Source: Burkholderiales bacterium (GTDB taxonomy: Bacteria > Pseudomonadota > Gammaproteobacteria > Burkholderiales > Casimicrobiaceae). From it: DNA of 64,000 nt. Positions 1 to 64,000 of this stretch are shown one piece after another; positions within the stretch are counted from its first letter, which is position 1; the number at the start of each line of letters is the position of its first letter. Location of the stretch: assembly GCA_020851235.1 (NCBI GenBank), contig JADZDD010000035.1, forward strand, positions 558,001 through 622,000, read 5' to 3'. Made by a program: the position numbers and the translations under genes. The notes below the pieces were generated by a model that searched no databases, had not been told where the DNA came from, and saw only the letters and a program-made list of their open reading frames with translations.

Positions 1-1
1 C

Positions 2-253
2 GACGTCACCGGCGGCCGGCTCGACGCCTACGCGCCACCGTTCGCACGCGAGAAGTGGCTGCAGCGCTTCGGCTTCTTCGAGGCGGCGGGAGATCGCTGG
101 TGGCCGATCGCCGGCGGCATCTACTTCCTGCGCGCGACGAAGCGCGTGCCCGGCATGCGCCTGCTCGCACCGACCTGGCAACAGCGCGAACGCCGTGAGA
201 AGGCGCTCGCTCCGGTACGCGAAGGTCTCACCACCTCCGACCGGCTCCCGTAG
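2..253 (+). CDS. C-terminal end of a SAM-dependent methyltransferase (partial)
   Basis: An open frame enters from the left edge and stops at 251-253, giving the last 83 residues of a protein. The tail (a phenylalanine-rich segment, then GGIYFLRATKRVPG and a charged end) resembles the C-terminus of the class I methyltransferases that commonly sit just before rnhA in betaproteobacteria. The stop lies only 6 bases before the rnhA start, so the two are probably co-transcribed. The SAM-binding part is outside the window, so the family rests on the tail and on gene order only. Confidence 0.6.
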   Translation, partial: DVTGGRLDAYAPPFAREKWLQRFGFFEAAGDRWWPIAGGIYFLRATKRVPGMRLLAPTWQQRERREKALAPVREGLTTSDRLP

Positions 254-259
254 GCGGCG

Positions 260-736
260 ATGACGACGCGCACGACGGACGTCGCCACGAGCGTTCCTGC
301 GGTCACGATCTATACGGACGGCGCCTGCAAGGGCAATCCGGGGGTCGGGGGCTGGGGGGCGCTGCTGAGAATCGGCGCCGACGAGAAGGAACTCTTCGGC
401 GGTGAGCCGCACACCACCAACAATCGCATGGAACTCCTCGCGGTGATTCGCGCCCTCGACGCGCTCGAGCAACCGGCAGCGGTCACGCTCTACACCGATT
501 CGCAGTACGTCAAGAACGGCATCGAGACGTGGATTCACGGCTGGCGGCGCAACGGCTGGAAGACGGCCGACCGCAAGCCGGTGAAGAACGCCGACCTGTG
601 GCGCGAACTCGAAGCCGCGGCGGCACGCCACGCCGTGCGCTGGCACTGGGTGCGCGGCCACACCGCCGACGTGGGCAACGAGCGCGCCGACGCGCTGGCC
701 AATCGTGGCGTCGCGAGCGTGCGCGCGCAGCGCTGA
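260..736 (+). CDS. rnhA: Ribonuclease HI
   Basis: A 158-residue ribonuclease HI that cuts the RNA strand of RNA-DNA hybrids in the cytoplasm, removing primers and R-loops. The N-terminal [11 protein letters not shown] motif holds the first catalytic Asp; NNRMELLAV holds the Glu; LYTDSQYV holds the next Asp; and [17 protein letters not shown] holds the flexible-loop His and the last Asp. All four acidic metal ligands are therefore present. About 15 extra residues precede the core, slightly longer than the E. coli enzyme. The ATG at 260 follows the upstream gene by 6 bases. In this lineage dnaQ often follows rnhA, but here the next gene lies on the opposite strand. Confidence 0.97.
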
Positions 737-751
737 CCGGCGACGCTGCGC

Positions 752-1093
752 TCATCCGCCGCCCGAGCGCGCCTTCTCCAGACGTCGCGCGAAGACCTGC
801 ATCTCCTTGCCCGCCTGCTTGTCGCCGCGCCGCTCGGCCACCGCGATGCCCTCGCGATACGCAGCAAGGGCGCCTTCGGTGTCGCCGGCATCGGTGAGCG
901 CGCGCCCCAGGAGCTTCCACGCCGCGGTATAGCCCGGATCGAGCGTCACCGCCTGGCGCAGGTGCATCGCCGCGGCTCGCGCGTCACCGGATTTCATGTA
1001 CTCGTTGCCGAGCGCGTAGCGCAGGAGCGCGCTGTCCTTGCCGGCCGCGAGCATCCGCTCGAAATTGACGAGCGCGGGTGAGGCCTCGCTCAT
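752..1093 (-). CDS. Small tetratricopeptide-repeat protein
   Basis: A 113-residue all-helical protein beginning MSEASPALVNFERML. At least two tetratricopeptide repeats are visible (around residues 24-58 and 59-92), with the usual A-x-x-x-G-x-x-Y and L-D-P-G-Y-x-x-A-W landmarks. No signal peptide or membrane segment is seen, so it is probably a cytoplasmic protein-protein adaptor. It is the last gene of the minus-strand run that starts with fadD and faces rnhA tail to tail with 15 bases between. The same frame stays open further upstream, but this ATG gives the protein-like start. Its partner is unknown. Confidence 0.8.
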   Translation of the reverse strand: MSEASPALVNFERMLAAGKDSALLRYALGNEYMKSGDARAAAMHLRQAVTLDPGYTAAWKLLGRALTDAGDTEGALAAYREGIAVAERRGDKQAGKEMQVFARRLEKARSGGG

Positions 1094-1146
1094 CGGCGCA
1101 CCCGGTCGTTCGTCGCTGGCGCGAGATTCACCGCCATGCGACCCGC

Positions 1147-1794
1147 CTACTGCCGGATGAAGTCGCCGGTCTCGCAGTCGACGCGGCGCATCGGAAACAC
1201 GGCCTTGCGCTCCTCGCCCTTCAACTTGCCCTGGATCGTGGCGTAGAGCCATCCTTCCGGCGACCGGCGATACACGATCTCCTGCGGAAAGTCGTTCGCG
1301 GGATTGCGAAACGTGTACAGCGTCGCATCGTCGTCGGGAGTGATCGTCGCCAGCTTGAACCGCGTCTCGTGCTGCCCGGACGGAATCGCGACGTAGTACA
1401 CGCCATCGGGCAGCGCCTCGATGCGCAGGTACTCGTAGTTCTGCACCTTCCCCTGATACACCGTCGAGCCCACGCCGAGGAGCATCGTGCCGCGCACTGG
1501 CGTCCAGTGCTCGCGGAAGCTGCGCTGATTGACGTTGCCCGCCCAGCAGCCCTCGAGCCACGCGAGGGCCACGACGTCGTTGACGTCGGTCGATACCGGC
1601 TGCGCGCCCGGAGCGATCGGCCACGCCGTGGGCGCGGACGAGGCCGGCGCAGCCGTCGGTGGTGTCGACGCTGTCGCGGGCGGGGCCACGGCCGAAGTCC
1701 CGGAGGCCGGAGTCGTCTGGCAGCCGGCGACTCCCACCAGCGCCAGCGTCGCCAGGCTCATGGGCAACAGACACCGCCCGCGGATCGCGTGCAT
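1147..1794 (-). CDS. Putative lipoprotein with DUF6265-like domain
   Basis: A predicted 215-residue lipoprotein. The start at 1794 gives a basic N-terminus, a hydrophobic stretch and a lipobox ending LVGVAGC, with Cys as the first residue of the mature protein. An Ala/Pro/Thr-rich linker follows. The rest holds the WLEGCWAG and FREHWTPVRGTMLLGVG segments typical of the DUF6265 family, a lipocalin-like beta fold of unknown function. An upstream in-frame ATG at 1851 would place the lipobox too deep, so it was not chosen. It starts 7 bases after the stop of the chalcone isomerase-like gene, so the two are probably in one transcript with the fatty-acid genes. Role unknown. Confidence 0.75.
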   Translation of the reverse strand: MHAIRGRCLLPMSLATLALVGVAGCQTTPASGTSAVAPPATASTPPTAAPASSAPTAWPIAPGAQPVSTDVNDVVALAWLEGCWAGNVNQRSFREHWTPVRGTMLLGVGSTVYQGKVQNYEYLRIEALPDGVYYVAIPSGQHETRFKLATITPDDDATLYTFRNPANDFPQEIVYRRSPEGWLYATIQGKLKGEERKAVFPMRRVDCETGDFIRQ

Positions 1795-1801
1795 GGTCGT
1801 T

Positions 1802-2359
1802 CTAGCCACCGAGCATCGCCGTCTTGAGGTCGGCCTGCGCCGGCTTGTCACCGATCCACACCTTGGTCAGCGCGCGATTGAATGCAGCGCCGGGGATCGA
1901 ACCCTTGGCCGTGCCGTTGAGGGTGATCCGGGTGGCGTCGTCGACGAAGTCGAGCGTGACGACGTCCTTCTCCTTGACCTCGCCGAACGTCTTCATGATC
2001 GATACGAGCTGGTCCGCCTGCGCCTGCACCGCAGAAAGCTCCGCCGGCGTGTTGTTGTCCTTGAGCCCGTCGACGAGGGCACCGACGAGCTGATCGGCGG
2101 TGAGGTCGCGCAGAAGGTTCATCTGGATTCGCCGCGGCCCCTTGGCGAGCACCGCCGCGGCCGTCGTCGCCTTCGCCGGCAGGTAAAGACTGCCGACGTA
2201 CACCTTGAAGATCACCCGCGTGCGCACGCCGGCGCCGTTCAATACGAGCTCGGATCCTCCCACGCTCGCCTTGTCCGGAAGGTTGACCCCGCCGACCTCG
2301 GCGGCCTGGGCGGCGGTCGCGACGGCGAGCGCCCCCAACAACGTGACCAGCTTGCGCAT
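1802..2359 (-). CDS. Chalcone isomerase-like periplasmic protein
   Basis: A 185-residue protein with a clear Sec signal peptide (MRKLVTLLGALAVATAAQAA, cleaved after AQA). The body matches the bacterial chalcone isomerase-like family: VGGVNLPDKASVGGSELVLNG near the start, then FKVYVGSLYLP and LRDLTADQLVGAL. In plants this fold includes both true isomerases and fatty-acid-binding proteins. The bacterial relatives are mostly uncharacterised, and a fatty-acid-binding role would suit its place directly after a thiolase in a beta-oxidation run. That role is an inference. Confidence 0.8.
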   Translation of the reverse strand: MRKLVTLLGALAVATAAQAAEVGGVNLPDKASVGGSELVLNGAGVRTRVIFKVYVGSLYLPAKATTAAAVLAKGPRRIQMNLLRDLTADQLVGALVDGLKDNNTPAELSAVQAQADQLVSIMKTFGEVKEKDVVTLDFVDDATRITLNGTAKGSIPGAAFNRALTKVWIGDKPAQADLKTAMLGG

Positions 2360-2380
2360 GCGCTTCTCCCTTGGCGATCG

Positions 2381-3577
2381 TCAGACGGCTTCGAAAAGTC
2401 CCGCCGCACCCATGCCGGTGCCGATGCACATCGTCACCATGCCGTACTTCCCGCGGCGCCGGCGCAGCCCGTGCGTGAGCGTGGCGGTGCGAATCGCCCC
2501 GGTCGCACCCAGCGGATGCCCCAACGCGATCGCACCGCCCAGCGGATTGACCTTCGCCGGATCGAGCGCGAGTTCGCGCATCACGACGAGCGTCTGCGCG
2601 GCAAACGCCTCGTTGAGCTCGATCCAGTCGAGCTGGTCGGCACGCAGCCCGGCGCGGGTCAGCACCTTGGGAATCGCCGCGATGGGGCCGATGCCCATGA
2701 TCTCGGGCGGCACGCCAGCGACGGCAAATCCCATCCAGCGCGCGAGCGGCGTGAGCGCGAGCTCGCGCACGACGCGCTCGGAGACGAGGATCGCGGCCGC
2801 GGCGCCGTCGGACATCTGCGAGCTGTTGCCGGCCGTCACGCTCCCCTTCGCCGCGAAGACCGGCCGCAGCTTCGCGAGGCCGGCAAGGCTCGTGTCGGCA
2901 CGCGGACCCTCGTCCTGCGCGACGACCCTCTCGTGCGTCACCACGCGCTCCGTGGCGAGATCGGGCAGGTGCTCGCGCACGGTGAAGGGCGTGATCTCCT
3001 GCGCGAACTCGCCGGCCGCCTGCGCCGCCAGCGCGCGACGGTGCGATTCGGCCGCGTAGGCGTCCTGATCCTCGCGCGAGACCTTCCATTGGGTCGCAAC
3101 GCGCTCGGCGGTAAGGCCCATTCCGTAGGCGATGCCGATGGTCTCGTCGTGCGCAAAGATCGCCTCGTTGAGCGCGAGGCGACCCGCCATCGGCACCATG
3201 CTCATGCTCTCGGTGCCGGCCGCGATCACGATGTCGGCCTCGCCCGTGCGAATGCGGTCGGCCGCGATCGACACGGCGTTGAGGCCCGACGAGCAGAAGC
3301 GGTTCACCGTCATCCCCGCCACGCTCACCGGGAGCCCCGCGAGCAGGACACCGATGCGGGCGACGTTCATGCCCTGCTCGTACTCGGGCATCGCACAACC
3401 GGTGATCACGTCGTCCACCCGCGCCGGATCGATCGCAGGCACCTGGGCCAGCACGCTCGTGAGCGCGTGCGCGAGCAGCGTGTCCGGACGTGTGGACTTG
3501 AACATGCCGCGCGGCGCCTTGCCCACTGCGGTGCGGGTCGAGGCGACGATGTAGGCGTCCTGGAGTTGTTTCGTCAT
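2381..3577 (-). CDS. fadA: Acetyl-CoA acyltransferase (thiolase)
   Basis: A 398-residue thiolase catalysing the last step of beta-oxidation: 3-ketoacyl-CoA plus CoA gives acetyl-CoA and a shortened acyl-CoA. The nucleophile Cys95 lies in NRFCSSGLNAVS, the GHPLGATGA segment holds the catalytic His, and CIGTGMGAAG near the end holds the second Cys. The start MTKQLQDAYIVASTRT is the standard thiolase N-terminus; the frame is open 62 codons further upstream, but that part is antiparallel coding noise inside the next gene. It lies 35 bases after the HAD/ECH enzyme, with which it should form a trifunctional complex. fadA is used for function; no strict orthology to the E. coli gene is claimed. Confidence 0.93.
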   Translation of the reverse strand: MTKQLQDAYIVASTRTAVGKAPRGMFKSTRPDTLLAHALTSVLAQVPAIDPARVDDVITGCAMPEYEQGMNVARIGVLLAGLPVSVAGMTVNRFCSSGLNAVSIAADRIRTGEADIVIAAGTESMSMVPMAGRLALNEAIFAHDETIGIAYGMGLTAERVATQWKVSREDQDAYAAESHRRALAAQAAGEFAQEITPFTVREHLPDLATERVVTHERVVAQDEGPRADTSLAGLAKLRPVFAAKGSVTAGNSSQMSDGAAAAILVSERVVRELALTPLARWMGFAVAGVPPEIMGIGPIAAIPKVLTRAGLRADQLDWIELNEAFAAQTLVVMRELALDPAKVNPLGGAIALGHPLGATGAIRTATLTHGLRRRRGKYGMVTMCIGTGMGAAGLFEAV

Positions 3578-3612
3578 GGGAGTGCCCGATGGCAAAGGTG
3601 GCAGGCGCGCGA

Positions 3613-6015
3613 TCAATTGCGCAGCGGCTTGCCGGTGGCGAGCGTGTGCGCGATGCGGGCCTGCGTGCGGGCGTCGCGCAGCAGCGCCATGAATTCGCGC
3701 CGCTCGACATCGAGGAGCCATTGCTCGTCGACGACGCTCCCCGATTCGATCTCGCCGCCGCACAGCACGCGGGCGATGCGGCGTCCGATCTCGAAGTCGT
3801 ACGCGCTGATGTAGCCGCCGTCGCGCATGTTGACGAGCAGCATGGTGAGGGTGGCGATGCCGGTCTTGCCGACCACGGGAATCGCTCGCGCCGGCAATGG
3901 CGGCCGGTAGCCGGCGTCGGCAAGCGCGCGCGCCTGCGTGCGAGCGACGTGCAGCACCTCGTGCGCATTGGGCACGACGATGTCGGAGGCGCGCAGGTAG
4001 CCGAGCTCTTGGGCCTCGAGCGCGCTCTTCGCCACCGTGGCGGTGGCCACCGACTGGAAATACGTGCGAATGAACGGCAGCGCGTCGATCTGGCTGCCGG
4101 CGGCGCCGCGGCGGACCTCATGTGCCGCGCGCTGGGCGAGCTCCGTGCAGCCGCCTCCGGCCGGGAGGAGCCCCACCCCCGCCTCGACGAGTCCGATGTA
4201 CGACTCCAGCGCGGCGACGGTGCGGGTGGCGTGCAGGATGAACTCGCACGACCCGCCGAGCGCCATCCCGCGCACGGCGCACACGGTCGGCACGAGGCTC
4301 GAGCGCAGGCGTTGCGACGTCCGCTGGAACTTGGCGACGATCGCCTCGATGGCCGCGAAGTCGCCTGCCTTGATCGCGGGCTCCAGCGCCGCGAGATTGG
4401 CGCCGAGCGAGAACGGTTCGCGCGTCTGCCAGAGGACGACGCCGGCCAACTCCCGCTCGGCGACGTCGATCGCGCGCAGGATGCCGTCGAGCACGCCCTC
4501 GCCGATCGTGTTCGCCTTGGTCTTGAACGAAACGATGCCGACGTCGTCACCCAGGTGCCAGAAGCGCACGTCGTCGGTCTCGAAGATCGTGGTGCCCTTG
4601 GTGCGCGCCTCGCCGATGACCGGATCGGGAAAATCCTGCCGCCGGTAGACGGCAAGGTCGCGCCGTGGCGTGAAAGCATCGCGGGCCGGCGCGTACGCGC
4701 CCGCTGCCGCATGCACGCCGGAGGCGGCCCGTACCGTGGCACCGGTCACCCACGCCGGCAGGGCGACGCTCGCGAGCGCGCGTCCCGCCGCGATGTCCTC
4801 GGCGACCCAGTCGGCGACGGTCGTCCATCCCGCCGCCTGCCAGGTCTCGAACGGACCCTGTTGCCAGCCGAAGCCCCAGCGGATCGCGAGGTCGACGTCA
4901 CGCGCATTGTCGGCAATGGCCGCGAGGTGATACGCGCTGTAGTGAAAGAGGTCGCGAAAGACCGCCCACAGGAACTGCGCCTGCGGATGCGGACAGGCGC
5001 GCAGCGCGGCGAACCGCTCGGCGGGCGCGCGGATCGCAAGGATCGTCGCCACCTCGGGAGCGACACTGCCCTCGGCCTTGCGGTAGGTCTTCGTCGCCGG
5101 GTCGAGGACCTCGATCTCCTTGCCGGGCTTGCGGAAGTAGCCGGCCTTCGTCTTCGCTCCCAGGGCCCCTTGCGCGACGAGCGCCGCGAGCACCGGCGGC
5201 GTCCCGAAGAGCGGGTGCCACGGGTCGTCGGGGAGCGTATCGCGCATCGTCTGCACGACGTGCGCCATGGTGTCGAGACCGACGACGTCGGCGGTGCGGT
5301 AGGTGGCGCTCTTGGCGCGTCCGATCGCGGGGCCGGTGAGCGCGTCGACGACGTCGAAGGAGAGCCCGAACGCCTCGGTGTGCCGCATCGTCGCCAGCAC
5401 CGAGAAGATGCCGATCCGGTTGGCGATGAAGTTCGGCGTGTCGCGCGCGCGGATCACGCCCTTGCCGAGCGTGGTCGTGAGGAACGTCTCGAGCGCATCG
5501 AGGAGCGATGCCTGGGTCCGCGGGGCGGGCGTGATCTCGACCAGGTGCATGTACCGCGGCGGATTGAAGAAATGAACGCCGCAAAAGCGCTCCTGCACCG
5601 CCTCCGGGAGCATCCCCGCCAGCGCGGCAAGCGAGAGCCCCGACGTGTTCGAGGCGAGCACCGCGTGTGGCGCGAGGTGCGGTGCCACCTTCGTGTACAG
5701 GTCCTGCTTCCAGTCGAGGCGCTCGGCGATCGCCTCGATGACGAGATCGCACTGCGCGAGACGGGGCAGGTCGCTTCCGTAGTTGCACGCGGTGATTGCA
5801 CCGGCACGATCCTTCGCCGCGAGCGGCGCCGGATCGATGCGACCGAGGTGGGCGATCGCCTTCGTCGCGAGCGCGTTGGGGTCGTCGCCAGGTCCAGGCA
5901 GGTCGAAGAGCAGCGACTCGATGCCGGCGTTGGCGAGGTGTGCCGCGATCTGTGCGCCCATCACGCCGGCGCCGAGGACCGCGGCTTTGTGCACCAGAAA
6001 GGTAGAGGAGGTCAT
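3613..6015 (-). CDS. 3-hydroxyacyl-CoA dehydrogenase/enoyl-CoA hydratase (HAD-ECH order)
   Basis: An 800-residue multifunctional beta-oxidation enzyme hydrating enoyl-CoA and oxidising 3-hydroxyacyl-CoA with NAD. The N-terminal Rossmann motif VLGAGVMGAQIAAHLA (residues 13-28) and the GVHFFNPPRYMHLVEI segment mark the dehydrogenase; two helical C-terminal dehydrogenase domains follow. A crotonase-fold hydratase begins near residue 490 (GIVSFKTKANTIGEG, then GLVEAGVGLLPAGGG). This order, dehydrogenase first, is that of the FadN family and is opposite to E. coli FadB/FadJ and to the second multifunctional enzyme at 9951-11864. It lies between fadL and a thiolase. Confidence 0.92.
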   Translation of the reverse strand: MTSSTFLVHKAAVLGAGVMGAQIAAHLANAGIESLLFDLPGPGDDPNALATKAIAHLGRIDPAPLAAKDRAGAITACNYGSDLPRLAQCDLVIEAIAERLDWKQDLYTKVAPHLAPHAVLASNTSGLSLAALAGMLPEAVQERFCGVHFFNPPRYMHLVEITPAPRTQASLLDALETFLTTTLGKGVIRARDTPNFIANRIGIFSVLATMRHTEAFGLSFDVVDALTGPAIGRAKSATYRTADVVGLDTMAHVVQTMRDTLPDDPWHPLFGTPPVLAALVAQGALGAKTKAGYFRKPGKEIEVLDPATKTYRKAEGSVAPEVATILAIRAPAERFAALRACPHPQAQFLWAVFRDLFHYSAYHLAAIADNARDVDLAIRWGFGWQQGPFETWQAAGWTTVADWVAEDIAAGRALASVALPAWVTGATVRAASGVHAAAGAYAPARDAFTPRRDLAVYRRQDFPDPVIGEARTKGTTIFETDDVRFWHLGDDVGIVSFKTKANTIGEGVLDGILRAIDVAERELAGVVLWQTREPFSLGANLAALEPAIKAGDFAAIEAIVAKFQRTSQRLRSSLVPTVCAVRGMALGGSCEFILHATRTVAALESYIGLVEAGVGLLPAGGGCTELAQRAAHEVRRGAAGSQIDALPFIRTYFQSVATATVAKSALEAQELGYLRASDIVVPNAHEVLHVARTQARALADAGYRPPLPARAIPVVGKTGIATLTMLLVNMRDGGYISAYDFEIGRRIARVLCGGEIESGSVVDEQWLLDVERREFMALLRDARTQARIAHTLATGKPLRN

Positions 6016-6121
6016 GCGAGAAGCCTCCCGCTCACGCGGGGGAGAAGGTGCGGCAGGAAACGCGCCCCTGCCGGGACGGCAGCGGCGGACCGCGCGCGAC
6101 GCGCGGCCCGCAGCGTTACGG

Positions 6122-7534
6122 TCAGAACGAATACGTCATCTGGCCGCCGACGATGAACACGCTCGTGTCGTAATCACCCTTGATGAGGCCGTTTTGCGCG
6201 GTGCTGCCCGCGTTGTTGTTCGACGGCGCGCTCGACGTCCAGATGTAGGTGAGACCGAGGTCGAGCTTCAGCTGCTTCGACCAGCCGTACTGCACGCCCC
6301 CCGACAGCCAGTAGCGATCGGAGTCGGGAAGCCGCGGCGTGCGCTCGGCGTCACGCACCGGCGACTGGTCGAAGGCGAAGCCTCCGCGGAATTTCCACTT
6401 GTCTCCCATGAAGTAGCTCGCGCCGACCGAGGCCCGCCAGGTGTCGCGGAAATTCTCGTAGGTCGACGCCAGCACGCTGCCGGTGGTGCGGGTGAAGGTG
6501 AGGTACTCGATCTTCGACCAGTCGGTGAACTGGATGTCGGCCATCACCTCCCAGCTCGGATTGAGCCGCGAGTACACCGACAGGTTGCTGATCGACGGCA
6601 GTTCGATGTCGGACGTGACGCCGCCGCTCGCCAGCACGTTGTTGACCGCCGGGGCGAGCGCGGCGCCGATCGGAGCCAGGGAGGGCGGAAGTGGCGGCAG
6701 CGCGGGGTTGCCGAAGTTGACGTTGCCGTCGACGCCGTACTTGATCGACGAGCGATAGTGCCCGCCGATGCGCGTCGACGGTGTCACGTTCCACAGGAAG
6801 CCCAGGTTCCAGCCCCACGCCCAGTCGTCGCCGGTGACGCTCACCGACGAATCGAGGCCGCCGGTCGAGGCGATGAACGGCGCTACCGCCGCGGGCGGTA
6901 TGAGACCGCCGGCCGCGGCCGTCTGTGCGGCCTGGGCAAGGGCGGCCGAGTAGTTCGCGTTGCTCGTGAATGTCGCCTTGATCCGCTGGTAGTCGACGCC
7001 CACACCGACGCTGAACTGGTCGTTGATGCGCCACGACACCGCGGGGTTGACGTTGAGCGTCTCGACCTTCGAGCGCAGCGCGTGGTAGCGCCCGAGCCAG
7101 CCGTCGTCCCAATTGGTCTCGAGGCCGAACGGCACGCCGACGCCGATGCCGAAGGCAAACTGCTTGTTGATCGGCACGAGGAGGTACATCGCGGGGACCG
7201 CGGCGCCCTTGCCTGCCTGCCCGCCCTCGTTACCCAGCGGCTGGTTGAACGCGGCGATCGAGCCGTCGTTGTTGAACTTCGCCGACGGGAAGATGCCGTT
7301 CACGGCAGCAACGATCTGGATCGTCGAGAAGTTCGCCATCCCGGCGGGATTGGACCAGATCGTCGACGCATCTTCTGCCGCGGCAGCGCCGCCGGCGTAG
7401 GCATTGCCAAGGCCACTCACGCTTTGCTCCTGCAGCGCGAACGCCGAGCCGAACGCCTGCTGTGCCGCGACGGCGAACACCAACGCAGCGATGGCCTGCG
7501 TGACCTTCTTCCGGGGCATCGAAGCGAATTGCAT
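6122..7534 (-). CDS. fadL: Outer-membrane long-chain fatty acid transporter, FadL family
   Basis: A 470-residue FadL/OmpP1/TodX-family beta-barrel that passes long-chain fatty acids or other hydrophobic molecules across the outer membrane. A signal peptide (MQFASMPRKKVTQAIAALVF onward, cleaved near AFGSA) is followed by the family N-terminus SAFALQEQSVSGLGNAYAGG and the NPA motif in IWSNPAGMANF. The C-terminus ends in MTYSF, a terminal aromatic residue as expected for outer-membrane barrels. The start at 7534 has an AGGAG ribosome-binding site 8 bases upstream. Neighbours fadD and two oxidation enzymes support a fatty-acid substrate. Confidence 0.93.
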   Translation of the reverse strand: MQFASMPRKKVTQAIAALVFAVAAQQAFGSAFALQEQSVSGLGNAYAGGAAAAEDASTIWSNPAGMANFSTIQIVAAVNGIFPSAKFNNDGSIAAFNQPLGNEGGQAGKGAAVPAMYLLVPINKQFAFGIGVGVPFGLETNWDDGWLGRYHALRSKVETLNVNPAVSWRINDQFSVGVGVDYQRIKATFTSNANYSAALAQAAQTAAAGGLIPPAAVAPFIASTGGLDSSVSVTGDDWAWGWNLGFLWNVTPSTRIGGHYRSSIKYGVDGNVNFGNPALPPLPPSLAPIGAALAPAVNNVLASGGVTSDIELPSISNLSVYSRLNPSWEVMADIQFTDWSKIEYLTFTRTTGSVLASTYENFRDTWRASVGASYFMGDKWKFRGGFAFDQSPVRDAERTPRLPDSDRYWLSGGVQYGWSKQLKLDLGLTYIWTSSAPSNNNAGSTAQNGLIKGDYDTSVFIVGGQMTYSF

Positions 7535-7653
7535 GAAGAAATCTCCTGATGGCGTGGGTTGTGAATGACGAAACGATGCCTGCGCATGCCGGACGCGAAC
7601 CTGCCCGCGCCCCTCGTGGGAACTATACACCGGCACCCTCGGGATCGCCGGGT

Positions 7654-8079
7654 TCATGGGTCGGGGAGCTCCCGCGGGCGCCGTTCGCCATCGGTTGCCA
7701 CGTAGGTGAGGCTCGCCTCGGTGACCTTGACCGTGACCTGGTCGCGCGGATCGCGCTGCGCGTAGACCTCGACGTCGACCGTGATCGAGGTCCGACCGAC
7801 GTGCGAGATCTCGGCGTAGAAGGTCACGAGATCACCCACGTGCACCGGATGCTTGAACGTGAACGAGTTGACCGCCACGGTGGCGACCCGCCCCCGCGCC
7901 CGCCGCGCCGCAATGACGCCACCGGCGATGTCGACCTGTGCCATGATCCAGCCGCCGAAGATGTCGCCGTGCTGGTTCGTGTCGCCCGGCATCGGGACCA
8001 CGCGCAGCACCGGCTCCTGACGCGGCAGGTACATCTCCTGCGGTCGCGGCGCTGCGCCGGGGGTGGAGTGCGTGGACAC
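7654..8079 (-). CDS. Hotdog-fold acyl-CoA thioesterase
   Basis: A protein of up to 141 residues resembling YciA-type acyl-CoA thioesterases, which hydrolyse acyl-CoA to free acid and CoA. Diagnostic segments are PMPGDTNQHGDIFGGWIMAQ (hotdog helix with the catalytic Asp/His region) and VAVNSFTFKHPVHVGDLVTF. The GTG at 8079 lies 3 bases after the fadD stop; an ATG at 8034 (MYLPRQEP) is an alternative and trims a low-complexity leader. Placed beside a CoA ligase, it may protect against over-accumulation of acyl-CoA. Confidence 0.88.
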   Translation of the reverse strand: MSTHSTPGAAPRPQEMYLPRQEPVLRVVPMPGDTNQHGDIFGGWIMAQVDIAGGVIAARRARGRVATVAVNSFTFKHPVHVGDLVTFYAEISHVGRTSITVDVEVYAQRDPRDQVTVKVTEASLTYVATDGERRPRELPDP

Positions 8080-8082
8080 GCG

Positions 8083-9762
8083 TCACGCCGCCTTCGCGCG
8101 CTTGGCTTCGTCGCGCAGTTCGCGGCGCAGGATCTTGCCGACGTTCGACTTGGGGAGCTCGGCCCGGAACTCGATCTCGCGCGGAATCTTGTAGCCGGTG
8201 AGATTGTCGCGGCAGAACTGCATGAGCACGTCGGCGGTGAGCGCGGGATCCTTCTTCACCACGAAGAGCTTCACCGCCTCGCCGGACTTCTTGTCAGGCA
8301 CACCGATCGCCGCGCACTCGAGCACACCCGGATGCCCCGCGAGCACGCCCTCGATCTCGTTGGGATAGACGTTGAAGCCCGAGACCAGGATCATGTCCTT
8401 CTTGCGATCGACAATCCGCACGAAGCCGCGCTCATCCATGACGCCGATGTCGCCGGTGGCGAACCAGCCGTCCTTGTCCATGACCTTGGCGGTCTCGTCG
8501 GGCCGCTGCCAGTAGCCCGCCATCACCTGAGGGCCGCGCACGCAGATCTCGCCCGGCTGGCCGAGCGGCACCTCGGCACCGGCGTCGTCGCGCAGCATGA
8601 GATCGGTGGACGGGATCGGCAGGCCGATGCTGCCGTTGTAGGCGGGCAGGTCGAGCGGATTGATGGTGACGGCCGGCGACGTCTCGGTCAGCCCGTACGC
8701 CTCGATCAGCGGGTGGCCGGTGATCTGCTTCCACTTGAGCGCCACCGCCTCCTGCACCGCCATGCCGCCACCGAGGGTGATGCGCAGCGACGAGAAGTCG
8801 AGTCGCGCGAAGTCGGCATTGTTGACGAGCGCGTTGAACAGCGTATTGACGCCGGTGATGGCGGTGAAGCGGTACTTCGCGATCTCCTTGACGAAGCCGG
8901 GAATGTCGCGCGGATTGGGAATGAGGACATTCTCGCCACCCACCGACATGAAGACGAGGCAGTTCGCGGTGAGCGAGAAGATGTGATAGAGCGGCAACGG
9001 CGTGATGATCACCTCGCGGCGATTGGCGTCGAGCATCGGCGCCACCCACGCGCGGGCCTGGAGCATGTTGGCGACGACGTTGCGATTGATGAGCATCGCC
9101 CCCTTGGCGACACCGGTGGTGCCGCCGGTGTACTGCAGGAACGCGATGTCGTCGTGACCGAGCGCCACCCGCTCGAGCGAGCGCCGGCGACCGTCGGCGA
9201 GCGCGTCGGAGAGGCGAATCGAACCCGGCAGCGAGAACTTCGGCACCATCTTCTTCACGTGCCGCAGCACGAAGTCGACGAGGACGCCCTTCAATCCGAG
9301 CAGCTCGCCGATCGAGGTGACGACGACCTGGCGCACCTTGGTGCGACCGACGACCTCGGCGACGATATGCGCGAAGTTCTCGACGCACACCAGCACTTCG
9401 GCCCCCGAATCCGCGAGCTGGTGCTCGAGCTCGCGTGCGGTGTACAGCGGATTGACGTTCACCACCGTGCAGCCGGCGCGCAACGTCCCGAAGAGGCAGA
9501 TCGGGTACTGCAGGATGTTGGGCATCATGAGTGCGATGCGCGCGCCCTTCTTGCAGCCCAGGCCCTGCAGCCACCCTCCGAAGGCCTTCGACAGCGTATC
9601 GAGCTCACCGAAAGTGATCGACTTGCCCATGCACGTGAAGGCCGGCCGCGTGGCGTACTTGCCCACGCTCTCCTCGAAGAGGTCACGCACCGACGCGTAC
9701 TGGTCGATGTCGATCTGCGCCGGGACACCCTTCGGGTAGCTCTTGATCCAGATTCTTTCCAC
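8083..9762 (-). CDS. fadD: Long-chain fatty-acid-CoA ligase
   Basis: A 559-residue AMP-forming ligase activating fatty acids to acyl-CoA. The P-loop-like motif [14 protein letters not shown], the core [10 protein letters not shown] and the hinge/A8 motif [16 protein letters not shown] are all present, as is the C-terminal catalytic Lys region [12 protein letters not shown]. Length and start ([18 protein letters not shown]) match FadD closely. The gene heads the run fadD-thioesterase-fadL-HAD/ECH-thiolase. A 188-base gap separates it from the end of the psrA-like operon, so it probably has its own promoter. Confidence 0.94.
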
Positions 9763-9778
9763 GACGATCCTCCATTCG

Positions 9779-9827
9779 CGCCCGGCGCTCGACCGGGCGT
9801 CCCCGCCTGCCGGCAGCGCCGGCGGGC
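9779..9827 (-). terminator. Two adjacent GC-rich hairpins, candidate terminator of the psrA-like operon
   Basis: Between the stop at 9951 and the fadD start at 9762 there are two tight inverted repeats: CGCCCGG/CCGGGCG (9779-9785 with 9793-9799) and a ten-base stem at 9805-9814 with 9818-9827, loop of 3, one G-T pair. Neither is followed by a T-run on the minus strand, so intrinsic termination is uncertain; they could instead be mRNA-stabilising hairpins ahead of fadD. Confidence 0.35.
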
Positions 9828-9950
9828 AGCTCGTGTGCGCAGCATTGGATACGGATGGCGCGCGTTCTTGCGTGGGCGATGCGGCCGCTCAAAATGTACA
9901 CCAGATCGGCGCGCCCTGGCCTGGCGGCGCGGACGTCGGGATGCCTTCCG

Positions 9951-11864
9951 TCAGTGCGATGCCGTCGCGTGCAGCGGCCCCCCACGAAACGGTGCGAATC
10001 CCGTTCCAAAGATCGCTCCCGCATCGACGAGATCGGCGTCGGCGACGATGCCGTCGGCAAGTGCGGCATGCGCTTCGGCCACGAACGGCGCGACCAGCCG
10101 CTCGGCGAACCCGTCCGGGATCACGCCGGGCGGCACCTTTTTCGGCTTGCCCTCGGCCCATTCGTAGTAGCCGCGGCCGGTCTTCTTCCCCAAGTGACGC
10201 GCCTCGACGAGCGTCATGAGGCGTGCCGGCGGCGCCTCGCTCGTGCCCAAGAGCCGGCCCACTTCGACGCAGATGTCGAGTCCCACCGTATCGGCGAGTT
10301 CAATCGGGCCCATCGGCATGCCGTAGGCGAGCGCCGCCGCGTCGACCGTCGCCGGCGCGATGCCCTCTTCGACGGCGCGCATCGCCGCCATGAGGTACGG
10401 CGCGAGCAAGCGGTTGACGAGGAATCCTGGCGCGCTCTTCACGGGCAACGGCAGCTTGTCGATCTGGCGCACGAAGGCTGCGGCCTGCGCCACGAGATCG
10501 GCGCGCGTCTTTTCACCGACGACGACCTCGACCAGCAGCATCCGCGACACCGGATTGAAGAAGTGGATCCCGATGAGCCGCGTCGGATCGCCAAGCGCCT
10601 GCGCGATGTCCTCGAGCGGGATGCTCGACGTGTTGGTCGCGAGAATCGCCTGCGGTCGCGCCTTCTTCTCGAGCGCCGCGAAGACGCCGCGCTTGGCGTC
10701 GAGATTCTCGAAGATCGCCTCGACGATCACGTCGGCGCGCGCCACGCCGTCGCCGGCAACGTCGGGAATGAGGCGATCGTGCGCATCGCGCACGCGGCGC
10801 GCATCGCGCAGGCGATCGGCAAAGAGCTTGCCGGCGCGCTGCATGGCCGGGGCGATGCGCTCGGCACTTTGATCCTGCAACGTGACGGTGAGGCCGCGCA
10901 GCGCGCACCAGGCGGCGATGTCGCCGCCCATGGTGCCGGCGCCGACGACGTGGACATGCTTCGCCTGGAAGGCATCGTCCTTGCCGAGACTCTTCAACCG
11001 CTCCTGCAGCTTGAACACGCGCAAGAGGTTGGCCGCGGTCGGACTGCGCAGGAGCGCCGGGATCGATGCCGGATCGGATGCGGGCACGGCAAGCGCGTTG
11101 CCGTCGTACTTGCGAAAGAGCTCGAGGATCGCGTAGGGGGCGGGGTAGTGCTCGCGCCGCGCACGGCGCGCGACCTCCTTCCCGGCGCGGCTCGCGATGA
11201 ACCTGCGCGCGACCGGATTGAGCGTGAGCGACAACGGCAGCGGCAACGATCGCGGCGCGGGAGCAGCGCGCAGCATGCCGCGCACGGTGTTCTCCATGAC
11301 GCGCACCGGGACGGCGGCATCGACCAGCCCGAGCTTCTTCGCGCGGCGGGCATCGACGGTCCGGCCGGTGAGGAGGAGGTCGAGCGCGGCCGGAGCGCCC
11401 ACGAGCCGCGGCAGACGCTTCACGCCGCCCCAGCCGGGGAGGATCCCCAACATCACCTCGGGCAATCCCAGTCGCGTGGACGGATCGTCGACGGCGACGC
11501 GATAGCGGCACGCGAGCGCGAGCTCGAGCCCGCCGCCCAGGCAGAATCCGCGGATGAGCGCGAGCGTCGGATAGCCGACGTGGGCGAGCCGCTCGAAGGT
11601 GTCCCAGCCGCGACGCACGATGGCGAGCGCTCCCGCCTCGTCGTGCACCGCGCCGAACTCGTCGACGTCGGCGCCGGCGATGAAGCCGCTCGGCTTGCCC
11701 GAGCGGATGACGAGCGCCTGCGGCCGTTCGCGCTCCAGGCGATCGAGCACTTCACCCAACTCGGTCAGCACTTCCTGCGACAGGGTATTGACGGCGGCTT
11801 CCGCCTTGTCGAAGACGAGCTGCACGGTGCCATCGGCCAGGCGATCGAGGGTGAAGTGGCGCAT
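9951..11864 (-). CDS. Enoyl-CoA hydratase/3-hydroxyacyl-CoA dehydrogenase (ECH-HAD order, FadJ/FadB-like)
   Basis: A 637-residue multifunctional enzyme. Residues about 1-250 are a crotonase-fold hydratase/isomerase, with the oxyanion segment SGFIAGADVDEF, GFCLGGGLELALACRY and GLPEVMLGILPGWGG. From about residue 310 a Rossmann motif VVGAGTMGGDIAAW starts the NAD-dependent dehydrogenase, with GIHFFNPVSRMLLVEVV and two C-terminal helical domains. It is shorter than E. coli FadJ (714 residues). The start at 11864 lies 11 bases after the thiolase stop. The reading frame stays open far upstream, but that part is the thiolase gene read in another frame. Confidence 0.93.
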   Translation of the reverse strand: MRHFTLDRLADGTVQLVFDKAEAAVNTLSQEVLTELGEVLDRLERERPQALVIRSGKPSGFIAGADVDEFGAVHDEAGALAIVRRGWDTFERLAHVGYPTLALIRGFCLGGGLELALACRYRVAVDDPSTRLGLPEVMLGILPGWGGVKRLPRLVGAPAALDLLLTGRTVDARRAKKLGLVDAAVPVRVMENTVRGMLRAAPAPRSLPLPLSLTLNPVARRFIASRAGKEVARRARREHYPAPYAILELFRKYDGNALAVPASDPASIPALLRSPTAANLLRVFKLQERLKSLGKDDAFQAKHVHVVGAGTMGGDIAAWCALRGLTVTLQDQSAERIAPAMQRAGKLFADRLRDARRVRDAHDRLIPDVAGDGVARADVIVEAIFENLDAKRGVFAALEKKARPQAILATNTSSIPLEDIAQALGDPTRLIGIHFFNPVSRMLLVEVVVGEKTRADLVAQAAAFVRQIDKLPLPVKSAPGFLVNRLLAPYLMAAMRAVEEGIAPATVDAAALAYGMPMGPIELADTVGLDICVEVGRLLGTSEAPPARLMTLVEARHLGKKTGRGYYEWAEGKPKKVPPGVIPDGFAERLVAPFVAEAHAALADGIVADADLVDAGAIFGTGFAPFRGGPLHATASH

Positions 11865-11875
11865 GCGTTGCTTCC

Positions 11876-13162
11876 CTAATCGACCCGCTCGACGAGCATG
11901 GCACCGCCCAGGCCGCCGCCGATGCAGATCGCGGCCATGCCGCGTCGCCCTCCGGTGCGGCGCAGGACGTTGAGCACGTGCAGCACGATCCGCGTGCCCG
12001 ACGCACCGACCGGGTGCCCGAGCGCGATCGCGCCGCCGTCGACGTTGAGGCGAGCCTCGTCGATCGCACCGAGCGCGCCCGGCAGCCCGAGTTCGTCGCG
12101 ACAGTAGGTCGCGTCGTCCCAGGCGCGCATGCACGCGATGACCTGCGCAGCAAATGCCTCGTTGATCTCCCAGGCATCGAGGTCGTTCAGGCCGAGTCCG
12201 TGGCGCACGAGGATCGGCGTCGCCGCGTGGACGGGGCCCAGCCCCATCTGCGCCGGATCGAGCCCGGCCCAGTGTGAATCGACGATGCGACCGATCGGCG
12301 TGAGGCCGTGGCGGTCGACGGCGGCCGCCGAGGCGAGGACGACCCACGCGCCGCCGTCGGTGACCTGCGAGCTGTTGCCCGCCGTCACGTTCCCGTAAGG
12401 GCGATCGAAGAAGGGTTTGAGCCTGGCGAGGTTCTCCGGCGTCGAATCCGCCCGCACGCCGTCGTCGGCGGCGTACAGCGTGCCGTCCGCGCCGTAGATC
12501 GGCAGCACCTCGTCGGCGTAGTGACCGGCCTCTTGCGCCGCCAGCGTGCGGGCGTGGCTGCGCGCCGCGTAGGCATCCATCGCGGCGCGCGTGATGCCGA
12601 AGCGATGCGCGAGATTTTCCGCCGTCTGCCCCATGAGGAGTCCGCAGATCGGATCGGTCAGGCCCCGCATGAGCGAGATCACCGGCGCGAAATGCCCGGG
12701 GCGCAATCGCGTCAGGAGCGCCGCGCGCTGCCCGACCCCCTTTGCCGCGTACCACTTCGACAGCCACTGCACCATCGCATCGGAGAGGAGCAGCGGCGCG
12801 CGGGACAACGCATCGACGCCACCGGCGAGCACGAGTTGCGAGCGGCCGGTGCGGATATTGGCGATCGCCGAATCGATCGACTGCATGCCCGACGCGCAGT
12901 TGCGCATCACCGTCCAGCCGGGCACCTTGTCGCCGCACCCCATGCGCAGCGCACTGACGCGCCCGATGTTGACTTCATCGACCGACGGCGCGGCGCAGCC
13001 CAGGATGACTTCGTCGAGATCGGCGGGGGCGAAGCGCTGGCGCAGGAGGAGCGCGCGTCCTGCGGCCGTGGCAAGGTCGCTCGCCGAGAACGGGCCGGGC
13101 CGATTGCGTGCCTTGAGGAACGGCGTGCGCCGGCCGTCGATGATGTAGACCGGTTCACTCAT
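11876..13162 (-). CDS. Acetyl-CoA C-acyltransferase (thiolase, FadI-like)
   Basis: A 428-residue thiolase, longer than the 398-residue enzyme at 2381 and closer to the FadI type in length. Cys89 in VMRNCASGMQSID is the nucleophile; GHPVGASGT holds the His and CIGGGLGGAM the second Cys. The start MSEPVYIIDGRRTPF is the family N-terminus. An upstream ATG at 13201 overlaps the fadE stop by one base and would add 13 Arg/Ala-rich residues; it is possible if translation is coupled. With the following ECH-HAD enzyme it should form a second beta-oxidation complex. Confidence 0.92.
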   Translation of the reverse strand: MSEPVYIIDGRRTPFLKARNRPGPFSASDLATAAGRALLLRQRFAPADLDEVILGCAAPSVDEVNIGRVSALRMGCGDKVPGWTVMRNCASGMQSIDSAIANIRTGRSQLVLAGGVDALSRAPLLLSDAMVQWLSKWYAAKGVGQRAALLTRLRPGHFAPVISLMRGLTDPICGLLMGQTAENLAHRFGITRAAMDAYAARSHARTLAAQEAGHYADEVLPIYGADGTLYAADDGVRADSTPENLARLKPFFDRPYGNVTAGNSSQVTDGGAWVVLASAAAVDRHGLTPIGRIVDSHWAGLDPAQMGLGPVHAATPILVRHGLGLNDLDAWEINEAFAAQVIACMRAWDDATYCRDELGLPGALGAIDEARLNVDGGAIALGHPVGASGTRIVLHVLNVLRRTGGRRGMAAICIGGGLGGAMLVERVD

Positions 13163-13200
13163 GCGTTCTGCCGCGGCCGTCGTCGCGCGGGCGCGCGGCA

Positions 13201-15717
13201 TCAGGCGACGCTGCGCTGCCGCGACCCGGCGCGGGTGCGGGCAAGCGCGTCGATGGCCGGCTGGAGCAGCGCCGCGCCCAGATCCCGATCGAAGTCGTCG
13301 ACCGCGATCACCCGCGCGACGAGCTCGTGGTGCGTGGCGATGAGATTCGCCTCGGCCGCATCGATGATGCCAGCCTGCAACGCGCGCTGCGTGAGCAGTC
13401 CCGGTGCTGCCTCCGGCGCGAGCGCAGCGTCGAGTGTGCCCGCCTTGACCGCGGCGCGGATCTTCGCGTGCACGGGCTCGACCGCGAGCGTTGCCGCGAG
13501 CGAGCGCTCGAGGAGGCCGACCGGATCGTCGGCGCCGCCGCCGATGAAGATCGGCCCCGTCAGGCGATCACGCGTGGCCGACGGCGCGATCAAGAGCTGC
13601 GCCACCTCGTGCCCGAGCCCGTCCGACGGCGCGCGCAACCGGGGCCCCAACGGGAGCACGGCCAAGCGCACGAGGCCGGCAAGCAGGCGATTGGGCAAAT
13701 TCGACGTCACGCCTTCGACCGCGCCTTGCATGCGGACGAGCGCATCCTGGAGCGCCCAGTGCACGAGCGGCGCATCGGCGGCTTGCCGCCCCTCCGCCTC
13801 GTGGCGATGCAACGTCGCCGACGCGAGGTAGAGCAGTGACAGGACGTCACCCAAGCGTGCCGAAAGCTTCTCCTTGCGCTTCAGTGCGCCGCCGAGCGAT
13901 GCGGCCGCGACGTCGGCGAGCAAGGCGAGCACGGCCGAGAAGCGGGTGAGCTGTCGGTAGTAGCGGCGCGTCCAGGGCGCCACGTCGCGCGGCGCGCGCA
14001 CGAAGCGCGCTCCCGTGAGCCCCATGACCAGCGCCCGCGCGAAATTGGCCAGCACGAAACGCACGTGGCCGAAGAGCGCCGCATCGAACGCACGGATCGC
14101 CTTCGCGGGGTCTCCTTCCTGCGCCGCGCCCATCTCGCGCAGCAGATACGGGTGGCAGCGGATCGCACCCTGACCGAAGATGATGAGGCTGCGCGTGAGG
14201 ATGTTCGCACCCTCCACCGTGATCGCCACCGGGTGCTGCATGTATGCGCCGCCCAGGAAGTTCGACGGCCCCATGCAGATGCCCTTGCCGCCGATCACGT
14301 CCATCCCGTCGTTGATCGTCTGCCGGGCGCGCTCGGTGATGTGGTACTTGGCGATGGCCGACAGGACCGCCGGCTTCGCGCCGAGATCGATCGCGGTGGC
14401 GGTCAAGCGCCGCACGGCATCCATCACGTAGAGATTGCCGCCAATGCGCGCGAGCGGCTCCTCGACGCCTTCGAAGCGTCCGATCGGCAGGCGAAACTGC
14501 GTGCGGACCCGCGCATACGCGCCGACGGTTCGCGCGGTGAGCATCGCAAGCCCCGTGTTCGACGACGGCAGCGAGATGCCACGCCCTGCCGCAAGGCACT
14601 CCATGAGCATTCGCCAGCCCTTGCCGACCATCGCCTGGCCACCGATGACCCAGTCCATCGGGATGAAGACGTCGCGGCCGGAGTTCGGGCCATTCTGGAA
14701 CACCGCATTGAGCGGCATGTGACGCCGGCCGATCACGACACCCGGATGCGACGTGGGGATGAGCGCGCAGGTGATGCCGAGGTCGTCGACCTCGCCCAGG
14801 AGATGCTCGGGGTCGTACACGCGAAAGGCAAGGCCGAGGAGCGTTGCGACCGGGCCCAGCGTGATGTAGCGCTTGTCCCACGTGACGGCGAGACCGAGCA
14901 CGCGCTTGCCCTCGTGCTCGCCCCAGCGCACGAAGGCGTGATCGGGAATGGCCGCCGCGTCGGATCCGGCGTACGGGTTGGTGAGCGCAAAGCAGGGGAC
15001 GTCGAGGCCCTTCGCGAGCCGCGGCAGGTAATGACGCTTCTGCTCGTCGGTGCCGTAATGCAGCAGGAGTTCGCCGGGCCCGAGTGAATTGGGCACCATC
15101 ACCGTCACCGCCGCGGTTCCCGAGCGCGTCGACAGCTTGGTGATGACCGCCGCGTGCGCGTACGCCGAGAAACCGAGGCCGCCGTACTCCTTCGGGATGA
15201 TCATGCCGAAGAAGCCCTTCTGCTTGATGTAGTCCCACGCGGCCGGCGGCAGGTCCTTGTAGACGTTGGTCGTCTCCCAGTCGCTCACCATGGCGCACAG
15301 CGTCTCGGTCTCGTGGTCGAGGAAGCTCTGCTCCGCCGGGGTGAGCGTGGTTTCGCGCGTGGCGAGCAGCCGCTGCCAGTCGGGGCGCCCGGAGAAGAGC
15401 TCGCCATCCCACCACACCGTGCCGGCTTCGAGCGCTTCGCGCTCGGTCTGCGACATCGGCGGCATGATCCGGCGGTACAGGCGCAAGACGCGGTGGCTCA
15501 CGAGCGCGCGGCGCAGCGGAGGGATCGCGAGCAGCAGCCCGGCGAGCGCGCCGACGAGGGCGAGCGCGAGCGTCAACGTCGTCGGGAGCGCGTGCAGTGT
15601 CCACGCCGCGGCCAGCGCCACCGCGGCCGCCACGAGCCAGGCGATGCCGGGCGCGTTGACGTAGGCCAAACCGAGGGCGAACAGGACAACGACGACGACG
15701 AAGGTGAGAGTCAGCAT
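13201..15717 (-). CDS. fadE: Acyl-CoA dehydrogenase, FadE type
   Basis: An 838-residue membrane-associated acyl-CoA dehydrogenase for the first step of beta-oxidation. Two hydrophobic N-terminal segments (about residues 2-24 and 25-60) anchor it. The dehydrogenase core follows (GFFGMIIPKEYGGLGFSAYA, then FALTNPYAGSDAA), with a long C-terminal extension of the DUF1974 type found in E. coli FadE (814 residues). The start MLTLTFVVVVV at 15717 lies 23 bases after the stop of the TetR gene, so the regulator and fadE are likely co-transcribed. Electron acceptor genes (etf) are not in the window. Confidence 0.94.
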   Translation of the reverse strand: MLTLTFVVVVVLFALGLAYVNAPGIAWLVAAAVALAAAWTLHALPTTLTLALALVGALAGLLLAIPPLRRALVSHRVLRLYRRIMPPMSQTEREALEAGTVWWDGELFSGRPDWQRLLATRETTLTPAEQSFLDHETETLCAMVSDWETTNVYKDLPPAAWDYIKQKGFFGMIIPKEYGGLGFSAYAHAAVITKLSTRSGTAAVTVMVPNSLGPGELLLHYGTDEQKRHYLPRLAKGLDVPCFALTNPYAGSDAAAIPDHAFVRWGEHEGKRVLGLAVTWDKRYITLGPVATLLGLAFRVYDPEHLLGEVDDLGITCALIPTSHPGVVIGRRHMPLNAVFQNGPNSGRDVFIPMDWVIGGQAMVGKGWRMLMECLAAGRGISLPSSNTGLAMLTARTVGAYARVRTQFRLPIGRFEGVEEPLARIGGNLYVMDAVRRLTATAIDLGAKPAVLSAIAKYHITERARQTINDGMDVIGGKGICMGPSNFLGGAYMQHPVAITVEGANILTRSLIIFGQGAIRCHPYLLREMGAAQEGDPAKAIRAFDAALFGHVRFVLANFARALVMGLTGARFVRAPRDVAPWTRRYYRQLTRFSAVLALLADVAAASLGGALKRKEKLSARLGDVLSLLYLASATLHRHEAEGRQAADAPLVHWALQDALVRMQGAVEGVTSNLPNRLLAGLVRLAVLPLGPRLRAPSDGLGHEVAQLLIAPSATRDRLTGPIFIGGGADDPVGLLERSLAATLAVEPVHAKIRAAVKAGTLDAALAPEAAPGLLTQRALQAGIIDAAEANLIATHHELVARVIAVDDFDRDLGAALLQPAIDALARTRAGSRQRSVA

Positions 15718-15740
15718 GGCAGATGCTCCCAGGCGGAAAG

Positions 15741-16466
15741 TCAGGCGGCGGGAGGTAGCGCGGCGTCGATCTCGCGCGTGACGTCGCTCAGTTCCGGCAA
15801 CGGCGCGGTCAGCCCGGCGAGGAGAAAGGGGGCGAGCCGCCGCAGCAGCAACTCGTCGTTGTCGGTCTCGACCGGGTTCAACTCGGCGATGATGCGCAGG
15901 GCATCGGTCGCCGCCAACGTGTACGACAGCGCGCCCATGATGAAGTGCAGTCGCCACGACAACTCGCGCCGGGGCAGGTGCGGCAGCGCGCGCGCGAACG
16001 CGTCCTTGAAGCGGGCGATCATCGGCGCGTACTGCGCGGACAGGAACTGACGGATGAACGGCGCCGGATCGGCGTAGGCGCGACCCACGAGGCGCAGGAA
16101 ATCGGCACCACCGCGGGCCGGGTCGCGGGCGAGCTCCAGTGCGGGAATGAGGAGCGCCGCGAGGATCCGCTCGCAGCCCAGGGTCGCGGGTGCAACCGCG
16201 GCGGCGTAGCGATCGAGCCGGGCTACGCGCTGCTGGTTCATCGGGTCGAGCCGGCGCGTGAGCACCGCCTCGAAGAGCTCTTCCTTGGTGCCGAAGTGAT
16301 AGTTGACCGCAGCGAGATTCACCGCGGCCGCTTGCGTGATGAGGCGCAGGCTCGTCGCCTCGAAGCCGTGCTCCATGAAGAGTGCCTCGGCGGCATCGAG
16401 GATGCGGACGCGCGTCGCGGCGGCGGGCGAACGACCCACGGCGAGGGTGGTGGTATCGGTGCGCAT
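15741..16466 (-). CDS. TetR-family regulator, PsrA-like
   Basis: A 241-residue TetR-family repressor. The N-terminal helix-turn-helix runs about residues 15-60, with ATSLRLITQAAAVNLAAVNY followed by HFGTKEELFEAV. The sequence after the HTH (R-R-L-D-P-M-N) and the C-terminal domain resemble PsrA and its relatives, which repress beta-oxidation genes in Pseudomonas and are released by long-chain fatty acids. It is first in a run with fadE, a thiolase and an ECH-HAD enzyme. The ATG at 16466 was chosen; the frame is open to 16556, but that extension overlaps the operator. A box matching the published PsrA consensus lies upstream, suggesting autoregulation. Confidence 0.85.
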   Translation of the reverse strand: MRTDTTTLAVGRSPAAATRVRILDAAEALFMEHGFEATSLRLITQAAAVNLAAVNYHFGTKEELFEAVLTRRLDPMNQQRVARLDRYAAAVAPATLGCERILAALLIPALELARDPARGGADFLRLVGRAYADPAPFIRQFLSAQYAPMIARFKDAFARALPHLPRRELSWRLHFIMGALSYTLAATDALRIIAELNPVETDNDELLLRRLAPFLLAGLTAPLPELSDVTREIDAALPPAA

Positions 16467-16547
16467 GGAAGACGGCAACGTCCGTTCCGCGGCGTGGGTC
16501 CCGGAGGTGGGTGGTGAGGTGAGCGACGTGGCAGCCTCTGCCACCGT

Positions 16548-16561
16548 CAAACACAAGTTTC
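16548..16561 (-). promoter_or_regulatory. PsrA-type operator: CAAAC-N4-GTTTC
   Basis: The 14-base element CAAACACAAGTTTC fits the published PsrA consensus G/C-AAAC-N2-4-GTTT-G/C. On the minus strand it begins directly after the predicted -10 hexamer (16563-16568), a position that would block transcription start. A further GTTTG half-site sits at 16570-16574 inside the promoter spacer. Its place in front of a PsrA-like gene makes this a strong candidate autoregulatory site. Confidence 0.65.
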
Positions 16562-16562
16562 A

Positions 16563-16592
16563 ATCGTACGTTTGATTCATTATCAGCGTCAA
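16563..16592 (-). promoter_or_regulatory. Predicted sigma-70 promoter of the psrA-like/fadE operon
   Basis: On the minus strand, TTGACG (complement of 16587-16592) and TACGAT (complement of 16563-16568) are separated by 18 bases. The -35 hexamer matches the consensus at 5 of 6 positions and the -10 at 4 of 6. Transcription would start within or just before the PsrA-type box, about 90 bases upstream of the chosen start codon. Confidence 0.55.
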
Positions 16593-16817
16593 GCGTGCCG
16601 GAGCCATCCCCGCCCGCTTGCCGACGCCCGCCCCACACCGCATTCGCCGGCGGCGCAATCCGCGTGCGCGGTAGGGTGGGGACCCCGTAGAATCCGGCCC
16701 CTCGACACGGCGAAGCGACCGGTCCGATGCGAAGCGATGGTGCGGTGGTCCCCTGGTGGTCGTTGCGGGTGCGGGCCATCGACGCCCGCACCGGTCCGAA
16801 GCGGTCCCGGTACCGCG
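16593..16817. other. Upstream region of the sensor kinase gene, no gene called
   Basis: This is most of the 351-base gap between the TetR gene and the chosen start of the hybrid kinase. Frames are open here on both strands, and the kinase frame continues back to 16572, but its product over this stretch is Pro/Arg/Ser-rich and lacks domain character. No confident promoter for the plus-strand gene was identified. If the kinase starts earlier, part of this stretch is coding. Confidence 0.4.
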
Positions 16818-19151
16818 ATGCGAGGTCGCGTGACTGATCGCTCGCGCCGCCCGCGCCCCCCCGAAGCCCGCGCGTTCGCAACGCTCATCTCGTCGTTGTC
16901 GGCCCGGCTCGCAGGCGTCGCGGGCGATGCCGTCGATCGCGAGATCGAGGGTTGCCTGCGCGACCTCCTCGCCTTCTTCGGCGTCGACCAGTGTGGCGTC
17001 ATCGAGGTGCAGGCGGACATCCGGCAAGCGCGGCTGCGCTACGTGGCGCACGTCCCGGATTTCGTGCCCGCCGCCACGACGCTGGAGTACGGCTCGGCGT
17101 TCCCGTGGACGCACGAGAGAGCGGTCATGCGCGGGGAATCGTTCGTCCAGCGCTCGATCGACGACCTGCCCGTGGATGCGCGCGTGGATCGTGCGTCGTG
17201 CCAGGCGATGGGTCTGGACTGCCTCGTCACCGTTCCTGTCGGCGTCGGGGGTCGGATCACCCACGTGCTGTGCCTCACGAGTCGCCGGACCATCGCGGAT
17301 TGGCCCGCCGCGGTGCTGTCGATGCTCGAGACGATCGCGCAGACGTTCCTCGCCGTCTTGACCCGACACAATGCCGAACTCGCGCTGCAGGACACGTTGC
17401 GCCACCTCACCGAAGCGCAGCGGATCGCCGACGTGGGCACGTACGTCTGCGACTGGCGCGACGACACGCTGACCGGATCGGACGTGGCGACACGCGTCTT
17501 CGGCGCCCCGCTCGCCGGCGCTGCGCGCGACGTGCTCGCACGCGTCCACGCGCAGGACCGGTCGAAGGTGCGCGCGGCGCTTGCCGAAAGCCTCGCCAGA
17601 CCCGGAACGGCACTCGATCTCGAGTATCGAATCGTGCGCGACGACGACTCGATCCGGACGATCCGCAGCAGCCTGCAGGGAACGCTCACCGCGGCCGGCA
17701 CGCCATTGCGCACGCTGGTGACGATGCAGGACGTGTCGGACCTGCGCGCCGCCGAGCACGAGACCCGACAGCTGCGCGCGCAACTGCGCCACGCGGACCG
17801 TGCGGCGCATCTGGGTGCGCTGACGGCATCGCTTTCGCACGAACTCAACCAGCCGCTCACCGGGATCCTCGCCAACGCCCAGGCCGGCCTGCAAAGACTC
17901 GACGACGGCACGCTGAGCGGCGCGGAGGCCCGACAGATCCTCGAGGCCATCGTGCGCGACGACAAGCGTGCCGCCGGCGTGATCGCCCACGTGCGCGCGC
18001 TGCTGCGTCGTGAGGAAATCCCGCGGACCCGCTTCGACCTCGCCGAAGCGCTGGGCGAAGTGCTGGCGCTCTTTCGAAGCGAGTTCGACGCACGCGAGGT
18101 GTCGATCGACGCACGCCTCGAACGCACGTCGACCGTATTCGGTGACCGGGCGCAGGTCCAGCAGATCTTCGTCAACCTCATCGCCAACGCCATCGCTGCG
18201 CTCGAACACGTTCCCGCGGGTCGGCGCCGCCTCGACCTCGTGCTGTCGCGCCGCCGGGCGCACGCGATCGTGACCGTTCGCGACACCGGCTGCGGCATCG
18301 CCACGGATCGCCTGCCGCGGGTCTTCGAGCCGTTCTACACGACGCGCCAGGACGGACTCGGCATGGGCCTCGTGATTGCGCGCTCGATCGTCGAGGCGCA
18401 CGGGGGAAGCCTTCGGGCCAGCAACCACGAGCAAGGGGGCGCGAGCTTCACCGTGCGCCTGCCAGGCTCACCCCCCTTGCGTCCTGCGCCGGGGCAGCGC
18501 CCGACGACGCACGCCGAGGCGACGGTCGCGGCGAACGATGTCGGGCCGATCTGCGTCGTCGACGACGATCGGGCGAGCCGGGAGGGCATGGCGCGGCTCT
18601 TGACGGCGGCCGGCTGGGCGGTCACGACGTTGCCTTCGGCCGAGGCAGCACTCGCCAGCGCCGCAGTCCGGGACGCGCATTGCATCATTCTCGATGTGCA
18701 GATGCCCGCGATGTCCGGGCTCGACCTCCATCGCGAGTTGAGACGCGCCGGCATCACCGCCCCGGCGATCTACGTCAGCGCGCGGGCCGACGCGGACACG
18801 GGTGTGGGCGCGATGAAGCGCGGCGCGGTGGAGTACCTGACCAAGCCCGTGGACGAGCGCGCGCTCGTCGCCGCCGTGCGCAAGGCGTTGGCGCTGCACG
18901 TCGAGTCGGCGCGACAGTCGGACGCACGTGACGCGCTGGTACAGCGCGTCGCGCGCCTCACCCCCCGGGAACGCGAGGTGATGAGCCTCGTCGTGGCAGG
19001 TCGGCTCAACAAGCAGATCGCTTCGCAACTGGGAATCAGCGAATCCACGGTGAAGCAACATCGCGGGCAGGTCATGGCCAAGATGGGCGTGCGGTCGCTC
19101 GCCGACCTCGTGCGCGCCTGCGAGAGCGCCGGCCTCGGCGCCACCGGGTAG
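16818..19151 (+). CDS. One-piece sensor kinase/response regulator (GAF-PAS-HisKA-HATPase-REC-LuxR HTH)
   Basis: A protein of about 777 residues carrying a complete two-component system. In order: a GAF-like sensor (about 20-190), a PAS domain (about 205-315), a HisKA domain with His341 in SLSHELNQPLTG, an HATPase with GDRAQVQQIFVNLIANAI, DTGCGI and GLGMGLVIARSIVEAHGG, a receiver domain (from about 578; acidic VDDDRAS, phospho-acceptor Asp626 in IILDVQMPAMSG, Lys in YLTKPVD), and a LuxR/FixJ-type DNA-binding domain (from about 710; LTPREREVMSLVVAGRLNKQ). No membrane segment is seen, so it should be cytoplasmic. Start codon is uncertain. Target genes are unknown; the fad operon is divergent on one side and the sulfatase is downstream. 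Confidence 0.85.
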   Translation: MRGRVTDRSRRPRPPEARAFATLISSLSARLAGVAGDAVDREIEGCLRDLLAFFGVDQCGVIEVQADIRQARLRYVAHVPDFVPAATTLEYGSAFPWTHERAVMRGESFVQRSIDDLPVDARVDRASCQAMGLDCLVTVPVGVGGRITHVLCLTSRRTIADWPAAVLSMLETIAQTFLAVLTRHNAELALQDTLRHLTEAQRIADVGTYVCDWRDDTLTGSDVATRVFGAPLAGAARDVLARVHAQDRSKVRAALAESLARPGTALDLEYRIVRDDDSIRTIRSSLQGTLTAAGTPLRTLVTMQDVSDLRAAEHETRQLRAQLRHADRAAHLGALTASLSHELNQPLTGILANAQAGLQRLDDGTLSGAEARQILEAIVRDDKRAAGVIAHVRALLRREEIPRTRFDLAEALGEVLALFRSEFDAREVSIDARLERTSTVFGDRAQVQQIFVNLIANAIAALEHVPAGRRRLDLVLSRRRAHAIVTVRDTGCGIATDRLPRVFEPFYTTRQDGLGMGLVIARSIVEAHGGSLRASNHEQGGASFTVRLPGSPPLRPAPGQRPTTHAEATVAANDVGPICVVDDDRASREGMARLLTAAGWAVTTLPSAEAALASAAVRDAHCIILDVQMPAMSGLDLHRELRRAGITAPAIYVSARADADTGVGAMKRGAVEYLTKPVDERALVAAVRKALALHVESARQSDARDALVQRVARLTPREREVMSLVVAGRLNKQIASQLGISESTVKQHRGQVMAKMGVRSLADLVRACESAGLGATG

Positions 19152-19314
19152 CGCGGTATCGCCGCGCTTCCTACGAAGGTCGGATACGCATTCGACACCG
19201 GCGGCAGTATCGTTCGCCGCGTCCACGAAGGGACGTCGGCACGGCTGCCGGTCGGCGGCGCTCCGGCGATGGCGGGGGACCCCGCGTGTGCAATGACCGC
19301 AACGGAATCGAACG

Positions 19315-21120
19315 ATGGCAGCGCCTGATGGAATCGACAGCAAGCGACGTGATGTCCTGAAGACGATGGGCGCGAGCGCGCTCGGCGTCACCCTCGGCGC
19401 GCCGCGGCGCGGCCAGGCGACGACGGCGCTGGGTGCGAGCACGGCCGGAACGCCCGCGGCGCCAAACGGGCCCCACAACATCCTGTTCATCCTGACCGAC
19501 CAGGAGCGCTACTTCCGGCCGGGAGAGCTTCCGCAGGGTTACCGGCTGCCGGCGCACGAGCGCCTCGCGAAGCGGGGCATCGTCTTCGAGAACCACCAGA
19601 TCAATTCCTGCGTGTGCACGCCGTCGCGCTCGGTGCTCTACACCGGGCGCCACATCCAGCACACGAAGATGTTCGACAACACGAACTTCCCGTGGATCCA
19701 AAGCATGTCCACGGAGATTCCAACGCTCGGGCACATGCTCAGAAGCGCCGGCTACTACACGGCGTACAAGGGCAAATGGCACCTCACCAAAGAGTTCGAG
19801 ACGGTCAATTCGCTCGGGAACCCGGAGCGGATCTTCACCCGGGAGATGGACGCCTACGGCTTCAGCGACTATTTCGGCGTCGGCGACATCATTGCGCATA
19901 CCCGCGGCGGCTATCTCCACGACGGCATCATCTCGGCGATGGGCGTGAGCTGGTTGCGCAGCCGCGGCAAGGACCTCGCGGCGCAAGGAAAGCCGTGGTT
20001 CCTCGCGGTGAATCTCGTGAACCCGCACGACATCATGTTCCTCGACACCGACCGGCCCGGGGAGAAGGTTCAGGCCCGCAACATTCTGGGTCATATCGAG
20101 CCCGCACCGGCGGACCCGCTCTACGCCAGGCGGTGGACATTCGACCTTCCCGCGACGCACGCGCAGCGGCTCGACGCGCCGGGTCGACCGCCGGCGCATG
20201 CCGAATTCCTGAGATCGCACGACACGCTTACCGGACGCATCCCCAACGAGGACTGGCGGTGGCGCTATCGCCACGACTACTACCTCAACTGCCTGCGTGA
20301 CGCCGATCGCAACATCGTGCCCCTGCTCGACGAGCTCGACGCGCTCGGGCTTGCCGCCAACACCATCGTCGTACTCACCTCGGACCATGGCGACCTCGAC
20401 GGCGCGCACCGGCTGCACTCGAAGGGGGCCACGGCGTACCGCGAGCAGAACAACGTCCCCCTGATCGTCGTCCATCCGGCGCACGCCGGTGGCAAGCGCT
20501 GCAAGGCGGTCACGTCGCACCTCGACATCGTGCCCACGCTCATCGGCCTGACCGGCACGAGCCCCGAGAAGAAGGCTGCCCTCACCCGGGACCTGCCGGG
20601 CAAGGACTTCTCGGCGCTTCTCGCCGCGCCCGAGAAGGCGCCGCATGGCGCAGTCAGGGACGGCTCGCTGTACTGCTACAACATGTTCGCCTACATCGAC
20701 GGCGAGTTCCTGGAACGCGCGGTCGCGCTGCTCGGGCAGCCGGATGGGAAGGCGAAGGTCCAGGAAGCCGCCAAAGCGGGGACGCTGCGGCCGGATCTCA
20801 CGCACCGCGGTGCGATCCGCGGCGTCTACGACGGGCGCTATCGCTTCGCCCGCTATTTCTCGCCGAAACAGCACAACCTGCCGACGTCCATCGAGGCGCT
20901 CTTCGGCGCCAACGACGTCGAGCTCTACGATGTCGAACGCGATCCGCTCGAGCGGCATAACCTCGCGCTGGATCGCGGCACGAATGGCGAGATCCTGATG
21001 ACGATGAGCGCCAAGCTCAACGCGCTCATCGCGCGCGAAGTCGGCGAGGACGTCGGGCAGATGCTCCCGGGCGGCATCGACGCCGGCTGGGTACTGACCG
21101 ACGCGGTCCACGACGTCTGA
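19315..21120 (+). CDS. Tat-exported sulfatase
   Basis: A 601-residue type I sulfatase that would hydrolyse a sulfate ester. The N-terminus has a twin-arginine-like signal (SKRRDVLKTMGASALGVTLG). LFILTDQERYF near residue 60 carries metal-binding Asp, and the sulfatase signature CTPSRSVLYTGR contains Cys-x-Pro-Ser-Arg, whose Cys is converted to formylglycine. The later VLTSDHGDLDGAH segment holds further metal ligands. No formylglycine-generating enzyme or anaerobic maturase is next to it. It is not possible to name the substrate; choline sulfate or aryl sulfate are options. Confidence 0.9.
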   Translation: MAAPDGIDSKRRDVLKTMGASALGVTLGAPRRGQATTALGASTAGTPAAPNGPHNILFILTDQERYFRPGELPQGYRLPAHERLAKRGIVFENHQINSCVCTPSRSVLYTGRHIQHTKMFDNTNFPWIQSMSTEIPTLGHMLRSAGYYTAYKGKWHLTKEFETVNSLGNPERIFTREMDAYGFSDYFGVGDIIAHTRGGYLHDGIISAMGVSWLRSRGKDLAAQGKPWFLAVNLVNPHDIMFLDTDRPGEKVQARNILGHIEPAPADPLYARRWTFDLPATHAQRLDAPGRPPAHAEFLRSHDTLTGRIPNEDWRWRYRHDYYLNCLRDADRNIVPLLDELDALGLAANTIVVLTSDHGDLDGAHRLHSKGATAYREQNNVPLIVVHPAHAGGKRCKAVTSHLDIVPTLIGLTGTSPEKKAALTRDLPGKDFSALLAAPEKAPHGAVRDGSLYCYNMFAYIDGEFLERAVALLGQPDGKAKVQEAAKAGTLRPDLTHRGAIRGVYDGRYRFARYFSPKQHNLPTSIEALFGANDVELYDVERDPLERHNLALDRGTNGEILMTMSAKLNALIAREVGEDVGQMLPGGIDAGWVLTDAVHDV

Positions 21121-21168
21121 AAACGCGCAGGACCGGAGGTCGGCGAACCGCGTCGACGCGCCTCCCCG

Positions 21169-22113
21169 TCAGCGCGCGCTGCGGCGCGCCGCGACGAATG
21201 CCTCGACCTCGGCGGCCGTGGGCAACGCGGCCTGCGCCCCCGGCCGCGTGACCTTGAGCGCCGCGGCGCCGTGCGCGAAATCGACGGCGGCGTCGAGCGA
21301 ACGCCCCGCGGCGCGCGCGCAGGCGAGCGCACCGATGAAGCAGTCGCCGGCACCGGTCGTATCGACCGCGTCCACGCGCAGTGCCGCGGAGAAGCGGGCG
21401 CCCGCGGCATCGAGCACGAGCGCGCCGTCCGCGCCGAGGGTGGCGACGACCGTGGCCGCACCGCGACCGCGCAGGTCGTTTGCAGCGCGCAGTGCGCCGT
21501 CGCGCGTCCGGACGTCGATGCCGGTGAGCGTCTCGAGCTCGCTTTGATTGGGCACGATGAGGTCGAGCCGCGCGAGCCAGGTCTCGGGCAGCGGCTGCGC
21601 CGGCGCCGGATTGAGCCATACGGCCGGGCCGCCCGCGGCCACGCCGAGGACCGCCGCGACCACGGCCGGCGGGGTCTCGAGCTGGCACAACACGATGTCC
21701 GCGTCCCGCAGATGCGAGGCAGCGCTCGCCACGTCGTCGCGGCCGAGCGCAGCGTTCGCGCCCGGCGCGAGGACGATGACGTTGTCGCCCTGCGCGTCGA
21801 CGACGACGGCCGCAACTCCGGTCGAGCGGTCGGGGACCGCGCGCAGCGCGGCGACGTCGATCCCTTCGGCCACAAGCCCCGCGCGCACGCGCTCGCCGAG
21901 GGCATCGGCGCCGATGCAGCCGACGAAGGCCACGCGCGCGCCAAGCCGCGCTGCGGCGACCGCCTGGTTCGCCCCCTTCCCACCGGCCTCCCAGCGCGCA
22001 TCGGCAGCGGTCACCGTCTCCCCGCGCCGCGGCAATGCCGCGCAGGCCATGATGAGATCGGCATTGGCGCTACCGACCACGGCGATCCGGGGTGTCGTCG
22101 CTTGGATGGGCAT
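21169..22113 (-). CDS. rbsK: Ribokinase-family sugar kinase
   Basis: A 314-residue PfkB-family kinase. The N-terminal substrate motif GGKGANQAVAAARLG and the C-terminal signature DTTGAGDCFIGAL, with the catalytic Asp in GAGD, fit ribokinase best (ATP plus D-ribose gives ribose 5-phosphate). The start MPIQATTPRIAVVGSANADL is typical; the frame is open further upstream but that part is low-quality. It stands alone without ribose transport genes, so another sugar substrate is possible. It is convergent with the sulfatase and divergent from the next gene. Confidence 0.85.
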   Translation of the reverse strand: MPIQATTPRIAVVGSANADLIMACAALPRRGETVTAADARWEAGGKGANQAVAAARLGARVAFVGCIGADALGERVRAGLVAEGIDVAALRAVPDRSTGVAAVVVDAQGDNVIVLAPGANAALGRDDVASAASHLRDADIVLCQLETPPAVVAAVLGVAAGGPAVWLNPAPAQPLPETWLARLDLIVPNQSELETLTGIDVRTRDGALRAANDLRGRGAATVVATLGADGALVLDAAGARFSAALRVDAVDTTGAGDCFIGALACARAAGRSLDAAVDFAHGAAALKVTRPGAQAALPTAAEVEAFVAARRSAR

Positions 22114-22244
22114 CGTTGCAGTGTACGGGCGAAGGCGCGGGGCCGGCGAGCCTCGCGGCCAACACGCTCGCACGCATCTTCGACGGTACGCCCGGAGCGA
22201 CGGCGACCCTTGCAACGCCAAAGCCACGCCCCAATGTGGCAACG

Positions 22245-22574
22245 ATGGACACCAACGGCGATCGGCCGCGCCTGTCGGGCCCGCAGGGCCGAACCTACCG
22301 CTTCGACTTCGCGCCACAGACCCTCATGGGGCGCATCGTCGGTTTTGCGCTGGCCGCGGTGACGCTCGTGCTGGCGTTCGTGTTCTCGCTCATCGTCTTC
22401 GTCGCTCTTGCCACGATCGGCGTGGTGGCCGGCGCATGGTTGTGGTGGAAGACGCGCCACGTGCGCAAGACCCTGCGCGAGGCGCAATCGCGCGCCCGTC
22501 CGGGCGAGCGCGAGGTGCGCGGTGAAGCCATCGTCGTGCGCACCGACGACGCCGACGACGACGGCTCCCGGTAA
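22245..22574 (+). CDS. Small membrane protein of unknown function
   Basis: A predicted 109-residue protein starting MDTNGDRPRLSGPQGRTYRF. A long hydrophobic stretch (about residues 28-66) can form one long or two short membrane helices, followed by WWKTRHVRKTLREA and an acidic C-terminal tail. No family is recognised. It is divergent from rbsK and lies 116 bases before the PHA-granule family gene. Confidence 0.6.
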   Translation: MDTNGDRPRLSGPQGRTYRFDFAPQTLMGRIVGFALAAVTLVLAFVFSLIVFVALATIGVVAGAWLWWKTRHVRKTLREAQSRARPGEREVRGEAIVVRTDDADDDGSR

Positions 22575-22690
22575 GCGGGCGGCGCCACGGTGGCGCCGGG
22601 ACGGCCGCGCGGTGATGGCGACGACGACGCGCGGCGCCGCTATACTCGCGGCACTCGCGGCAGGCGGACGAAACGACCGCAGGAGCGCCG

Positions 22691-22972
22691 ATGGCGACCA
22701 TCTCGATCTCGCGCAAGCACAGGCTCGCACACAAGAAGGCGAAAGCGGTGGCCGAGCGCATCGCCCGGGACCTCGACCAGCGCTACGGCCTCGACTACGC
22801 GTGGGACGGTGACCGCCTCGAATTCGAGCGGCCGGGCCTGTCCGGGCGCATGCGCGTTGCCAAGGACTCGATCGCGCTCGACGTGCGTCTCGGCCTTCTG
22901 CTGACGCCGCTCAAGGCCACGTTCGAACGCGAGATCGGCAGCAAGCTCGACGAACTGCTCGCTGACGCCTGA
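22691..22972 (+). CDS. Polyhydroxyalkanoic acid system family protein
   Basis: A 93-residue protein beginning MATISISRKHRLAHKKAKAV, matching the PHA_gran_rgn family of small proteins linked to polyhydroxyalkanoate granules in proteobacteria. The pattern of a basic N-terminal helix, a central beta region (LEFERPGLSGRMRVAKDSI) and a hydrophobic C-terminal helix fits. An AGGAG site lies about 5 bases upstream. No PHA synthase is in the window, so its partner could be phasins encoded nearby or genes elsewhere. Confidence 0.82.
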   Translation: MATISISRKHRLAHKKAKAVAERIARDLDQRYGLDYAWDGDRLEFERPGLSGRMRVAKDSIALDVRLGLLLTPLKATFEREIGSKLDELLADA

Positions 22973-22987
22973 AGCTCGCGTCGGGTG

Positions 22988-23749
22988 CTACGGCACGCGC
23001 ACCGCCAGTGGTGGTGTCGCACGAAAGAGGAGCGGATCCGGAAACGGATCCACGGCCCCGCCGGCGATCGCCTCGTGGATGCGCGTTTCGCGTCGCTCGA
23101 TGGTGCTGAGAAACTCATTGGCCCCCCGCATGCCGCGAAACGCCGCGAAGCCGCGCTCCAGGAAGTCCTGCAGCGCCGCGAGTCCCGCCATGCGCGCGGG
23201 ACGACGCATCAACGCGAGCGCCGTGGTGATGAAGCGCTTGCGCACGGCGTGGTCCAGCGCGGTGCCGATCTCGCCGATGAGCGCGATTTGCCGCTTGCGC
23301 AGGGGAAAGCTACCGGCGCGACGATACGCCTTGCAATACTCCGCAACCGTGAATGTCGCGTCGGCGCGCGGCAGGCGAGCGAGTACCGCGCGGTCGAGCG
23401 CTTGCGACAGTGCGTTGAGCTCGACCGCAGCGGCGGTGGTCGCGATGACGCTATCCGGCAGCACCTTGACGAGCGTGGGCACGACGCGGGCGAGATCGGC
23501 ATCGCGCCGGCTGTAATCGGCCGGACCGTACAGGTCGTCCTGGAAGAACTGGATCGCTGCCGCATAGCGCGCATCGGCCGCAAGGTCCGCGTACGTCATG
23601 CGCAGGCGTCGGGCCTGCCACGCCGCGAGCCGATCGAGCGCGCCCGCGAGGATCGGATTGTCGCGCCGCTCTTCGTGCAGGCGCTGGACGTGCACCAGTT
23701 CGCGCACGAGCGCATCCTTGCTCGACACTCGGTCTTCCTGTGGGGACAT
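22988..23749 (-). CDS. FFLEE-motif-like protein of unknown function
   Basis: A 253-residue helical protein with a segment IQFFQDDLYGP that resembles the motif naming the FFLEE family of uncharacterised proteobacterial proteins. No signal peptide or membrane segment is visible. The ATG at 23749 (MSPQEDRVSSKDALV) was preferred over an upstream one at 23818 that adds a Pro/Ser-rich leader. It faces the PHA-granule family gene tail to tail with 15 bases between. Function unknown. Confidence 0.65.
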   Translation of the reverse strand: MSPQEDRVSSKDALVRELVHVQRLHEERRDNPILAGALDRLAAWQARRLRMTYADLAADARYAAAIQFFQDDLYGPADYSRRDADLARVVPTLVKVLPDSVIATTAAAVELNALSQALDRAVLARLPRADATFTVAEYCKAYRRAGSFPLRKRQIALIGEIGTALDHAVRKRFITTALALMRRPARMAGLAALQDFLERGFAAFRGMRGANEFLSTIERRETRIHEAIAGGAVDPFPDPLLFRATPPLAVRVP

Positions 23750-23919
23750 GCGCCGCGACGGCCACAACGCGGGAGATGACGGGCCGAAGTCTAACAGCGG
23801 CCCGTGCCGCACCTCCAACCCGTCGGTCGCACGGTTAGATTGATTCGTCTACGCTTGCGGCCTATGGTCGTTGCGTTGGCGTTCCATCCTCCTCGTCACT
23901 GTCTGCCGTCCGCATCGTC

Positions 23920-24450
23920 GTGAGCATTTCCCGTCGCACGTTCATCGTCACCGGAACCCTGGGTGCCGTCGCGCTCGCGACGGCGGCGTGGCTGCGGGGG
24001 CCGCACGCCCCGCCGCTTACCATCGCACGTCGCGCGCTCGATGCCGACGCCGAGGCGATCTTCGGTGCGATCGCGCCGGTCATGCTTGCCGGGGCGTGGC
24101 CCGAGGCGGGCGCGGCCGAGGCGCAGGCGCGCGAGGAGACGCTCGCGGGGATCGACGCGGCGGTCGCGGGACTCGCGCCGGGCGCGCGCGCGGAACTGCG
24201 CGAACTCGTCGCGCTGCTGTCGCTGCCGCCGGTGCGCATCGGCCTCGCCGGCGTGCACGGTTCGTGGCACACGGCCTCGCCGGCGCAAGTCCGCCGTTTC
24301 CTCGATCGCTGCCGCGACAGTCCGTTGCTCACGTTGCGCGCGGCATACGACGCGTTCCACGCCTTGATCCTCGCCGCGTGGTACGGGCATCCCCGCGCAT
24401 GGCCCGCGATCGGCTACCCCGGCCCGCCGCAATTCGCCGCGCCGCCATGA
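23920..24450 (+). CDS. Tat-signal small subunit accompanying the GMC oxidoreductase
   Basis: A 176-residue protein starting with GTG and a twin-arginine-like leader (SRRTFIVTGTLGAVALATAA). The body is helical and ends FHALILAAWYGHPRAWPAIG, a pattern seen in small accessory subunits (gluconate 2-dehydrogenase subunit 3-like) encoded before GMC flavoproteins. Its stop overlaps the ATG of the GMC gene by four bases (ATGA), so the two are translationally coupled and probably form one enzyme. Its Tat signal may carry the signal-less flavoprotein out with it. Confidence 0.75.
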   Translation: MSISRRTFIVTGTLGAVALATAAWLRGPHAPPLTIARRALDADAEAIFGAIAPVMLAGAWPEAGAAEAQAREETLAGIDAAVAGLAPGARAELRELVALLSLPPVRIGLAGVHGSWHTASPAQVRRFLDRCRDSPLLTLRAAYDAFHALILAAWYGHPRAWPAIGYPGPPQFAAPP

Positions 24451-26054
24451 CGGCATCCAACGCGGTGATCATTGCCGACCCGATCGTCGAGGGCCTCGCG
24501 CGAGGGTGGAAGGTGGTCGACGCCGCTCGCCTTGAGCGCGACCTCGTGCTCGACGCCGACGTCGTCGTCGTCGGCACTGGCGCCGGCGGCGGTACCGCGG
24601 CCGAGATCCTCGCCGCGAGCGGCGCGTCGGTCGTGCTGCTCGAGGAAGGGCCGCTGCGTTCGTCGCGCGATTTCTCGCTGCACGAGGCGACGACGTATCC
24701 GGCGCTCTACCAGGATTCGGCCGCGCGCAAGACGCGCGATCAGGCGATCACGATCCTCCAGGGACGCTGCGTCGGCGGCGGCACGACGGTGAACTGGACG
24801 AGTTCGTTCCGCACACCGGTGACGACCCTCGATTGGTGGCGTCGCGAATACGGACTGGCCGACGTCTCGGCAGCGGCGATGGCGCCGTGGTTCGAACGCA
24901 TGGAAGAGCGCCTGTCGATCGCGCCCTGGCCGGTCACGCCCAATGCCAACAATGCCGCCCTCGCACGAGGCGCGGCAGCGCTCGGCATCGCGACCGCCAC
25001 CATGCAGCGCAACGTCAAGGGCTGCTGGAACCTGGGCTATTGCGACCTCGGGTGTCCGACGAACGCGAAGCAGTCGATGCTCGTGACGACGCTGCCCGCC
25101 GCCCTCGACCGCGGCGCCACGCTCGTCACGCAACTGCGCGCCGATCGCCTCACGACACGCGCCGACGCGGTGAGCGCGGTCGAAGGACACGCGATCGATC
25201 CGGCGAGCGGCAAGCGCACGGCGCGGCGGGTCACCGTGCGCGCGCGCGCGTTCGTGTGCGCTGCCGGTGCGATCGGCACCCCGGGACTCCTGTTGCGCAG
25301 CGACCTGCCCGATCCGCACGACCTCGTCGGTCGCCGCACCTTCCTCCATCCCGTCGTACTCTCGGCCGCGGCCATGCCGGAGATCATCGACGGCTTTGCC
25401 GGCGCGCCGCAATCGCTGTACAGCGATCACTTCCAGGAAAACGAGCCGCTCGACGGTCGCATCGGCTTCAAGCTCGAGGTTCCGCCGCTGCATCCGTTGC
25501 TCACCGCCGTGACCCTCTCCGGCGACGGCGAACCGCACGCGCGCTGGATGCACGACTATCGGCACCTCCACGTCGTGCTCGCCCTCCTGCGCGACGGCTT
25601 CCATCCCCACAGCCCCGGCGGCCGCGTCCAGTTGCGCAGCGACGGCACGCCGGTGCTCGACTATCCGCTGACACCCTACCTCTTCGACGGAATGCGTCGT
25701 GCCTTCCTCGCGATGGCCCGCATCCAGTTTGCCGCGGGCGCGCAACGCGTGGCGCCCGGTCACGGGCACGGCCTTGCCTTCACCTCGCTGGCGCAGGCCG
25801 AGGCTGCCATCGCTGCCTTCCCGCTCGCGCCGCTCGCCACGCGCGTCGTCTCCGCGCACGTGATGGGTGGCGCCCCCTTCGGACCCGATCCGCGACGCGC
25901 GGTCGTCGATCCGGCCGGGCGCCATCATCATCTGCAAAACCTCTGCGTGTGCGACGGCTCGATCTTTCCGACGTCGATCGGCGCGAACCCGCAACTGTCG
26001 ATCTACGCGTTTGCCGCACGCATCGCGACCGCGCTCGCCCACGGTCTCGGCTGA
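24447..26054 (+). CDS. GMC-family flavoprotein oxidoreductase, long-chain alcohol oxidase-like
   Basis: A 535-residue FAD-dependent GMC oxidoreductase. The FAD-binding motif VVGTGAGGGTAAEILAASG lies near residue 40; GGGTTVNWTSSFRTP and GCWNLGYCDLGCPTNAKQ are segments shared with long-chain fatty alcohol oxidases; the C-terminus has the family end SIFPTSIGANPQLSIYAFA. The likely reaction is oxidation of an alcohol (perhaps a fatty alcohol) to an aldehyde. It has no own signal peptide and overlaps the Tat-signal subunit gene. The nearby fatty acyl-CoA reductase and wax synthase make a fatty alcohol substrate plausible. Confidence 0.82.
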   Translation: MTASNAVIIADPIVEGLARGWKVVDAARLERDLVLDADVVVVGTGAGGGTAAEILAASGASVVLLEEGPLRSSRDFSLHEATTYPALYQDSAARKTRDQAITILQGRCVGGGTTVNWTSSFRTPVTTLDWWRREYGLADVSAAAMAPWFERMEERLSIAPWPVTPNANNAALARGAAALGIATATMQRNVKGCWNLGYCDLGCPTNAKQSMLVTTLPAALDRGATLVTQLRADRLTTRADAVSAVEGHAIDPASGKRTARRVTVRARAFVCAAGAIGTPGLLLRSDLPDPHDLVGRRTFLHPVVLSAAAMPEIIDGFAGAPQSLYSDHFQENEPLDGRIGFKLEVPPLHPLLTAVTLSGDGEPHARWMHDYRHLHVVLALLRDGFHPHSPGGRVQLRSDGTPVLDYPLTPYLFDGMRRAFLAMARIQFAAGAQRVAPGHGHGLAFTSLAQAEAAIAAFPLAPLATRVVSAHVMGGAPFGPDPRRAVVDPAGRHHHLQNLCVCDGSIFPTSIGANPQLSIYAFAARIATALAHGLG

Positions 26055-26171
26055 GCCGATCCGTCCACCCCGCGCTGCGCTTTAGTGTGATTCCTCTAGG
26101 GAAGTGTCGGTACATTCGATCGTGAAGCGTGGTCGGAACCCGACTGCGCGCACCCGAAAGGAGAACGCATC

Positions 26172-26639
26172 ATGCGCAATGTCGAGAGCAAGACCCTGCC
26201 GATCGCCGGTGCCGTCCGGCACGCGTCCCGTCAACTGTGGCTCGCCGGTCTCGGCGCGGCCGCACTCACCCGGGATTGGGCCGAATCCGGCGCCGGTCCC
26301 ATGTTTCGCTCACTCGTCAAGGAAGGCACGCTCGTCGAAGCGCGGACGATCCGCGTCGTCGGCGATCGCCTCGAAACGTCGTACACCCGGGTCAATTCGG
26401 TGTGGCGCCGCGCCCGTGCCGCGGTGCAATCGAGCGTCCGCGACGCCGCCGACTCGGCGGTCTCGCTCGTGCAAAAGGGTCTGCCCCGGTCGCTGCCGCA
26501 GGTGAAGCTGCCGGCGATGGCGGCCACCGCACCCGCCCGCAAGACCTCGCGCAAGCGCACGGTCAAGACGACGACCGCCACGCGCGGCGCACGCGGCGCC
26601 ACGCGCGGCACGCGCGGAAAGACTCGCGCCGGGACGTAG
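26172..26639 (+). CDS. Phasin (PhaI/PhaF family)
   Basis: A 155-residue phasin-like protein that would coat storage granules. The N-terminal RQLWLAGLGAAALTRDWAES is the phasin landmark, a helical amphipathic middle follows, and the last 40 residues are very basic and Ala/Thr/Arg-rich, as in PhaF-type phasins whose tails bind DNA. A good ribosome-binding site (AAAGGAGAA) precedes the ATG. It is the first gene of a plus-strand run with a patatin lipase and a TetR regulator. Confidence 0.82.
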   Translation: MRNVESKTLPIAGAVRHASRQLWLAGLGAAALTRDWAESGAGPMFRSLVKEGTLVEARTIRVVGDRLETSYTRVNSVWRRARAAVQSSVRDAADSAVSLVQKGLPRSLPQVKLPAMAATAPARKTSRKRTVKTTTATRGARGATRGTRGKTRAGT

Positions 26640-26786
26640 TTCTCCGTTACCATTGCGCGCACACGGGACGCCGCCACATGGCGTCCCGTCGATGCATCGC
26701 TCGCACGAAAGTTCGATCGGCCTATGGCGCGCGCCGCAGGGTCGGTGCGTGTACGGGGCGACGCCGCTTTGGTATCAAGGGGGATC

Positions 26787-28106
26787 ATGGAGGAACTGCC
26801 TGGGTCCGCACGTGCCGCACGGCGCGTGACCCGTCGTCGCATCGCACCCCAATCCGCGCGTGGCCGCAGCGTTCGTGCCAACGACGGCGCGTCGGGCCGC
26901 GGCATCGGTCTCGCCCTCGCTGGCGGCGGCCCCTTGGGCGGTGTCTACGAGATCGGCGCGCTGCTCGCGCTCGCGGACTCGCTCGACGGCCTCGATCTCA
27001 ATCGGCTCGACGTCTACGTCGGCGTTTCGTCGGGCGGGTTCGTCGCCGCCGCACTCGCCAACGGCATCTCTCCCGCACAGATGTATCGCCTGTTCATCGA
27101 CGACGGCGTCGATGCGGCGCTACGTCCGGAGATCTTCCTGCGGCCGGCGTTCGGCGAGTTCCTGCGTTGCATCGGCGCCTTGCCCGGGCTCGCCGCAGAA
27201 GCGACGCTCCAGTATCTGCGTGACCCTTTCAACCAGGGCCTCGCGCGCTCGCTCGCCACCCTGGCGAAAGCGTTGCCGACGGGGCTTTTCGACAATCGGG
27301 TGATCGATCGCTTCCTCGCCCGACTCTTCAACGCCCCCGGCCGGACCAACGACTTCCGCGAGCTGCACACGAAGCTCTTCCTCGTCGCGACCAACCTCGA
27401 CACCGGGGTGCCGACGACGTTTGGCCCCGGCGCCCATGACGACGTGCCGATTTCGCGCGCCATCGAGGCGTCGAGCGCATTGCCCGGCCTCTTCCCGGCG
27501 GTACCGATCGCCGGCGGCCATTACGTCGATGGCGCGCTCAACAAGACGCTGCACGCCTCCGTCGCGCTGGAGCAAGGCGTCGGGCTCCTCATCTGCGTCA
27601 ATCCGCTCGTTCCCTTCGACGCGACCGCGGCGCAGCGTCACGGCATGCCGCGCGTCGACCACATCGCCGAGGGCGGCCTGCCGCTCGTGCTCAACCAGAC
27701 CTTCCGCGCGGTGATCCATTCGCGCATGCAGGTGGGCATGGAGCGCTACGCGCGGCGCTATCCGCACGCCGACATCGTGCTCTTCGAGCCGGCGCGCGAG
27801 GATGCGGACATGTTCTTCGCCAACATCTTCAGCTATCGCCAGCGACGGCGCCTGTGCAGCGTCGCGTTCGCCACCACGCGCGCCAACCTCGCCGCGCGCG
27901 CCGCCAACCTCGGCCCCATCCTGCGCCGGCATGGCATCGCCTTGCGACACGATCGCCTGGTTGAGACGACGCGCGACATCACCGACGCGCTCGACGACCC
28001 GCGTCCGCTGCAACACGACGTCTCGCGGCGCACCGTCAGGCAAACCGCCCGCGAGCTCGCGCACACCCTCGATCACCTCGAGCGGGCCGTGGCCCGCGCG
28101 CGCTAG
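26787..28106 (+). CDS. Patatin-like phospholipase
   Basis: A 439-residue patatin-domain lipase. The oxyanion-hole glycines lie in LALAGGGPLGGVYEIGAL, the nucleophile Ser in GVSSGGFVAA (G-x-S-x-G), and the Asp of the catalytic dyad in HYVDGALNKT. The basic N-terminal 30 residues are not conserved; in-frame upstream starts exist, but the ATG at 26787 has a purine-rich site (AAGGGGGAT). It acts on acyl lipids, and the place between a phasin and a TetR gene suggests mobilising storage lipid. That role is inferred. Confidence 0.88.
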   Translation: MEELPGSARAARRVTRRRIAPQSARGRSVRANDGASGRGIGLALAGGGPLGGVYEIGALLALADSLDGLDLNRLDVYVGVSSGGFVAAALANGISPAQMYRLFIDDGVDAALRPEIFLRPAFGEFLRCIGALPGLAAEATLQYLRDPFNQGLARSLATLAKALPTGLFDNRVIDRFLARLFNAPGRTNDFRELHTKLFLVATNLDTGVPTTFGPGAHDDVPISRAIEASSALPGLFPAVPIAGGHYVDGALNKTLHASVALEQGVGLLICVNPLVPFDATAAQRHGMPRVDHIAEGGLPLVLNQTFRAVIHSRMQVGMERYARRYPHADIVLFEPAREDADMFFANIFSYRQRRRLCSVAFATTRANLAARAANLGPILRRHGIALRHDRLVETTRDITDALDDPRPLQHDVSRRTVRQTARELAHTLDHLERAVARAR

Positions 28107-28130
28107 CAGCGCCGCATCCGGCGCGGCCCG

Positions 28131-28778
28131 ATGGCGCAGCGCAAGCCCCCGCGCCGCACCCGCGAGCGGATCCTCGAGACGAGCCTTGCGCTCTTCAATC
28201 GCGACGGCGAGCCGAACGTCACGACGGCGCACATCGCCGACGAGATGAACATCAGCCCGGGCAACCTCTATTACCACTTTCGCAACAAGGACGAGATCGT
28301 CGGCAAGCTCTACGACGCCTACGCGGCGAGCGTGACGCCGCTCCTCGCCGTACCCGACACCCCGCCGCCCGGGGTCGAGGACCTGTGGTTCCTCCTCCAT
28401 CTGCTCTTCGAGCGCATGGCGCAGTACCGCTTCCTCTTCCGGGACCTGGACGAGATCAGCTCCCGCAGTCGCCGGCTCGCGACCCGCCTGGCCGACCTCT
28501 TCGCACGGCTGACCGCGACGGTGCAGGCGATGTGCGGCAGCCTCGTGCGGTCCGGCCGGATGGACGCGAGCGATCGCGAGATCCGCACCCTCGCGACCAA
28601 CGCCGCGCTCGTGTGCACGTACTGGATGTCGTGGCAGCGGGTCACCGGCGGCCACCGCGGCGAACTCGCCCCCGACCACGCGGCACACAACGTGCTTTCC
28701 CTCTTCGCACCGTATCTCGTGGGGGACGACCGGGCCTTGCTCGAGCGGATCGGCGAAGGCTATCTCGCAACGCCCTGA
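28131..28778 (+). CDS. TetR-family transcriptional regulator
   Basis: A 215-residue TetR regulator. The N-terminal HTH (TRERILETSLALFNRDG, then VTTAHIADEMNISPGNLYYH) is canonical; the C-terminal ligand domain is of the type often found beside fatty-acid and storage genes. It starts 24 bases after the patatin gene and ends 13 bases before a TPR-like gene, so it is probably part of the same transcript and may control it. Ligand unknown. Confidence 0.88.
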   Translation: MAQRKPPRRTRERILETSLALFNRDGEPNVTTAHIADEMNISPGNLYYHFRNKDEIVGKLYDAYAASVTPLLAVPDTPPPGVEDLWFLLHLLFERMAQYRFLFRDLDEISSRSRRLATRLADLFARLTATVQAMCGSLVRSGRMDASDREIRTLATNAALVCTYWMSWQRVTGGHRGELAPDHAAHNVLSLFAPYLVGDDRALLERIGEGYLATP

Positions 28779-28791
28779 CCAAGGAGGATGC

Positions 28792-29568
28792 ATGGCCGCA
28801 AAATGGGTGAAGTTTCCGTATGCCGACGCGGCCTACGAGTACGACGCTGGCGGCCTCAAGAAGGCATGGGCCCGGCTGCACCGCGGCGACGGCGAAGCGT
28901 TCCCCAAGGACGCCGCCATCGTCGCCGCCTGGCAGGCGTTCCATGCCGGCCGCTTCGGTGACGCGGTGAAGCTCGGCACCGCCGCGGGTGGCACGGGAAC
29001 CAACGCCGCGATCAAGGCGCAGGTGGTCTACGCGCAATACCTCGAGAAGGCGGTGAAGGCGAAGCTCGCGCTCCTCGAGGAGGCGGTCGCCACCGCCGAG
29101 GCGCGACGCAAGGCGGCGCCGAAGGATGCGAACGCGCACTACCTGTATGCCTTTGCGCTCGGCCGCTACAGCCAGGGAATCTCGGTGGCGAAGGCGCTGA
29201 CGCAAGGCTACGGCGGCAAGATCAAGGATGCGCTGCTCGTCGCGCTCAAGCTCGACCCCAGGCACGCCGAGGCGCACACCGCCTTCGGCGCGTACCAGGC
29301 CGAGGTCATCGACAAGGTCGGAGCGCTCGTCGCCGGGATGACCTACGGGGCAAGGAAGGATTCGGCGCTCGAGCACTACGACCAGGCGCTCTCGCTCTTC
29401 CCCGAATCACCCATCGCCCACATCGAATACGGCAATGGGCTACTCATGCTGTTCGGCAAGAGCCGCGTCGGCGACGCAACCAAGGCTTACGCGAGGGCGG
29501 CCGCACTCGCGCCCGCCGATGCCATGGAGCGCCTCGACGTCGAGTTCGCGAAGGCGGAGCTAGAATGA
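28792..29568 (+). CDS. TPR-like protein of unknown function
   Basis: A 258-residue cytoplasmic protein of helical repeats. TPR-like landmarks recur, for example DANAHYLYAFALGRYSQGIS, LKLDPRHAEAHTAFGAYQAE and LFPESPIAHIEYGNGLLM. A strong AAGGAGG site stands 4 bases before the ATG at 28792, with another ATG just upstream and out of frame. It follows the TetR gene by 13 bases. No enzymatic motif is visible. Confidence 0.75.
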   Translation: MAAKWVKFPYADAAYEYDAGGLKKAWARLHRGDGEAFPKDAAIVAAWQAFHAGRFGDAVKLGTAAGGTGTNAAIKAQVVYAQYLEKAVKAKLALLEEAVATAEARRKAAPKDANAHYLYAFALGRYSQGISVAKALTQGYGGKIKDALLVALKLDPRHAEAHTAFGAYQAEVIDKVGALVAGMTYGARKDSALEHYDQALSLFPESPIAHIEYGNGLLMLFGKSRVGDATKAYARAAALAPADAMERLDVEFAKAELE

Positions 29569-29608
29569 TTTCGTGGTGGCGCCCGACGGCGCTGGAAAGG
29601 AGTTGGGC

Positions 29609-30547
29609 ATGAAGCAAATCCGACGATGCCTCGCCCTCGTGCTCACGGGCGTCCTGCTCGCGGGCGGTGCGGTGGCGCAGGACAAGGCCGCCCCGGGCAA
29701 GGCCGCCGCGGCGCCCGCGGCCGAGCGGCCGGCGGCCAGCATCGACACGCTCAAGCGCATCCGCGACACCGGCACGCTGCTCATCGGCGTGCGCGAGGCG
29801 AGCGTGCCCTTCTCCTTCGTCGACGCGACGAAGCAGCCGCAGGGTTACACGGTGGACCTGTGCCTGCGTGTCGCCGACGCCATCAAGGCCGAGTTGAAGC
29901 TGCCCAAGCTCGAGGTCAGGTTCGTGCCGGTCCTGTCGGCCAACCGCATCACCGCGCTGCTCGACGGCAAGATCGATCTCGAGTGCGGCTCGACCACCAA
30001 TACGCGCGACCGCCAGAAGCAGGTCGCCTTTGCCTACACGACGTACATCGCCGGCATCAAGATGCTCGCCAAGAAATCGGCGAACGTTCACTCGATCGAC
30101 GATCTGCGGGGCAAGAGCGTGGTGGTGACCAAGGGCACCACCAGCGAGAAGATCCTGAAGACGATGAACGCCGAGCGCCTGCTCAAGATCAACATCCTCG
30201 AGGCCTCCGACCACGGCGAGTCGTTCAAGATGGTCGACGAGGACAAGGCGGCCGCCTTCCTCATGGACGACGTGCTGCTCTACGGCCTCATCTCGAAGGC
30301 GAAAAAGCCCGAGGACTTCGCGGTCGTCGGCAAGTACCTGTCGGTCGAGCCCTACGCCATCATGCTGCGCAAGGACGAGCCGGCGTTCGAAAAGATCGTC
30401 AACCGGGCGCTCATCGACCTGTTCCAGTCCGGCGAGATCCGGCGCATCTACGCGAAGTGGTTCAACACGAGGGATCTCGTGGTTCCGCTCAACCCGTACC
30501 TCAAGGAAGCGTTCGCAACACCGAACACGTACCCGGCGTGGCCGTAG
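29609..30547 (+). CDS. Amino-acid ABC transporter substrate-binding protein (family 3)
   Basis: A 312-residue periplasmic binding protein. The signal peptide MKQIRRCLALVLTGVLLAGG ends near VAQ. The mature part has the family 3 signature: DTGTLLIGVREASVPFSFVD, GYTVDLCLRVADAI and DLECGSTTNTRDR, resembling glutamate/aspartate-binding GltI. AAGGAG lies 7 bases before the chosen ATG. No permease or ATPase gene is beside it, so it is an orphan that must work with components encoded elsewhere. Confidence 0.9.
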   Translation: MKQIRRCLALVLTGVLLAGGAVAQDKAAPGKAAAAPAAERPAASIDTLKRIRDTGTLLIGVREASVPFSFVDATKQPQGYTVDLCLRVADAIKAELKLPKLEVRFVPVLSANRITALLDGKIDLECGSTTNTRDRQKQVAFAYTTYIAGIKMLAKKSANVHSIDDLRGKSVVVTKGTTSEKILKTMNAERLLKINILEASDHGESFKMVDEDKAAAFLMDDVLLYGLISKAKKPEDFAVVGKYLSVEPYAIMLRKDEPAFEKIVNRALIDLFQSGEIRRIYAKWFNTRDLVVPLNPYLKEAFATPNTYPAWP

Positions 30548-30646
30548 CCGCGCGGCCGAGGAGCCGCGGCCCCACCGTGGCCGCGATCACGCCGTCGGGA
30601 GCGTTCGCCACGACGGCCGCCCTGGGGTGATGCTCGTCGCTGCGGA

Positions 30647-32101
30647 TCATCCGACTGCGGCGGCGGCCACGTCCGGATCGAGATCGCCGGCACGCGGCCA
30701 GGGCGCGAGCAGCGTCGTGAGCACGAGCTGCTCGAACTCGCGCGCGAAGCGATCGGCGATGTGCTCGGGATCTGGACACAGGCCGGCGTCGGTGACGATG
30801 CCGAACTGCACGGCGCCGTCGTACGAGATGATCGACACGCCCAATCCGATGTTGCCCGATTGCGGAACCCAGAACATCAGGCTGTCGATCGCGGCACCAG
30901 CGAGGTAGAGCGGCTGCTGCGGCCCGGGAACGTTGGTCATCACGCTGGTGGCGTTTCTCGAAAGCGCTTGCAGGACGAGTTCCTGCAGCGGACGCGGGCC
31001 CGAACCCATCGCCGCCAGCAGGCCGAGGGCGAGCACCGGCTGATGCGAGCCCTTGAGGGCGTCCATGTTGGCGCGCACCGCGTAGAGCCGCGCGATCGGA
31101 TTCTCGATGCCGATGGGCAGATCGAGGAATACGAGGCCGAACTGGTTGCCGAGCCGGTAGGCCTGCTCCATCGGCCGCAGGTTGACTGGAACGAGCGCGC
31201 GCGTCATGACGCCGAGCGTCGGGTCACCCTTCAGCGCGAGATAGCTGCGCAGCGCGCCGGCCGCGCACGAGAGCAGGACGTCGTTCACCGACGCGCGCAG
31301 CGCGTGCCCGATCGCCTTCACCTCCGTGAGCGGTAGCGGATCGGTCCACGCCACGCGCTTGGCGACACCCGGGACCCCCTTGAAGCGGGTTGCCGAGTCG
31401 GTGGACATGAGCGCGAGCTTCGCGGCTTCGGCGGCGAGGGCAGCGCCTTCGCCGGCGAGCGCGGCCGCCCGGGTCGGATCGGCGACGAGCGCCGCGCCCT
31501 GGTCCATGACCGCGGCGCCGAGCTTGCGCGCCATGCCCGCGATGCCGGAGAGCGGGCCCAGCAACGCGCGCAGGGGATCGTCGCCCCGGGCGGCACGTCG
31601 CGGCCGCGGCGTGAACGGCATCGCCGGCGGGCCGTCGGGGCCGGCGTCGGTCATCGACAGCATGACCCGCACGAGCGCGATGCCGTCGGCGTACGCATGA
31701 TGGATGCGGACGATCACCGCGCTCCCGCCGCCGTAGTCGGCCACGAGATGAAATTGCCACAGCGGGCGCGTGGGATCGAGCGGCGTGGCCGCGAGCTCGG
31801 AGACGAGCGCTTGCAATTCGGCGCGCCCGCGGCCCCCCGACAAGTCGGCGCGAACGACGTGGTGCGTGACGTCGAAGCCGGCATCGGCCTCCCAGAAGGC
31901 AACGCTCGCGATCTCACGTGGCCGGTCGCGGAAACGGCGGAACACGACGAAGCGCTCGGCCACCACACGGCGCAAACGCGCGAGCGTCACCCGCTGTCGG
32001 AACAGGAGCACGCCGCAGATCATCATGAGGTTCTGCGGCCGATCCATGCGCAGCCACGCGGTATCTACCGCGGACATCTTGACGCGTCGGGCTGCGGGCA
32101 T
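30647..32101 (-). CDS. Wax ester synthase/diacylglycerol acyltransferase (WS/DGAT)
   Basis: A 484-residue bifunctional acyltransferase that joins acyl-CoA to a fatty alcohol (wax ester) or to diacylglycerol (triacylglycerol). The catalytic motif HHxxxDG is present as HHAYADG at residues 134-140, close to its position in Acinetobacter AtfA. Other family landmarks are MSAVDTAWLRMD near the start, PLWQFHLV, and TNVPGPQQPLYLAGA in the C-terminal half. An in-frame ATG at 32077 is an alternative start. It is divergent from the acyl-CoA-binding protein gene and close to a fatty acyl-CoA reductase. Confidence 0.93.
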   Translation of the reverse strand: MPAARRVKMSAVDTAWLRMDRPQNLMMICGVLLFRQRVTLARLRRVVAERFVVFRRFRDRPREIASVAFWEADAGFDVTHHVVRADLSGGRGRAELQALVSELAATPLDPTRPLWQFHLVADYGGGSAVIVRIHHAYADGIALVRVMLSMTDAGPDGPPAMPFTPRPRRAARGDDPLRALLGPLSGIAGMARKLGAAVMDQGAALVADPTRAAALAGEGAALAAEAAKLALMSTDSATRFKGVPGVAKRVAWTDPLPLTEVKAIGHALRASVNDVLLSCAAGALRSYLALKGDPTLGVMTRALVPVNLRPMEQAYRLGNQFGLVFLDLPIGIENPIARLYAVRANMDALKGSHQPVLALGLLAAMGSGPRPLQELVLQALSRNATSVMTNVPGPQQPLYLAGAAIDSLMFWVPQSGNIGLGVSIISYDGAVQFGIVTDAGLCPDPEHIADRFAREFEQLVLTTLLAPWPRAGDLDPDVAAAAVG

Positions 32102-32206
32102 GGCGGAAGACGGAACGCGCCCGCTCGTTGCGGGCGACTCTGGGGTCACGCTAAAGTAGCACGAAACACGCACGCGAATGCGCCGCGTGCCCGGAGGAGA
32201 TCCCGC

Positions 32207-32482
32207 ATGGCCACCGCAAAGAAGGACGATCTCGCAAGCCGATTCGAGGCTGCCGCCGCCGCGGCGAAGCAGACGAAGAAGAAACCCGACAACACCACCC
32301 TGCTCAAGCTCTACTCGTACTACAAGCAGGCCACCGAAGGCGACGTGAAGGGCACGCGTCCGGGCGGCCTCGATTTCGTCGGGGGCGCCAAGTACGACGC
32401 GTGGGCAAAGCTCAAGGGAATGGCGCGCGACGAGGCGATGACGCAGTACATCAAGCAGGTCGACAAGCTGAACCGGCCGTAG
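32207..32482 (+). CDS. Acyl-CoA-binding protein
   Basis: A 91-residue acyl-CoA-binding protein that carries long-chain acyl-CoA esters in the cytosol. The ACBP signature LLKLYSYYKQATEGDVKG and the second helix segment KYDAWAKLKGMARDEAM are clear, and the length equals that of eukaryotic ACBP. GGAGGAG stands 7 bases before the ATG. ACBPs are uncommon in bacteria. Its position between a wax synthase and a fatty acyl-CoA reductase, both acyl-CoA users, suggests it feeds them. Confidence 0.93.
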   Translation: MATAKKDDLASRFEAAAAAAKQTKKKPDNTTLLKLYSYYKQATEGDVKGTRPGGLDFVGGAKYDAWAKLKGMARDEAMTQYIKQVDKLNRP

Positions 32483-32533
32483 CGCCGCGACACGCGCCGC
32501 CGCAACCGCCGCGGTCCGCGACCGGGCGCGTCG

Positions 32534-33118
32534 TCAGCCGGCCGTGCGCTTGCCGCGGGGTCGACGCGCGCCGGGGGTCGGCGCCGCGGCCGGCCCGGCC
32601 GCAGCCGCCTTGGTCTTGCGGGCGCGCTTCGCACCCGACGCCGTGCTGGCCGCCGCGCGCTTGCCGCTGCCCTTGACGAGTTCGTTGACCGCGGCCGACA
32701 GCGCATCGACCCGCTCGGCGAGGCGCTCGACGTCGCTTTGCGTATGGACCCCGAGCTTGGCCAGCGCGCGCGCCACGCGCGCTTCGAAGACCTGCTCGAG
32801 CTTGTCCCAGGTTCCTCCGACGCCGTCCTTGACTTCCTGCACCTTGGCCTTGGCGGCATCGGTGGCTGCGGCCGCCGTGTCGACCGCGGCCTTGCGTGTC
32901 TTCGATTCGAGCGCTTCCCCCTGCTTGACGAGACTCTCGAAGACACGCATGCCCTCGGCCTGTGCCCGCGAGAATGCACCCAGCCCGGCGAGCCAGATGC
33001 TGCGCGACGAATCGAGTCCATGCTGCGACCGGTCGCGGGCCTTCTCGCCTCGCTTGCCGCTGCGCTCGTTCGCTTCGGCGTTGTCTTCGGCCATCGCGGC
33101 CCGCGCCTTCTTCAGCAT
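32534..33118 (-). CDS. Phasin (PhaF/PhaI family)
   Basis: A 194-residue phasin. SSRSIWLAGLGAFSRAQAEG is the family motif; a long amphipathic helix follows (residues about 65-125, with alternating Ala and charged residues), then a leucine-zipper-like stretch VERLAERVDALSAAVNELV and a basic Lys/Arg/Ala/Pro tail like that of PhaF. GAGGAG stands 6 bases before the ATG at 33118. It would coat storage inclusions and may link them to DNA. It is the second phasin in the window and is convergent with the ACBP gene. Confidence 0.88.
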   Translation of the reverse strand: MLKKARAAMAEDNAEANERSGKRGEKARDRSQHGLDSSRSIWLAGLGAFSRAQAEGMRVFESLVKQGEALESKTRKAAVDTAAAATDAAKAKVQEVKDGVGGTWDKLEQVFEARVARALAKLGVHTQSDVERLAERVDALSAAVNELVKGSGKRAAASTASGAKRARKTKAAAAGPAAAPTPGARRPRGKRTAG

Positions 33119-33374
33119 CGCTTGCTCCTCGCCTCGTGTGCCGCGCCCTTCGGCAATGCGCCGATTCTAGGTCGCGTGCGGTAGAGCAATCATACTAGAC
33201 GCGCCACGCGCCGCACGCGCGCGGCGACGGCGTACAATCGCCGCGCGTCGCGATGCGCACCGCCTCCGCGGCGCAAGCGCGCCAGTCGGCGCCAACGCCA
33301 TGCCGCGAACGATCGGCGCGCCGTCAACGGCCCCGCCCCGACTGCAGGCGGCATCGAATCGCAAGGAGGAAAGG

Positions 33375-35366
33375 ATGGCTTACTTCGTCACCGGCGCGAC
33401 CGGATTCATCGGTCGGTTCCTCGTCGAGCGGCTCATCGCCCGCGGCAAGCCCGTCTACGTGCTCGTGCGCAAGGGGTCGCAGGGGAAACTCGATGCGATG
33501 CGCGCCCGCTGGGGTGAGGGTGCGAAGCACGTCGTGCCCGTGCTCGGAGACCTCGCAAAGGACGATCTCGGCGTGAGCGCGGCCGACCAGAAGCGGCTCA
33601 AGGGCAAGATCGCGCACGTGTTCCACCTGGCGGCGGTCTACGACGTCAAGGCGCCCGCCGAGCAGCAGCAGAAGGCGAACGTCGACGGCACGCGCCACGC
33701 GGTCGACTTCGCGGAGGCGATCGGCGCCGGCTGCTTCGACCACGTCAGTTCGATCGCCGCCGCGGGGCTCTACGACGGCGTGTTCCGCGAGGACATGTTC
33801 GAAGAGGCCGAAGATCTCGACCACCCGTATTTCCGCACCAAGCACGATGCCGAGGCCGTCGTGCGCAACGAGTGCACGATCCCGTTTCGCATCTACCGAC
33901 CCGGCTTCGTCGTCGGCGACTCGACCACCGGCTACATCGACAAGGTCGACGGCCCCTATTACTTCTTCAAGCTGCTGCAGAGGGTTCGCAGTGCACTGCC
34001 GCCGTGGGTCCCGATGATCGGCATCGAGGGCGGGCGCATCAACATCGTCCCGGTCGATTACGTTGCGGACGCCCTCGATGCGCTCGCGCACAAGAAGGGG
34101 CTCGACGGGAAATGCTTCCATCTGACCGACCCGCATCCGCATCGCATCGGCGAGGTGCTCAACATCTTCGCCAGGGCGGGCCACGCGCCGCAGATGACGA
34201 TGCGGCTCAACGCCCGCATGTTCGGCTTCATCCCCGCGCCCGTGCTCTACGGGATCGGCTCGCTCGCCCCGGTCAAGCGGATGATGCGCGCGGTACTCAC
34301 CGACCTCGGCATCCCGAAGGAGGTGTTCCAGTTCGTCAACTGGCCGACGCGCTACGACAACCGGGAAACGGTGAAGGCGCTCAAGGGCACCGGGATCAGC
34401 GTCCCGCCGCTCGAGAGCTACGCCGCGAAGATCTGGGATTACTGGGAACGCAATCTCGATCCCGACCTGTTCATCGACCGCAGCCTCGCGGGACGCGTCA
34501 AGGGCAAGGTCACGGTCGTCACCGGCGCCTCGTCGGGGATCGGCCGGGCCACCGCGATCAAGCTCGCCGGTGCCGGCGCCAAGGTGATCCTCGTCGCCCG
34601 CGGCGAGGAGAAGCTCGTCGAGACGAAGCGGGAGATCGATGCGGCAGGAGGCGCGTGCTGGATGTACACCGCGGACGTGGCCGACATGAGCTCGTGCGAC
34701 GCGCTCGTCGCGCGCGTGCTGAAGGATCACGGCACCTGTCACTACCTCGTCAACAACGCCGGCCGCAGCATCCGCCGCGGCGTGACCAACTCGTTCGACC
34801 GCTTCCACGATTTCGAGCGGACGATGCAGCTCAACTACTTCGGTGCCTTGCGCCTCATCATGGGCTTCCTGCCGAAGATGCTCGAGCAAAAGCAGGGGCA
34901 GATCATCAACATCTCGTCGATCGGCGTGCTGTCGAACGCGCCGCGCTTCTCGGCCTACGTCGCATCGAAGTCGGCGCTCGATTCGTTCGCGGCATGCGCG
35001 GCGAGCGAGCTCGCCGACAAGAACATCCACTTCACGACGATCAACATGCCGCTGGTGCGCACGCCGATGATCGCCCCCACCAAGATGTACGAGAACGTGC
35101 CGACGCTCTCGCCGGAAGAGGCGGCCGACCTCGTGGTCGAAGCCATCGTGCGCCGGTCGGTGCGCATCGCCACCCGCCTGGGCATCTTCGGCGCCGTGTG
35201 CCACGCCATCGCGCCCAAGCTCACGCAGATCCTCCTCAACACCGCGTTCCACATGTTCCCCGACTCCGCAGCGGCGCAAGGCAAGAAGGGCGAGGACGCC
35301 ACGCGCCAGGATCTGTCGCCCGAGCAGATGGCGTTTGCGCAGCTCACGCGCGGGATCCACTGGTAG
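33375..35366 (+). CDS. Fatty acyl-CoA reductase, two-domain Marinobacter type
   Basis: A 663-residue protein with two Rossmann domains, closely matching in length and sequence style the Marinobacter fatty acyl-CoA reductase that makes fatty alcohol from acyl-CoA by two NADPH-dependent steps. Domain 1 (about 1-365) starts YFVTGATGFIGRFLVERL and has the extended-SDR Tyr-x3-Lys as YFRTK. Domain 2 (from about 376) has VVTGASSGIGRATAIKLA, NNAGRSIRRG and a second Tyr-x3-Lys in SAYVASKSAL. AAGGAGG stands 8 bases before the ATG. With the nearby wax synthase it completes the acyl-CoA to wax ester route. Confidence 0.92.
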   Translation: MAYFVTGATGFIGRFLVERLIARGKPVYVLVRKGSQGKLDAMRARWGEGAKHVVPVLGDLAKDDLGVSAADQKRLKGKIAHVFHLAAVYDVKAPAEQQQKANVDGTRHAVDFAEAIGAGCFDHVSSIAAAGLYDGVFREDMFEEAEDLDHPYFRTKHDAEAVVRNECTIPFRIYRPGFVVGDSTTGYIDKVDGPYYFFKLLQRVRSALPPWVPMIGIEGGRINIVPVDYVADALDALAHKKGLDGKCFHLTDPHPHRIGEVLNIFARAGHAPQMTMRLNARMFGFIPAPVLYGIGSLAPVKRMMRAVLTDLGIPKEVFQFVNWPTRYDNRETVKALKGTGISVPPLESYAAKIWDYWERNLDPDLFIDRSLAGRVKGKVTVVTGASSGIGRATAIKLAGAGAKVILVARGEEKLVETKREIDAAGGACWMYTADVADMSSCDALVARVLKDHGTCHYLVNNAGRSIRRGVTNSFDRFHDFERTMQLNYFGALRLIMGFLPKMLEQKQGQIINISSIGVLSNAPRFSAYVASKSALDSFAACAASELADKNIHFTTINMPLVRTPMIAPTKMYENVPTLSPEEAADLVVEAIVRRSVRIATRLGIFGAVCHAIAPKLTQILLNTAFHMFPDSAAAQGKKGEDATRQDLSPEQMAFAQLTRGIHW

Positions 35367-35395
35367 CGCGCGGCCGTCGTCCTCGAGGCCTCGCT

Positions 35396-36340
35396 TCAGG
35401 GCGCCACGGCGGGGCCGCGGGCCGCGGTGTCATCGGTGGCCCGGGCGCGGCGGACTTCGTCTGCCACGAGCGTGAGGACGCGCGGGTCACTGAGCAGCGC
35501 GTTGTGCGCGATGCCCGCAAGCGCGATGTCGCGGTCGCCCCATCGTGATGAAACCTGCGGCGTCACCATCGAGTCGTGCCACGACCAGATCGAGACGATC
35601 GGAACGGCGGCCTCGCCGGCTTCGCGACTTTGCAGCGTGCGCAGGTACGGGCTGCCCGGACGCATCTGCGCCAGCGGTGCGCCGGCCATGAGCCAGGCAT
35701 GCCGGCTGCCTTCGTACGGCGTGCCGATCGAGACCACGCGCCGCACGTGCGCCGGACCGTACGCGCGCAGGTACGAGCGCGCGACGAGCCCTCCCATGCT
35801 GTGCGCAACGACCATCACCTGCGTCGCCCCCGTGCGCCGCTCGATCGCTGCGATCTTCGCCGCCACCTGCGGCGCGAACGTCTCGATGGGCGCGAACGGC
35901 GGGCCGTACGACAGCGCGTAGACGGGCCCCAATCCTTCCGCCTCCAGGTGGCGCCGCAAGGTCGTCCACACGGCGGCGTTGCAGCCGACGCCGTGGAGAA
36001 GCAGGATCGGCAGCGTCGCCGGTGCGGCAGGCGGGTCGCGCATCAGGATCGCGTAGAAGATCATCTTCGGCGCTTGCGCGATGGCGATGAACTCGCGCGC
36101 GAACATCCGCACGCGACCGCCGAAGTCGAGTTCGCACGCGGGAGGGCGCGCGCTGCGCCAGCGCCAGCCGAAGTACATCCACAGCGTCGTGAAGAAGAGC
36201 GGAACGGCGAGGTACGCGAAGGGATAGCCGACGACGAACGGCCACCACGCCGCACCCCGACCCACCGCGTGCACCGCCCACGCGACGTACCCGAGCGTCC
36301 CGAGTCCGAAGGCCGTGGCGAAATAGATCGCGACCCACAT
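35396..36340 (-). CDS. Membrane-anchored alpha/beta hydrolase (lipase-like)
   Basis: A 314-residue alpha/beta hydrolase. Two N-terminal hydrophobic segments (about residues 1-25 and 33-58) anchor it. LPILLLHGVGCNAAVW holds the oxyanion-hole region, VAHSMGGLVARSYL the Ser nucleophile (A-H-S-M-G-G), and a later SDPRV/H segment the remaining triad residues. The pattern is that of triacylglycerol lipase-like esterases. It is convergent with the fatty acyl-CoA reductase, 29 bases apart, and could act on stored or membrane ester lipids. Confidence 0.82.
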   Translation of the reverse strand: MWVAIYFATAFGLGTLGYVAWAVHAVGRGAAWWPFVVGYPFAYLAVPLFFTTLWMYFGWRWRSARPPACELDFGGRVRMFAREFIAIAQAPKMIFYAILMRDPPAAPATLPILLLHGVGCNAAVWTTLRRHLEAEGLGPVYALSYGPPFAPIETFAPQVAAKIAAIERRTGATQVMVVAHSMGGLVARSYLRAYGPAHVRRVVSIGTPYEGSRHAWLMAGAPLAQMRPGSPYLRTLQSREAGEAAVPIVSIWSWHDSMVTPQVSSRWGDRDIALAGIAHNALLSDPRVLTLVADEVRRARATDDTAARGPAVAP

Positions 36341-36380
36341 GCGGCGCAATGATGGAAACCGGCCGCCTCGCGGCGGTCGT

Positions 36381-37310
36381 TCAGGCCACGGGCACGGCGC
36401 CGCGCACGCGGACGCTGCGCAGGGCGTCGAGCGTTGCGTCGAGGTCGGCCAGCGGCAGCACCCCCGGCGCCGTTCGGCGCAGGCGACGCGCAAGCTCGCC
36501 CCCTGCCCAGAGCGCGATGTTCGCCGGCAGTTGCGCGCGCAGGCTCGCGAGCGCTTCGCTCGCCTGGCGCAACGGAAAGCACGCCGCGAACGACAGCGCG
36601 ACGACGTCGACCCGGTGCGCCACCGCGGCCGCCCGGACGTCCTCGACCGGTGTCTGCGGACCGAGCGAGATGCAGTGCGCGCCTTCGGGCACGGCGAGCG
36701 CCTCGACCATGAGCAGGCCGAGCGCGTGCGGCTCACCCGGCAACGTCGTCAGCAGCACGCGCGGCGTGCCCACGTGACGCGCGAACGCATGCAGCGCGCC
36801 GCGCAGCGTCGCCTGCACCTGTTCGGTGTACAGGTGCTCTTCGAATACCGCGAGCTCGCCACGCATCCAGGCATCGCCCACCGCCCGGTTGAGCGGTGCG
36901 ACGGTCGCCTGCACGAACTGCTGCACGCCCTGGCGCAAGAGGAGCGTGGCAAGCAGCGCGGCCAGCGCGGCGGCATCGTGCCGGCGGAGCAGTCCGAGCA
37001 CATCGCGTTCGACCGCGCTCGCCGCGACGGCGTGGTGCGTCGGCACCCGCGCATCGGCCATCGCATCGAGCGCCCGGGCGTCGAGCGCGATGATCTTGCC
37101 AGGTCGCACGCCGGCATCCATCAGCCGCTTGATCGCGCGCAGCTTGGCGACGTCGCTCGATGCATAGACGCGCTCACCGTTGCCGCCGCGCACCGGTCGC
37201 GGGAAGCCATAGCGACGCTCCCACATGCGCAGGACGTCCTTGGACAGCCCCGTCTCGCGCTCGGTGGCACCGATCGTGAAGGTGGGATCCTCGGGGCGGG
37301 TCGGTGGCAC
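36381..37310 (-). CDS. MerR-family regulator with B12-binding domain (CarH/LitR-like photoreceptor)
   Basis: A 309-residue regulator starting with GTG. A MerR-type DNA-binding domain (about 10-78; GLSKDVLRMWERRYGFPRP) is followed by a helical cap and a B12-binding Rossmann domain. The W-x9-E-H signature of light-sensing adenosylcobalamin proteins is present (Trp148, Glu158, His159), and GEPHALG (His195) matches the axial-ligand motif E/D-x-H-x-x-G. The residue after Trp is Met rather than His as in Thermus CarH. Such proteins repress in the dark and release DNA in light. Targets are unknown, but it sits in the lipid region between a hydrolase and an acyl-CoA synthetase. Confidence 0.87.
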   Translation of the reverse strand: MPPTRPEDPTFTIGATERETGLSKDVLRMWERRYGFPRPVRGGNGERVYASSDVAKLRAIKRLMDAGVRPGKIIALDARALDAMADARVPTHHAVAASAVERDVLGLLRRHDAAALAALLATLLLRQGVQQFVQATVAPLNRAVGDAWMRGELAVFEEHLYTEQVQATLRGALHAFARHVGTPRVLLTTLPGEPHALGLLMVEALAVPEGAHCISLGPQTPVEDVRAAAVAHRVDVVALSFAACFPLRQASEALASLRAQLPANIALWAGGELARRLRRTAPGVLPLADLDATLDALRSVRVRGAVPVA

Positions 37311-37452
37311 GGTCGTGCGGGCGATGCGTTTCGTGATACCCCACGGGTGCGGGTTATCGTACCCGATGCACCGGCGTCGTGCGCGGGCCTTCGCCCGCCC
37401 GTGTGCGCCACCGCCGTGGCGTGCGGCGGCGCGCCCGAGGCGGGCCCGCGGC

Positions 37453-39159
37453 CTATTCGGCCTTCAGTTCGGGGAAGTCGTCCTCGAAGTACTCGAGCTT
37501 CGCTCGCTCGCCGCGGCTGCGGCGCGCAAGCTCGGTCTGGCGCAACTCGACGCGGCGGATCTTGCCGGAGAGCGTCTTCGGCAATTCGACGACGAATTCG
37601 AGACGGCGCACGCGCTTGTAAGGAGCGAGCTGCCGGCGAGCGAAAGCGAAGATCTCGAAGGCGAGCTCGCGCCCCGGTGTGCACTGCGCGGTGACGGTCA
37701 CGAAGGCCTTCGGGACGGCAAGACGCAGCGGGTCCGGACTCGGAACCACCGCCACCTCGGTGACCGCCTCGTGTTCGAGGAGCGCGCTCTCGAGTTCGAA
37801 GGGGCTGATCCGATAGTCGGACGCCTTGAAGACGTCGTCGGCGCGTCCGACGAAGGTCACGTAGCCGTCGGCATCGCGCATCGCGGTGTCCCCGGTGTGG
37901 TAGCGCCCATCGCGCATCGCGCGTGCCGTTGCCTCCGCGCTGTCCTCGTATCCCGCCATCAGGCCGATCGGTCGCGGATCGAGCTCCAGGCAGACCTCAC
38001 CTTCATCGGCAGGAACCCCGTCGGGGTCGAGCAGCACCACCCGATAGCCCGGCAACGCGCGCCCCATCGACCCAGGCTTGAGCGGCAGCCCCGGTGGATT
38101 GCCGAGCAGCGCGGTCGTCTCCGTCTGGCCGTAGCCGTCGCGGATGACGATCCCCCAAGCCACGCGCACCTGCTCGATGACCTCGGGATTGAGTGGCTCG
38201 CCGGCGCTTGCGAGCTCGCGCAGCGCGAGGCGATCGCGATACGCGGCGAGATCCTCCTGGATCAGGAGCCGCCACACGGTCGGTGGCGCGCACAGCGTCG
38301 TGACCCCGCAGCGGGCCGCGGCCGCGAGCAGGCCCTTCGCATCGAAACGTGCCGAGTTGTAGATGAACACGCACGCCCCCGCGTTCCACGGTGCGAAGAC
38401 GCAGCTCCACGAGTGCTTCGCCCAGCCGGGCGACGAGATGTTGAGGTGGATGTCGCCAGGCTCGATGCCGAGCCAGTACATCGTCGACAGGTGCCCGACG
38501 GGGTAGCTCTGGTGCGTGTGCAAGACGAGCTTGGGCTTCGACGTCGTTCCCGACGTGAAGTAGAGGAGCATGGGGTCGCTCGCCCGCGTCTCGCCCTCGG
38601 GCGCGAACGTGACGGGGAAGGCATCGGCGGCGGCGTGACTCACCCACCCCGGCTGCGCCGGCCCCGAACAGATCCGCGTGTACGATCCGGCGACTTCGGC
38701 GAACTTCGGGAGGTGCGCGTTGGCGGCAACGACGTGCCGCACGCGCCCACGCTCGATGCGATCGCGAAGATCGCCCGGCGTCAGGAGCGCCGTCGCCGGA
38801 ATCACCACGGCACCGAGCTTCATCGCGGCGAGCATCGTCTCCCACAGCGCAGGCTCGTTGCCCAGCATCAGCAACACGCGATCGCCGCGCCGCACGCCGA
38901 GGCTGCGCAGATGGTTCGCCACCTGTGACGAGCGTGCCGAAAGCTCGCGAAACGATACCCGATGCTCGCTGCCGTCCTCGCCGACGATCCACAGCGCCGG
39001 GCGCTCGTTGCCCTGCGCCATGACGTCGAAATGATCGAGCGCCCAATTGAAGCGGTCGAGCGCGGGCCAGCGGAAATCGCGACTCGCCGCGGCGTAGTCG
39101 CAACGCCGGTCGAGCAGGAGATCGCGGGCGCGGATGAAAAGCTCGTGCGGTGTGCTCAT
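37453..39159 (-). CDS. AMP-dependent acyl-CoA synthetase (medium-chain type)
   Basis: A 568-residue acyl-CoA synthetase. The P-loop-like motif YFTSGTTSKPKLVLHTH, the core DGYGQTETTALLG and the hinge segment GRYHTGDTAMRDADGY are present, as is the C-terminal LPKTLSGKIRRVELR containing the catalytic Lys. Overall layout fits the ACSM/medium-chain group more than FadD. Two in-frame ATGs occur; the second (39159) lies 8 bases after GGAGG and was chosen, the first only 2 bases after it. It activates carboxylic acids, probably medium-chain or aromatic ones, and may feed the acyl-CoA pool used by neighbours. Confidence 0.88.
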   Translation of the reverse strand: MSTPHELFIRARDLLLDRRCDYAAASRDFRWPALDRFNWALDHFDVMAQGNERPALWIVGEDGSEHRVSFRELSARSSQVANHLRSLGVRRGDRVLLMLGNEPALWETMLAAMKLGAVVIPATALLTPGDLRDRIERGRVRHVVAANAHLPKFAEVAGSYTRICSGPAQPGWVSHAAADAFPVTFAPEGETRASDPMLLYFTSGTTSKPKLVLHTHQSYPVGHLSTMYWLGIEPGDIHLNISSPGWAKHSWSCVFAPWNAGACVFIYNSARFDAKGLLAAAARCGVTTLCAPPTVWRLLIQEDLAAYRDRLALRELASAGEPLNPEVIEQVRVAWGIVIRDGYGQTETTALLGNPPGLPLKPGSMGRALPGYRVVLLDPDGVPADEGEVCLELDPRPIGLMAGYEDSAEATARAMRDGRYHTGDTAMRDADGYVTFVGRADDVFKASDYRISPFELESALLEHEAVTEVAVVPSPDPLRLAVPKAFVTVTAQCTPGRELAFEIFAFARRQLAPYKRVRRLEFVVELPKTLSGKIRRVELRQTELARRSRGERAKLEYFEDDFPELKAE

Positions 39160-39396
39160 GTCCATGGCCTCCGGGGCGCGCCTTCCCGCCGCGCTCCCCA
39201 GGAGCGCGACCCGCCGGCGCTGCGCCTGCCTCGCATCTTACGACCGCACCGCGCGGGGTGATCGCACCGCGCGGTGGTGCCTGCGCCGTGCCGAACCCGC
39301 GGGCTCCGCGGGACGCAAGGCGCGGGTGCGCCTGCAACCGGGGGAGGCTTCGTGCGCTGGACGTCACTGCCCAAGCCTGCCAAAATAACGGGTTCT

Positions 39397-39473
39397 GGCG
39401 AGCTAGCTCAGCTGGTTAGAGCAGAGGAATCATAATCCTTTGGTCGGGGGTTCGAGTCCCTCGCTCGCTACCA
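39397..39473 (+). tRNA. tRNA with CAT anticodon, probably elongator tRNA-Met
   Basis: A 77-base cloverleaf with the CCA end encoded (39471-39473). The acceptor arm pairs GGCGAGC with GCTCGCT (one G-U pair), the D arm begins AGCTCAGCTGG, the anticodon CAT is at 39431-39433 in loop ATCATAA, and the T arm contains GGTTCGAGTCC. It is not an initiator tRNA, as the first acceptor pair is matched. A tRNA-Ile2 with a modified C34 has the same anticodon and cannot be fully excluded. Confidence 0.95.
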
Positions 39474-39481
39474 GACATTCA

Positions 39482-39511
39482 GGGCCTTGCAGCGATGCAG
39501 GGCCCTTTTTT
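39482..39511 (+). terminator. Intrinsic terminator after the tRNA gene
   Basis: A ten-base stem (39482-39491 with 39496-39505; one G-T pair) with loop GCGA, directly followed by six T at 39506-39511. It lies 8 bases after the tRNA 3' end and 15 bases before the panE-like start. Confidence 0.9.
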
Positions 39512-39526
39512 CTGCGGGAGTGCCTC

Positions 39527-40492
39527 ATGCCTGCCAACGCGAATCGCTCCTCCTGGCCACGCATCGCCGTGTTCGGCGCCGGCGCCGTCGGGGGCTACTA
39601 CGGCGGCATGCTCGCGCTCGCCGGCGCCCCGGTGACGCTCATCGGTCGCGCGCAGCACGTCGCCGCGATCGAGCGCGACGGACTCGTGATCGAGCGAGCG
39701 GAGCGACGTGAGGTCATCGCAGTGCGCGCGTCGACGCAGCCGGAGGCCGTCGCCGATGCCGACGTCGTGCTCCTTTGCGTCAAGTCGCCCGACACGCGCG
39801 CCGCCGCGGCGTCGCTGCGTCCGCACCTGCAACGCGACGCCATCGTCGTGAGTCTCCAGAACGGGGTGGAAAACGCCGCCTGGGCCGCCACCGAAGTCGA
39901 CCAGCTCGTGCTGGCCGCGGTCGTCTGGGTAGGCGCCTACATGGCCGGCCCGGGTGTGGTGCGGCATACCGGACGTGGCGACCTCGATCTGGGCGTGCCG
40001 CGCGCCTGCGCGGCGTATCCCGAGGCGGCGGCGCGCGCGCAGGCCGTGGCGACGATGTTCGAACGGGCCGGCGTCAAGTGCCCGGTGAGCGCGGACATCG
40101 AAGCCGCGCTATGGTCGAAGCTCACGATCAACTGCGCCTTCAATGCGATCTCGGCGCTGGGGCGCGCGCGCTACGGGCGCATGGCCGCGACCCCGCTCGT
40201 GCGCGACCTCATGGAGGATCTCGTGCACGAGACGCTCGCCGTGGCACGTGCCGACGGGGTGCATCTCGACGATGCCGCGATGATCGCCACCACGTGGCAC
40301 GTGGCCAAGCAGATGGCGGCGCAATACTCGAGCACGGCGCAGGACGTCCTGCGCGGCAAGCCGACCGAGATCGACATGCTCAACGGCTACGTCGCAGAAC
40401 GCGCGCAGGCGCTCGGTCTTGCCGCACCGCTGAGCCGAACGCTGCACGCCCTCGTGAAACTGCGCGAGGCCGGCGACGACCTCGTGGCCTGA
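39527..40492 (+). CDS. panE: 2-dehydropantoate 2-reductase family protein
   Basis: A 321-residue ketopantoate reductase-family enzyme, which reduces 2-dehydropantoate to pantoate with NADPH for CoA synthesis. The N-terminal Rossmann motif VFGAGAVGGYYGGMLALAG, the LCVKSPDT segment with the conserved Lys, SLQNGVENA, and the KLTINCAFNAISAL helix (catalytic Lys) all fit. Several paralogues of this family exist in betaproteobacteria, so the exact substrate is not certain. The ATG at 39527 follows the tRNA terminator; an earlier in-frame start would overlap the tRNA. Confidence 0.85.
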   Translation: MPANANRSSWPRIAVFGAGAVGGYYGGMLALAGAPVTLIGRAQHVAAIERDGLVIERAERREVIAVRASTQPEAVADADVVLLCVKSPDTRAAAASLRPHLQRDAIVVSLQNGVENAAWAATEVDQLVLAAVVWVGAYMAGPGVVRHTGRGDLDLGVPRACAAYPEAAARAQAVATMFERAGVKCPVSADIEAALWSKLTINCAFNAISALGRARYGRMAATPLVRDLMEDLVHETLAVARADGVHLDDAAMIATTWHVAKQMAAQYSSTAQDVLRGKPTEIDMLNGYVAERAQALGLAAPLSRTLHALVKLREAGDDLVA

Positions 40493-40634
40493 GCGCCGGT
40501 CGGCGCTGAGCCACCCGGGCGCGGTGGACGCCGCGACTGCGCCTGCTTCGGGCGCGCGTCGCCTGCGGGCACGGCCTTCGTCGCGAACGCCGTCGAGGAT
40601 CGCGGCACCCGCCGCGCGAGGTACCATCGCAGAC

Positions 40635-40838
40635 ATGGAACTCGTGGTCAACGGCACCGTGCGCCGGCTCGAGCCGGCACCGGCAACGGTCGCGGAACTC
40701 GTGCAGGCGCTGGGCCTCGCGGGCAAGCGCATCGCGGTGGAATGCAACGGCGAGATCGTGCCGAAGAGCCGCCACGCCGACACCGCGGTCGCGCCGGGTG
40801 ACCGCTTCGAGATCGTCGCGGCCGTCGGCGGCGGCTGA
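40635..40838 (+). CDS. thiS: Thiamine biosynthesis sulfur-carrier protein ThiS
   Basis: A 67-residue ubiquitin-fold sulfur carrier. MELVVNGTVRRLE starts the beta-grasp fold and the C-terminus ends VGGG, giving the Gly-Gly tail that is adenylated and thiocarboxylated to supply sulfur for the thiazole ring. It sits 80 bases before thiG. No THI-box (TPP riboswitch) was recognised in the 142 bases upstream. Confidence 0.93.
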   Translation: MELVVNGTVRRLEPAPATVAELVQALGLAGKRIAVECNGEIVPKSRHADTAVAPGDRFEIVAAVGGG

Positions 40839-40918
40839 GGCGGTCGCGCGCTTCGCGACGCGGCCCACGTCGCGCGATGCATCGCCCGACCCCCCGGGGT
40901 GCGGCGTAAAATGGACGC

Positions 40919-41728
40919 ATGAACGCTCCGCTCGAATCCCCCACCATCGCCGACCCGCTGGTGATCGGCGGTATCGCGTATCGCTCGCGCCTGCTCGTTG
41001 GCACCGGCAAGTACCGCGACTTCGCGCAGACGCGCGAGGCGCTCGTTGCCGCGCGGGCCCAGATCGTCACCGTGGCGATCCGCCGCACGAACATCGGCCA
41101 GGATGCGAACGCGCCGTCGCTGCTCGAGCACGTGCCACCGACCGAGTTCACGTACCTGCCGAACAGCGCGGGCTGCTACACCGCCGACGACGCGGTGCGC
41201 ACGCTCAAGCTCGCACGGGAACTCCTCGACGGTCACGCGCTCACCAAACTCGAAGTGCTGGGCTATTCCAATACGCTCTATCCGAACGTGCGCGAGACGC
41301 TGAAAGCCGCCGAACGCCTCGTCGCCGACGGCTTCCAGGTGATGGTCTACACCTCCGACGACCCGATCATCGCGCACGAGCTGGAACAGATCGGGTGTGT
41401 CGCCATCATGCCGCTCGCCTCGCTCATCGGCTCCGGCATGGGCATCCTCAACCCGTGGAACCTCCAGCTCATCATCGCGCAAGCGAAGGTTCCCGTGCTC
41501 GTCGACGCCGGCGTCGGCACCGCGTCCGACGCGACCATCGCCATGGAACTCGGCTGCTCCGGTGTGCTCATGAACACCGGCATCGCACTGGCCAAGGATC
41601 CGATCCGCATGGCGCGCGCGATGCGGCTCGCGGTCGAGGCGGGCCGCGACGCGTTCCTGGCAGGCCGCATGCCGCGCAAGCTCTACGCGGCGAGTCCGAG
41701 CTCACCGACCACCGGCCTCATCTCCTGA
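40919..41728 (+). CDS. thiG: Thiazole synthase ThiG
   Basis: A 269-residue thiazole synthase forming the thiazole phosphate of thiamine from deoxyxylulose 5-phosphate, dehydroglycine and ThiS thiocarboxylate. [11 protein letters not shown] near residue 25, [20 protein letters not shown], the Schiff-base Lys region ALTKLEVLG, and the phosphate-binding [14 protein letters not shown] and [14 protein letters not shown] are all present. thiS precedes it; thiO, thiE and thiD are not beside it. Confidence 0.96.
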
Positions 41729-41739
41729 GCGGCGTCGGC

Positions 41740-42390
41740 ATGAAGTATTGGCGGCTGCGCCTCGTCGCCGGTGCGTGGCTTGCCGCAAGTTCGGGGCTCG
41801 GCTTCGGTGCCGCACCGACCGCGGCCGACATCGCCCGGATCTGCGCCAATGCGGAGGGCCCCGCGCACTGCGGCCGCCTCATCGAGGAAGCGCAGCTCAA
41901 GGCGCTGCCCAATCTCGCCCGACGCGAAGGCGACACGCTCGTCGTGTCGCTGTTCCCGACGGGCCAACGCAGCTTCGCCGACACGGCGAGCGCTGCGAGC
42001 GAGAAGAGCTACGCGCTGTTCGACTACTGGAGCCCCATCAACGCGGTGGTGCTCCTCATCCACGTCGATGACGACGCGAGTTTCGCCATCCTCCAGCGCG
42101 CGAACGGGCAGGTCACCGCCGTTCCGGCCGAGCCCGTGCTCGCGCCGGATCGACAGCGGCTGGTGGTGGCCGATTTTTGCGCGCGCTGCACGAACGAGCT
42201 GTCGGTCTGGCGCGTGAGCCGCGACGGCATCCGCAAGGAGCTCGGATGGAAGCCGCAGCCGGCGTGGCGTGACGCGAGCGCGAAGTGGAAGGACGCCGAA
42301 ACGCTCGTCGTCGAGTACACGCCGGCCGACGGTGGCGAGTCGCGCACGCTGGAGCGCAAGCTCACCGCCGGCGATTGGCGTCGCCCATGA
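41740..42390 (+). CDS. Exported protein of unknown function
   Basis: A 216-residue protein with a Sec signal peptide ([20 protein letters not shown], cleaved after FGA). The mature part holds four Cys (in [14 protein letters not shown] and [12 protein letters not shown]) and a beta-rich pattern with a [16 protein letters not shown] segment. No family is recognised. It starts 11 bases after thiG and overlaps trmB by four bases (ATGA), so it belongs to the same transcript. Confidence 0.75.
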
Positions 42391-43130
42391 CCGCGCTCGA
42401 CGATGGCGCGGGCAAGGCCGGGGCGTCCGACGCCGCGACCTCGCGCGCCCCGCAGGCGACGGCAACGCACCGCCCGATCCGCAGCTTCGTGCTCCGCCAG
42501 GGCCGCCTGTCGCCGGCGCAGGAGCGCGCACGCCGTGACCTCCACCCCGTGTACGGGATCGACTTCGCACCGCGCCGCCTCGATCTCGAAGCGAGCTTCG
42601 GCCGGCAAGCACCGGTCGTCCTCGAGATCGGCTTCGGCATGGGCGAGACGACGGCCGCGCTTGCCGCCGCGCACCCAGACACCGACTTTCTCGGCGTCGA
42701 AGTGCACGGGCCGGGTGTCGGCGCGCTCCTCGCTCGCGTGCACGCGCAATCGCTCGCGAACGTGCGCGTGATCTGCCACGACGCGGTCGAGGTCGTCACG
42801 CACATGATCGCGCCCGAATCGCTCGTCGGCGTGCACGTGTTCTTTCCCGATCCGTGGCCCAAGAAGCGCCACCACAAGCGGCGCCTCCTGCAGGCGCCGT
42901 TCGTACACCTCATCGCACAACGGCTCGTCATCGGTGGCTACCTCCACGTCGCCACCGACTGGGAGGATTACGCGCACGCGATCCTCGCCGTGCTCACCGC
43001 GGAGTCACAACTCGTCAACACGGCGACGGGGTTCGCCCCACGCCCGGATACGCGCCCGACGACCAAGTTCGAGGCACGGGGGACCCGCCTCGGCCACGGC
43101 ACCTGGGACCTCGTCTTCCGGCGCCGGTAA
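42387..43130 (+). CDS. trmB: tRNA (guanine-N7)-methyltransferase
   Basis: A 247-residue SAM-dependent enzyme that methylates G46 of tRNA. The SAM-binding motif [15 protein letters not shown] and the family signature [16 protein letters not shown] are unmistakable; a C-terminal [15 protein letters not shown] also fits. A 50-residue poorly conserved N-terminal extension precedes the YGIDF block. Its ATG overlaps the stop of the preceding exported-protein gene. Confidence 0.97.
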
Positions 43131-43144
43131 GGCGCGGCGACCGC

Positions 43145-45796
43145 CTATCCGGTGCTGCGCGTGGTGTCGGCGCTGCCCTGGGTGAAGGCGATGAGCCGGG
43201 TGATCGCGCGCCGCGCCACATTGCGGGAGAAGTGCGTCTCGATGTTCTTGCGCCCCCCGGCCGCGAGCCGCCGCCACAACGCCTCGTCGTGGTACAGCCG
43301 GGCGATCGCGTCGGCGAACGCCTTGGGATCGTCGGCGACCAGCACATCCTCGTCCGGGGTGAGTGACATGCCTTCGATCGACGGCGACGTCGCCACCACC
43401 GGCAGTCCGTAGCTCATCGCAAGGTTGATCTTGCCTTTCACTCCTGCGCCGTAGCGCAGCGGCACGATCGACAGGCGGCAGCCGGTGAAGTGCGGCGTGA
43501 TGTCCGGCACGAAGCCGGTCACGACGAAGTCATCGGCAGCGAGCGCGCGCACGTTTGCCGGCACCTTGCTGCCGACGATGTACGTCTTCACCCCGGGCAG
43601 CGCGGTGCGCACGTGCGGCAGGACCTCGCTTGCATACCAGAGCACGGCGTCGGTGTTGGGCGGGTGCTGGAAGCCACCGATGAACACCAGGCCCTCGCGC
43701 TCGGCGAACGGCTTGCCCTCGGGTTGCTGCTCCTGGATCGTCGCGAGCACGAGCACGCGCGCCTCGGGAACGAGCCTGGCCAGAAGCTCCTGCTCGAAGG
43801 TCGACACCACGAGCGTGACGTCGGACTTGCGGATGAGGCCCAACTCCTCCTCGCGCTTGGCGTCGGCGGCCGCGCGCGTCAGCGCGCTGCCGTCGAGTTC
43901 GGCCTGCCGCTCGGTGCGCAGGAAATGCAGATCGACGGTGTCGAAGACGACGAGCGCCTTGGGCGCGAAGACCCGTGCGGCGTCGACGTGCTTCACCGCG
44001 ATGTAGTGCCGCGCGATCATGATGATGTCGAACTCGGGACCCCGCTTGGACAGCAGGTCCGCGATCGAGCGCACGTACGGATGGAACAGGACCTCGACGC
44101 CTTCCTGCTGGAGCTGGCCGACGTACGGCTGCCGGTGCTCGAGGTTGTCCGCGACGAACGTGACCTTGCAGCGCAGGGCGGTCAGGAGCTCGACGATGGC
44201 CATCATGCGCACCGACCCGGCGTCCTGGTCCGGCGTGACCATGCACGCCTCGATCACCAGCACGCGGCGCTTGGCCCAGCGGTCACGCTCCAGTTCGGCA
44301 GCCACCCCGTTCGCGCGATGCGTGGCGAGCGTGCTTGCCCACTTGCGCGCGAACTTCTCCTGGTTGACGAGCTGATAGCGCTTGGTGCCCGAGGTGGTCT
44401 CGGTCCCCGACGTTTGGCCTTCGAAGTGCACGACCGTCGACTGCGGCTGGTAGTAGACCCGACGGCCCGCGGCGCGCACGGCGAAGGCGAGGTCGACGTC
44501 CTCGTAGTACGCGGGAGCGTAGTGCGTGTCGAAGCCGCCCAGCTCGGTGAAAAGCGCCCGCGAAATCGCAAGGCAGGCCCCCGAGCAGTAATCGACCTCA
44601 CGCAGGTAGTTGTATTCGGGGCGATCGGGATCGTCGCCCCGCCCCCAGTTCCACGCCGACCCGTCGCGCCACACGATCCCGCCGGCCTCCTGCAGGCGGC
44701 CGTCCGGATAGATGAGCTTGCTGCCGACGAGCCCGGCCTCCGGATGCGCGTCGAACACACGCAACAGCGCGTCGAGCCAGCCGCGCATCACGATCGTGTC
44801 GTTGTTGAGGAAGACGACGTACTGCCCCTGCGCGAGTTCGGCGCCACGGTTGCACGAGCCGATGAAGCCCAGGTTCTGCGCATTGCGCTCGATGCGCACG
44901 CCGGACACCTCGGCGAGCGCTTCGGCGAGCGGCTCGGGGGATGCGTCGTCGACGAGCACGATCTCGATGAGCTCGTGCGCCGTGTGCTCGTGCACGCTCT
45001 TGAGGCAGTTGTACGTGAGCAGCGCCTTGCCGTACACCGGGATCACGACCGTCACGCGTGGCACGACGGCGCGGGCGAAGGCGAGAGGCGCGATCGTTTC
45101 CTCCACCGCGATCGGCGGCGGCGCGGAAGGCCGGAACGCTTCCTCCGGCGTCACCTTGTTGCGAACGCGCGTGGCGAGCGCCGCGGGACCCTCGTGGCGC
45201 AGGACCGACCAGGCGGTGGCCGAAAGCTGCGGCAGGCGTCTCGCCCCGGCGAGTCCCGCGTGCATCCGCGCGCGCACGACCCGGGTGCGGCGCACGACGT
45301 AACGCAACGGCGCGGCGAGGCGCCAGGGAAGCGACGTCTCGATGCTCTTGATGCGGTCACGGGCGGTGACGAGCTCGGCGTCGAGGTGCGCGACGTGCTC
45401 GCCCAGCTTCCTCGCCTGCGTTTCCATGTGGCCCGCGTACGCCTGCGTCTCGGCGATCTGGATCTGTGCGGTATGGAAGGCGCGCTGCGTCGCGACCACT
45501 TCGCGCGCGAGGTGCTCGCGGTCGTCGGTGGCCCGGTCGCGCAGCTCGCGCAACTGCTCGAGTTGCGCGTGGACGGTGTCGATCTGGTGCTTGAGCTCGA
45601 CGCGAGCCGCGGTATGCCCGCATTCGACGCCGGCAACGAAGAGCTGCGGCAAGGGCAGCGCGACGATCTCGACCGCGCCCTCGGCGAGATAGAAATTCTC
45701 CTGGGCGAGCGCCGGCAACGCCACGTCGGTGGCGGCGGCGCGCGGACCCGGCGGGAGCGCAGCGAGGTACAGCGTGCGGTAACGGGCCGGATCCAT
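43145..45796 (-). CDS. Double-domain glycosyltransferase (coiled coil, GT2, GT4)
   Basis: An 883-residue surface-glycan enzyme. A coiled coil (about residues 70-150) is followed by [15 protein letters not shown], a segment common in polysaccharide glycosyltransferases. A GT2 domain (about 250-480) has [29 protein letters not shown] and FLNNDT, the metal-binding part. A GT4-like domain (about 560-870) has [17 protein letters not shown] and [14 protein letters not shown]. It should add two sugars in lipopolysaccharide, capsule or exopolysaccharide assembly. It starts 5 bases after the stop of another GT2-GT4 gene, in one operon with a methyltransferase. Confidence 0.87.
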
Positions 45797-45801
45797 CGTG
45801 C

Positions 45802-47706
45802 TCACATCGCGGCGGCACGGCGCGCCGCGGGGATCGCAGGTGCGCGCTCGTCGCTGCCGCCGGCGGCGAGCAGCGCATCGTTCCACTGCGCGGCCGGCGC
45901 GTCCCACGCCACGGTGGTCGAGCGCGGCGTTCCGGTGAGGCGCTCGGGAAGGGCGCCGAGCGCGGATGCCACGATCGGCAGGCCGGAAGCGAGCGCCACC
46001 GACAGCGTGTACGCGTACGTCTCGGGAACCTGCGCCGCGAAGAGGAGCACGTCGGGGCGCTCCGCGGCGATGAGTCGCGGCAGGTCGCCCTCGGCGTACT
46101 GTCCGTAGATCGTGAGCGGCGCCTCCGGGGCCTGCGCGATCGGCTCGGTCGTCGACCCCAGGATCCGGAAGGTGAGCGGGAGCGCACGGTCGACGGCGTC
46201 GCGCACGCAGGCCGCCACCACGTGCAATCCCTTCTCCGGTGAGAGATTGCCGAGGATCGCGACGCGGACCATGCGCGGCACCGGCGCGATGGGACCCTCC
46301 GGATGCGGCCACACGACGATCTCGCGGTCGGGCAGGTAGCGGTGCATGCGCGTCGCCACGTCGTGCGACGGCGCGATCACGCGGTCCGCCCCGCGCAGGA
46401 GGCGCGCAAACAGCGCGCGCCAGGTCACGATGTCGAGCCCCCACAGCGCCGGACGCCTGGCGAGGCACGCGGCGCATCCCGCGTTGTCGGGCTCACCGCA
46501 GTAGCGGCCGTCCTCGGTGACGAGGTGATACTGCGGACAGATCGGGTGGTAGTCGTGCAGCGTGTAGTCGTACGGCACGCCGAGGCGCGCGGGAAGATCG
46601 ACGACCGTCTGCGGCTGCAGGTGCACGTGATGGAAGTGCAGCCGCTCGACACCGATGGCGCGCAGCGTCGCCACGAGCGCGTCGAATTCGCGCGGCAAGG
46701 TGAAGTACAGCGCGAACGCCTCGCCAGCCTTCGGCCACGAGAGCTTCACCGTATCGTCCACCGCCGGCTCGAGGAAGAGGACGTCGCAGCGATCCTCGGT
46801 CAGCGCGACCAGATCGTGCATGTAGCGGCGAATGCCGCCTCCCCACGGATGCGACACGAAGACGATCGGATGGCGCGACGACCGCGCGAGCCGAGCGAGG
46901 TCGACCCGCCGTGCAAACGGCCGGCCAGGATCGCCCGCATCGATCTGCTGCGTCTGCGCACGATACGCGGGGTAGAGCTTCATCAATGCCTGCTGGGCGC
47001 GAGCCGCGAAGAGCTCGCCTTCGTCCCACGACGCGCACGACGCGTGCCCTTCGTGCCCGACGAAGACGTCGCCGGCGAGGAGATGGCGAAAGCCCGCGCT
47101 GGCGGCACGCAGGCAGAAATCGATCTCGACGCCGTGATCGCCGCCGATCGGCACCGCGTCCAGCACGCCGATCGTCTCGAGACAGGCACGCCGGAAATAC
47201 AGGCACGGTCCGGTCACGACCGGCAGGGCCACGGCGCCGCCGGGGCTCGCCCGCGCGAAGAGCGCGTCGAGGCTTGCGACCGTCTCCCCGGGGGGCAGCG
47301 GATTGGCGCGACGCGGCAGCGGATACGTCGCGATGCCGGCGGTATTCGTGAAGCAGCCGATGACACCCACGTCGTCCGCGCCGGCGTGCGCGCGCAGCCG
47401 GTCGAGCCAGTCGTTGGCGACCTCGGCGTCCGACTGCAGGACGACGACGTCGCGCTCGCGGTGCAAGGCGACCGCGCGGTTGACGCCCGCCGCGTAACCC
47501 TGACGCGAAGGCTGCGTGACGATGGTCGCGCACCGCTGCGTCCGCAACTCCGCGAGGTAGTCGACGAGCGCGGGATCGGCGTTGCCGTCGTCGACGACGA
47601 CGAGCTCGATGTCCACCGTGTTGCGTGACGCAAGGACGCTGTCGATGCAACGGCGCAAGGCGCGCAGGGCACCGTGCACGGGAACGACGACGTCGACGAT
47701 CGGCAT
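45802..47706 (-). CDS. Double-domain glycosyltransferase (GT2, GT4)
   Basis: A 634-residue enzyme. The GT2 domain (about 1-260) has [26 protein letters not shown] and VVLQSDAEV as the metal-binding segment. The GT4 domain (about 290-620) has [17 protein letters not shown], a Cys-rich [17 protein letters not shown] insertion as in some lipopolysaccharide glycosyltransferases, [16 protein letters not shown] and [20 protein letters not shown]. The start [12 protein letters not shown] was chosen at 47706. Product sugar unknown. Confidence 0.86.
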
Positions 47707-47717
47707 GACGCGACGGC

Positions 47718-48926
47718 TCAGCGGTCCGAGGCCAAGCGCTGCCGGACGGCCGCCAGTGGGTAGCGCAGCCACCCGCGCACCGACTCGCGGTACGCGAGGC
47801 GCTTGCGCGTGTCGACGTGCTCGGCGCGCTCGCGCTGGAGCGCGGCGTCGGCTTCGGCGCGCGCGGTGGTCGCGGTGGCCAGCGCCGTGGCGAGTGCTTG
47901 CGCCTGCTCGCGCGCCTGGTTCAGTCCCGCCTCGAGCTCGCCGACGCGTCCGGTCAAGACCGCGTTCGCCTCGCGCGCGCTCGACAGCGCATTGAGCGCC
48001 GGAACGAGCTCGGCGAGGCGCTCCTCGGCGATCTTGCGCGCGGCGAGCTCATCCCAGGCGAGCGTCCGCTCGCGGGTGATGGCGCGCGCGTAATCGCGCC
48101 ACAGCGACAGCGCGCCGTCGTCGAAGAGCGAGAGCGCGGGAAGCCCGGGCAGCGCGACGCCGGGCGCCGCGGCGATCACGACGAAATACATCGGTGCGGC
48201 GGGCGCCGCGGCGACGACGGGAGCCTCGTCGGCCAGCGCGAGGCACGCCGGCGCGCCCGCAACGCCGCCTTCCGCCCACAGCGCCGATTGCGCGACGACG
48301 CGCTGCGCGTACCAGGCCTGCTGCGGAAACTGCGGCGCAAGCAGTGCCGCGAGTTCGTCGCGGTCGAGCTCGCGAACGTGGAAGTGATTGGCCTCGCCCC
48401 CCGCTTCGTTGTAGACCGGGCGATTGGGTGAGGAGACGATGAGCACGCCGTCCGCGGTCAGCACGCGACGAAACTCGGCGAGCATCTCGGCCTGCGCCGC
48501 CAGGTGCTCGATCGTCTCGAATGAGACGACCACGTCGATGCTGCCGCTCGCCACGGGCAGCGCGGTGACGGAACCGACCACATACTCGAGGTTGGGCCGA
48601 GGATAGCGACGCGTGGCGTACGCGACCGCGTCCGGCGAGACGTCGACCGCGGTCACCTGCGCCGCCGTGCGCGCCAGGAGGTGGCTGCCGTAACCCTCCC
48701 CCGACGCGGCGTCGAGGACGCGCTTGCCCGCGACGACCTCGGCCAGTACCGCGTAGCGGTGCCAATGCTCGTAATAGATCGCACCGCGCACTTCCGGGAG
48801 GAAGCGCTCGCCGGTGAAGTCAAGCGGGCTTTCGGGCGTCAAGGTCGGGATCGCGCTCGGGCGGGGCGGGGCAGCGCACGGGTCGTACGCCGAACCCTCT
48901 ATTCTAGCGACGCCGGTCTCGGCCAT
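47718..48926 (-). CDS. SAM-dependent methyltransferase with C-terminal coiled coil
   Basis: A protein of up to 402 residues. The SAM-binding motif VLDAASGEGYGSHLLA (about residue 70), VDVSPDAVAYA and VVSFETIEHL mark a class I methyltransferase. From about residue 290 the sequence becomes a long Ala/Glu/Arg heptad-like coiled coil, ending YRESVRGWLRYPLAAV. A coiled-coil methyltransferase beside glycosyltransferases recalls WbdD-type O-antigen chain terminators, though no kinase domain is seen here. It heads the three-gene glycan operon. The start may lie downstream, as the first 35 residues are low-complexity. Confidence 0.82.
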   Translation of the reverse strand: MAETGVARIEGSAYDPCAAPPRPSAIPTLTPESPLDFTGERFLPEVRGAIYYEHWHRYAVLAEVVAGKRVLDAASGEGYGSHLLARTAAQVTAVDVSPDAVAYATRRYPRPNLEYVVGSVTALPVASGSIDVVVSFETIEHLAAQAEMLAEFRRVLTADGVLIVSSPNRPVYNEAGGEANHFHVRELDRDELAALLAPQFPQQAWYAQRVVAQSALWAEGGVAGAPACLALADEAPVVAAAPAAPMYFVVIAAAPGVALPGLPALSLFDDGALSLWRDYARAITRERTLAWDELAARKIAEERLAELVPALNALSSAREANAVLTGRVGELEAGLNQAREQAQALATALATATTARAEADAALQRERAEHVDTRKRLAYRESVRGWLRYPLAAVRQRLASDR

Positions 48927-48983
48927 CGCGGCGATGTCGCTGCGCCGGCGCCGTCGCCTTCGCCGAACCTGGGGCGCGTGACG

Positions 48984-49841
48984 TCAGGCGAGCTCGAGCA
49001 CGACCGGCTGGTGATCGGAAACCTGCGTGGCGGTGTCGACCTCGACGCGCACGACGCGCTCGCGCAACGGCTCGTTGACGAAGATGAAGTCGCAGTGGAG
49101 CTCGGGCTCCCCGGGGACGAGTTTCTCGTAGACCTTGAAGGTCGGCGGATGCGCCTGTCCGGGGTGCTTGGCCTCCCACGCGTCGACGAGCGCCGGCAGG
49201 CCGTGCGCGAACGGCGCTGCCATGCGCGCGTGCAGCGGATCGTCGGGCTCGAGATTGAAATCCCCGGTGATGACGGTGGGAAGCGGGCGGGGCTGCGCCT
49301 GATACGGGCCCTCGTCGCGCTGCGCAACACGTGGATTGGTGGCGTACGCGGCACCCTCGGCGTAGATCGCCCGCAACGCCTCGACCTGTGCGGCGCGCTT
49401 CGTCGGCGAGTAGTACTCGAGATGCGTGGTGATGATGCGAAGATCGCCCGCCGGCGCGCGCACGACCGCCTCCACCGCGACGCGCGGCATGCTGGGAACG
49501 CCGTGATCCGCCGGGTACGGGAGCAGGTGGCGATACGCCTGCAGCACGGGCAGGCGGGTGAGGATCATGTTGCCGAAGCGCCGGCGCTTACCCCCGTCGC
49601 CCAACTGGTCGACCGCGACTCCGGGCACCGCCGTATAGCCCGGAAGGAGCGCTGCGAGGAGCGCGAACTGGTCCTCCGCGCGCCCGTCGGGCAGCAGCGG
49701 ATCGGGAAAGTTGTCGGCCACTTCCTGCAGGCACAGGACGTCGAAGTCGGCGATCCGCTTCGCCTGCGCGATCACCCGCGCCGGATCGACGCGGTGATCG
49801 ACCCCGCGACACCATTGCACGTTCCAGGTGATGAGCTGCAT
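48984..49841 (-). CDS. Endonuclease/exonuclease/phosphatase-family protein
   Basis: A 285-residue EEP-family hydrolase. The family residues are visible: ITWNVQW (Asn), LCLQEV (metal-binding Glu), TTHLEYYS (His), ITGDFNLEPDDP (Asp and Asn) and VSDHQPVVLEL (final Asp-His). No signal peptide is present. It may act on nucleic acid or on a phosphoester, and members of this group are often annotated simply as EEP proteins. It lies 57 bases upstream of nothing on its strand but the methyltransferase gene, possibly in one transcript. Confidence 0.87.
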   Translation of the reverse strand: MQLITWNVQWCRGVDHRVDPARVIAQAKRIADFDVLCLQEVADNFPDPLLPDGRAEDQFALLAALLPGYTAVPGVAVDQLGDGGKRRRFGNMILTRLPVLQAYRHLLPYPADHGVPSMPRVAVEAVVRAPAGDLRIITTHLEYYSPTKRAAQVEALRAIYAEGAAYATNPRVAQRDEGPYQAQPRPLPTVITGDFNLEPDDPLHARMAAPFAHGLPALVDAWEAKHPGQAHPPTFKVYEKLVPGEPELHCDFIFVNEPLRERVVRVEVDTATQVSDHQPVVLELA

Positions 49842-49985
49842 CCGATATCCCTTTCGTCGTACTCGCGCCGGAATCGTGCATCATAGCGCCGCGCTGCCGC
49901 CGCATCGCCGGCACGCGAGGCGCGAGCCCGACCTGGACGCGGTGGCCGTTCCCGTGCAGGAAGCCGCGCCGGCTTCACCCCGGCG

Positions 49986-51191
49986 ATGATTCGACTTGCG
50001 ACGAATCCGATGACTCCGGCGACGACGATGACTGCGATGCCGCCCGCGTCGCGCTGGTTGCGCGTGCGCGACGGCCGGCACGCGCGCGTGACCTACGAGG
50101 AACTTGCGTTCGACCTCGTCACCGCCTTTGCGGTCACGCAGGTCAGCCACCAGCTCCTCGAACACCTCACCGCACGCGGTGTCGCGGAGGCGCTCATCGT
50201 CTGGTTCGCGATATGGCTCGGCTGGCAGTACGCCTGCTGGTTCACGAACTGGTTCGATCCACGCCTGTCGCGCGTGCGCGTGATCGTGTTCGCGACGATG
50301 CTCGCGACCCTCGTCGTCGCCGCTGCGATTCCGCAGGCGTTCGGTGCGCGGGGACTCGTCTTCGCGAGTGCGTACGCGGCGATGCAGGTCGGGCGTGCGG
50401 CGTGCATCGTGGCGCTGCTGCCGCGCGGGCACGCGCTGCGCGCGAACTACCTGCGCATCCTGGGCTGGCTCGGCATCGCCGCCGTCTTCTGGATCGCCGG
50501 TGCGCTGGTGGGAGGCGACGGGCAACTCCTCCTCTGGGCGGCTGCCGTCGCCTGCGAGTACTTCTCCCCCATGTTCGGCTTCGCCCTGCCCGGACTCGGG
50601 CGGTCGCGCACGAGCGACTGGACGATCGAGGGGGGTCACCTCGCCGAGCGCTGTCAGGCCTTCGTCATCGTCGCTCTCGGCGAAACGCTCATCGCGACCG
50701 GAGCCACGCTCACCGTCACCACCGCGTGGACGGGCGCCGTGGTTTCAGCGCTGCTGGCCACGTTCTTCGGCACCTGCGCGATGTGGTGGCTCTACTTCGG
50801 GACGTCAAGCGAGGACGCGACCGCCACCATCACCGCGTCGTCCGATCCGGGACGCATCGGCGCGTATCTGCACTACGCGCACGCGATCCTCGTCGGCGGC
50901 ATCATCGCCACGGCGGTCGGCAACGATCTCGTCCTCGCCCATCCCCATGGCGCACTGCACCTGACCGAGGTGATCACGCTCGTGGCGGGGCCGGCGATCT
51001 ATCTTGTCGGCAGCGCCGTGTACAAGCACGTGGTCTGCGGCCGCGTGCCACGCTCGCATCTTCTCGGCGCCCTCGCGCTGGTGGCCCTCGTGCCGATCGG
51101 CTTTTCGAGCAGCCTCCTCGCGATGGGCTGGCTCACCACGGCCGTCCTCCTCGCCGTGGGCCTGTGGGATACACGCACGACGGCGGCCTGA
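49986..51191 (+). CDS. ltrA: LtrA-family membrane protein
   Basis: A protein of up to 401 residues with about ten hydrophobic segments. The N-terminal VTYEELAFDLVTAFAVTQVS, the central WTIEGGHLAERCQAFVIVAL with GETLIATG, and the repeated small-residue helices match the low-temperature-requirement A family, first linked to cold growth in Listeria; biochemical role unknown. Several in-frame ATGs lie in the first 20 codons, so the start is not fixed. It is the last gene of the high-G+C part of the window. Confidence 0.85.
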   Translation: MIRLATNPMTPATTMTAMPPASRWLRVRDGRHARVTYEELAFDLVTAFAVTQVSHQLLEHLTARGVAEALIVWFAIWLGWQYACWFTNWFDPRLSRVRVIVFATMLATLVVAAAIPQAFGARGLVFASAYAAMQVGRAACIVALLPRGHALRANYLRILGWLGIAAVFWIAGALVGGDGQLLLWAAAVACEYFSPMFGFALPGLGRSRTSDWTIEGGHLAERCQAFVIVALGETLIATGATLTVTTAWTGAVVSALLATFFGTCAMWWLYFGTSSEDATATITASSDPGRIGAYLHYAHAILVGGIIATAVGNDLVLAHPHGALHLTEVITLVAGPAIYLVGSAVYKHVVCGRVPRSHLLGALALVALVPIGFSSSLLAMGWLTTAVLLAVGLWDTRTTAA

Positions 51192-51547
51192 AGGGAAGCG
51201 CGCCCGGCGGCGCCATGCGCGACCTTGTCGCAAGCACTGCACTGGAGTCGGGGATGCCGAACACCGCGCGGGGATACCACTGCTGCCTCGCAGATCCGGC
51301 CGCGACCCAGTCAACGCCAATGCCGCGCGAGCCAAGCCAGCTATGGCGACCGAAGCTTCACTGGATTGGCACTGAACGATTAAGATGGAAATCCAAGATC
51401 TCGTGGTCTGACCCCAGGACCGACTTGTCAGATGACCATCAAGCTCTTCCTTAGAAGGCCAGATTTCGGATCAAGGCTCTCACAGGAATCGCCCTGTTAC
51501 ATCTTGCATCAGGACCTCATGCATCCCAGTCAACTCTGGCGCCGCCG
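51192..51547. other. 356-base gene-free junction with a composition change
   Basis: No gene is recognised on either strand here. The first 150 bases are G+C-rich like the left of the window; from about 51,350 the sequence becomes clearly richer in A and T and stays so to the right edge. No integrase, transposase remnant, tRNA or convincing direct repeat was seen. It marks the left edge of the putative island. Confidence 0.7.
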
Positions 51548-53185
51548 CTAGATGCGTTCGTCGTAGCTGCAATTCCGTATATCGCACGCGATCACCGAGA
51601 ACCGATCTGCAAACAATGCCATCCGGAGTGCATCGGAAAGCGCCCCTCGATTGTCTACATCAAATCCAAGCCCCCCCAAGGCTCGCGCTACGCTCGCGAA
51701 GTCTGTCCCTCCGAATTGCACCCCAATCTTCCGACGTCTTCCCTTTCGTTGCTTCATCTCGATCAACGCAAGTGACTGATCAACGAAGACGACGCAAATG
51801 ATGGGAGTCTTTCTATCACGTGCAGTCGCCAGTTCCCCGAGGGTCATCTCGAATCCTGCATCCCCACTAAACGCCACGACCGGCCGCTCGGGGCTCGCAA
51901 GCTTCGCACCAATTGCTAATGGTACGGCGCAGCCCATCGTACACAGTCCAGTTGACTGCATCAGCCCGTGCGGCTCGGTACATTGCCAAACATGGCTCAA
52001 TAAGATTCGATGCGCGCCAACGTCAACACTTGCGACTGTATTGGCTGGCATTGTCTGTCGCACGGTATCGACTATCGCAGCTGGCCCCCATTCCTCATCT
52101 TTCCGGAATATCTCGCCTAATGCTTGCACCTTGGCCCCGAGCTCCGATGGAGTCCACTCCGTCTTGATCTGCTGTCCTGCGAACAACGCTAGCATCGTTT
52201 CGCCGATGTGCCCGATGAAACTCAAGGAAGCTTGATACATATAGTGTGTGTTCGGCGTTACGGCTGCCTCGATGACACGCGTTCTCGTCGGCCACAAATC
52301 CCGCCAGCCGACACGCATTTCAATTGGATCATAGCCCGCGAGCAGTATTAGATCAGCCTCTCGCAGTGCTCCGATAAGGATCTCGTCGGCCCTTGGTGAG
52401 AGTCCCGCACCACCAAGCACGAATGGTTCACGCTCATCAATAATCCCCTTAGCCTTGTACGTAGTGATGAGTGGCAAGTTATGTGCCTTTACCACAGCGG
52501 CCACTTGCGATGAACATTGCTGTGACAGGACCCCCACCCCTGCCAAAACGACCGGCTTCCGTGCTTGCGCAATCCATTCTCTCGCCTGCGAAAAGCTTTG
52601 CGACGGCGCAGGAGCCATTGGTGCCGGCCTAACACGACGTACCGAAACCACCGGTGACTCTTGTGTGCTCGCCACTGTGATTGGAACATCAATATGTACT
52701 GGCCCGGGCGGATCATCGAGTGCGATGGCTACCGCCTTGTCGATCATCATGTCGATTGCGCCACTAGCGGCAGTAAACGTCGCTTTCACGATCGGCTTAA
52801 ACGCTGCCGCGTGATCGAAGACCTGGTGCGTATAACTGTACGTCTCTGACGCGTCGATTCGTCCTGTGAGAAAGATCAGAGGTACCCGGTCCTGCTGAGC
52901 GTTTGCTACGACGTTGAACGCATTGGCCGCTCCTGGACCCACCGTCGCGATCAATACGCCGGGAGCGTGCGTCCGATGGAATGTCCCTTCGGCCATAAAG
53001 CCGCCGCAGTTCTCATGCTTAACCAAGACGAAGTCGATCCCTACCTCGCCGAGCGCATCTATCATGGTCAGCACTTCACCGCCAGGAATGCCGAAAGCAT
53101 ACCGCACCCCCGCTTCCTTGAGGCGTCGTGCGATCACTTGACCAGCGTTGGGCAGCGCCTTGGACTCGACTTCGACAGCCAACAT
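51548..53185 (-). CDS. ThDP-dependent enzyme, acetolactate synthase/2-oxoacid decarboxylase-like
   Basis: A 545-residue thiamine diphosphate enzyme. The N-terminal Pyr domain has GVRYAFGIPGGEVLTMID and the conserved Glu in VLVKHENCGGFMAEG; VGPGAANAFNVV follows. The central domain contains KPVVLAGVGVLSQQ. The C-terminal PP domain has the cofactor motif GDAGFEMTLGELATA, with VDQSLALIEM in place of the usual Asn-Asn end. It could decarboxylate a 2-oxoacid or act as a lyase; the substrate is not determined by sequence. Its ATG overlaps the acd stop by one base (TAATG), indicating coupled translation with the desulfinase-like gene. Confidence 0.85.
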   Translation of the reverse strand: MLAVEVESKALPNAGQVIARRLKEAGVRYAFGIPGGEVLTMIDALGEVGIDFVLVKHENCGGFMAEGTFHRTHAPGVLIATVGPGAANAFNVVANAQQDRVPLIFLTGRIDASETYSYTHQVFDHAAAFKPIVKATFTAASGAIDMMIDKAVAIALDDPPGPVHIDVPITVASTQESPVVSVRRVRPAPMAPAPSQSFSQAREWIAQARKPVVLAGVGVLSQQCSSQVAAVVKAHNLPLITTYKAKGIIDEREPFVLGGAGLSPRADEILIGALREADLILLAGYDPIEMRVGWRDLWPTRTRVIEAAVTPNTHYMYQASLSFIGHIGETMLALFAGQQIKTEWTPSELGAKVQALGEIFRKDEEWGPAAIVDTVRQTMPANTVASVDVGAHRILLSHVWQCTEPHGLMQSTGLCTMGCAVPLAIGAKLASPERPVVAFSGDAGFEMTLGELATARDRKTPIICVVFVDQSLALIEMKQRKGRRRKIGVQFGGTDFASVARALGGLGFDVDNRGALSDALRMALFADRFSVIACDIRNCSYDERI

Positions 53186-54423
53186 TACGTATTCCCTCGC
53201 GGACTCGACTCCGTCACCCTTTGGTTCGCCGGCCCCGTTATGTAGCCATCGCGCGTCTGGGGCAGTCTTCTCTGCAACAAGCTACCTGCCACTTGTGTTC
53301 GCAGAATCTGCGCGGTGCCTCCGGCGATTGTAAACATCCGTGCGTCGCGCACATGGCGTTCTAGCGGCATCGCTCGGGCATATCCCGAGGATCCGAACAT
53401 CTGCAGCGCGTCGTTCGTTACCTTATTCGCCATCTCCGCAGCAAATACCTTCGCTTGAGCGGCATGCATGACACTTGGAAAGCCGCCGTCCTCCGGGGTT
53501 GCCGCGCGGTACAGCAACAGACGCGCCGCCTCCAGTTGAATGGACATGTCGGCTAACATCCACTGGAGGCCTTGAAACTCCGCAATCGGCCGCCCAAACT
53601 GCTGCCGCTCGTTGACATAGGCCAGCGCCTCGTCGAAGGCGCACTGTGCGATGCCAAGTGCAACTGTGCCGGCTCCAACACGCTGCGCGTTATAGGCGCG
53701 CATCAGCGACGGGAAGCCGCGCCTTATCCCTCCAGGCGCCACGACCATCATAGATTTGTGCACCATCAGGTCGTCGAAGTGAAGGTGTGTCTCCGGGATA
53801 CCCCGTACGCCCATGGCAAGCGTCCGATCCGCCACCTTCAGTCCAACGGGGTCAGACGCGTCATGACGAACGACGATAAATCCAGTAATCCCCTGCTCCA
53901 CGCCGCCGTCAAACACCCTGGCAAACACCAAGTGCAACCTTGAAACACCGCCGCCCGTAATCCAATACTTTTGCCCATTTATGCGATAGTGATCCCCATG
54001 TCGATCAGCGCGGGTGGTCATCTCGCTAGCCGCGCTTCCAGCATTGGGCTCGGAGATGCAGATCGCCGGCTTGTCGCCATCAAGGACGCACGCGGCCGCG
54101 AGCTTCTTCTGCTCGTCAGTGCCATACGCCATCACAGCCCCAATTGCGCCAACGTTAGAATCGACCGTGATGCGGCCCATTGTTGCGCACGCCTGAGCCA
54201 TCTCTTCTATAACAAGCACAGTGTCCAAGTGGCTCATACCTTGTCCACCGTACGACTTCGGAATCATCATTCCCATAAAACCAGCATCGCGCAGCTTCGC
54301 GACGTTGTCCCATGGATATGCTTCAGTTGCATCGGTGCGCGCGGCCGTTGCAGCGAACTCTCCTTGCGCGAGTTCCCGTGCGGCGGCTTTCAATACACGC
54401 TGGTCATGAGTCAAAGGATACAC
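53185..54423 (-). CDS. acd: 3-sulfinopropionyl-CoA desulfinase-like protein (acyl-CoA dehydrogenase fold)
   Basis: A 412-residue FAD protein of the acyl-CoA dehydrogenase fold that lacks the catalytic base. Where dehydrogenases have Glu, this protein has Gly368 (in FTIAGGTAQILRTQ) and Gln247 (in AYNAQRVGAG), and Arg84 occurs in TMGRITVDSN. The same three features (Arg84, Gln246, Gly366) define the desulfinase AcdDPN7 of Advenella mimigardefordensis, which converts 3-sulfinopropionyl-CoA to propionyl-CoA and sulfite, and in which Arg84 is essential. FAD/substrate segments CISEPNAGSAASEM and KYWITGG are intact. It follows a decayed CoA-transferase gene that would supply its substrate and overlaps the ThDP gene. 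Confidence 0.88.
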   Translation of the reverse strand: MYPLTHDQRVLKAAARELAQGEFAATAARTDATEAYPWDNVAKLRDAGFMGMMIPKSYGGQGMSHLDTVLVIEEMAQACATMGRITVDSNVGAIGAVMAYGTDEQKKLAAACVLDGDKPAICISEPNAGSAASEMTTRADRHGDHYRINGQKYWITGGGVSRLHLVFARVFDGGVEQGITGFIVVRHDASDPVGLKVADRTLAMGVRGIPETHLHFDDLMVHKSMMVVAPGGIRRGFPSLMRAYNAQRVGAGTVALGIAQCAFDEALAYVNERQQFGRPIAEFQGLQWMLADMSIQLEAARLLLYRAATPEDGGFPSVMHAAQAKVFAAEMANKVTNDALQMFGSSGYARAMPLERHVRDARMFTIAGGTAQILRTQVAGSLLQRRLPQTRDGYITGPANQRVTESSPRGNT

Positions 54424-54459
54424 AGTGAATCTCCTAGTCTAAGTGTCAACTGAATCCCT

Positions 54460-55654
54460 GCCCGTAACCCAATCAATCGAGAAACACCCCATCGCGGTGC
54501 TCATTCTGGGGGGGGTGGATGACGGTATCTACCTGGCGTCTTTGAAGGTCTTAGGGGCGTAGCCAGCAGTCTCACGTTGCCTGTCACCGCGCTCCGATAC
54601 GCCATGGAGATCGCAGCGCCTCATGCTTGAACTTATCGATCGGAGAATACGCCCTCAAAGGTCTTCACGGACCCGCAACGCGCTCCCACCGCTTCGAGGA
54701 GGCCAAGCCACTCGTTACGCGGGCGCCTCGACAGGTTCTGCTCAATTCGCTTGCACAAGGGTTCCCGATTCTCTACGCGCTTCGCATTCGTAGCATAACG
54801 AGAACCCGAAGCCAGATCGAACAATCCAACACATTCGCAGAACTTTCGAAGCTGGATGCCGTCTTCAACTGCCAAAAATCATTGGCGATTCCGCCTCCTC
54901 GAACAGTTCCTAAGGGACGATGTCGGGATGGCCATGCCCACGACGAGGCGGATTGCACCCCGACAGTACAAAATTGCTTCGTGCATTTGCAAACCGTGCA
55001 ACTTGTGTATCCAGCAAGGAAACGCCGATTTGCCGACCCTCACCGGCAGCATCGCGATGGCGCGGGAATGCAAGAATGCCTATGGTCACGTACACGCCGG
55101 TCATAATATCTGCAATATATCTGCAATACCGACGCCCACTTTCGTGGGGCTCCCTGCCGACTCCCAGTCGAACTCATCCTAGCGTCCATGCGCTGACAAA
55201 GGAAGTCTCATCCCGACAGGTGAGCATACGGCCTCGTTTGGCCAAAGCCCGTGATCCTGCATTACACCAATCGCGGAAAGCGATCTCTCAGCTCATCGTA
55301 CGCCGATCCAGACTTTGCGCGCCCTCCTGCCTTATAGTTCTCCATGAGCAGATCTGCACGATCTATCAGCCGCAAGACTAGCTCCACCCCCGGGCTGGTC
55401 GTAATATTGATATCGATTGACGATTGAGCGCTTGTTCCGATTGGTGCAAAGATAAGGCGCGCGCTCTACCATCGGCCATCCATCAGACACGGTTACAAAT
55501 GGCGCCCCCGTGATCTCGTCTCATCACCTTCCAATGGCCTCTCGACCTTTGCAACGTCCGCATCAAGATCGCCTACAATCTGCGTGGCAGTCGGCCCCGC
55601 CAGATTCCTCGATAAGCCGAGTACTCGCACACCAGCAAGTGACATCGCGCTCAT
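54460..55654 (-). pseudogene. Decayed class III (CaiB/BaiF) CoA-transferase, act-like
   Basis: Minus-strand remnants of one CoA-transferase lie in order over about 1.2 kb in changing frames. The N-terminus (55493-55654; [20 protein letters not shown]) starts with ATGA overlap on the aminotransferase stop. Then come a piece with PYLCTNRNKRSI and PGVELVLRLIDRADLLMENY (about 55,260-55,470), ITGFGQTRPYAHLSG near 55,220, a middle block with MTGVYVTIGILAF and VSLLDTQVARFANARSNF (54,910-55,104), and a C-terminal block with RYATNAKRVENREPLCKRIE (54,633-54,875), tailing off near 54,460. At least four frame changes and several in-frame stops occur. Class III transferases include Act, which makes 3-sulfinopropionyl-CoA in Variovorax paradoxus TBEA6. 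Confidence 0.85.
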
Positions 55655-56850
55655 GATAGGCGGTCCAAAGCGATCCAAATTCGATCAATCGCTCGCTCCA
55701 AGTTCGCCTCGGAGGTCGCATACGACATCCTGATATGTCCCGGGGCGCCGAATCCAGACCCCGGGACTACAGCGACCCCATGCTCCAGTAGATAGTTGGA
55801 GAATTCAACATCACTTCCCAGTCTTTCGCCTTCGGGCGAGGAACGGCCAAGCAGAGCCTCGATGGATGGAAACAGGTAGAATGCGCCATGCGGCTTCGGA
55901 CAGGCTAAGGCGGGGATTTTCGCTAGCCACGCGAGCATGAGGTCGCGGCGAGCCTGAAGTCGTGCGCGACACTGGTATACGAACTCCTGTGAGCCGTCCA
56001 GTGCCGCAGCAGCCGCTGCTTGTGAGATTGAAGCGGTATGCGACGTGATCTGCATTTGCAACTTCGTCAGCGCCTCGATCAATGGCCTTGGGCCGCCCGC
56101 GAAGCCTACGCGCCATCCTGTCATTGCGTAGGCTTTCGACACACCGTTAACCGTGAGCGTACGCTCGCGGAGATTTGGCGCAACTTGCGCAACGGTGGCG
56201 AACATTCGGTCGTCAAATAGGATATGTTCGTAGATATCGTCAGCAAGGATCCAGAACTTCTTATATCGACTGGATTCGATCACGTCGGTCAGTGCCTTCA
56301 ATTGCTCCCGTGTGTACGCGGCACCGCTTGGATTGCTGGGGGAATTGAGGACGACCCACTTGGTCCGTTCATTGAGGGCGGCGTCCAGTGCCGCCGGCTC
56401 TAGCAGGAACGAGTCAACCAAGCGTGCCTCGACGGGCTTTAGGGTGCCGCCGTTTAGACTTATCATGTCAGCATACGACGCCCAGTAGGGGGTGGGTATG
56501 ATTACCTCATCACCCGGCGCGAGCGTGGCAAGGAATGCTTGGTACAGGATTTGCTTGGCGCCGCACCCGACGCTGATCTCACGTAAGTCATAGTCGAGAG
56601 CATTGTCCCTCCTGAACTTGCGCACGATCGCCTCGCGCAGAACAGTGGTGCCGTTTATTGGTGTGTACTTCGTCTCCCCTCTTGCGATTGCCTTCACGGC
56701 CGCAGCGCAGATGTGCTCCGGTGTCGCAAAGTCCGGTTCGCCAAGAGTTAGATCGACGACGTCCCTGCCCGCCGAGATTGCTTGACGCGTCCGCTCCGCC
56801 ATTTCCTGAATCGGCGACACCCGGAGACGTTCCATACGATCCGAGAACAC
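55651..56850 (-). CDS. Class I aminotransferase (aspartate aminotransferase-like)
   Basis: A 399-residue PLP enzyme starting with [17 protein letters not shown], the substrate-domain [14 protein letters not shown], the PLP Asp in [13 protein letters not shown], and the Schiff-base Lys in [17 protein letters not shown] with its following Arg are all present. It resembles type I-gamma aspartate aminotransferases, which act on dicarboxylic and sometimes other amino acids; cysteine sulfinate is a known alternative substrate of aspartate aminotransferases. It is the first gene of the acd operon and overlaps the CoA-transferase remnant by four bases (ATGA). Confidence 0.88.
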
Positions 56851-56974
56851 AAACGAGCCCTTCTAGCTGGATACACGGCGAAATCCACGCCGTCGGATAC
56901 CTGCCGCGGTTCCTCTATCATCGATCGATACCATCTCACATGCAATTGAACCGCAAGTCAATCGCCTTTTCTCG
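56851..56974. promoter_or_regulatory. Divergent control region between the aminotransferase operon and the LysR gene
   Basis: A 124-base divergent intergenic stretch, the normal site for a LysR regulator to act. It contains the perfect palindrome ATCGATCGAT (56920-56929), a candidate LysR contact. No promoter hexamers can be assigned with confidence. Confidence 0.45.
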
Positions 56975-57904
56975 ATGTTTGGCTCCTCTTCGGACGCACT
57001 GATCTTGGTTACGTTGAAGCAACTCGAGCTCTTGGTGGCAATCGCGCAGACTCGTAGCATCTCAGCAGGCGGAGCGCGGATCGGCATGAGCGCGTCCGCT
57101 ACGAGTCATGCGTTACGCGCCCTAGAAGGCAATCTTCGAGTTGCGGTTGTGGATCGGCGAACCAAGGACTTCACGCTGACGGATGCCGGAAGTCGTGTGT
57201 TGCAACATGCACTTGATATCGTCACTTCGCTTAAGAGCATCGAACAAGAAGGCAACGCGGCCGCCGAACTAAAGTCTGGTGTGTTGCGTATTGGGTCTTT
57301 TGGAATAAGCTCGTCAGTAAAGATTCTGCCGAGTCTTATAGATCGATTTCAAATTCAATATCCAAATATCGAGATCTGCGTTTTCGAAGGACTCGATCAG
57401 GATGTTGAACAGGCACTTACTGAGGGGCGTATCGACCTTGGTGTTGTCGTTCTTCCGAAGCCCCAGTTTGACACGATACTGCTAGCCGTCGACGAGTTGG
57501 TAGCTGTGCTATCGGAATCGAGTCCACTTGCGCTGTACAAGCGAGTCGAACTTTACGAACTGACAAAATACCCCTTCATCATGACGCAGGCCGGCTCACA
57601 GGGCCTTGTGCGTAGACTCTTCGAGCGGGTCGGATGCGCGCCGCGCGTCACGCACGAACTTTCGCAACTCTCCTCGATCTTGGATTTCGTTCGGCGAGAT
57701 CGAGGTGTCTCAGTCGTTGCATCCCTAGCATTGCCGGAAAGCTTCCCTGGCGTTGTCACGCGACCCATTCGCCCGCGCACCCAGCGGCACATTTGCTTGG
57801 CGTGCCGAGATGAGACTCGCCTCACGGTGCCCGGTCGTGTGTTCTGGCAGTTAGCTCACGAGGCGAGGCCCGTTCGAATCCATCAAGCGACCGATGATCC
57901 GTAG
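56975..57904 (+). CDS. LysR-family transcriptional regulator
   Basis: A 309-residue LysR regulator. The winged HTH is near the start (LKQLELLVAIAQTRSISAGG, then SASATSHALRALEGNLRV), and the effector domain begins near residue 100 (SGVLRIGSFGISSSVKILPS). It is divergent from the aminotransferase-acd operon and probably controls it. Its last 83 bases overlap the end of the convergent amidohydrolase gene. The true start may be slightly downstream of 56975, because the first ten residues are not family-like. Confidence 0.88.
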   Translation: MFGSSSDALILVTLKQLELLVAIAQTRSISAGGARIGMSASATSHALRALEGNLRVAVVDRRTKDFTLTDAGSRVLQHALDIVTSLKSIEQEGNAAAELKSGVLRIGSFGISSSVKILPSLIDRFQIQYPNIEICVFEGLDQDVEQALTEGRIDLGVVVLPKPQFDTILLAVDELVAVLSESSPLALYKRVELYELTKYPFIMTQAGSQGLVRRLFERVGCAPRVTHELSQLSSILDFVRRDRGVSVVASLALPESFPGVVTRPIRPRTQRHICLACRDETRLTVPGRVFWQLAHEARPVRIHQATDDP

Positions 57905-59153
57905 CCCGTCGATCCACGACCACGCGCCCCTTCTTTATCACCTTTGCCACACAGTTGGTCGCGAAGCGGAATGCCGCCTGTTCGAAAGATGGCACATCGA
58001 GAATCACTAGGTCCGCCTGCTTCCCTGGCTCAAGGGAACCCAGGCGGTGGTGAAGGCCGAGAGCCATGGCCGCGTGGATGGTTCCCCCGCGGAGCGCTTC
58101 CTCGGGGGTCATACGATTTATTCGGCATCCGAGTGCCGTCGCCACCTGCATTGACTCGAGCCAGCACACCGGGCACTGGTCAGTCCCGACGGCGAGCGTC
58201 ACACCACTGGCACGTACCGCATTGATGTTAGTCGGTGACCGGTGGTTAACGATGAAATCAAACCCAGGGAACGTGACCGCCACCGTACCAGCCGCAGCAA
58301 GCGCTCTGAAGTCCTCCACTGTAGTATGATTCACGTGGTCGCACGAAGCCGCACCCATCTCGGCCGCCAAACGAGTGCCTCCGATATTGTTCTTGGCGTC
58401 GACATGTAGCTTCAACTTGAATCCCAGCTCACTCGCGCGCCTTAGGACGCGCTCTGTGTCCTTCAGGTTAAAGACGTTGGGATCGCAATAGACGTCGCAG
58501 AACTCGGCGAGTTGCCTGCTCGCGACTCGCGGCAACGCCTCCTCAAGGATCTCCGAAAGAAAGCGCTCCTTTGTCGAGCTTGGGGGGACGATGTGCGCGC
58601 CAAGATACGAGGCCACAATCTCTACCGGTACCAGTTTCCCCAGTTCTCGTGCCGCTTCCAACGATCGAATATCACTATCGGGCGTGAGCCCATAGCCACT
58701 CTTCGTCTCCAGCGTCGTGGTTCCCGCCTCGAGCATCCGACGCAGCCGCGGCAGCGACGCCATCACAAGATCGTCCACCGACAAGTCACGGTTTCGCGCG
58801 ATCGACGCCGGAACATCGAACGGCACGCCTTCCGCACGGAGACCTGCGTCATCCAGTCCTCGCATCCGTGCGAAGTACTCCCGACTCCGATCACCCCCGA
58901 AAACTAGGTGGGTATGACAATCCACGTAACCTGGAATTACCGTCCCTCCATCCGCATCAATTGTCCTTACGCTACGCTCCCCAATTCCCCGCATTACGTC
59001 GACGCTCGAGCCGACGGCGAGAATCGTCTCCCCCTCCAAGGCCACCACGCCACGATCAACCGCACCAACCCCTTGATCCCCGCTGCATGTAACAACTTGG
59101 GATGCGCCCGTTATTACTGTTGTTACCGCTGACGCGTCAACTCGGCAGCCCAT
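57822..59153 (-). CDS. Imidazolonepropionase-like amidohydrolase
   Basis: A 443-residue metal-dependent amidohydrolase. The metal site shows the H-x-H motif (His80 and His82 in YVDCHTHLVFGGDRSREYF), the later His in FKLKLHVDAK, CDHVNH, and the final Asp in AVGTDQCP; TTTLETKSGYGL is shared with HutI. The GGGI-containing loop that follows the HTH motif in true imidazolonepropionases is not seen, and no other hut genes are present. It therefore probably opens a cyclic amide other than imidazolone propionate. Its start overlaps the AhpD-like gene by 17 bases; its end overlaps lysR. Confidence 0.82.
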   Translation of the reverse strand: MGCRVDASAVTTVITGASQVVTCSGDQGVGAVDRGVVALEGETILAVGSSVDVMRGIGERSVRTIDADGGTVIPGYVDCHTHLVFGGDRSREYFARMRGLDDAGLRAEGVPFDVPASIARNRDLSVDDLVMASLPRLRRMLEAGTTTLETKSGYGLTPDSDIRSLEAARELGKLVPVEIVASYLGAHIVPPSSTKERFLSEILEEALPRVASRQLAEFCDVYCDPNVFNLKDTERVLRRASELGFKLKLHVDAKNNIGGTRLAAEMGAASCDHVNHTTVEDFRALAAAGTVAVTFPGFDFIVNHRSPTNINAVRASGVTLAVGTDQCPVCWLESMQVATALGCRINRMTPEEALRGGTIHAAMALGLHHRLGSLEPGKQADLVILDVPSFEQAAFRFATNCVAKVIKKGRVVVDRRATDHRSLDGFERASPRELTARTHDRAP

Positions 59154-59772
59154 CCGATTGACCTCCTACTAGTCCCTCCCCCAGCTCATCCCCATTAAGA
59201 GGCAACTCCGCGCGACTAGATCCTCGCGCAAGCATCGCCTCCAATACACCGTCCTCGATTTCGATCCTTAATGCGTCGTTGAAGCGATTAAAAAACCCAC
59301 ACAACGCGATACGTAGTGTCAGCTCGACAATCTGCTCCTCGCTGAAGTGATTACGCAACTCATCAAACATCCGGTCCCGAATTCTCTGTGGGCTACTGGT
59401 GACCTGCACTGCGTAGTCCCTAACAAGCAGATCGACTCCGTCGAACCCTGGCACCGCGGAATCCAATATGCGCGCCACCGAACTTGGTGCGATGCCGACG
59501 TCCACGAGTCGCGGGGTATGGTGGCTCACACAGTATCGACACTCATTCAACTTCGAGACTACGACAAGCGCGATCTCTAAATAGCGCTTGGGGAGGATCG
59601 CGTCGCTCTGAAACTCAAGGAGCAGCCCCATGATATGTCTAAGTGCCGGCGGCCGGTGCGCGAACACCATCACCTGATTCATAAAGGGGCCATAGTCCTC
59701 AACAAATCGACGATACACCTCGCGAACCTCACTCGGAACTTCGTCGATCAACAGGTCTCGTACTCGAGCCAT
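59137..59772 (-). CDS. AhpD-like carboxymuconolactone decarboxylase-family protein
   Basis: A 211-residue helical protein. Glu77, Cys78, Cys81 and His85 in NECRYCVSHHTP form the E-C-x-x-C-x3-H thiol peroxidase motif of AhpD-like proteins, which use the disulfide pair for peroxide reduction or as a redox partner. The rest (LEIALVVVSKLNE, then ELTLRIALCGFFNRFNDAL) fits the family. It lies between the amidohydrolase (17-base overlap) and the binding-protein gene and is likely in the same operon. Confidence 0.83.
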   Translation of the reverse strand: MARVRDLLIDEVPSEVREVYRRFVEDYGPFMNQVMVFAHRPPALRHIMGLLLEFQSDAILPKRYLEIALVVVSKLNECRYCVSHHTPRLVDVGIAPSSVARILDSAVPGFDGVDLLVRDYAVQVTSSPQRIRDRMFDELRNHFSEEQIVELTLRIALCGFFNRFNDALRIEIEDGVLEAMLARGSSRAELPLNGDELGEGLVGGQSDGLPS

Positions 59773-59832
59773 ATCGTACCTATGGGCGAAACAATTCTGT
59801 AGTACTCCTCGCGTACTCAGTTCGACAACTCC

Positions 59833-61053
59833 TCAACGAACCTTTAGAGTGGCGATAATCTCATCCCTACCGTTCCTTATTTGATATAGTTGAATGTCGC
59901 GGCCGATCAGTTGCCTGTTCTGATCGAACTCGACGGCCGATCCAGCGCCGGAGTAGTTTATCTTCTCGCCGGCTCGTAACGCCTTGAGTCCATCCAGAAC
60001 GTTATAAACGACCTTCTTCCCGGGACCCGTACTGACGTCATAAATCGCTCGCTTGACCGCTTCCGCCTCCGTAGTACCTGCCTTCTCAATCGCCAGCGCT
60101 AGAACGGAGATTTGGTCACGACACGCGGTTCCGTACGGATGTTGAATCTGCCCGTTGTCTTGCAATCCTGCTTCCTGCAGATACTGTTTGTATGCCGGGC
60201 TGTCGAGGGGCGGAATCGGGAACCCATGCAAGATACCGTCCGCTGCTGCACCAACTGCCTTCTTGAAAGGTTCGCTTGCTGCGAATGTCACTGTAATCAC
60301 CTGACCTTTATAGCCGGCTCGGTAGATATCCTTATACACCGAAGTGAAATCTGTAACATACGCCGGAATAAATACTGCATCTGGGTTCCCCTCCAGCAAA
60401 CGGGAAACTTCCGCCTTATAAGACGCCTGATTGGCATTGTAGTAAAAAGGCTTTTCCAAGAGGCGTCCAGGTCCGATCGCCTCCTCAAATCCGGTCAGAA
60501 TGGATCTAGTGAAGTCGTTGTTCAGGGCCATTAACTTGAACTGTTTGAAGCCTCGATCTATTGCCATCTTTCCGAGCGCCCGACCCCACACCGGATTAAG
60601 TATCTGGAAGTTAAAGCACAGACCTTTTGTGTCGCGAATAGGAATATCATCGGACGAAGAGGTGCACATTTGGATTATGTTGGCGCTTTGACACTTCGGC
60701 ATGATGCCGAGCGTTACCGACGACGCCCAAGTACCCAATATCGCTATCACCTGATTCACATTTATTAGCTTATCGGCAGCGCGGGTTGCGGTCTCTGGGT
60801 TTGTCTCGCCATCTTCTTGGGTTAGCTTAATCTGGCGATTCAGTACTCCACCCGACGCGTTAATCTGATCCACGGTTCGCCTAATCGCCGCGGCCATGTT
60901 GCCCCCATAAGGCGCCCCCCCGCCAGTATTGGGTGTCAGCGAGCCAATACTAATTGCGTCGTTCGCGTATAGGAGTCTAGGACTGAGTGTCGATCCGAGA
61001 GCGGCGATAGCTGATCCGGTGAGAATACGGCGACGCGAAGTGGAAAAGTCCAT
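59833..61053 (-). CDS. livK: Branched-chain-type ABC transporter substrate-binding protein (LivJ/LivK-like)
   Basis: A 406-residue periplasmic binding protein. The N-terminus has a twin-arginine-like leader (STSRRRILTGSAIAALGS), cleaved near LLYA. The mature protein starts ISIGSLTPNTGGGAPYGGNM and has the type I Liv fold (ILGTWASSVTLGIMPKCQ, KAVGAAADGILHG). GGAGGA lies 7 bases before the ATG. The ligand cannot be read from sequence; family members bind amino acids, amides and many small organic acids. Confidence 0.9.
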   Translation of the reverse strand: MDFSTSRRRILTGSAIAALGSTLSPRLLYANDAISIGSLTPNTGGGAPYGGNMAAAIRRTVDQINASGGVLNRQIKLTQEDGETNPETATRAADKLINVNQVIAILGTWASSVTLGIMPKCQSANIIQMCTSSSDDIPIRDTKGLCFNFQILNPVWGRALGKMAIDRGFKQFKLMALNNDFTRSILTGFEEAIGPGRLLEKPFYYNANQASYKAEVSRLLEGNPDAVFIPAYVTDFTSVYKDIYRAGYKGQVITVTFAASEPFKKAVGAAADGILHGFPIPPLDSPAYKQYLQEAGLQDNGQIQHPYGTACRDQISVLALAIEKAGTTEAEAVKRAIYDVSTGPGKKVVYNVLDGLKALRAGEKINYSGAGSAVEFDQNRQLIGRDIQLYQIRNGRDEIIATLKVR

Positions 61054-61092
61054 GAAGCTTCCTCCAAAATGATCTACAGGAGCCGTTCAATG

Positions 61093-62007
61093 CTAATCCG
61101 GAGTTCTTTCGAACGGAGATGAGAATTTTGGCTCAGGGATTAGCCCTCTAGGTTTGAAGCGCAGAACCACCATCAGTATGCAGCCGATCAAGATGATTCG
61201 AATCGAGGCGAGCTGCTGCGAATTGACAAATGACACGAAATCCCCGAGAAAGCGGGAGCCTTCGAGAATCACCATCACGATACCTGCGCCGAGGAGGAGT
61301 CCCCTGTTGTTGCCATATCCTCCGACAATGACTGACATCCAGATGAATATCGCGATCATCGGCATGAAGGTATCTGGGCTGATGTTCTGGACATAATGAG
61401 CGAAAAGAGCGCCGGCCAATCCCATGAAGATCGACCCGATAGCGAATACCTGAACCCTGAATCGGACGATGTTCTTCCCAAGAACGCTCGCAACAACATC
61501 ATCTTCCCGGATTGCACGAAGCACGCGCCCGTAAGGGCTTGATCTGATTCGCTCGCAGATGACATAGATTATGAGGATCGTGAACGCCACCGCGCCTAGA
61601 TAGACAAGTGCGTACGAGGCGTTGGTCAGACCGAAATCAAACGGGCGTACGGAGATCTTCAGCCCCCTCGGACCCTCAGTCAGCCAATCTTCATTTAGAG
61701 CGAGGAGTCTCACGATCTCTCCGAAGCCGAGAGTAACAATGGCGAAGTAGTCTTCGCGTAGCCGCATCGTGAGAAGACTGACTATAAGCCCGACAACTCC
61801 AGCGCCAGCAGCGGCGAGCACAATCGCGAGCTCAGGGGGCAATCCGACGCGGGTAGATAGAATTCCTCCTGTGTATGCACCAATTGCATAGAATCCGGCC
61901 ACGCCGAAGTTGACCATGCCAGTAATGCCCCACTGCAGGTTTAGGCCTTGGGCCAGGATCATGAAGAATCCTGCGTACGTGGCAATGGCGACAATGTATG
62001 GAAGCAT
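61093..62007 (-). CDS. livM: Branched-chain-type ABC transporter permease, LivM-like
   Basis: A 304-residue membrane permease with eight or more hydrophobic segments. LNLQWGITGMVNFGVAGFYA near the start and SPYGRVLRAIREDDVVASVLGKNIVRFR in the cytoplasmic loop are LivM landmarks; that loop contacts the ATPases. It lies 39 bases before the binding-protein gene and 8 bases after livH. Confidence 0.92.
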   Translation of the reverse strand: MLPYIVAIATYAGFFMILAQGLNLQWGITGMVNFGVAGFYAIGAYTGGILSTRVGLPPELAIVLAAAGAGVVGLIVSLLTMRLREDYFAIVTLGFGEIVRLLALNEDWLTEGPRGLKISVRPFDFGLTNASYALVYLGAVAFTILIIYVICERIRSSPYGRVLRAIREDDVVASVLGKNIVRFRVQVFAIGSIFMGLAGALFAHYVQNISPDTFMPMIAIFIWMSVIVGGYGNNRGLLLGAGIVMVILEGSRFLGDFVSFVNSQQLASIRIILIGCILMVVLRFKPRGLIPEPKFSSPFERTPD

Positions 62008-62015
62008 ATCGGGAT

Positions 62016-62879
62016 CTACTTCTTGATCTCCGGTTGCCCGAGCAGCCCCTGGGGGCGCAGCAACAACAACATGGCGATGATCCCGAAGCCGACCGCGATC
62101 TTGTAGGAGCTAGGCAAAATCAGCGTGGAGAACTCCTCTGCCAAGCCGACCAGGACAGCGCCAAGCATTGCGCCATATACAGAACCGATGCCGCCGAGAA
62201 TAGCTGCCGCGATGATTGGTATGGTGAGGCTCCAGCCGAGGAGCGGCTCGATTGCCAGATCGAACCCTGCCGACACGCCAGAGAGACCGAGAAGGGCACC
62301 GCAATACAGTGTCGCAACCACACGAATTAGCGTGGAGCGGATCCCTCGGACCTCGGCTAATTCCGGGTTGTCGGCCATTGCCCGCATCGCCCTACCTGTT
62401 CGGGTCCGTGTTAGGAGAAGATGGGTGAAAACAATGATGAATAGCGCTGTGCCGATCAAATGAATCTGTGAACGGGTAATGTGTATTTGGCCAAGTGTGA
62501 TCGGACGCTCGAGTGGCAGATTGAACCCCTTGACGTCTGGCCCAAAGATCAGGCGAACTGAGTGCTCCAGTACGAACGTCAGTGCGATGGACACGACTAG
62601 CAATGTGACGGGCGCGCTGGTGCGCATGGGTCGGAATATAATTTGGTCGCTAATCCAAACGATTACTGCCCCCGCGAGTGTGGCACCCAGGGCAGCCACC
62701 CAGAACGGCAGTGCAAGAGGTACGTTCATGGCATAGGCAGCAAAGACTCCGACGGTAATGTAGCCTCCAATCGCGAAATTCGGAAATCTTAAGATGCCGA
62801 ACAACATTGAAAATGCTACCGCTGGTGGCGCGATTAGTGCAGCACTGACGATACCATTAACGATCACCTGTGCCATCAA
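62016..62879 (-). CDS. livH: Branched-chain-type ABC transporter permease, LivH-like
   Basis: A 287-residue membrane permease. MAQVIVNGIVSAALIAPPAV begins the first membrane span; TRTGRAMRAMADNPELAEV is the coupling loop; GGIGSVYGAMLGAVLVGL lies near the end. Its ATG overlaps the livF stop by four bases (ATGA). Confidence 0.92.
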   Translation of the reverse strand: MMAQVIVNGIVSAALIAPPAVAFSMLFGILRFPNFAIGGYITVGVFAAYAMNVPLALPFWVAALGATLAGAVIVWISDQIIFRPMRTSAPVTLLVVSIALTFVLEHSVRLIFGPDVKGFNLPLERPITLGQIHITRSQIHLIGTALFIIVFTHLLLTRTRTGRAMRAMADNPELAEVRGIRSTLIRVVATLYCGALLGLSGVSAGFDLAIEPLLGWSLTIPIIAAAILGGIGSVYGAMLGAVLVGLAEEFSTLILPSSYKIAVGFGIIAMLLLLRPQGLLGQPEIKK

Positions 62880-63592
62880 GTACGAGTCCCCAAGTAAAGC
62901 TCGGCGACCTCTCGGTCGCCCAATAGCTCTGATGCCGACCCGATCATCGCTACGCGCCCGGCGGACATGACCGCGCCAACGTCTGAGACTCTTAGAGCCT
63001 GAATGGCGTTCTGTTCAACCATCATTATGGCAATTCCACTTTCACGCACTTGCTGGATGACGGCGAACATCTGCTCTACCATGACAGGAGACAGTCCAGC
63101 TGATGGCTCGTCAAGGAGTAATAACTTGGGCTCAACCATGAGAGCCATGCCGAATGCAACCATTTGCCGCTGCCCGCCGGAGAGGTTGCCGGCTCTAACT
63201 ACCTTAAGCGCGTTCAATGCCGGAAAGAGATCGAGCACTCTCGCCACTCTTGAATCAAACTTGCGTGGCTCGATCCAAGCGCCCATCTCAAGGTTCTCCA
63301 TCACAGTTAGAGAACGAAAGATGTTGCGTTCCTGAGGTACATACGCCACGGCGTGACGGGAAACGTCACTCGGTGACATTCCACTAACGTCGTAGCCGTC
63401 GATCAGTATCCTTCCAGCCCTGCGACGGACGACCCCGGCCACCGTCTTGATGAAGGTGGACTTTCCGGCGCCGTTGGGGCCAATGATCGTAGTGATACTG
63501 GCACGATCGACAGAAATGTTGACATCGCTAATGATGTCACCTCGGCCATATCCCGAGTACACACCTTCGGCACGGAGGATGGCATTAGACAT
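62876..63592 (-). CDS. livF: ABC transporter ATP-binding protein, LivF-like
   Basis: A 238-residue ATPase. Walker A GPNGAGKST, the signature NLSGGQRQMVAF, Walker B LLLLDEPSAGLSP and the switch region MVEQNA are complete. The short length and sequence fit LivF. The chosen ATG (MSNAILRAEGVYSGYGRGD) overlaps the livG stop by 8 bases; an upstream in-frame extension lies inside livG. Confidence 0.93.
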   Translation of the reverse strand: MSNAILRAEGVYSGYGRGDIISDVNISVDRASITTIIGPNGAGKSTFIKTVAGVVRRRAGRILIDGYDVSGMSPSDVSRHAVAYVPQERNIFRSLTVMENLEMGAWIEPRKFDSRVARVLDLFPALNALKVVRAGNLSGGQRQMVAFGMALMVEPKLLLLDEPSAGLSPVMVEQMFAVIQQVRESGIAIMMVEQNAIQALRVSDVGAVMSAGRVAMIGSASELLGDREVAELYLGTRT

Positions 63593-64000
63593 CGGCGACC
63601 GCTCCTCCGCCGAGGTATGCCCGAATGACCTCCGGGTCCTTGCGGACCGTCTCAAAGGATCCTTCGGCCAGATGTCGTCCATCCGTCATCACGATGACCG
63701 GATCGCATAGGCGCGCAACGAGATCCATGTCATGTTCGATAATTAGAAACGTCTTCCTAAACTCTGAGTTCAGGCGGCGAATCATGTCTGTAAGCAAGCC
63801 CATCAACGCAGGGTTCACCCCTGCACCCGGTTCATCGAGAAGAATTACGGGGCAGCCGGTCATCAGTGCACGCCCTAGTTCTAGTAGCTTCTTCTGACCA
63901 CCTGAGAGATTGACTGCATATTCGTTGCGTAGGGGGGTAAGTCGTGCCAAATCGAGGACCTCGCGTGCGCGCGCGTAAACTTGCCTTTCCTCGGCCGTCA
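63585..64000 (-). CDS. livG: ABC transporter ATP-binding protein, LivG-like (partial)
   Basis: The C-terminal 138 residues of an ATPase that continues past the right edge. The signature NLSGGQKKLLELGRALM, Walker B PVILLDEPGAGVNP and the His switch LIIEHDMDLV are seen; Walker A lies outside. The C-terminal AEGSFETVRKDPEVIRAYLG motif is typical of LivG. It is the first visible gene of the livGFHM-K operon. Confidence 0.93.
   Translation of the reverse strand, partial: TAEERQVYARAREVLDLARLTPLRNEYAVNLSGGQKKLLELGRALMTGCPVILLDEPGAGVNPALMGLLTDMIRRLNSEFRKTFLIIEHDMDLVARLCDPVIVMTDGRHLAEGSFETVRKDPEVIRAYLGGGAVADV

What the first reader, a model, noticed from the sequence alone, without database searches (positions are those of the whole stretch)
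53185..54423. Acyl-CoA dehydrogenase-fold desulfinase with the Arg84/Gln/Gly signature
The sequence shows Gly368 at the dehydrogenase catalytic-base position (AGGT instead of x-E-G-T), Gln247 at the alternative base position, and Arg84. The crystal study of AcdDPN7 (Advenella mimigardefordensis) reported exactly such residues (Gln246, Gly366, essential Arg84) and no dehydrogenase activity. Flanking segments (TMGRITVDSN, YNAQRVGAG, FTIAGGTAQILRTQ, LPQTRDGY) look desulfinase-like as well. This points to sulfite release from 3-sulfinopropionyl-CoA rather than to fatty-acid oxidation, so an automatic 'acyl-CoA dehydrogenase' label would be misleading.
Basis: partly seen in the sequence, partly recalled or inferred. 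Interest (0 to 1): 0.78.

Follow-up and report, generated by a model that had tools for sequence, protein, structure and literature searches.

The report
Sulfite-releasing enzyme in unusual gene cluster
The gene encodes a known kind of enzyme that cuts sulfite off a sulfur-containing CoA compound rather than burning fatty acids, but here it sits in a gene cluster that suggests a different, untested source for its substrate, and its usual partner gene has decayed.

Summary
The ORF at 53185-54423 (minus strand, 412 aa) has Arg84, Gln247 and Gly368 as stated. It passes NCBI's 3-sulfinopropanoyl-CoA desulfinase model (642.7 vs 600 bits); its best PDB match is AcdDPN7. The residues are invariant in 81 of 81 sequences (80 relatives and the window), one clade apart from seven acyl-CoA dehydrogenase paralogues. 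The enzyme is a new member of a known family that NCBI already names.

Two further findings. The CoA-transferase gene (act) between aminotransferase and desulfinase is decayed (7 in-register stops, frameshifts), while its neighbours stay constrained. And the desulfinase overlaps a thiamine-diphosphate enzyme gene that lies near it in 27 of 80 related loci, none of which shows a 3-mercaptopropionate dioxygenase in the fetched flanks. That enzyme matches 10 of 16 contact positions reported for a 2-oxoglutarate decarboxylase. Cupriavidus necator N-1 has aminotransferase, ThDP enzyme, succinate-semialdehyde-type dehydrogenase, Act and desulfinase in one region. I infer a substrate feed from homocysteine sulfinate, the sulfinate analogue of glutamate; this is untested.

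The parts
53185..54423 (-). 3-sulfinopropionyl-CoA desulfinase (acyl-CoA dehydrogenase fold), 412 aa
   Evidence: NF042439 642.7 bits > cut-off 600; PDB 5af7 best; R84/Q247/G368 in 81 of 81
51548..53185 (-). ThDP-dependent enzyme of the acetolactate-synthase fold, 545 aa; its start overlaps the desulfinase stop by one base; probable 2-oxo-acid decarboxylase
   Evidence: ORF, Pfam TPP_enzyme N/M/C, fold, residues; none of the 25 best of 54 NCBIfam matches shown is over its cut-off; relative near the desulfinase in 27 of 80 loci
54424..55654 (-). decayed class III CoA-transferase (act) remnant
   Evidence: tblastn with L009 and L026 Act; 7 in-register stops and frameshifts in an alignment to L009; pieces with stops also
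55651..56850 (-). class I aminotransferase, 399 aa
   Evidence: Pfam Aminotran_1_2; best NCBIfam PRK06107 aspartate transaminase, 475.2 bits, below its cut-off of 617; same place in L009 and L026
56975..57904 (+). LysR-type regulator, divergent from the aminotransferase
   Evidence: Pfam HTH_1 and LysR_substrate; same place in L009 and L026
57822..59153 (-). HutI-like amidohydrolase; no other close copy and no urocanase gene found in the genome
   Evidence: TIGR01224 346.1 > 298.15 bits
59137..59772 (-). carboxymuconolactone-decarboxylase/AhpD-like protein
   Evidence: PF02627; relatives in L009 (78%) and about 2 kb from the desulfinase in L084 (67%)
59833..61053 (-). substrate-binding protein of a branched-chain-type ABC transporter
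   Evidence: PF13458; same order in L009
61093..62007 (-). LivM-type permease
   Evidence: PF02653
62016..62879 (-). LivH-type permease (name by eye)
   Evidence: ORF; 79% relative in L009
62876..63610 (-). LivF-type ATPase (name and start by eye)
   Evidence: ORF; 76% relative in L009
63585..63998 (-). LivG-type ATPase (name by eye), cut by the window end
   Evidence: open ORF; 79% relative in L009

Best explanation
The protein is a 3-sulfinopropionyl-CoA desulfinase. It binds 3-sulfinopropionyl-CoA in an acyl-CoA dehydrogenase fold that has lost the catalytic Glu, and releases sulfite, leaving propionyl-CoA. Shown here: family membership by model, residue signature, clade, gene context and the decay of act. 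Inferred from characterised relatives: the reaction. Since the neighbouring act is dead, 3-sulfinopropionate would have to be activated by something else, for instance SucCD as in Advenella DPN7 (PMC5373536, passages) or another of the genome's CoA-transferases. Propionyl-CoA could go on through the acyl-CoA mutases present. The 0.85 below is for the enzyme activity only; how its substrate is made here is a separate question (first rival).
For: NF042439 equivalog over cut-off. 5af7 is the nearest solved structure, E 4.6e-193 against 4.3e-71 for the next. R84, Q247 and G368 in 81 of 81 sequences; one clade with 100/99 support apart from 7 own paralogues. Codon-position identity to L009 of 0.89/0.93/0.49 fits purifying selection. 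A desulfinase 71% identical lies on C. necator N-1 pBB1, with a TauE/SafE-type sulfite exporter gene about 4 kb upstream; that strain's Acd was reported to desulfinate 3SP-CoA (recalled, Schurmann 2014 in J Bacteriol; not held). One sucC over cut-off and acyl-CoA mutases over cut-off in the genome.
Against: No assay. The local CoA-transferase is decayed and no Mdo was found, so the textbook supply of substrate is missing; a shifted substrate is possible. Of 100 genomes searched (own and relatives) only the own one is over the cut-off, so the gene may be a recent arrival.
Confidence: 0.85

Rival explanations
1. Feed route A (my preferred supply model): the aminotransferase and the ThDP enzyme make the acid. 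Homocysteine sulfinate (sulfinate analogue of Glu) is transaminated to 4-sulfino-2-oxobutyrate (analogue of 2-oxoglutarate), decarboxylated by the ThDP enzyme to 3-sulfinopropanal (analogue of succinate semialdehyde), oxidised to 3-sulfinopropionate (analogue of succinate), made a CoA ester, and desulfinated. All steps are inferred.
For: ThDP enzyme in 27 of 80 desulfinase loci. In 398 sampled genomes (own included) desulfinase 7, ThDP family 14, both 5 (p 5e-7, or 1e-5 without the own genome), and in 3 of those 5 the two genes lie far apart. Of 16 contact positions given for the 2-oxoglutarate decarboxylase MaKGD (PMC10418658 passages), 10 are identical in the window's enzyme at a constant offset of 7, and 8 of them (A384, H385, M410, G434, D435, D462, L467, K471) are the same in 44 of 44 family members; K386 is Arg in 44 of 44. 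C. necator N-1 pBB1 has aminotransferase, ThDP enzyme, SSADH-like dehydrogenase (TIGR01780 606 bits, below its cut-off of 646) and an ArgE-type deacylase in a row, with Act and desulfinase 4-5 kb upstream.
Against: No substrate is shown. In 0 of the 27 ThDP loci was an N-1-type aldehyde dehydrogenase found in the fetched flanks, and none in the window. Nine of 14 ThDP genomes lack the desulfinase at the threshold used, so the ThDP enzyme also has another role. Five of the 16 MaKGD positions differ (Q254, A408, G436, Y465, Y531); AlsS keeps the Tyr that the window's enzyme lacks. The K386 and K471 contacts rest on docking in that paper's text. No KGD sequence was aligned. The 44 members are related, not independent.
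Confidence: 0.42
2. Feed route B: the textbook route. 3-mercaptopropionate is oxidised by a dioxygenase encoded elsewhere, and the operon neighbours are incidental.
For: The two systems whose papers I saw work so (PMC5373536 and PMC6370202, passages). Mdo lies near the desulfinase in 12 of 80 loci.
Against: PF05995 finds nothing in the own genome or in the 6 other desulfinase genomes of the phylum sample; no Mdo hit in the window. Caveat: the one Mdo that I tested scores only 27.2 bits on that model (cut-off 23), so a divergent one could be missed.
Confidence: 0.2
3. The ThDP enzyme is a plain 2-oxoglutarate decarboxylase or an acetolactate-type synthase, and its link to the desulfinase is regulatory or historical.
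For: It lies on the acetolactate-synthase fold (AlsS first). In the 13 phylum-sample ThDP loci outside the own genome it sits with an Act-type gene in 8 and with TPR and OpgC-like genes in 11, and with the desulfinase in 1.
Against: Below the acetolactate synthase cut-offs listed (best 345.9 vs 509). Co-occurrence with the desulfinase well above chance.
Confidence: 0.27
4. The protein is an ordinary short-chain acyl-CoA dehydrogenase.
For: Pfam acyl-CoA dehydrogenase domains.
Against: No Glu at either of the two base positions; tree and equivalog model.
Confidence: 0.03

Closest known systems
AcdDPN7, Advenella mimigardefordensis DPN7
   Same: Aligned over residues 1-401 at 644 bits; same R84/Gln/Gly signature and same IAGGTAQILRTQ and LPQTRDGY stretches
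   Different: In DPN7 acd sits with mdo and an acyl-CoA transferase of family III (PMC5373536, figure-legend passage); here no Mdo was found and act is a remnant
AcdA/Act/Mdo cluster of Variovorax paradoxus TBEA6 (PMC6370202, passages)
   Same: Desulfinase with CoA-transferase; a putative acetolactate synthase (IlvX) is in the region and raised on TDP and 3SP
   Different: IlvX deletion left growth on TDP unchanged; whether IlvX is a relative of the window's ThDP enzyme was not tested
Cupriavidus necator N-1 pBB1 cluster (L168)
   Same: LysR, Act (71% to the L026 Act), desulfinase (71%), aminotransferase (60%), ThDP enzyme (58%)
   Different: Act open; adds aldehyde dehydrogenase and deacylase and a TctC-type binding protein; no relative of the window's Liv genes in the 25 kb seen
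ThDP 2-oxoglutarate decarboxylase of Microcystis (MaKGD, PMC10418658, passages)
   Same: 10 of 16 reported contact positions identical at constant offset, plus Glu50 as Glu58
   Different: K386 is Arg; Q254, A408, G436, Y465 and Y531 differ; no direct sequence alignment made
LysR-AT-Act-desulfinase-ThDP operon of L009 and of Streptomyces coffeae (L026)
   Same: Same gene order
   Different: Act open in both

Membership tests
3-sulfinopropionyl-CoA desulfinase | Score over the NCBIfam equivalog cut-off | tested here: met
   642.7 vs 600 bits
3-sulfinopropionyl-CoA desulfinase | Arg84, Gln and Gly in place of the dehydrogenase base residues | tested here: met
3-sulfinopropionyl-CoA desulfinase | Groups with desulfinases apart from acyl-CoA dehydrogenases | tested here: met
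   81 rows one clade 100/99, 7 own paralogues outside; outgroup branches are long and no characterised dehydrogenase was in the tree
3-sulfinopropionyl-CoA desulfinase | Sulfite and propionyl-CoA from 3SP-CoA, no dehydrogenase activity | not testable with these tools
   needs an assay
3-mercaptopropionate (DTDP/TDP) catabolic cluster | 3-mercaptopropionate dioxygenase gene present | tested here: not met
   no PF05995 hit in own genome, no Mdo hit in window; the model is weak for Mdo
3-mercaptopropionate (DTDP/TDP) catabolic cluster | Intact CoA-transferase act beside the desulfinase | tested here: not met
   remnant with 7 in-register stops and frameshifts
acyl-CoA dehydrogenase (functional) | Glu at one of the two usable base positions | tested here: not met
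   Gln247 and Gly368
catabolic acetolactate synthase (for the ThDP enzyme) | Score over an acetolactate synthase cut-off | tested here: not met
   best 345.9 vs 509 bits among the 25 of 54 matches shown
ThDP 2-oxoglutarate decarboxylase (for the ThDP enzyme) | Residues reported to contact 2-oxoglutarate and ThDP | tested here: inconclusive
   10 of 16 identical at constant offset, K386 as R, 5 differ; no KGD sequence aligned

The most novel reading that the evidence does not exclude
The operon is a dedicated, undescribed route that degrades homocysteine sulfinate (or a close C4 amino sulfinate) as a mirror of glutamate to 2-oxoglutarate to succinate semialdehyde to succinate to succinyl-CoA, ending in desulfination. 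This route, not 3-mercaptopropionate oxidation, would be the older and wider setting of 3SP-CoA desulfinases. The link to the ThDP enzyme is spread over many branches of the desulfinase tree (27 rows, at least 9 changes), whereas the 12 Mdo-linked rows all lie in one 30-row group; ancestry itself was not reconstructed.
Probability: 0.33. Interest if true: 0.72.

Novelty: new variant of a known kind. Interest (0 to 1): 0.5.

Why it matters
The desulfinases in the papers that I saw were studied for breakdown of thio-acids used as polythioester precursors. What natural compound selected for them is open, as far as I know. A recurring set of ThDP decarboxylase and desulfinase, in part with aminotransferase and CoA-transferase, in Pseudomonadota, in a Streptomyces and on contigs binned to other phyla, gives a concrete, testable candidate: an oxidised sulfur amino acid. 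It would also suggest a function for an enzyme family that public records name only thiamine pyrophosphate-binding protein.

Tried and rejected
Ergothioneine or histidine route for the HutI-like gene: dropped, since no gene of the urocanase family (TIGR01228) was found in the genome. Structured RNA near the gap: no Rfam match up to E 1. Repeats in the gap: two weak inverted pairs only; the gap turned out to be the act remnant. TPR-protein partner in the own genome: not found, and the tool warns that an empty answer without a positive control shows nothing. Aldehyde dehydrogenase near the ThDP gene as a rule: not supported; of the loci compared only N-1 has it beside the ThDP gene, and L070 has a 52% relative downstream of a desulfinase without the ThDP gene. 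First gene calling by longest ORF gave many shadow ORFs and was replaced; names of genes are by eye unless a family search is cited.

Against my reading: ThDP genes occur without the desulfinase in 9 of 14 genomes. By PF05995 Mdo was absent also from the two desulfinase genomes without the ThDP gene (G237, G340), and the only one of 16 genomes with a hit was the ThDP-only G473, so lack of Mdo does not discriminate there. The exclusion of Mdo and ThDP in 80 loci (0 shared; 0.4% by chance if independent) is confounded by phylogeny and by contig ends. The 80 loci are the best-scoring of 584 found. For the ThDP residue counts L083 (partial) and L020 (no stretch over 400 aa) were left out and a second copy of L080 was dropped; 44 members remain, two of them (L046, L076) cut at contig ends.

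Papers: PMC5373536, PMC6370202 and PMC10418658 seen as passages only; PMC3911169 not held. The report on AcdN-1 (Schurmann 2014) is recalled. Search listings. From titles and the abstract starts shown, none of these listings presented a homocysteine-sulfinate route to 3-sulfinopropionate; this covers open-licence PMC papers only.
Full report
Observation. The ORF at 53185-54423 runs on the minus strand, 412 aa, from a GTG with AGGAG upstream. NCBIfam NF042439, 3-sulfinopropanoyl-CoA desulfinase, scores 642.7 bits against a curated cut-off of 600.

Relatives and tree. A scan of species genomes returned 80 loci, the best of 584. In 81 of 81 desulfinases (80 plus the window) positions 84, 247 and 368 are R, Q and G. 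Seven acyl-CoA dehydrogenase paralogues of the same genome, of 17 other matches, never carry all three, although one has Q at 247 and another has G at 368. The 81 form one clade (100/99) with the paralogues outside. The window's nearest row is L009, a Gammaproteobacteria MAG, at 86-88% identity. The family is rare near home: of 100 genomes searched, own and relatives, only the own one is over the cut-off; in the phylum sample 7 of 398 are, own included.

The decayed neighbour. L009 and Streptomyces coffeae (L026) have LysR, aminotransferase, Act, desulfinase and ThDP enzyme in this order. In the window the Act place, 54424-55654, has no ORF of 90 aa or more on that strand but aligns with Act proteins; blastn against L009 gives 65.6% identity over 1434 nt, which includes short ends of the two flanking genes. 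In a global alignment to the L009 gene there are 7 in-register stops and many frameshifting gaps, the exact number depending on alignment settings. Codon-position identity to L009 is 0.79/0.81/0.47, against 0.89/0.93/0.49 for the desulfinase, 0.82/0.90/0.44 for the ThDP enzyme and 0.82/0.87/0.46 for the aminotransferase. I infer that act worked for much of the divergence and then decayed, while its neighbours stayed under selection. Outside the remnant, class III CoA-transferases of the genome are at most 44% identical to the L026 Act. There is one sucC over cut-off, and SucCD activates 3SP in Advenella (PMC5373536, passages).

The ThDP partner. Its start overlaps the desulfinase stop by one base. 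A relative at 45% identity or more lies in 27 of 80 loci; Mdo at 30% or more lies in 12 of 80, and no locus shows both in its flanks. Of 26 copies measured (two cut at contig ends), 24 start within -30 to +300 nt of the desulfinase stop; L058 overlaps by 44 nt, and in L030 the gene lies over 5 kb upstream. In 398 phylum genomes the desulfinase is in 7, the ThDP family in 14 and both in 5; three of those five hold the two genes far apart. By model it is no acetolactate synthase (345.9 vs 509 bits), though its predicted fold (mean pLDDT 87.9) matches AlsS best. For the Microcystis 2-oxoglutarate decarboxylase a paper gives contacts from docking on a model, with mutants for some ThDP contacts (PMC10418658, passages). 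Moved by 7, 10 of 16 of these positions are identical in the window's enzyme; 8 are identical in 44 of 44 family members (A384, H385, M410, G434, D435, D462, L467, K471); K386 is Arg in 44 of 44; Q254, A408, G436, Y465 and Y531 differ in the window. By the alignment, AlsS has Ala and Gln at the two basic positions but keeps the Tyr. Two unrelated ThDP enzymes lack the set; one of them is sulfoacetaldehyde acetyltransferase.

Clusters elsewhere. On C. necator N-1 pBB1 (L168) a TauE/SafE-type gene is followed further on by LysR, Act, desulfinase and a TctC-type binding protein, then about 4 kb after the desulfinase by LysR, aminotransferase, ThDP enzyme, an SSADH-like aldehyde dehydrogenase and an ArgE-type deacylase. 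A relative of the deacylase is in L030 at 57%, and weaker ones lie upstream of the desulfinase in L081 and L082. In the 13 phylum-sample ThDP loci outside the own genome, Act-type genes are near in 8, a TPR protein and an OpgC-type membrane protein in 11, a YeeE/YedE-type sulfur transporter homologue in 4, and the desulfinase in 1. The TPR protein also lies in 7 of 80 desulfinase loci, none with the ThDP gene. In genome G146 the desulfinase is close to sulfoacetaldehyde acetyltransferase and phosphotransacetylase genes. In Mesorhizobium loti pML2037 it is followed by a sulfate-exporter-family gene.

Mechanism. The desulfination step is inferred from characterised relatives. The supply step is my inference: aminotransferase, ThDP decarboxylase, an aldehyde dehydrogenase (beside the ThDP gene only in N-1) and CoA activation turn a C4 amino sulfinate into 3SP-CoA, step by step like glutamate into succinyl-CoA. 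In the window an amino-acid-type ABC transporter and a HutI-like amidohydrolase precede the operon. The genome has no urocanase gene by TIGR01228, so HutI is unlikely to serve a full histidine route. Propionyl-CoA could leave through acyl-CoA mutases.

Verdict. As an enzyme this is a new member of a known family that NCBI already names in public records. As a gene set, with the ThDP partner, no detected Mdo and a dead act, it is a variant of the known desulfinase pathway whose substrate source is open.

Noticed in passing
window 54424-55654: Decayed class III CoA-transferase gene between intact neighbours; open copies exist in L009 and L026.
   Followed up: yes
window 57822-59153: HutI-like amidohydrolase over its model cut-off in a genome where no urocanase gene was found; true substrate unknown.
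   Followed up: partly
L147, L149-L158: Conserved set of ThDP enzyme, 450-aa TPR protein and OpgC-type membrane protein (11 of 13 loci), often with a class III CoA-transferase; in L147 also MdoG-type, glycosyltransferase and rhodanese-domain genes. Function undescribed as far as I know.
   Followed up: partly
L161 8175-14342: Desulfinase close to a sulfoacetaldehyde acetyltransferase (Xsc) and phosphotransacetylase cluster.
   Followed up: partly
L173: Mesorhizobium loti: desulfinase near a sulfate-exporter-family gene, a gamma-glutamyl-GABA hydrolase family gene, a TPR protein, a glutamine-synthetase family gene and a P450.
   Followed up: no
L010 and L013: Two nearly identical desulfinases on contigs binned as planctomycetes are sister to a betaproteobacterial group in the tree; transfer or misbinning.
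   Followed up: no
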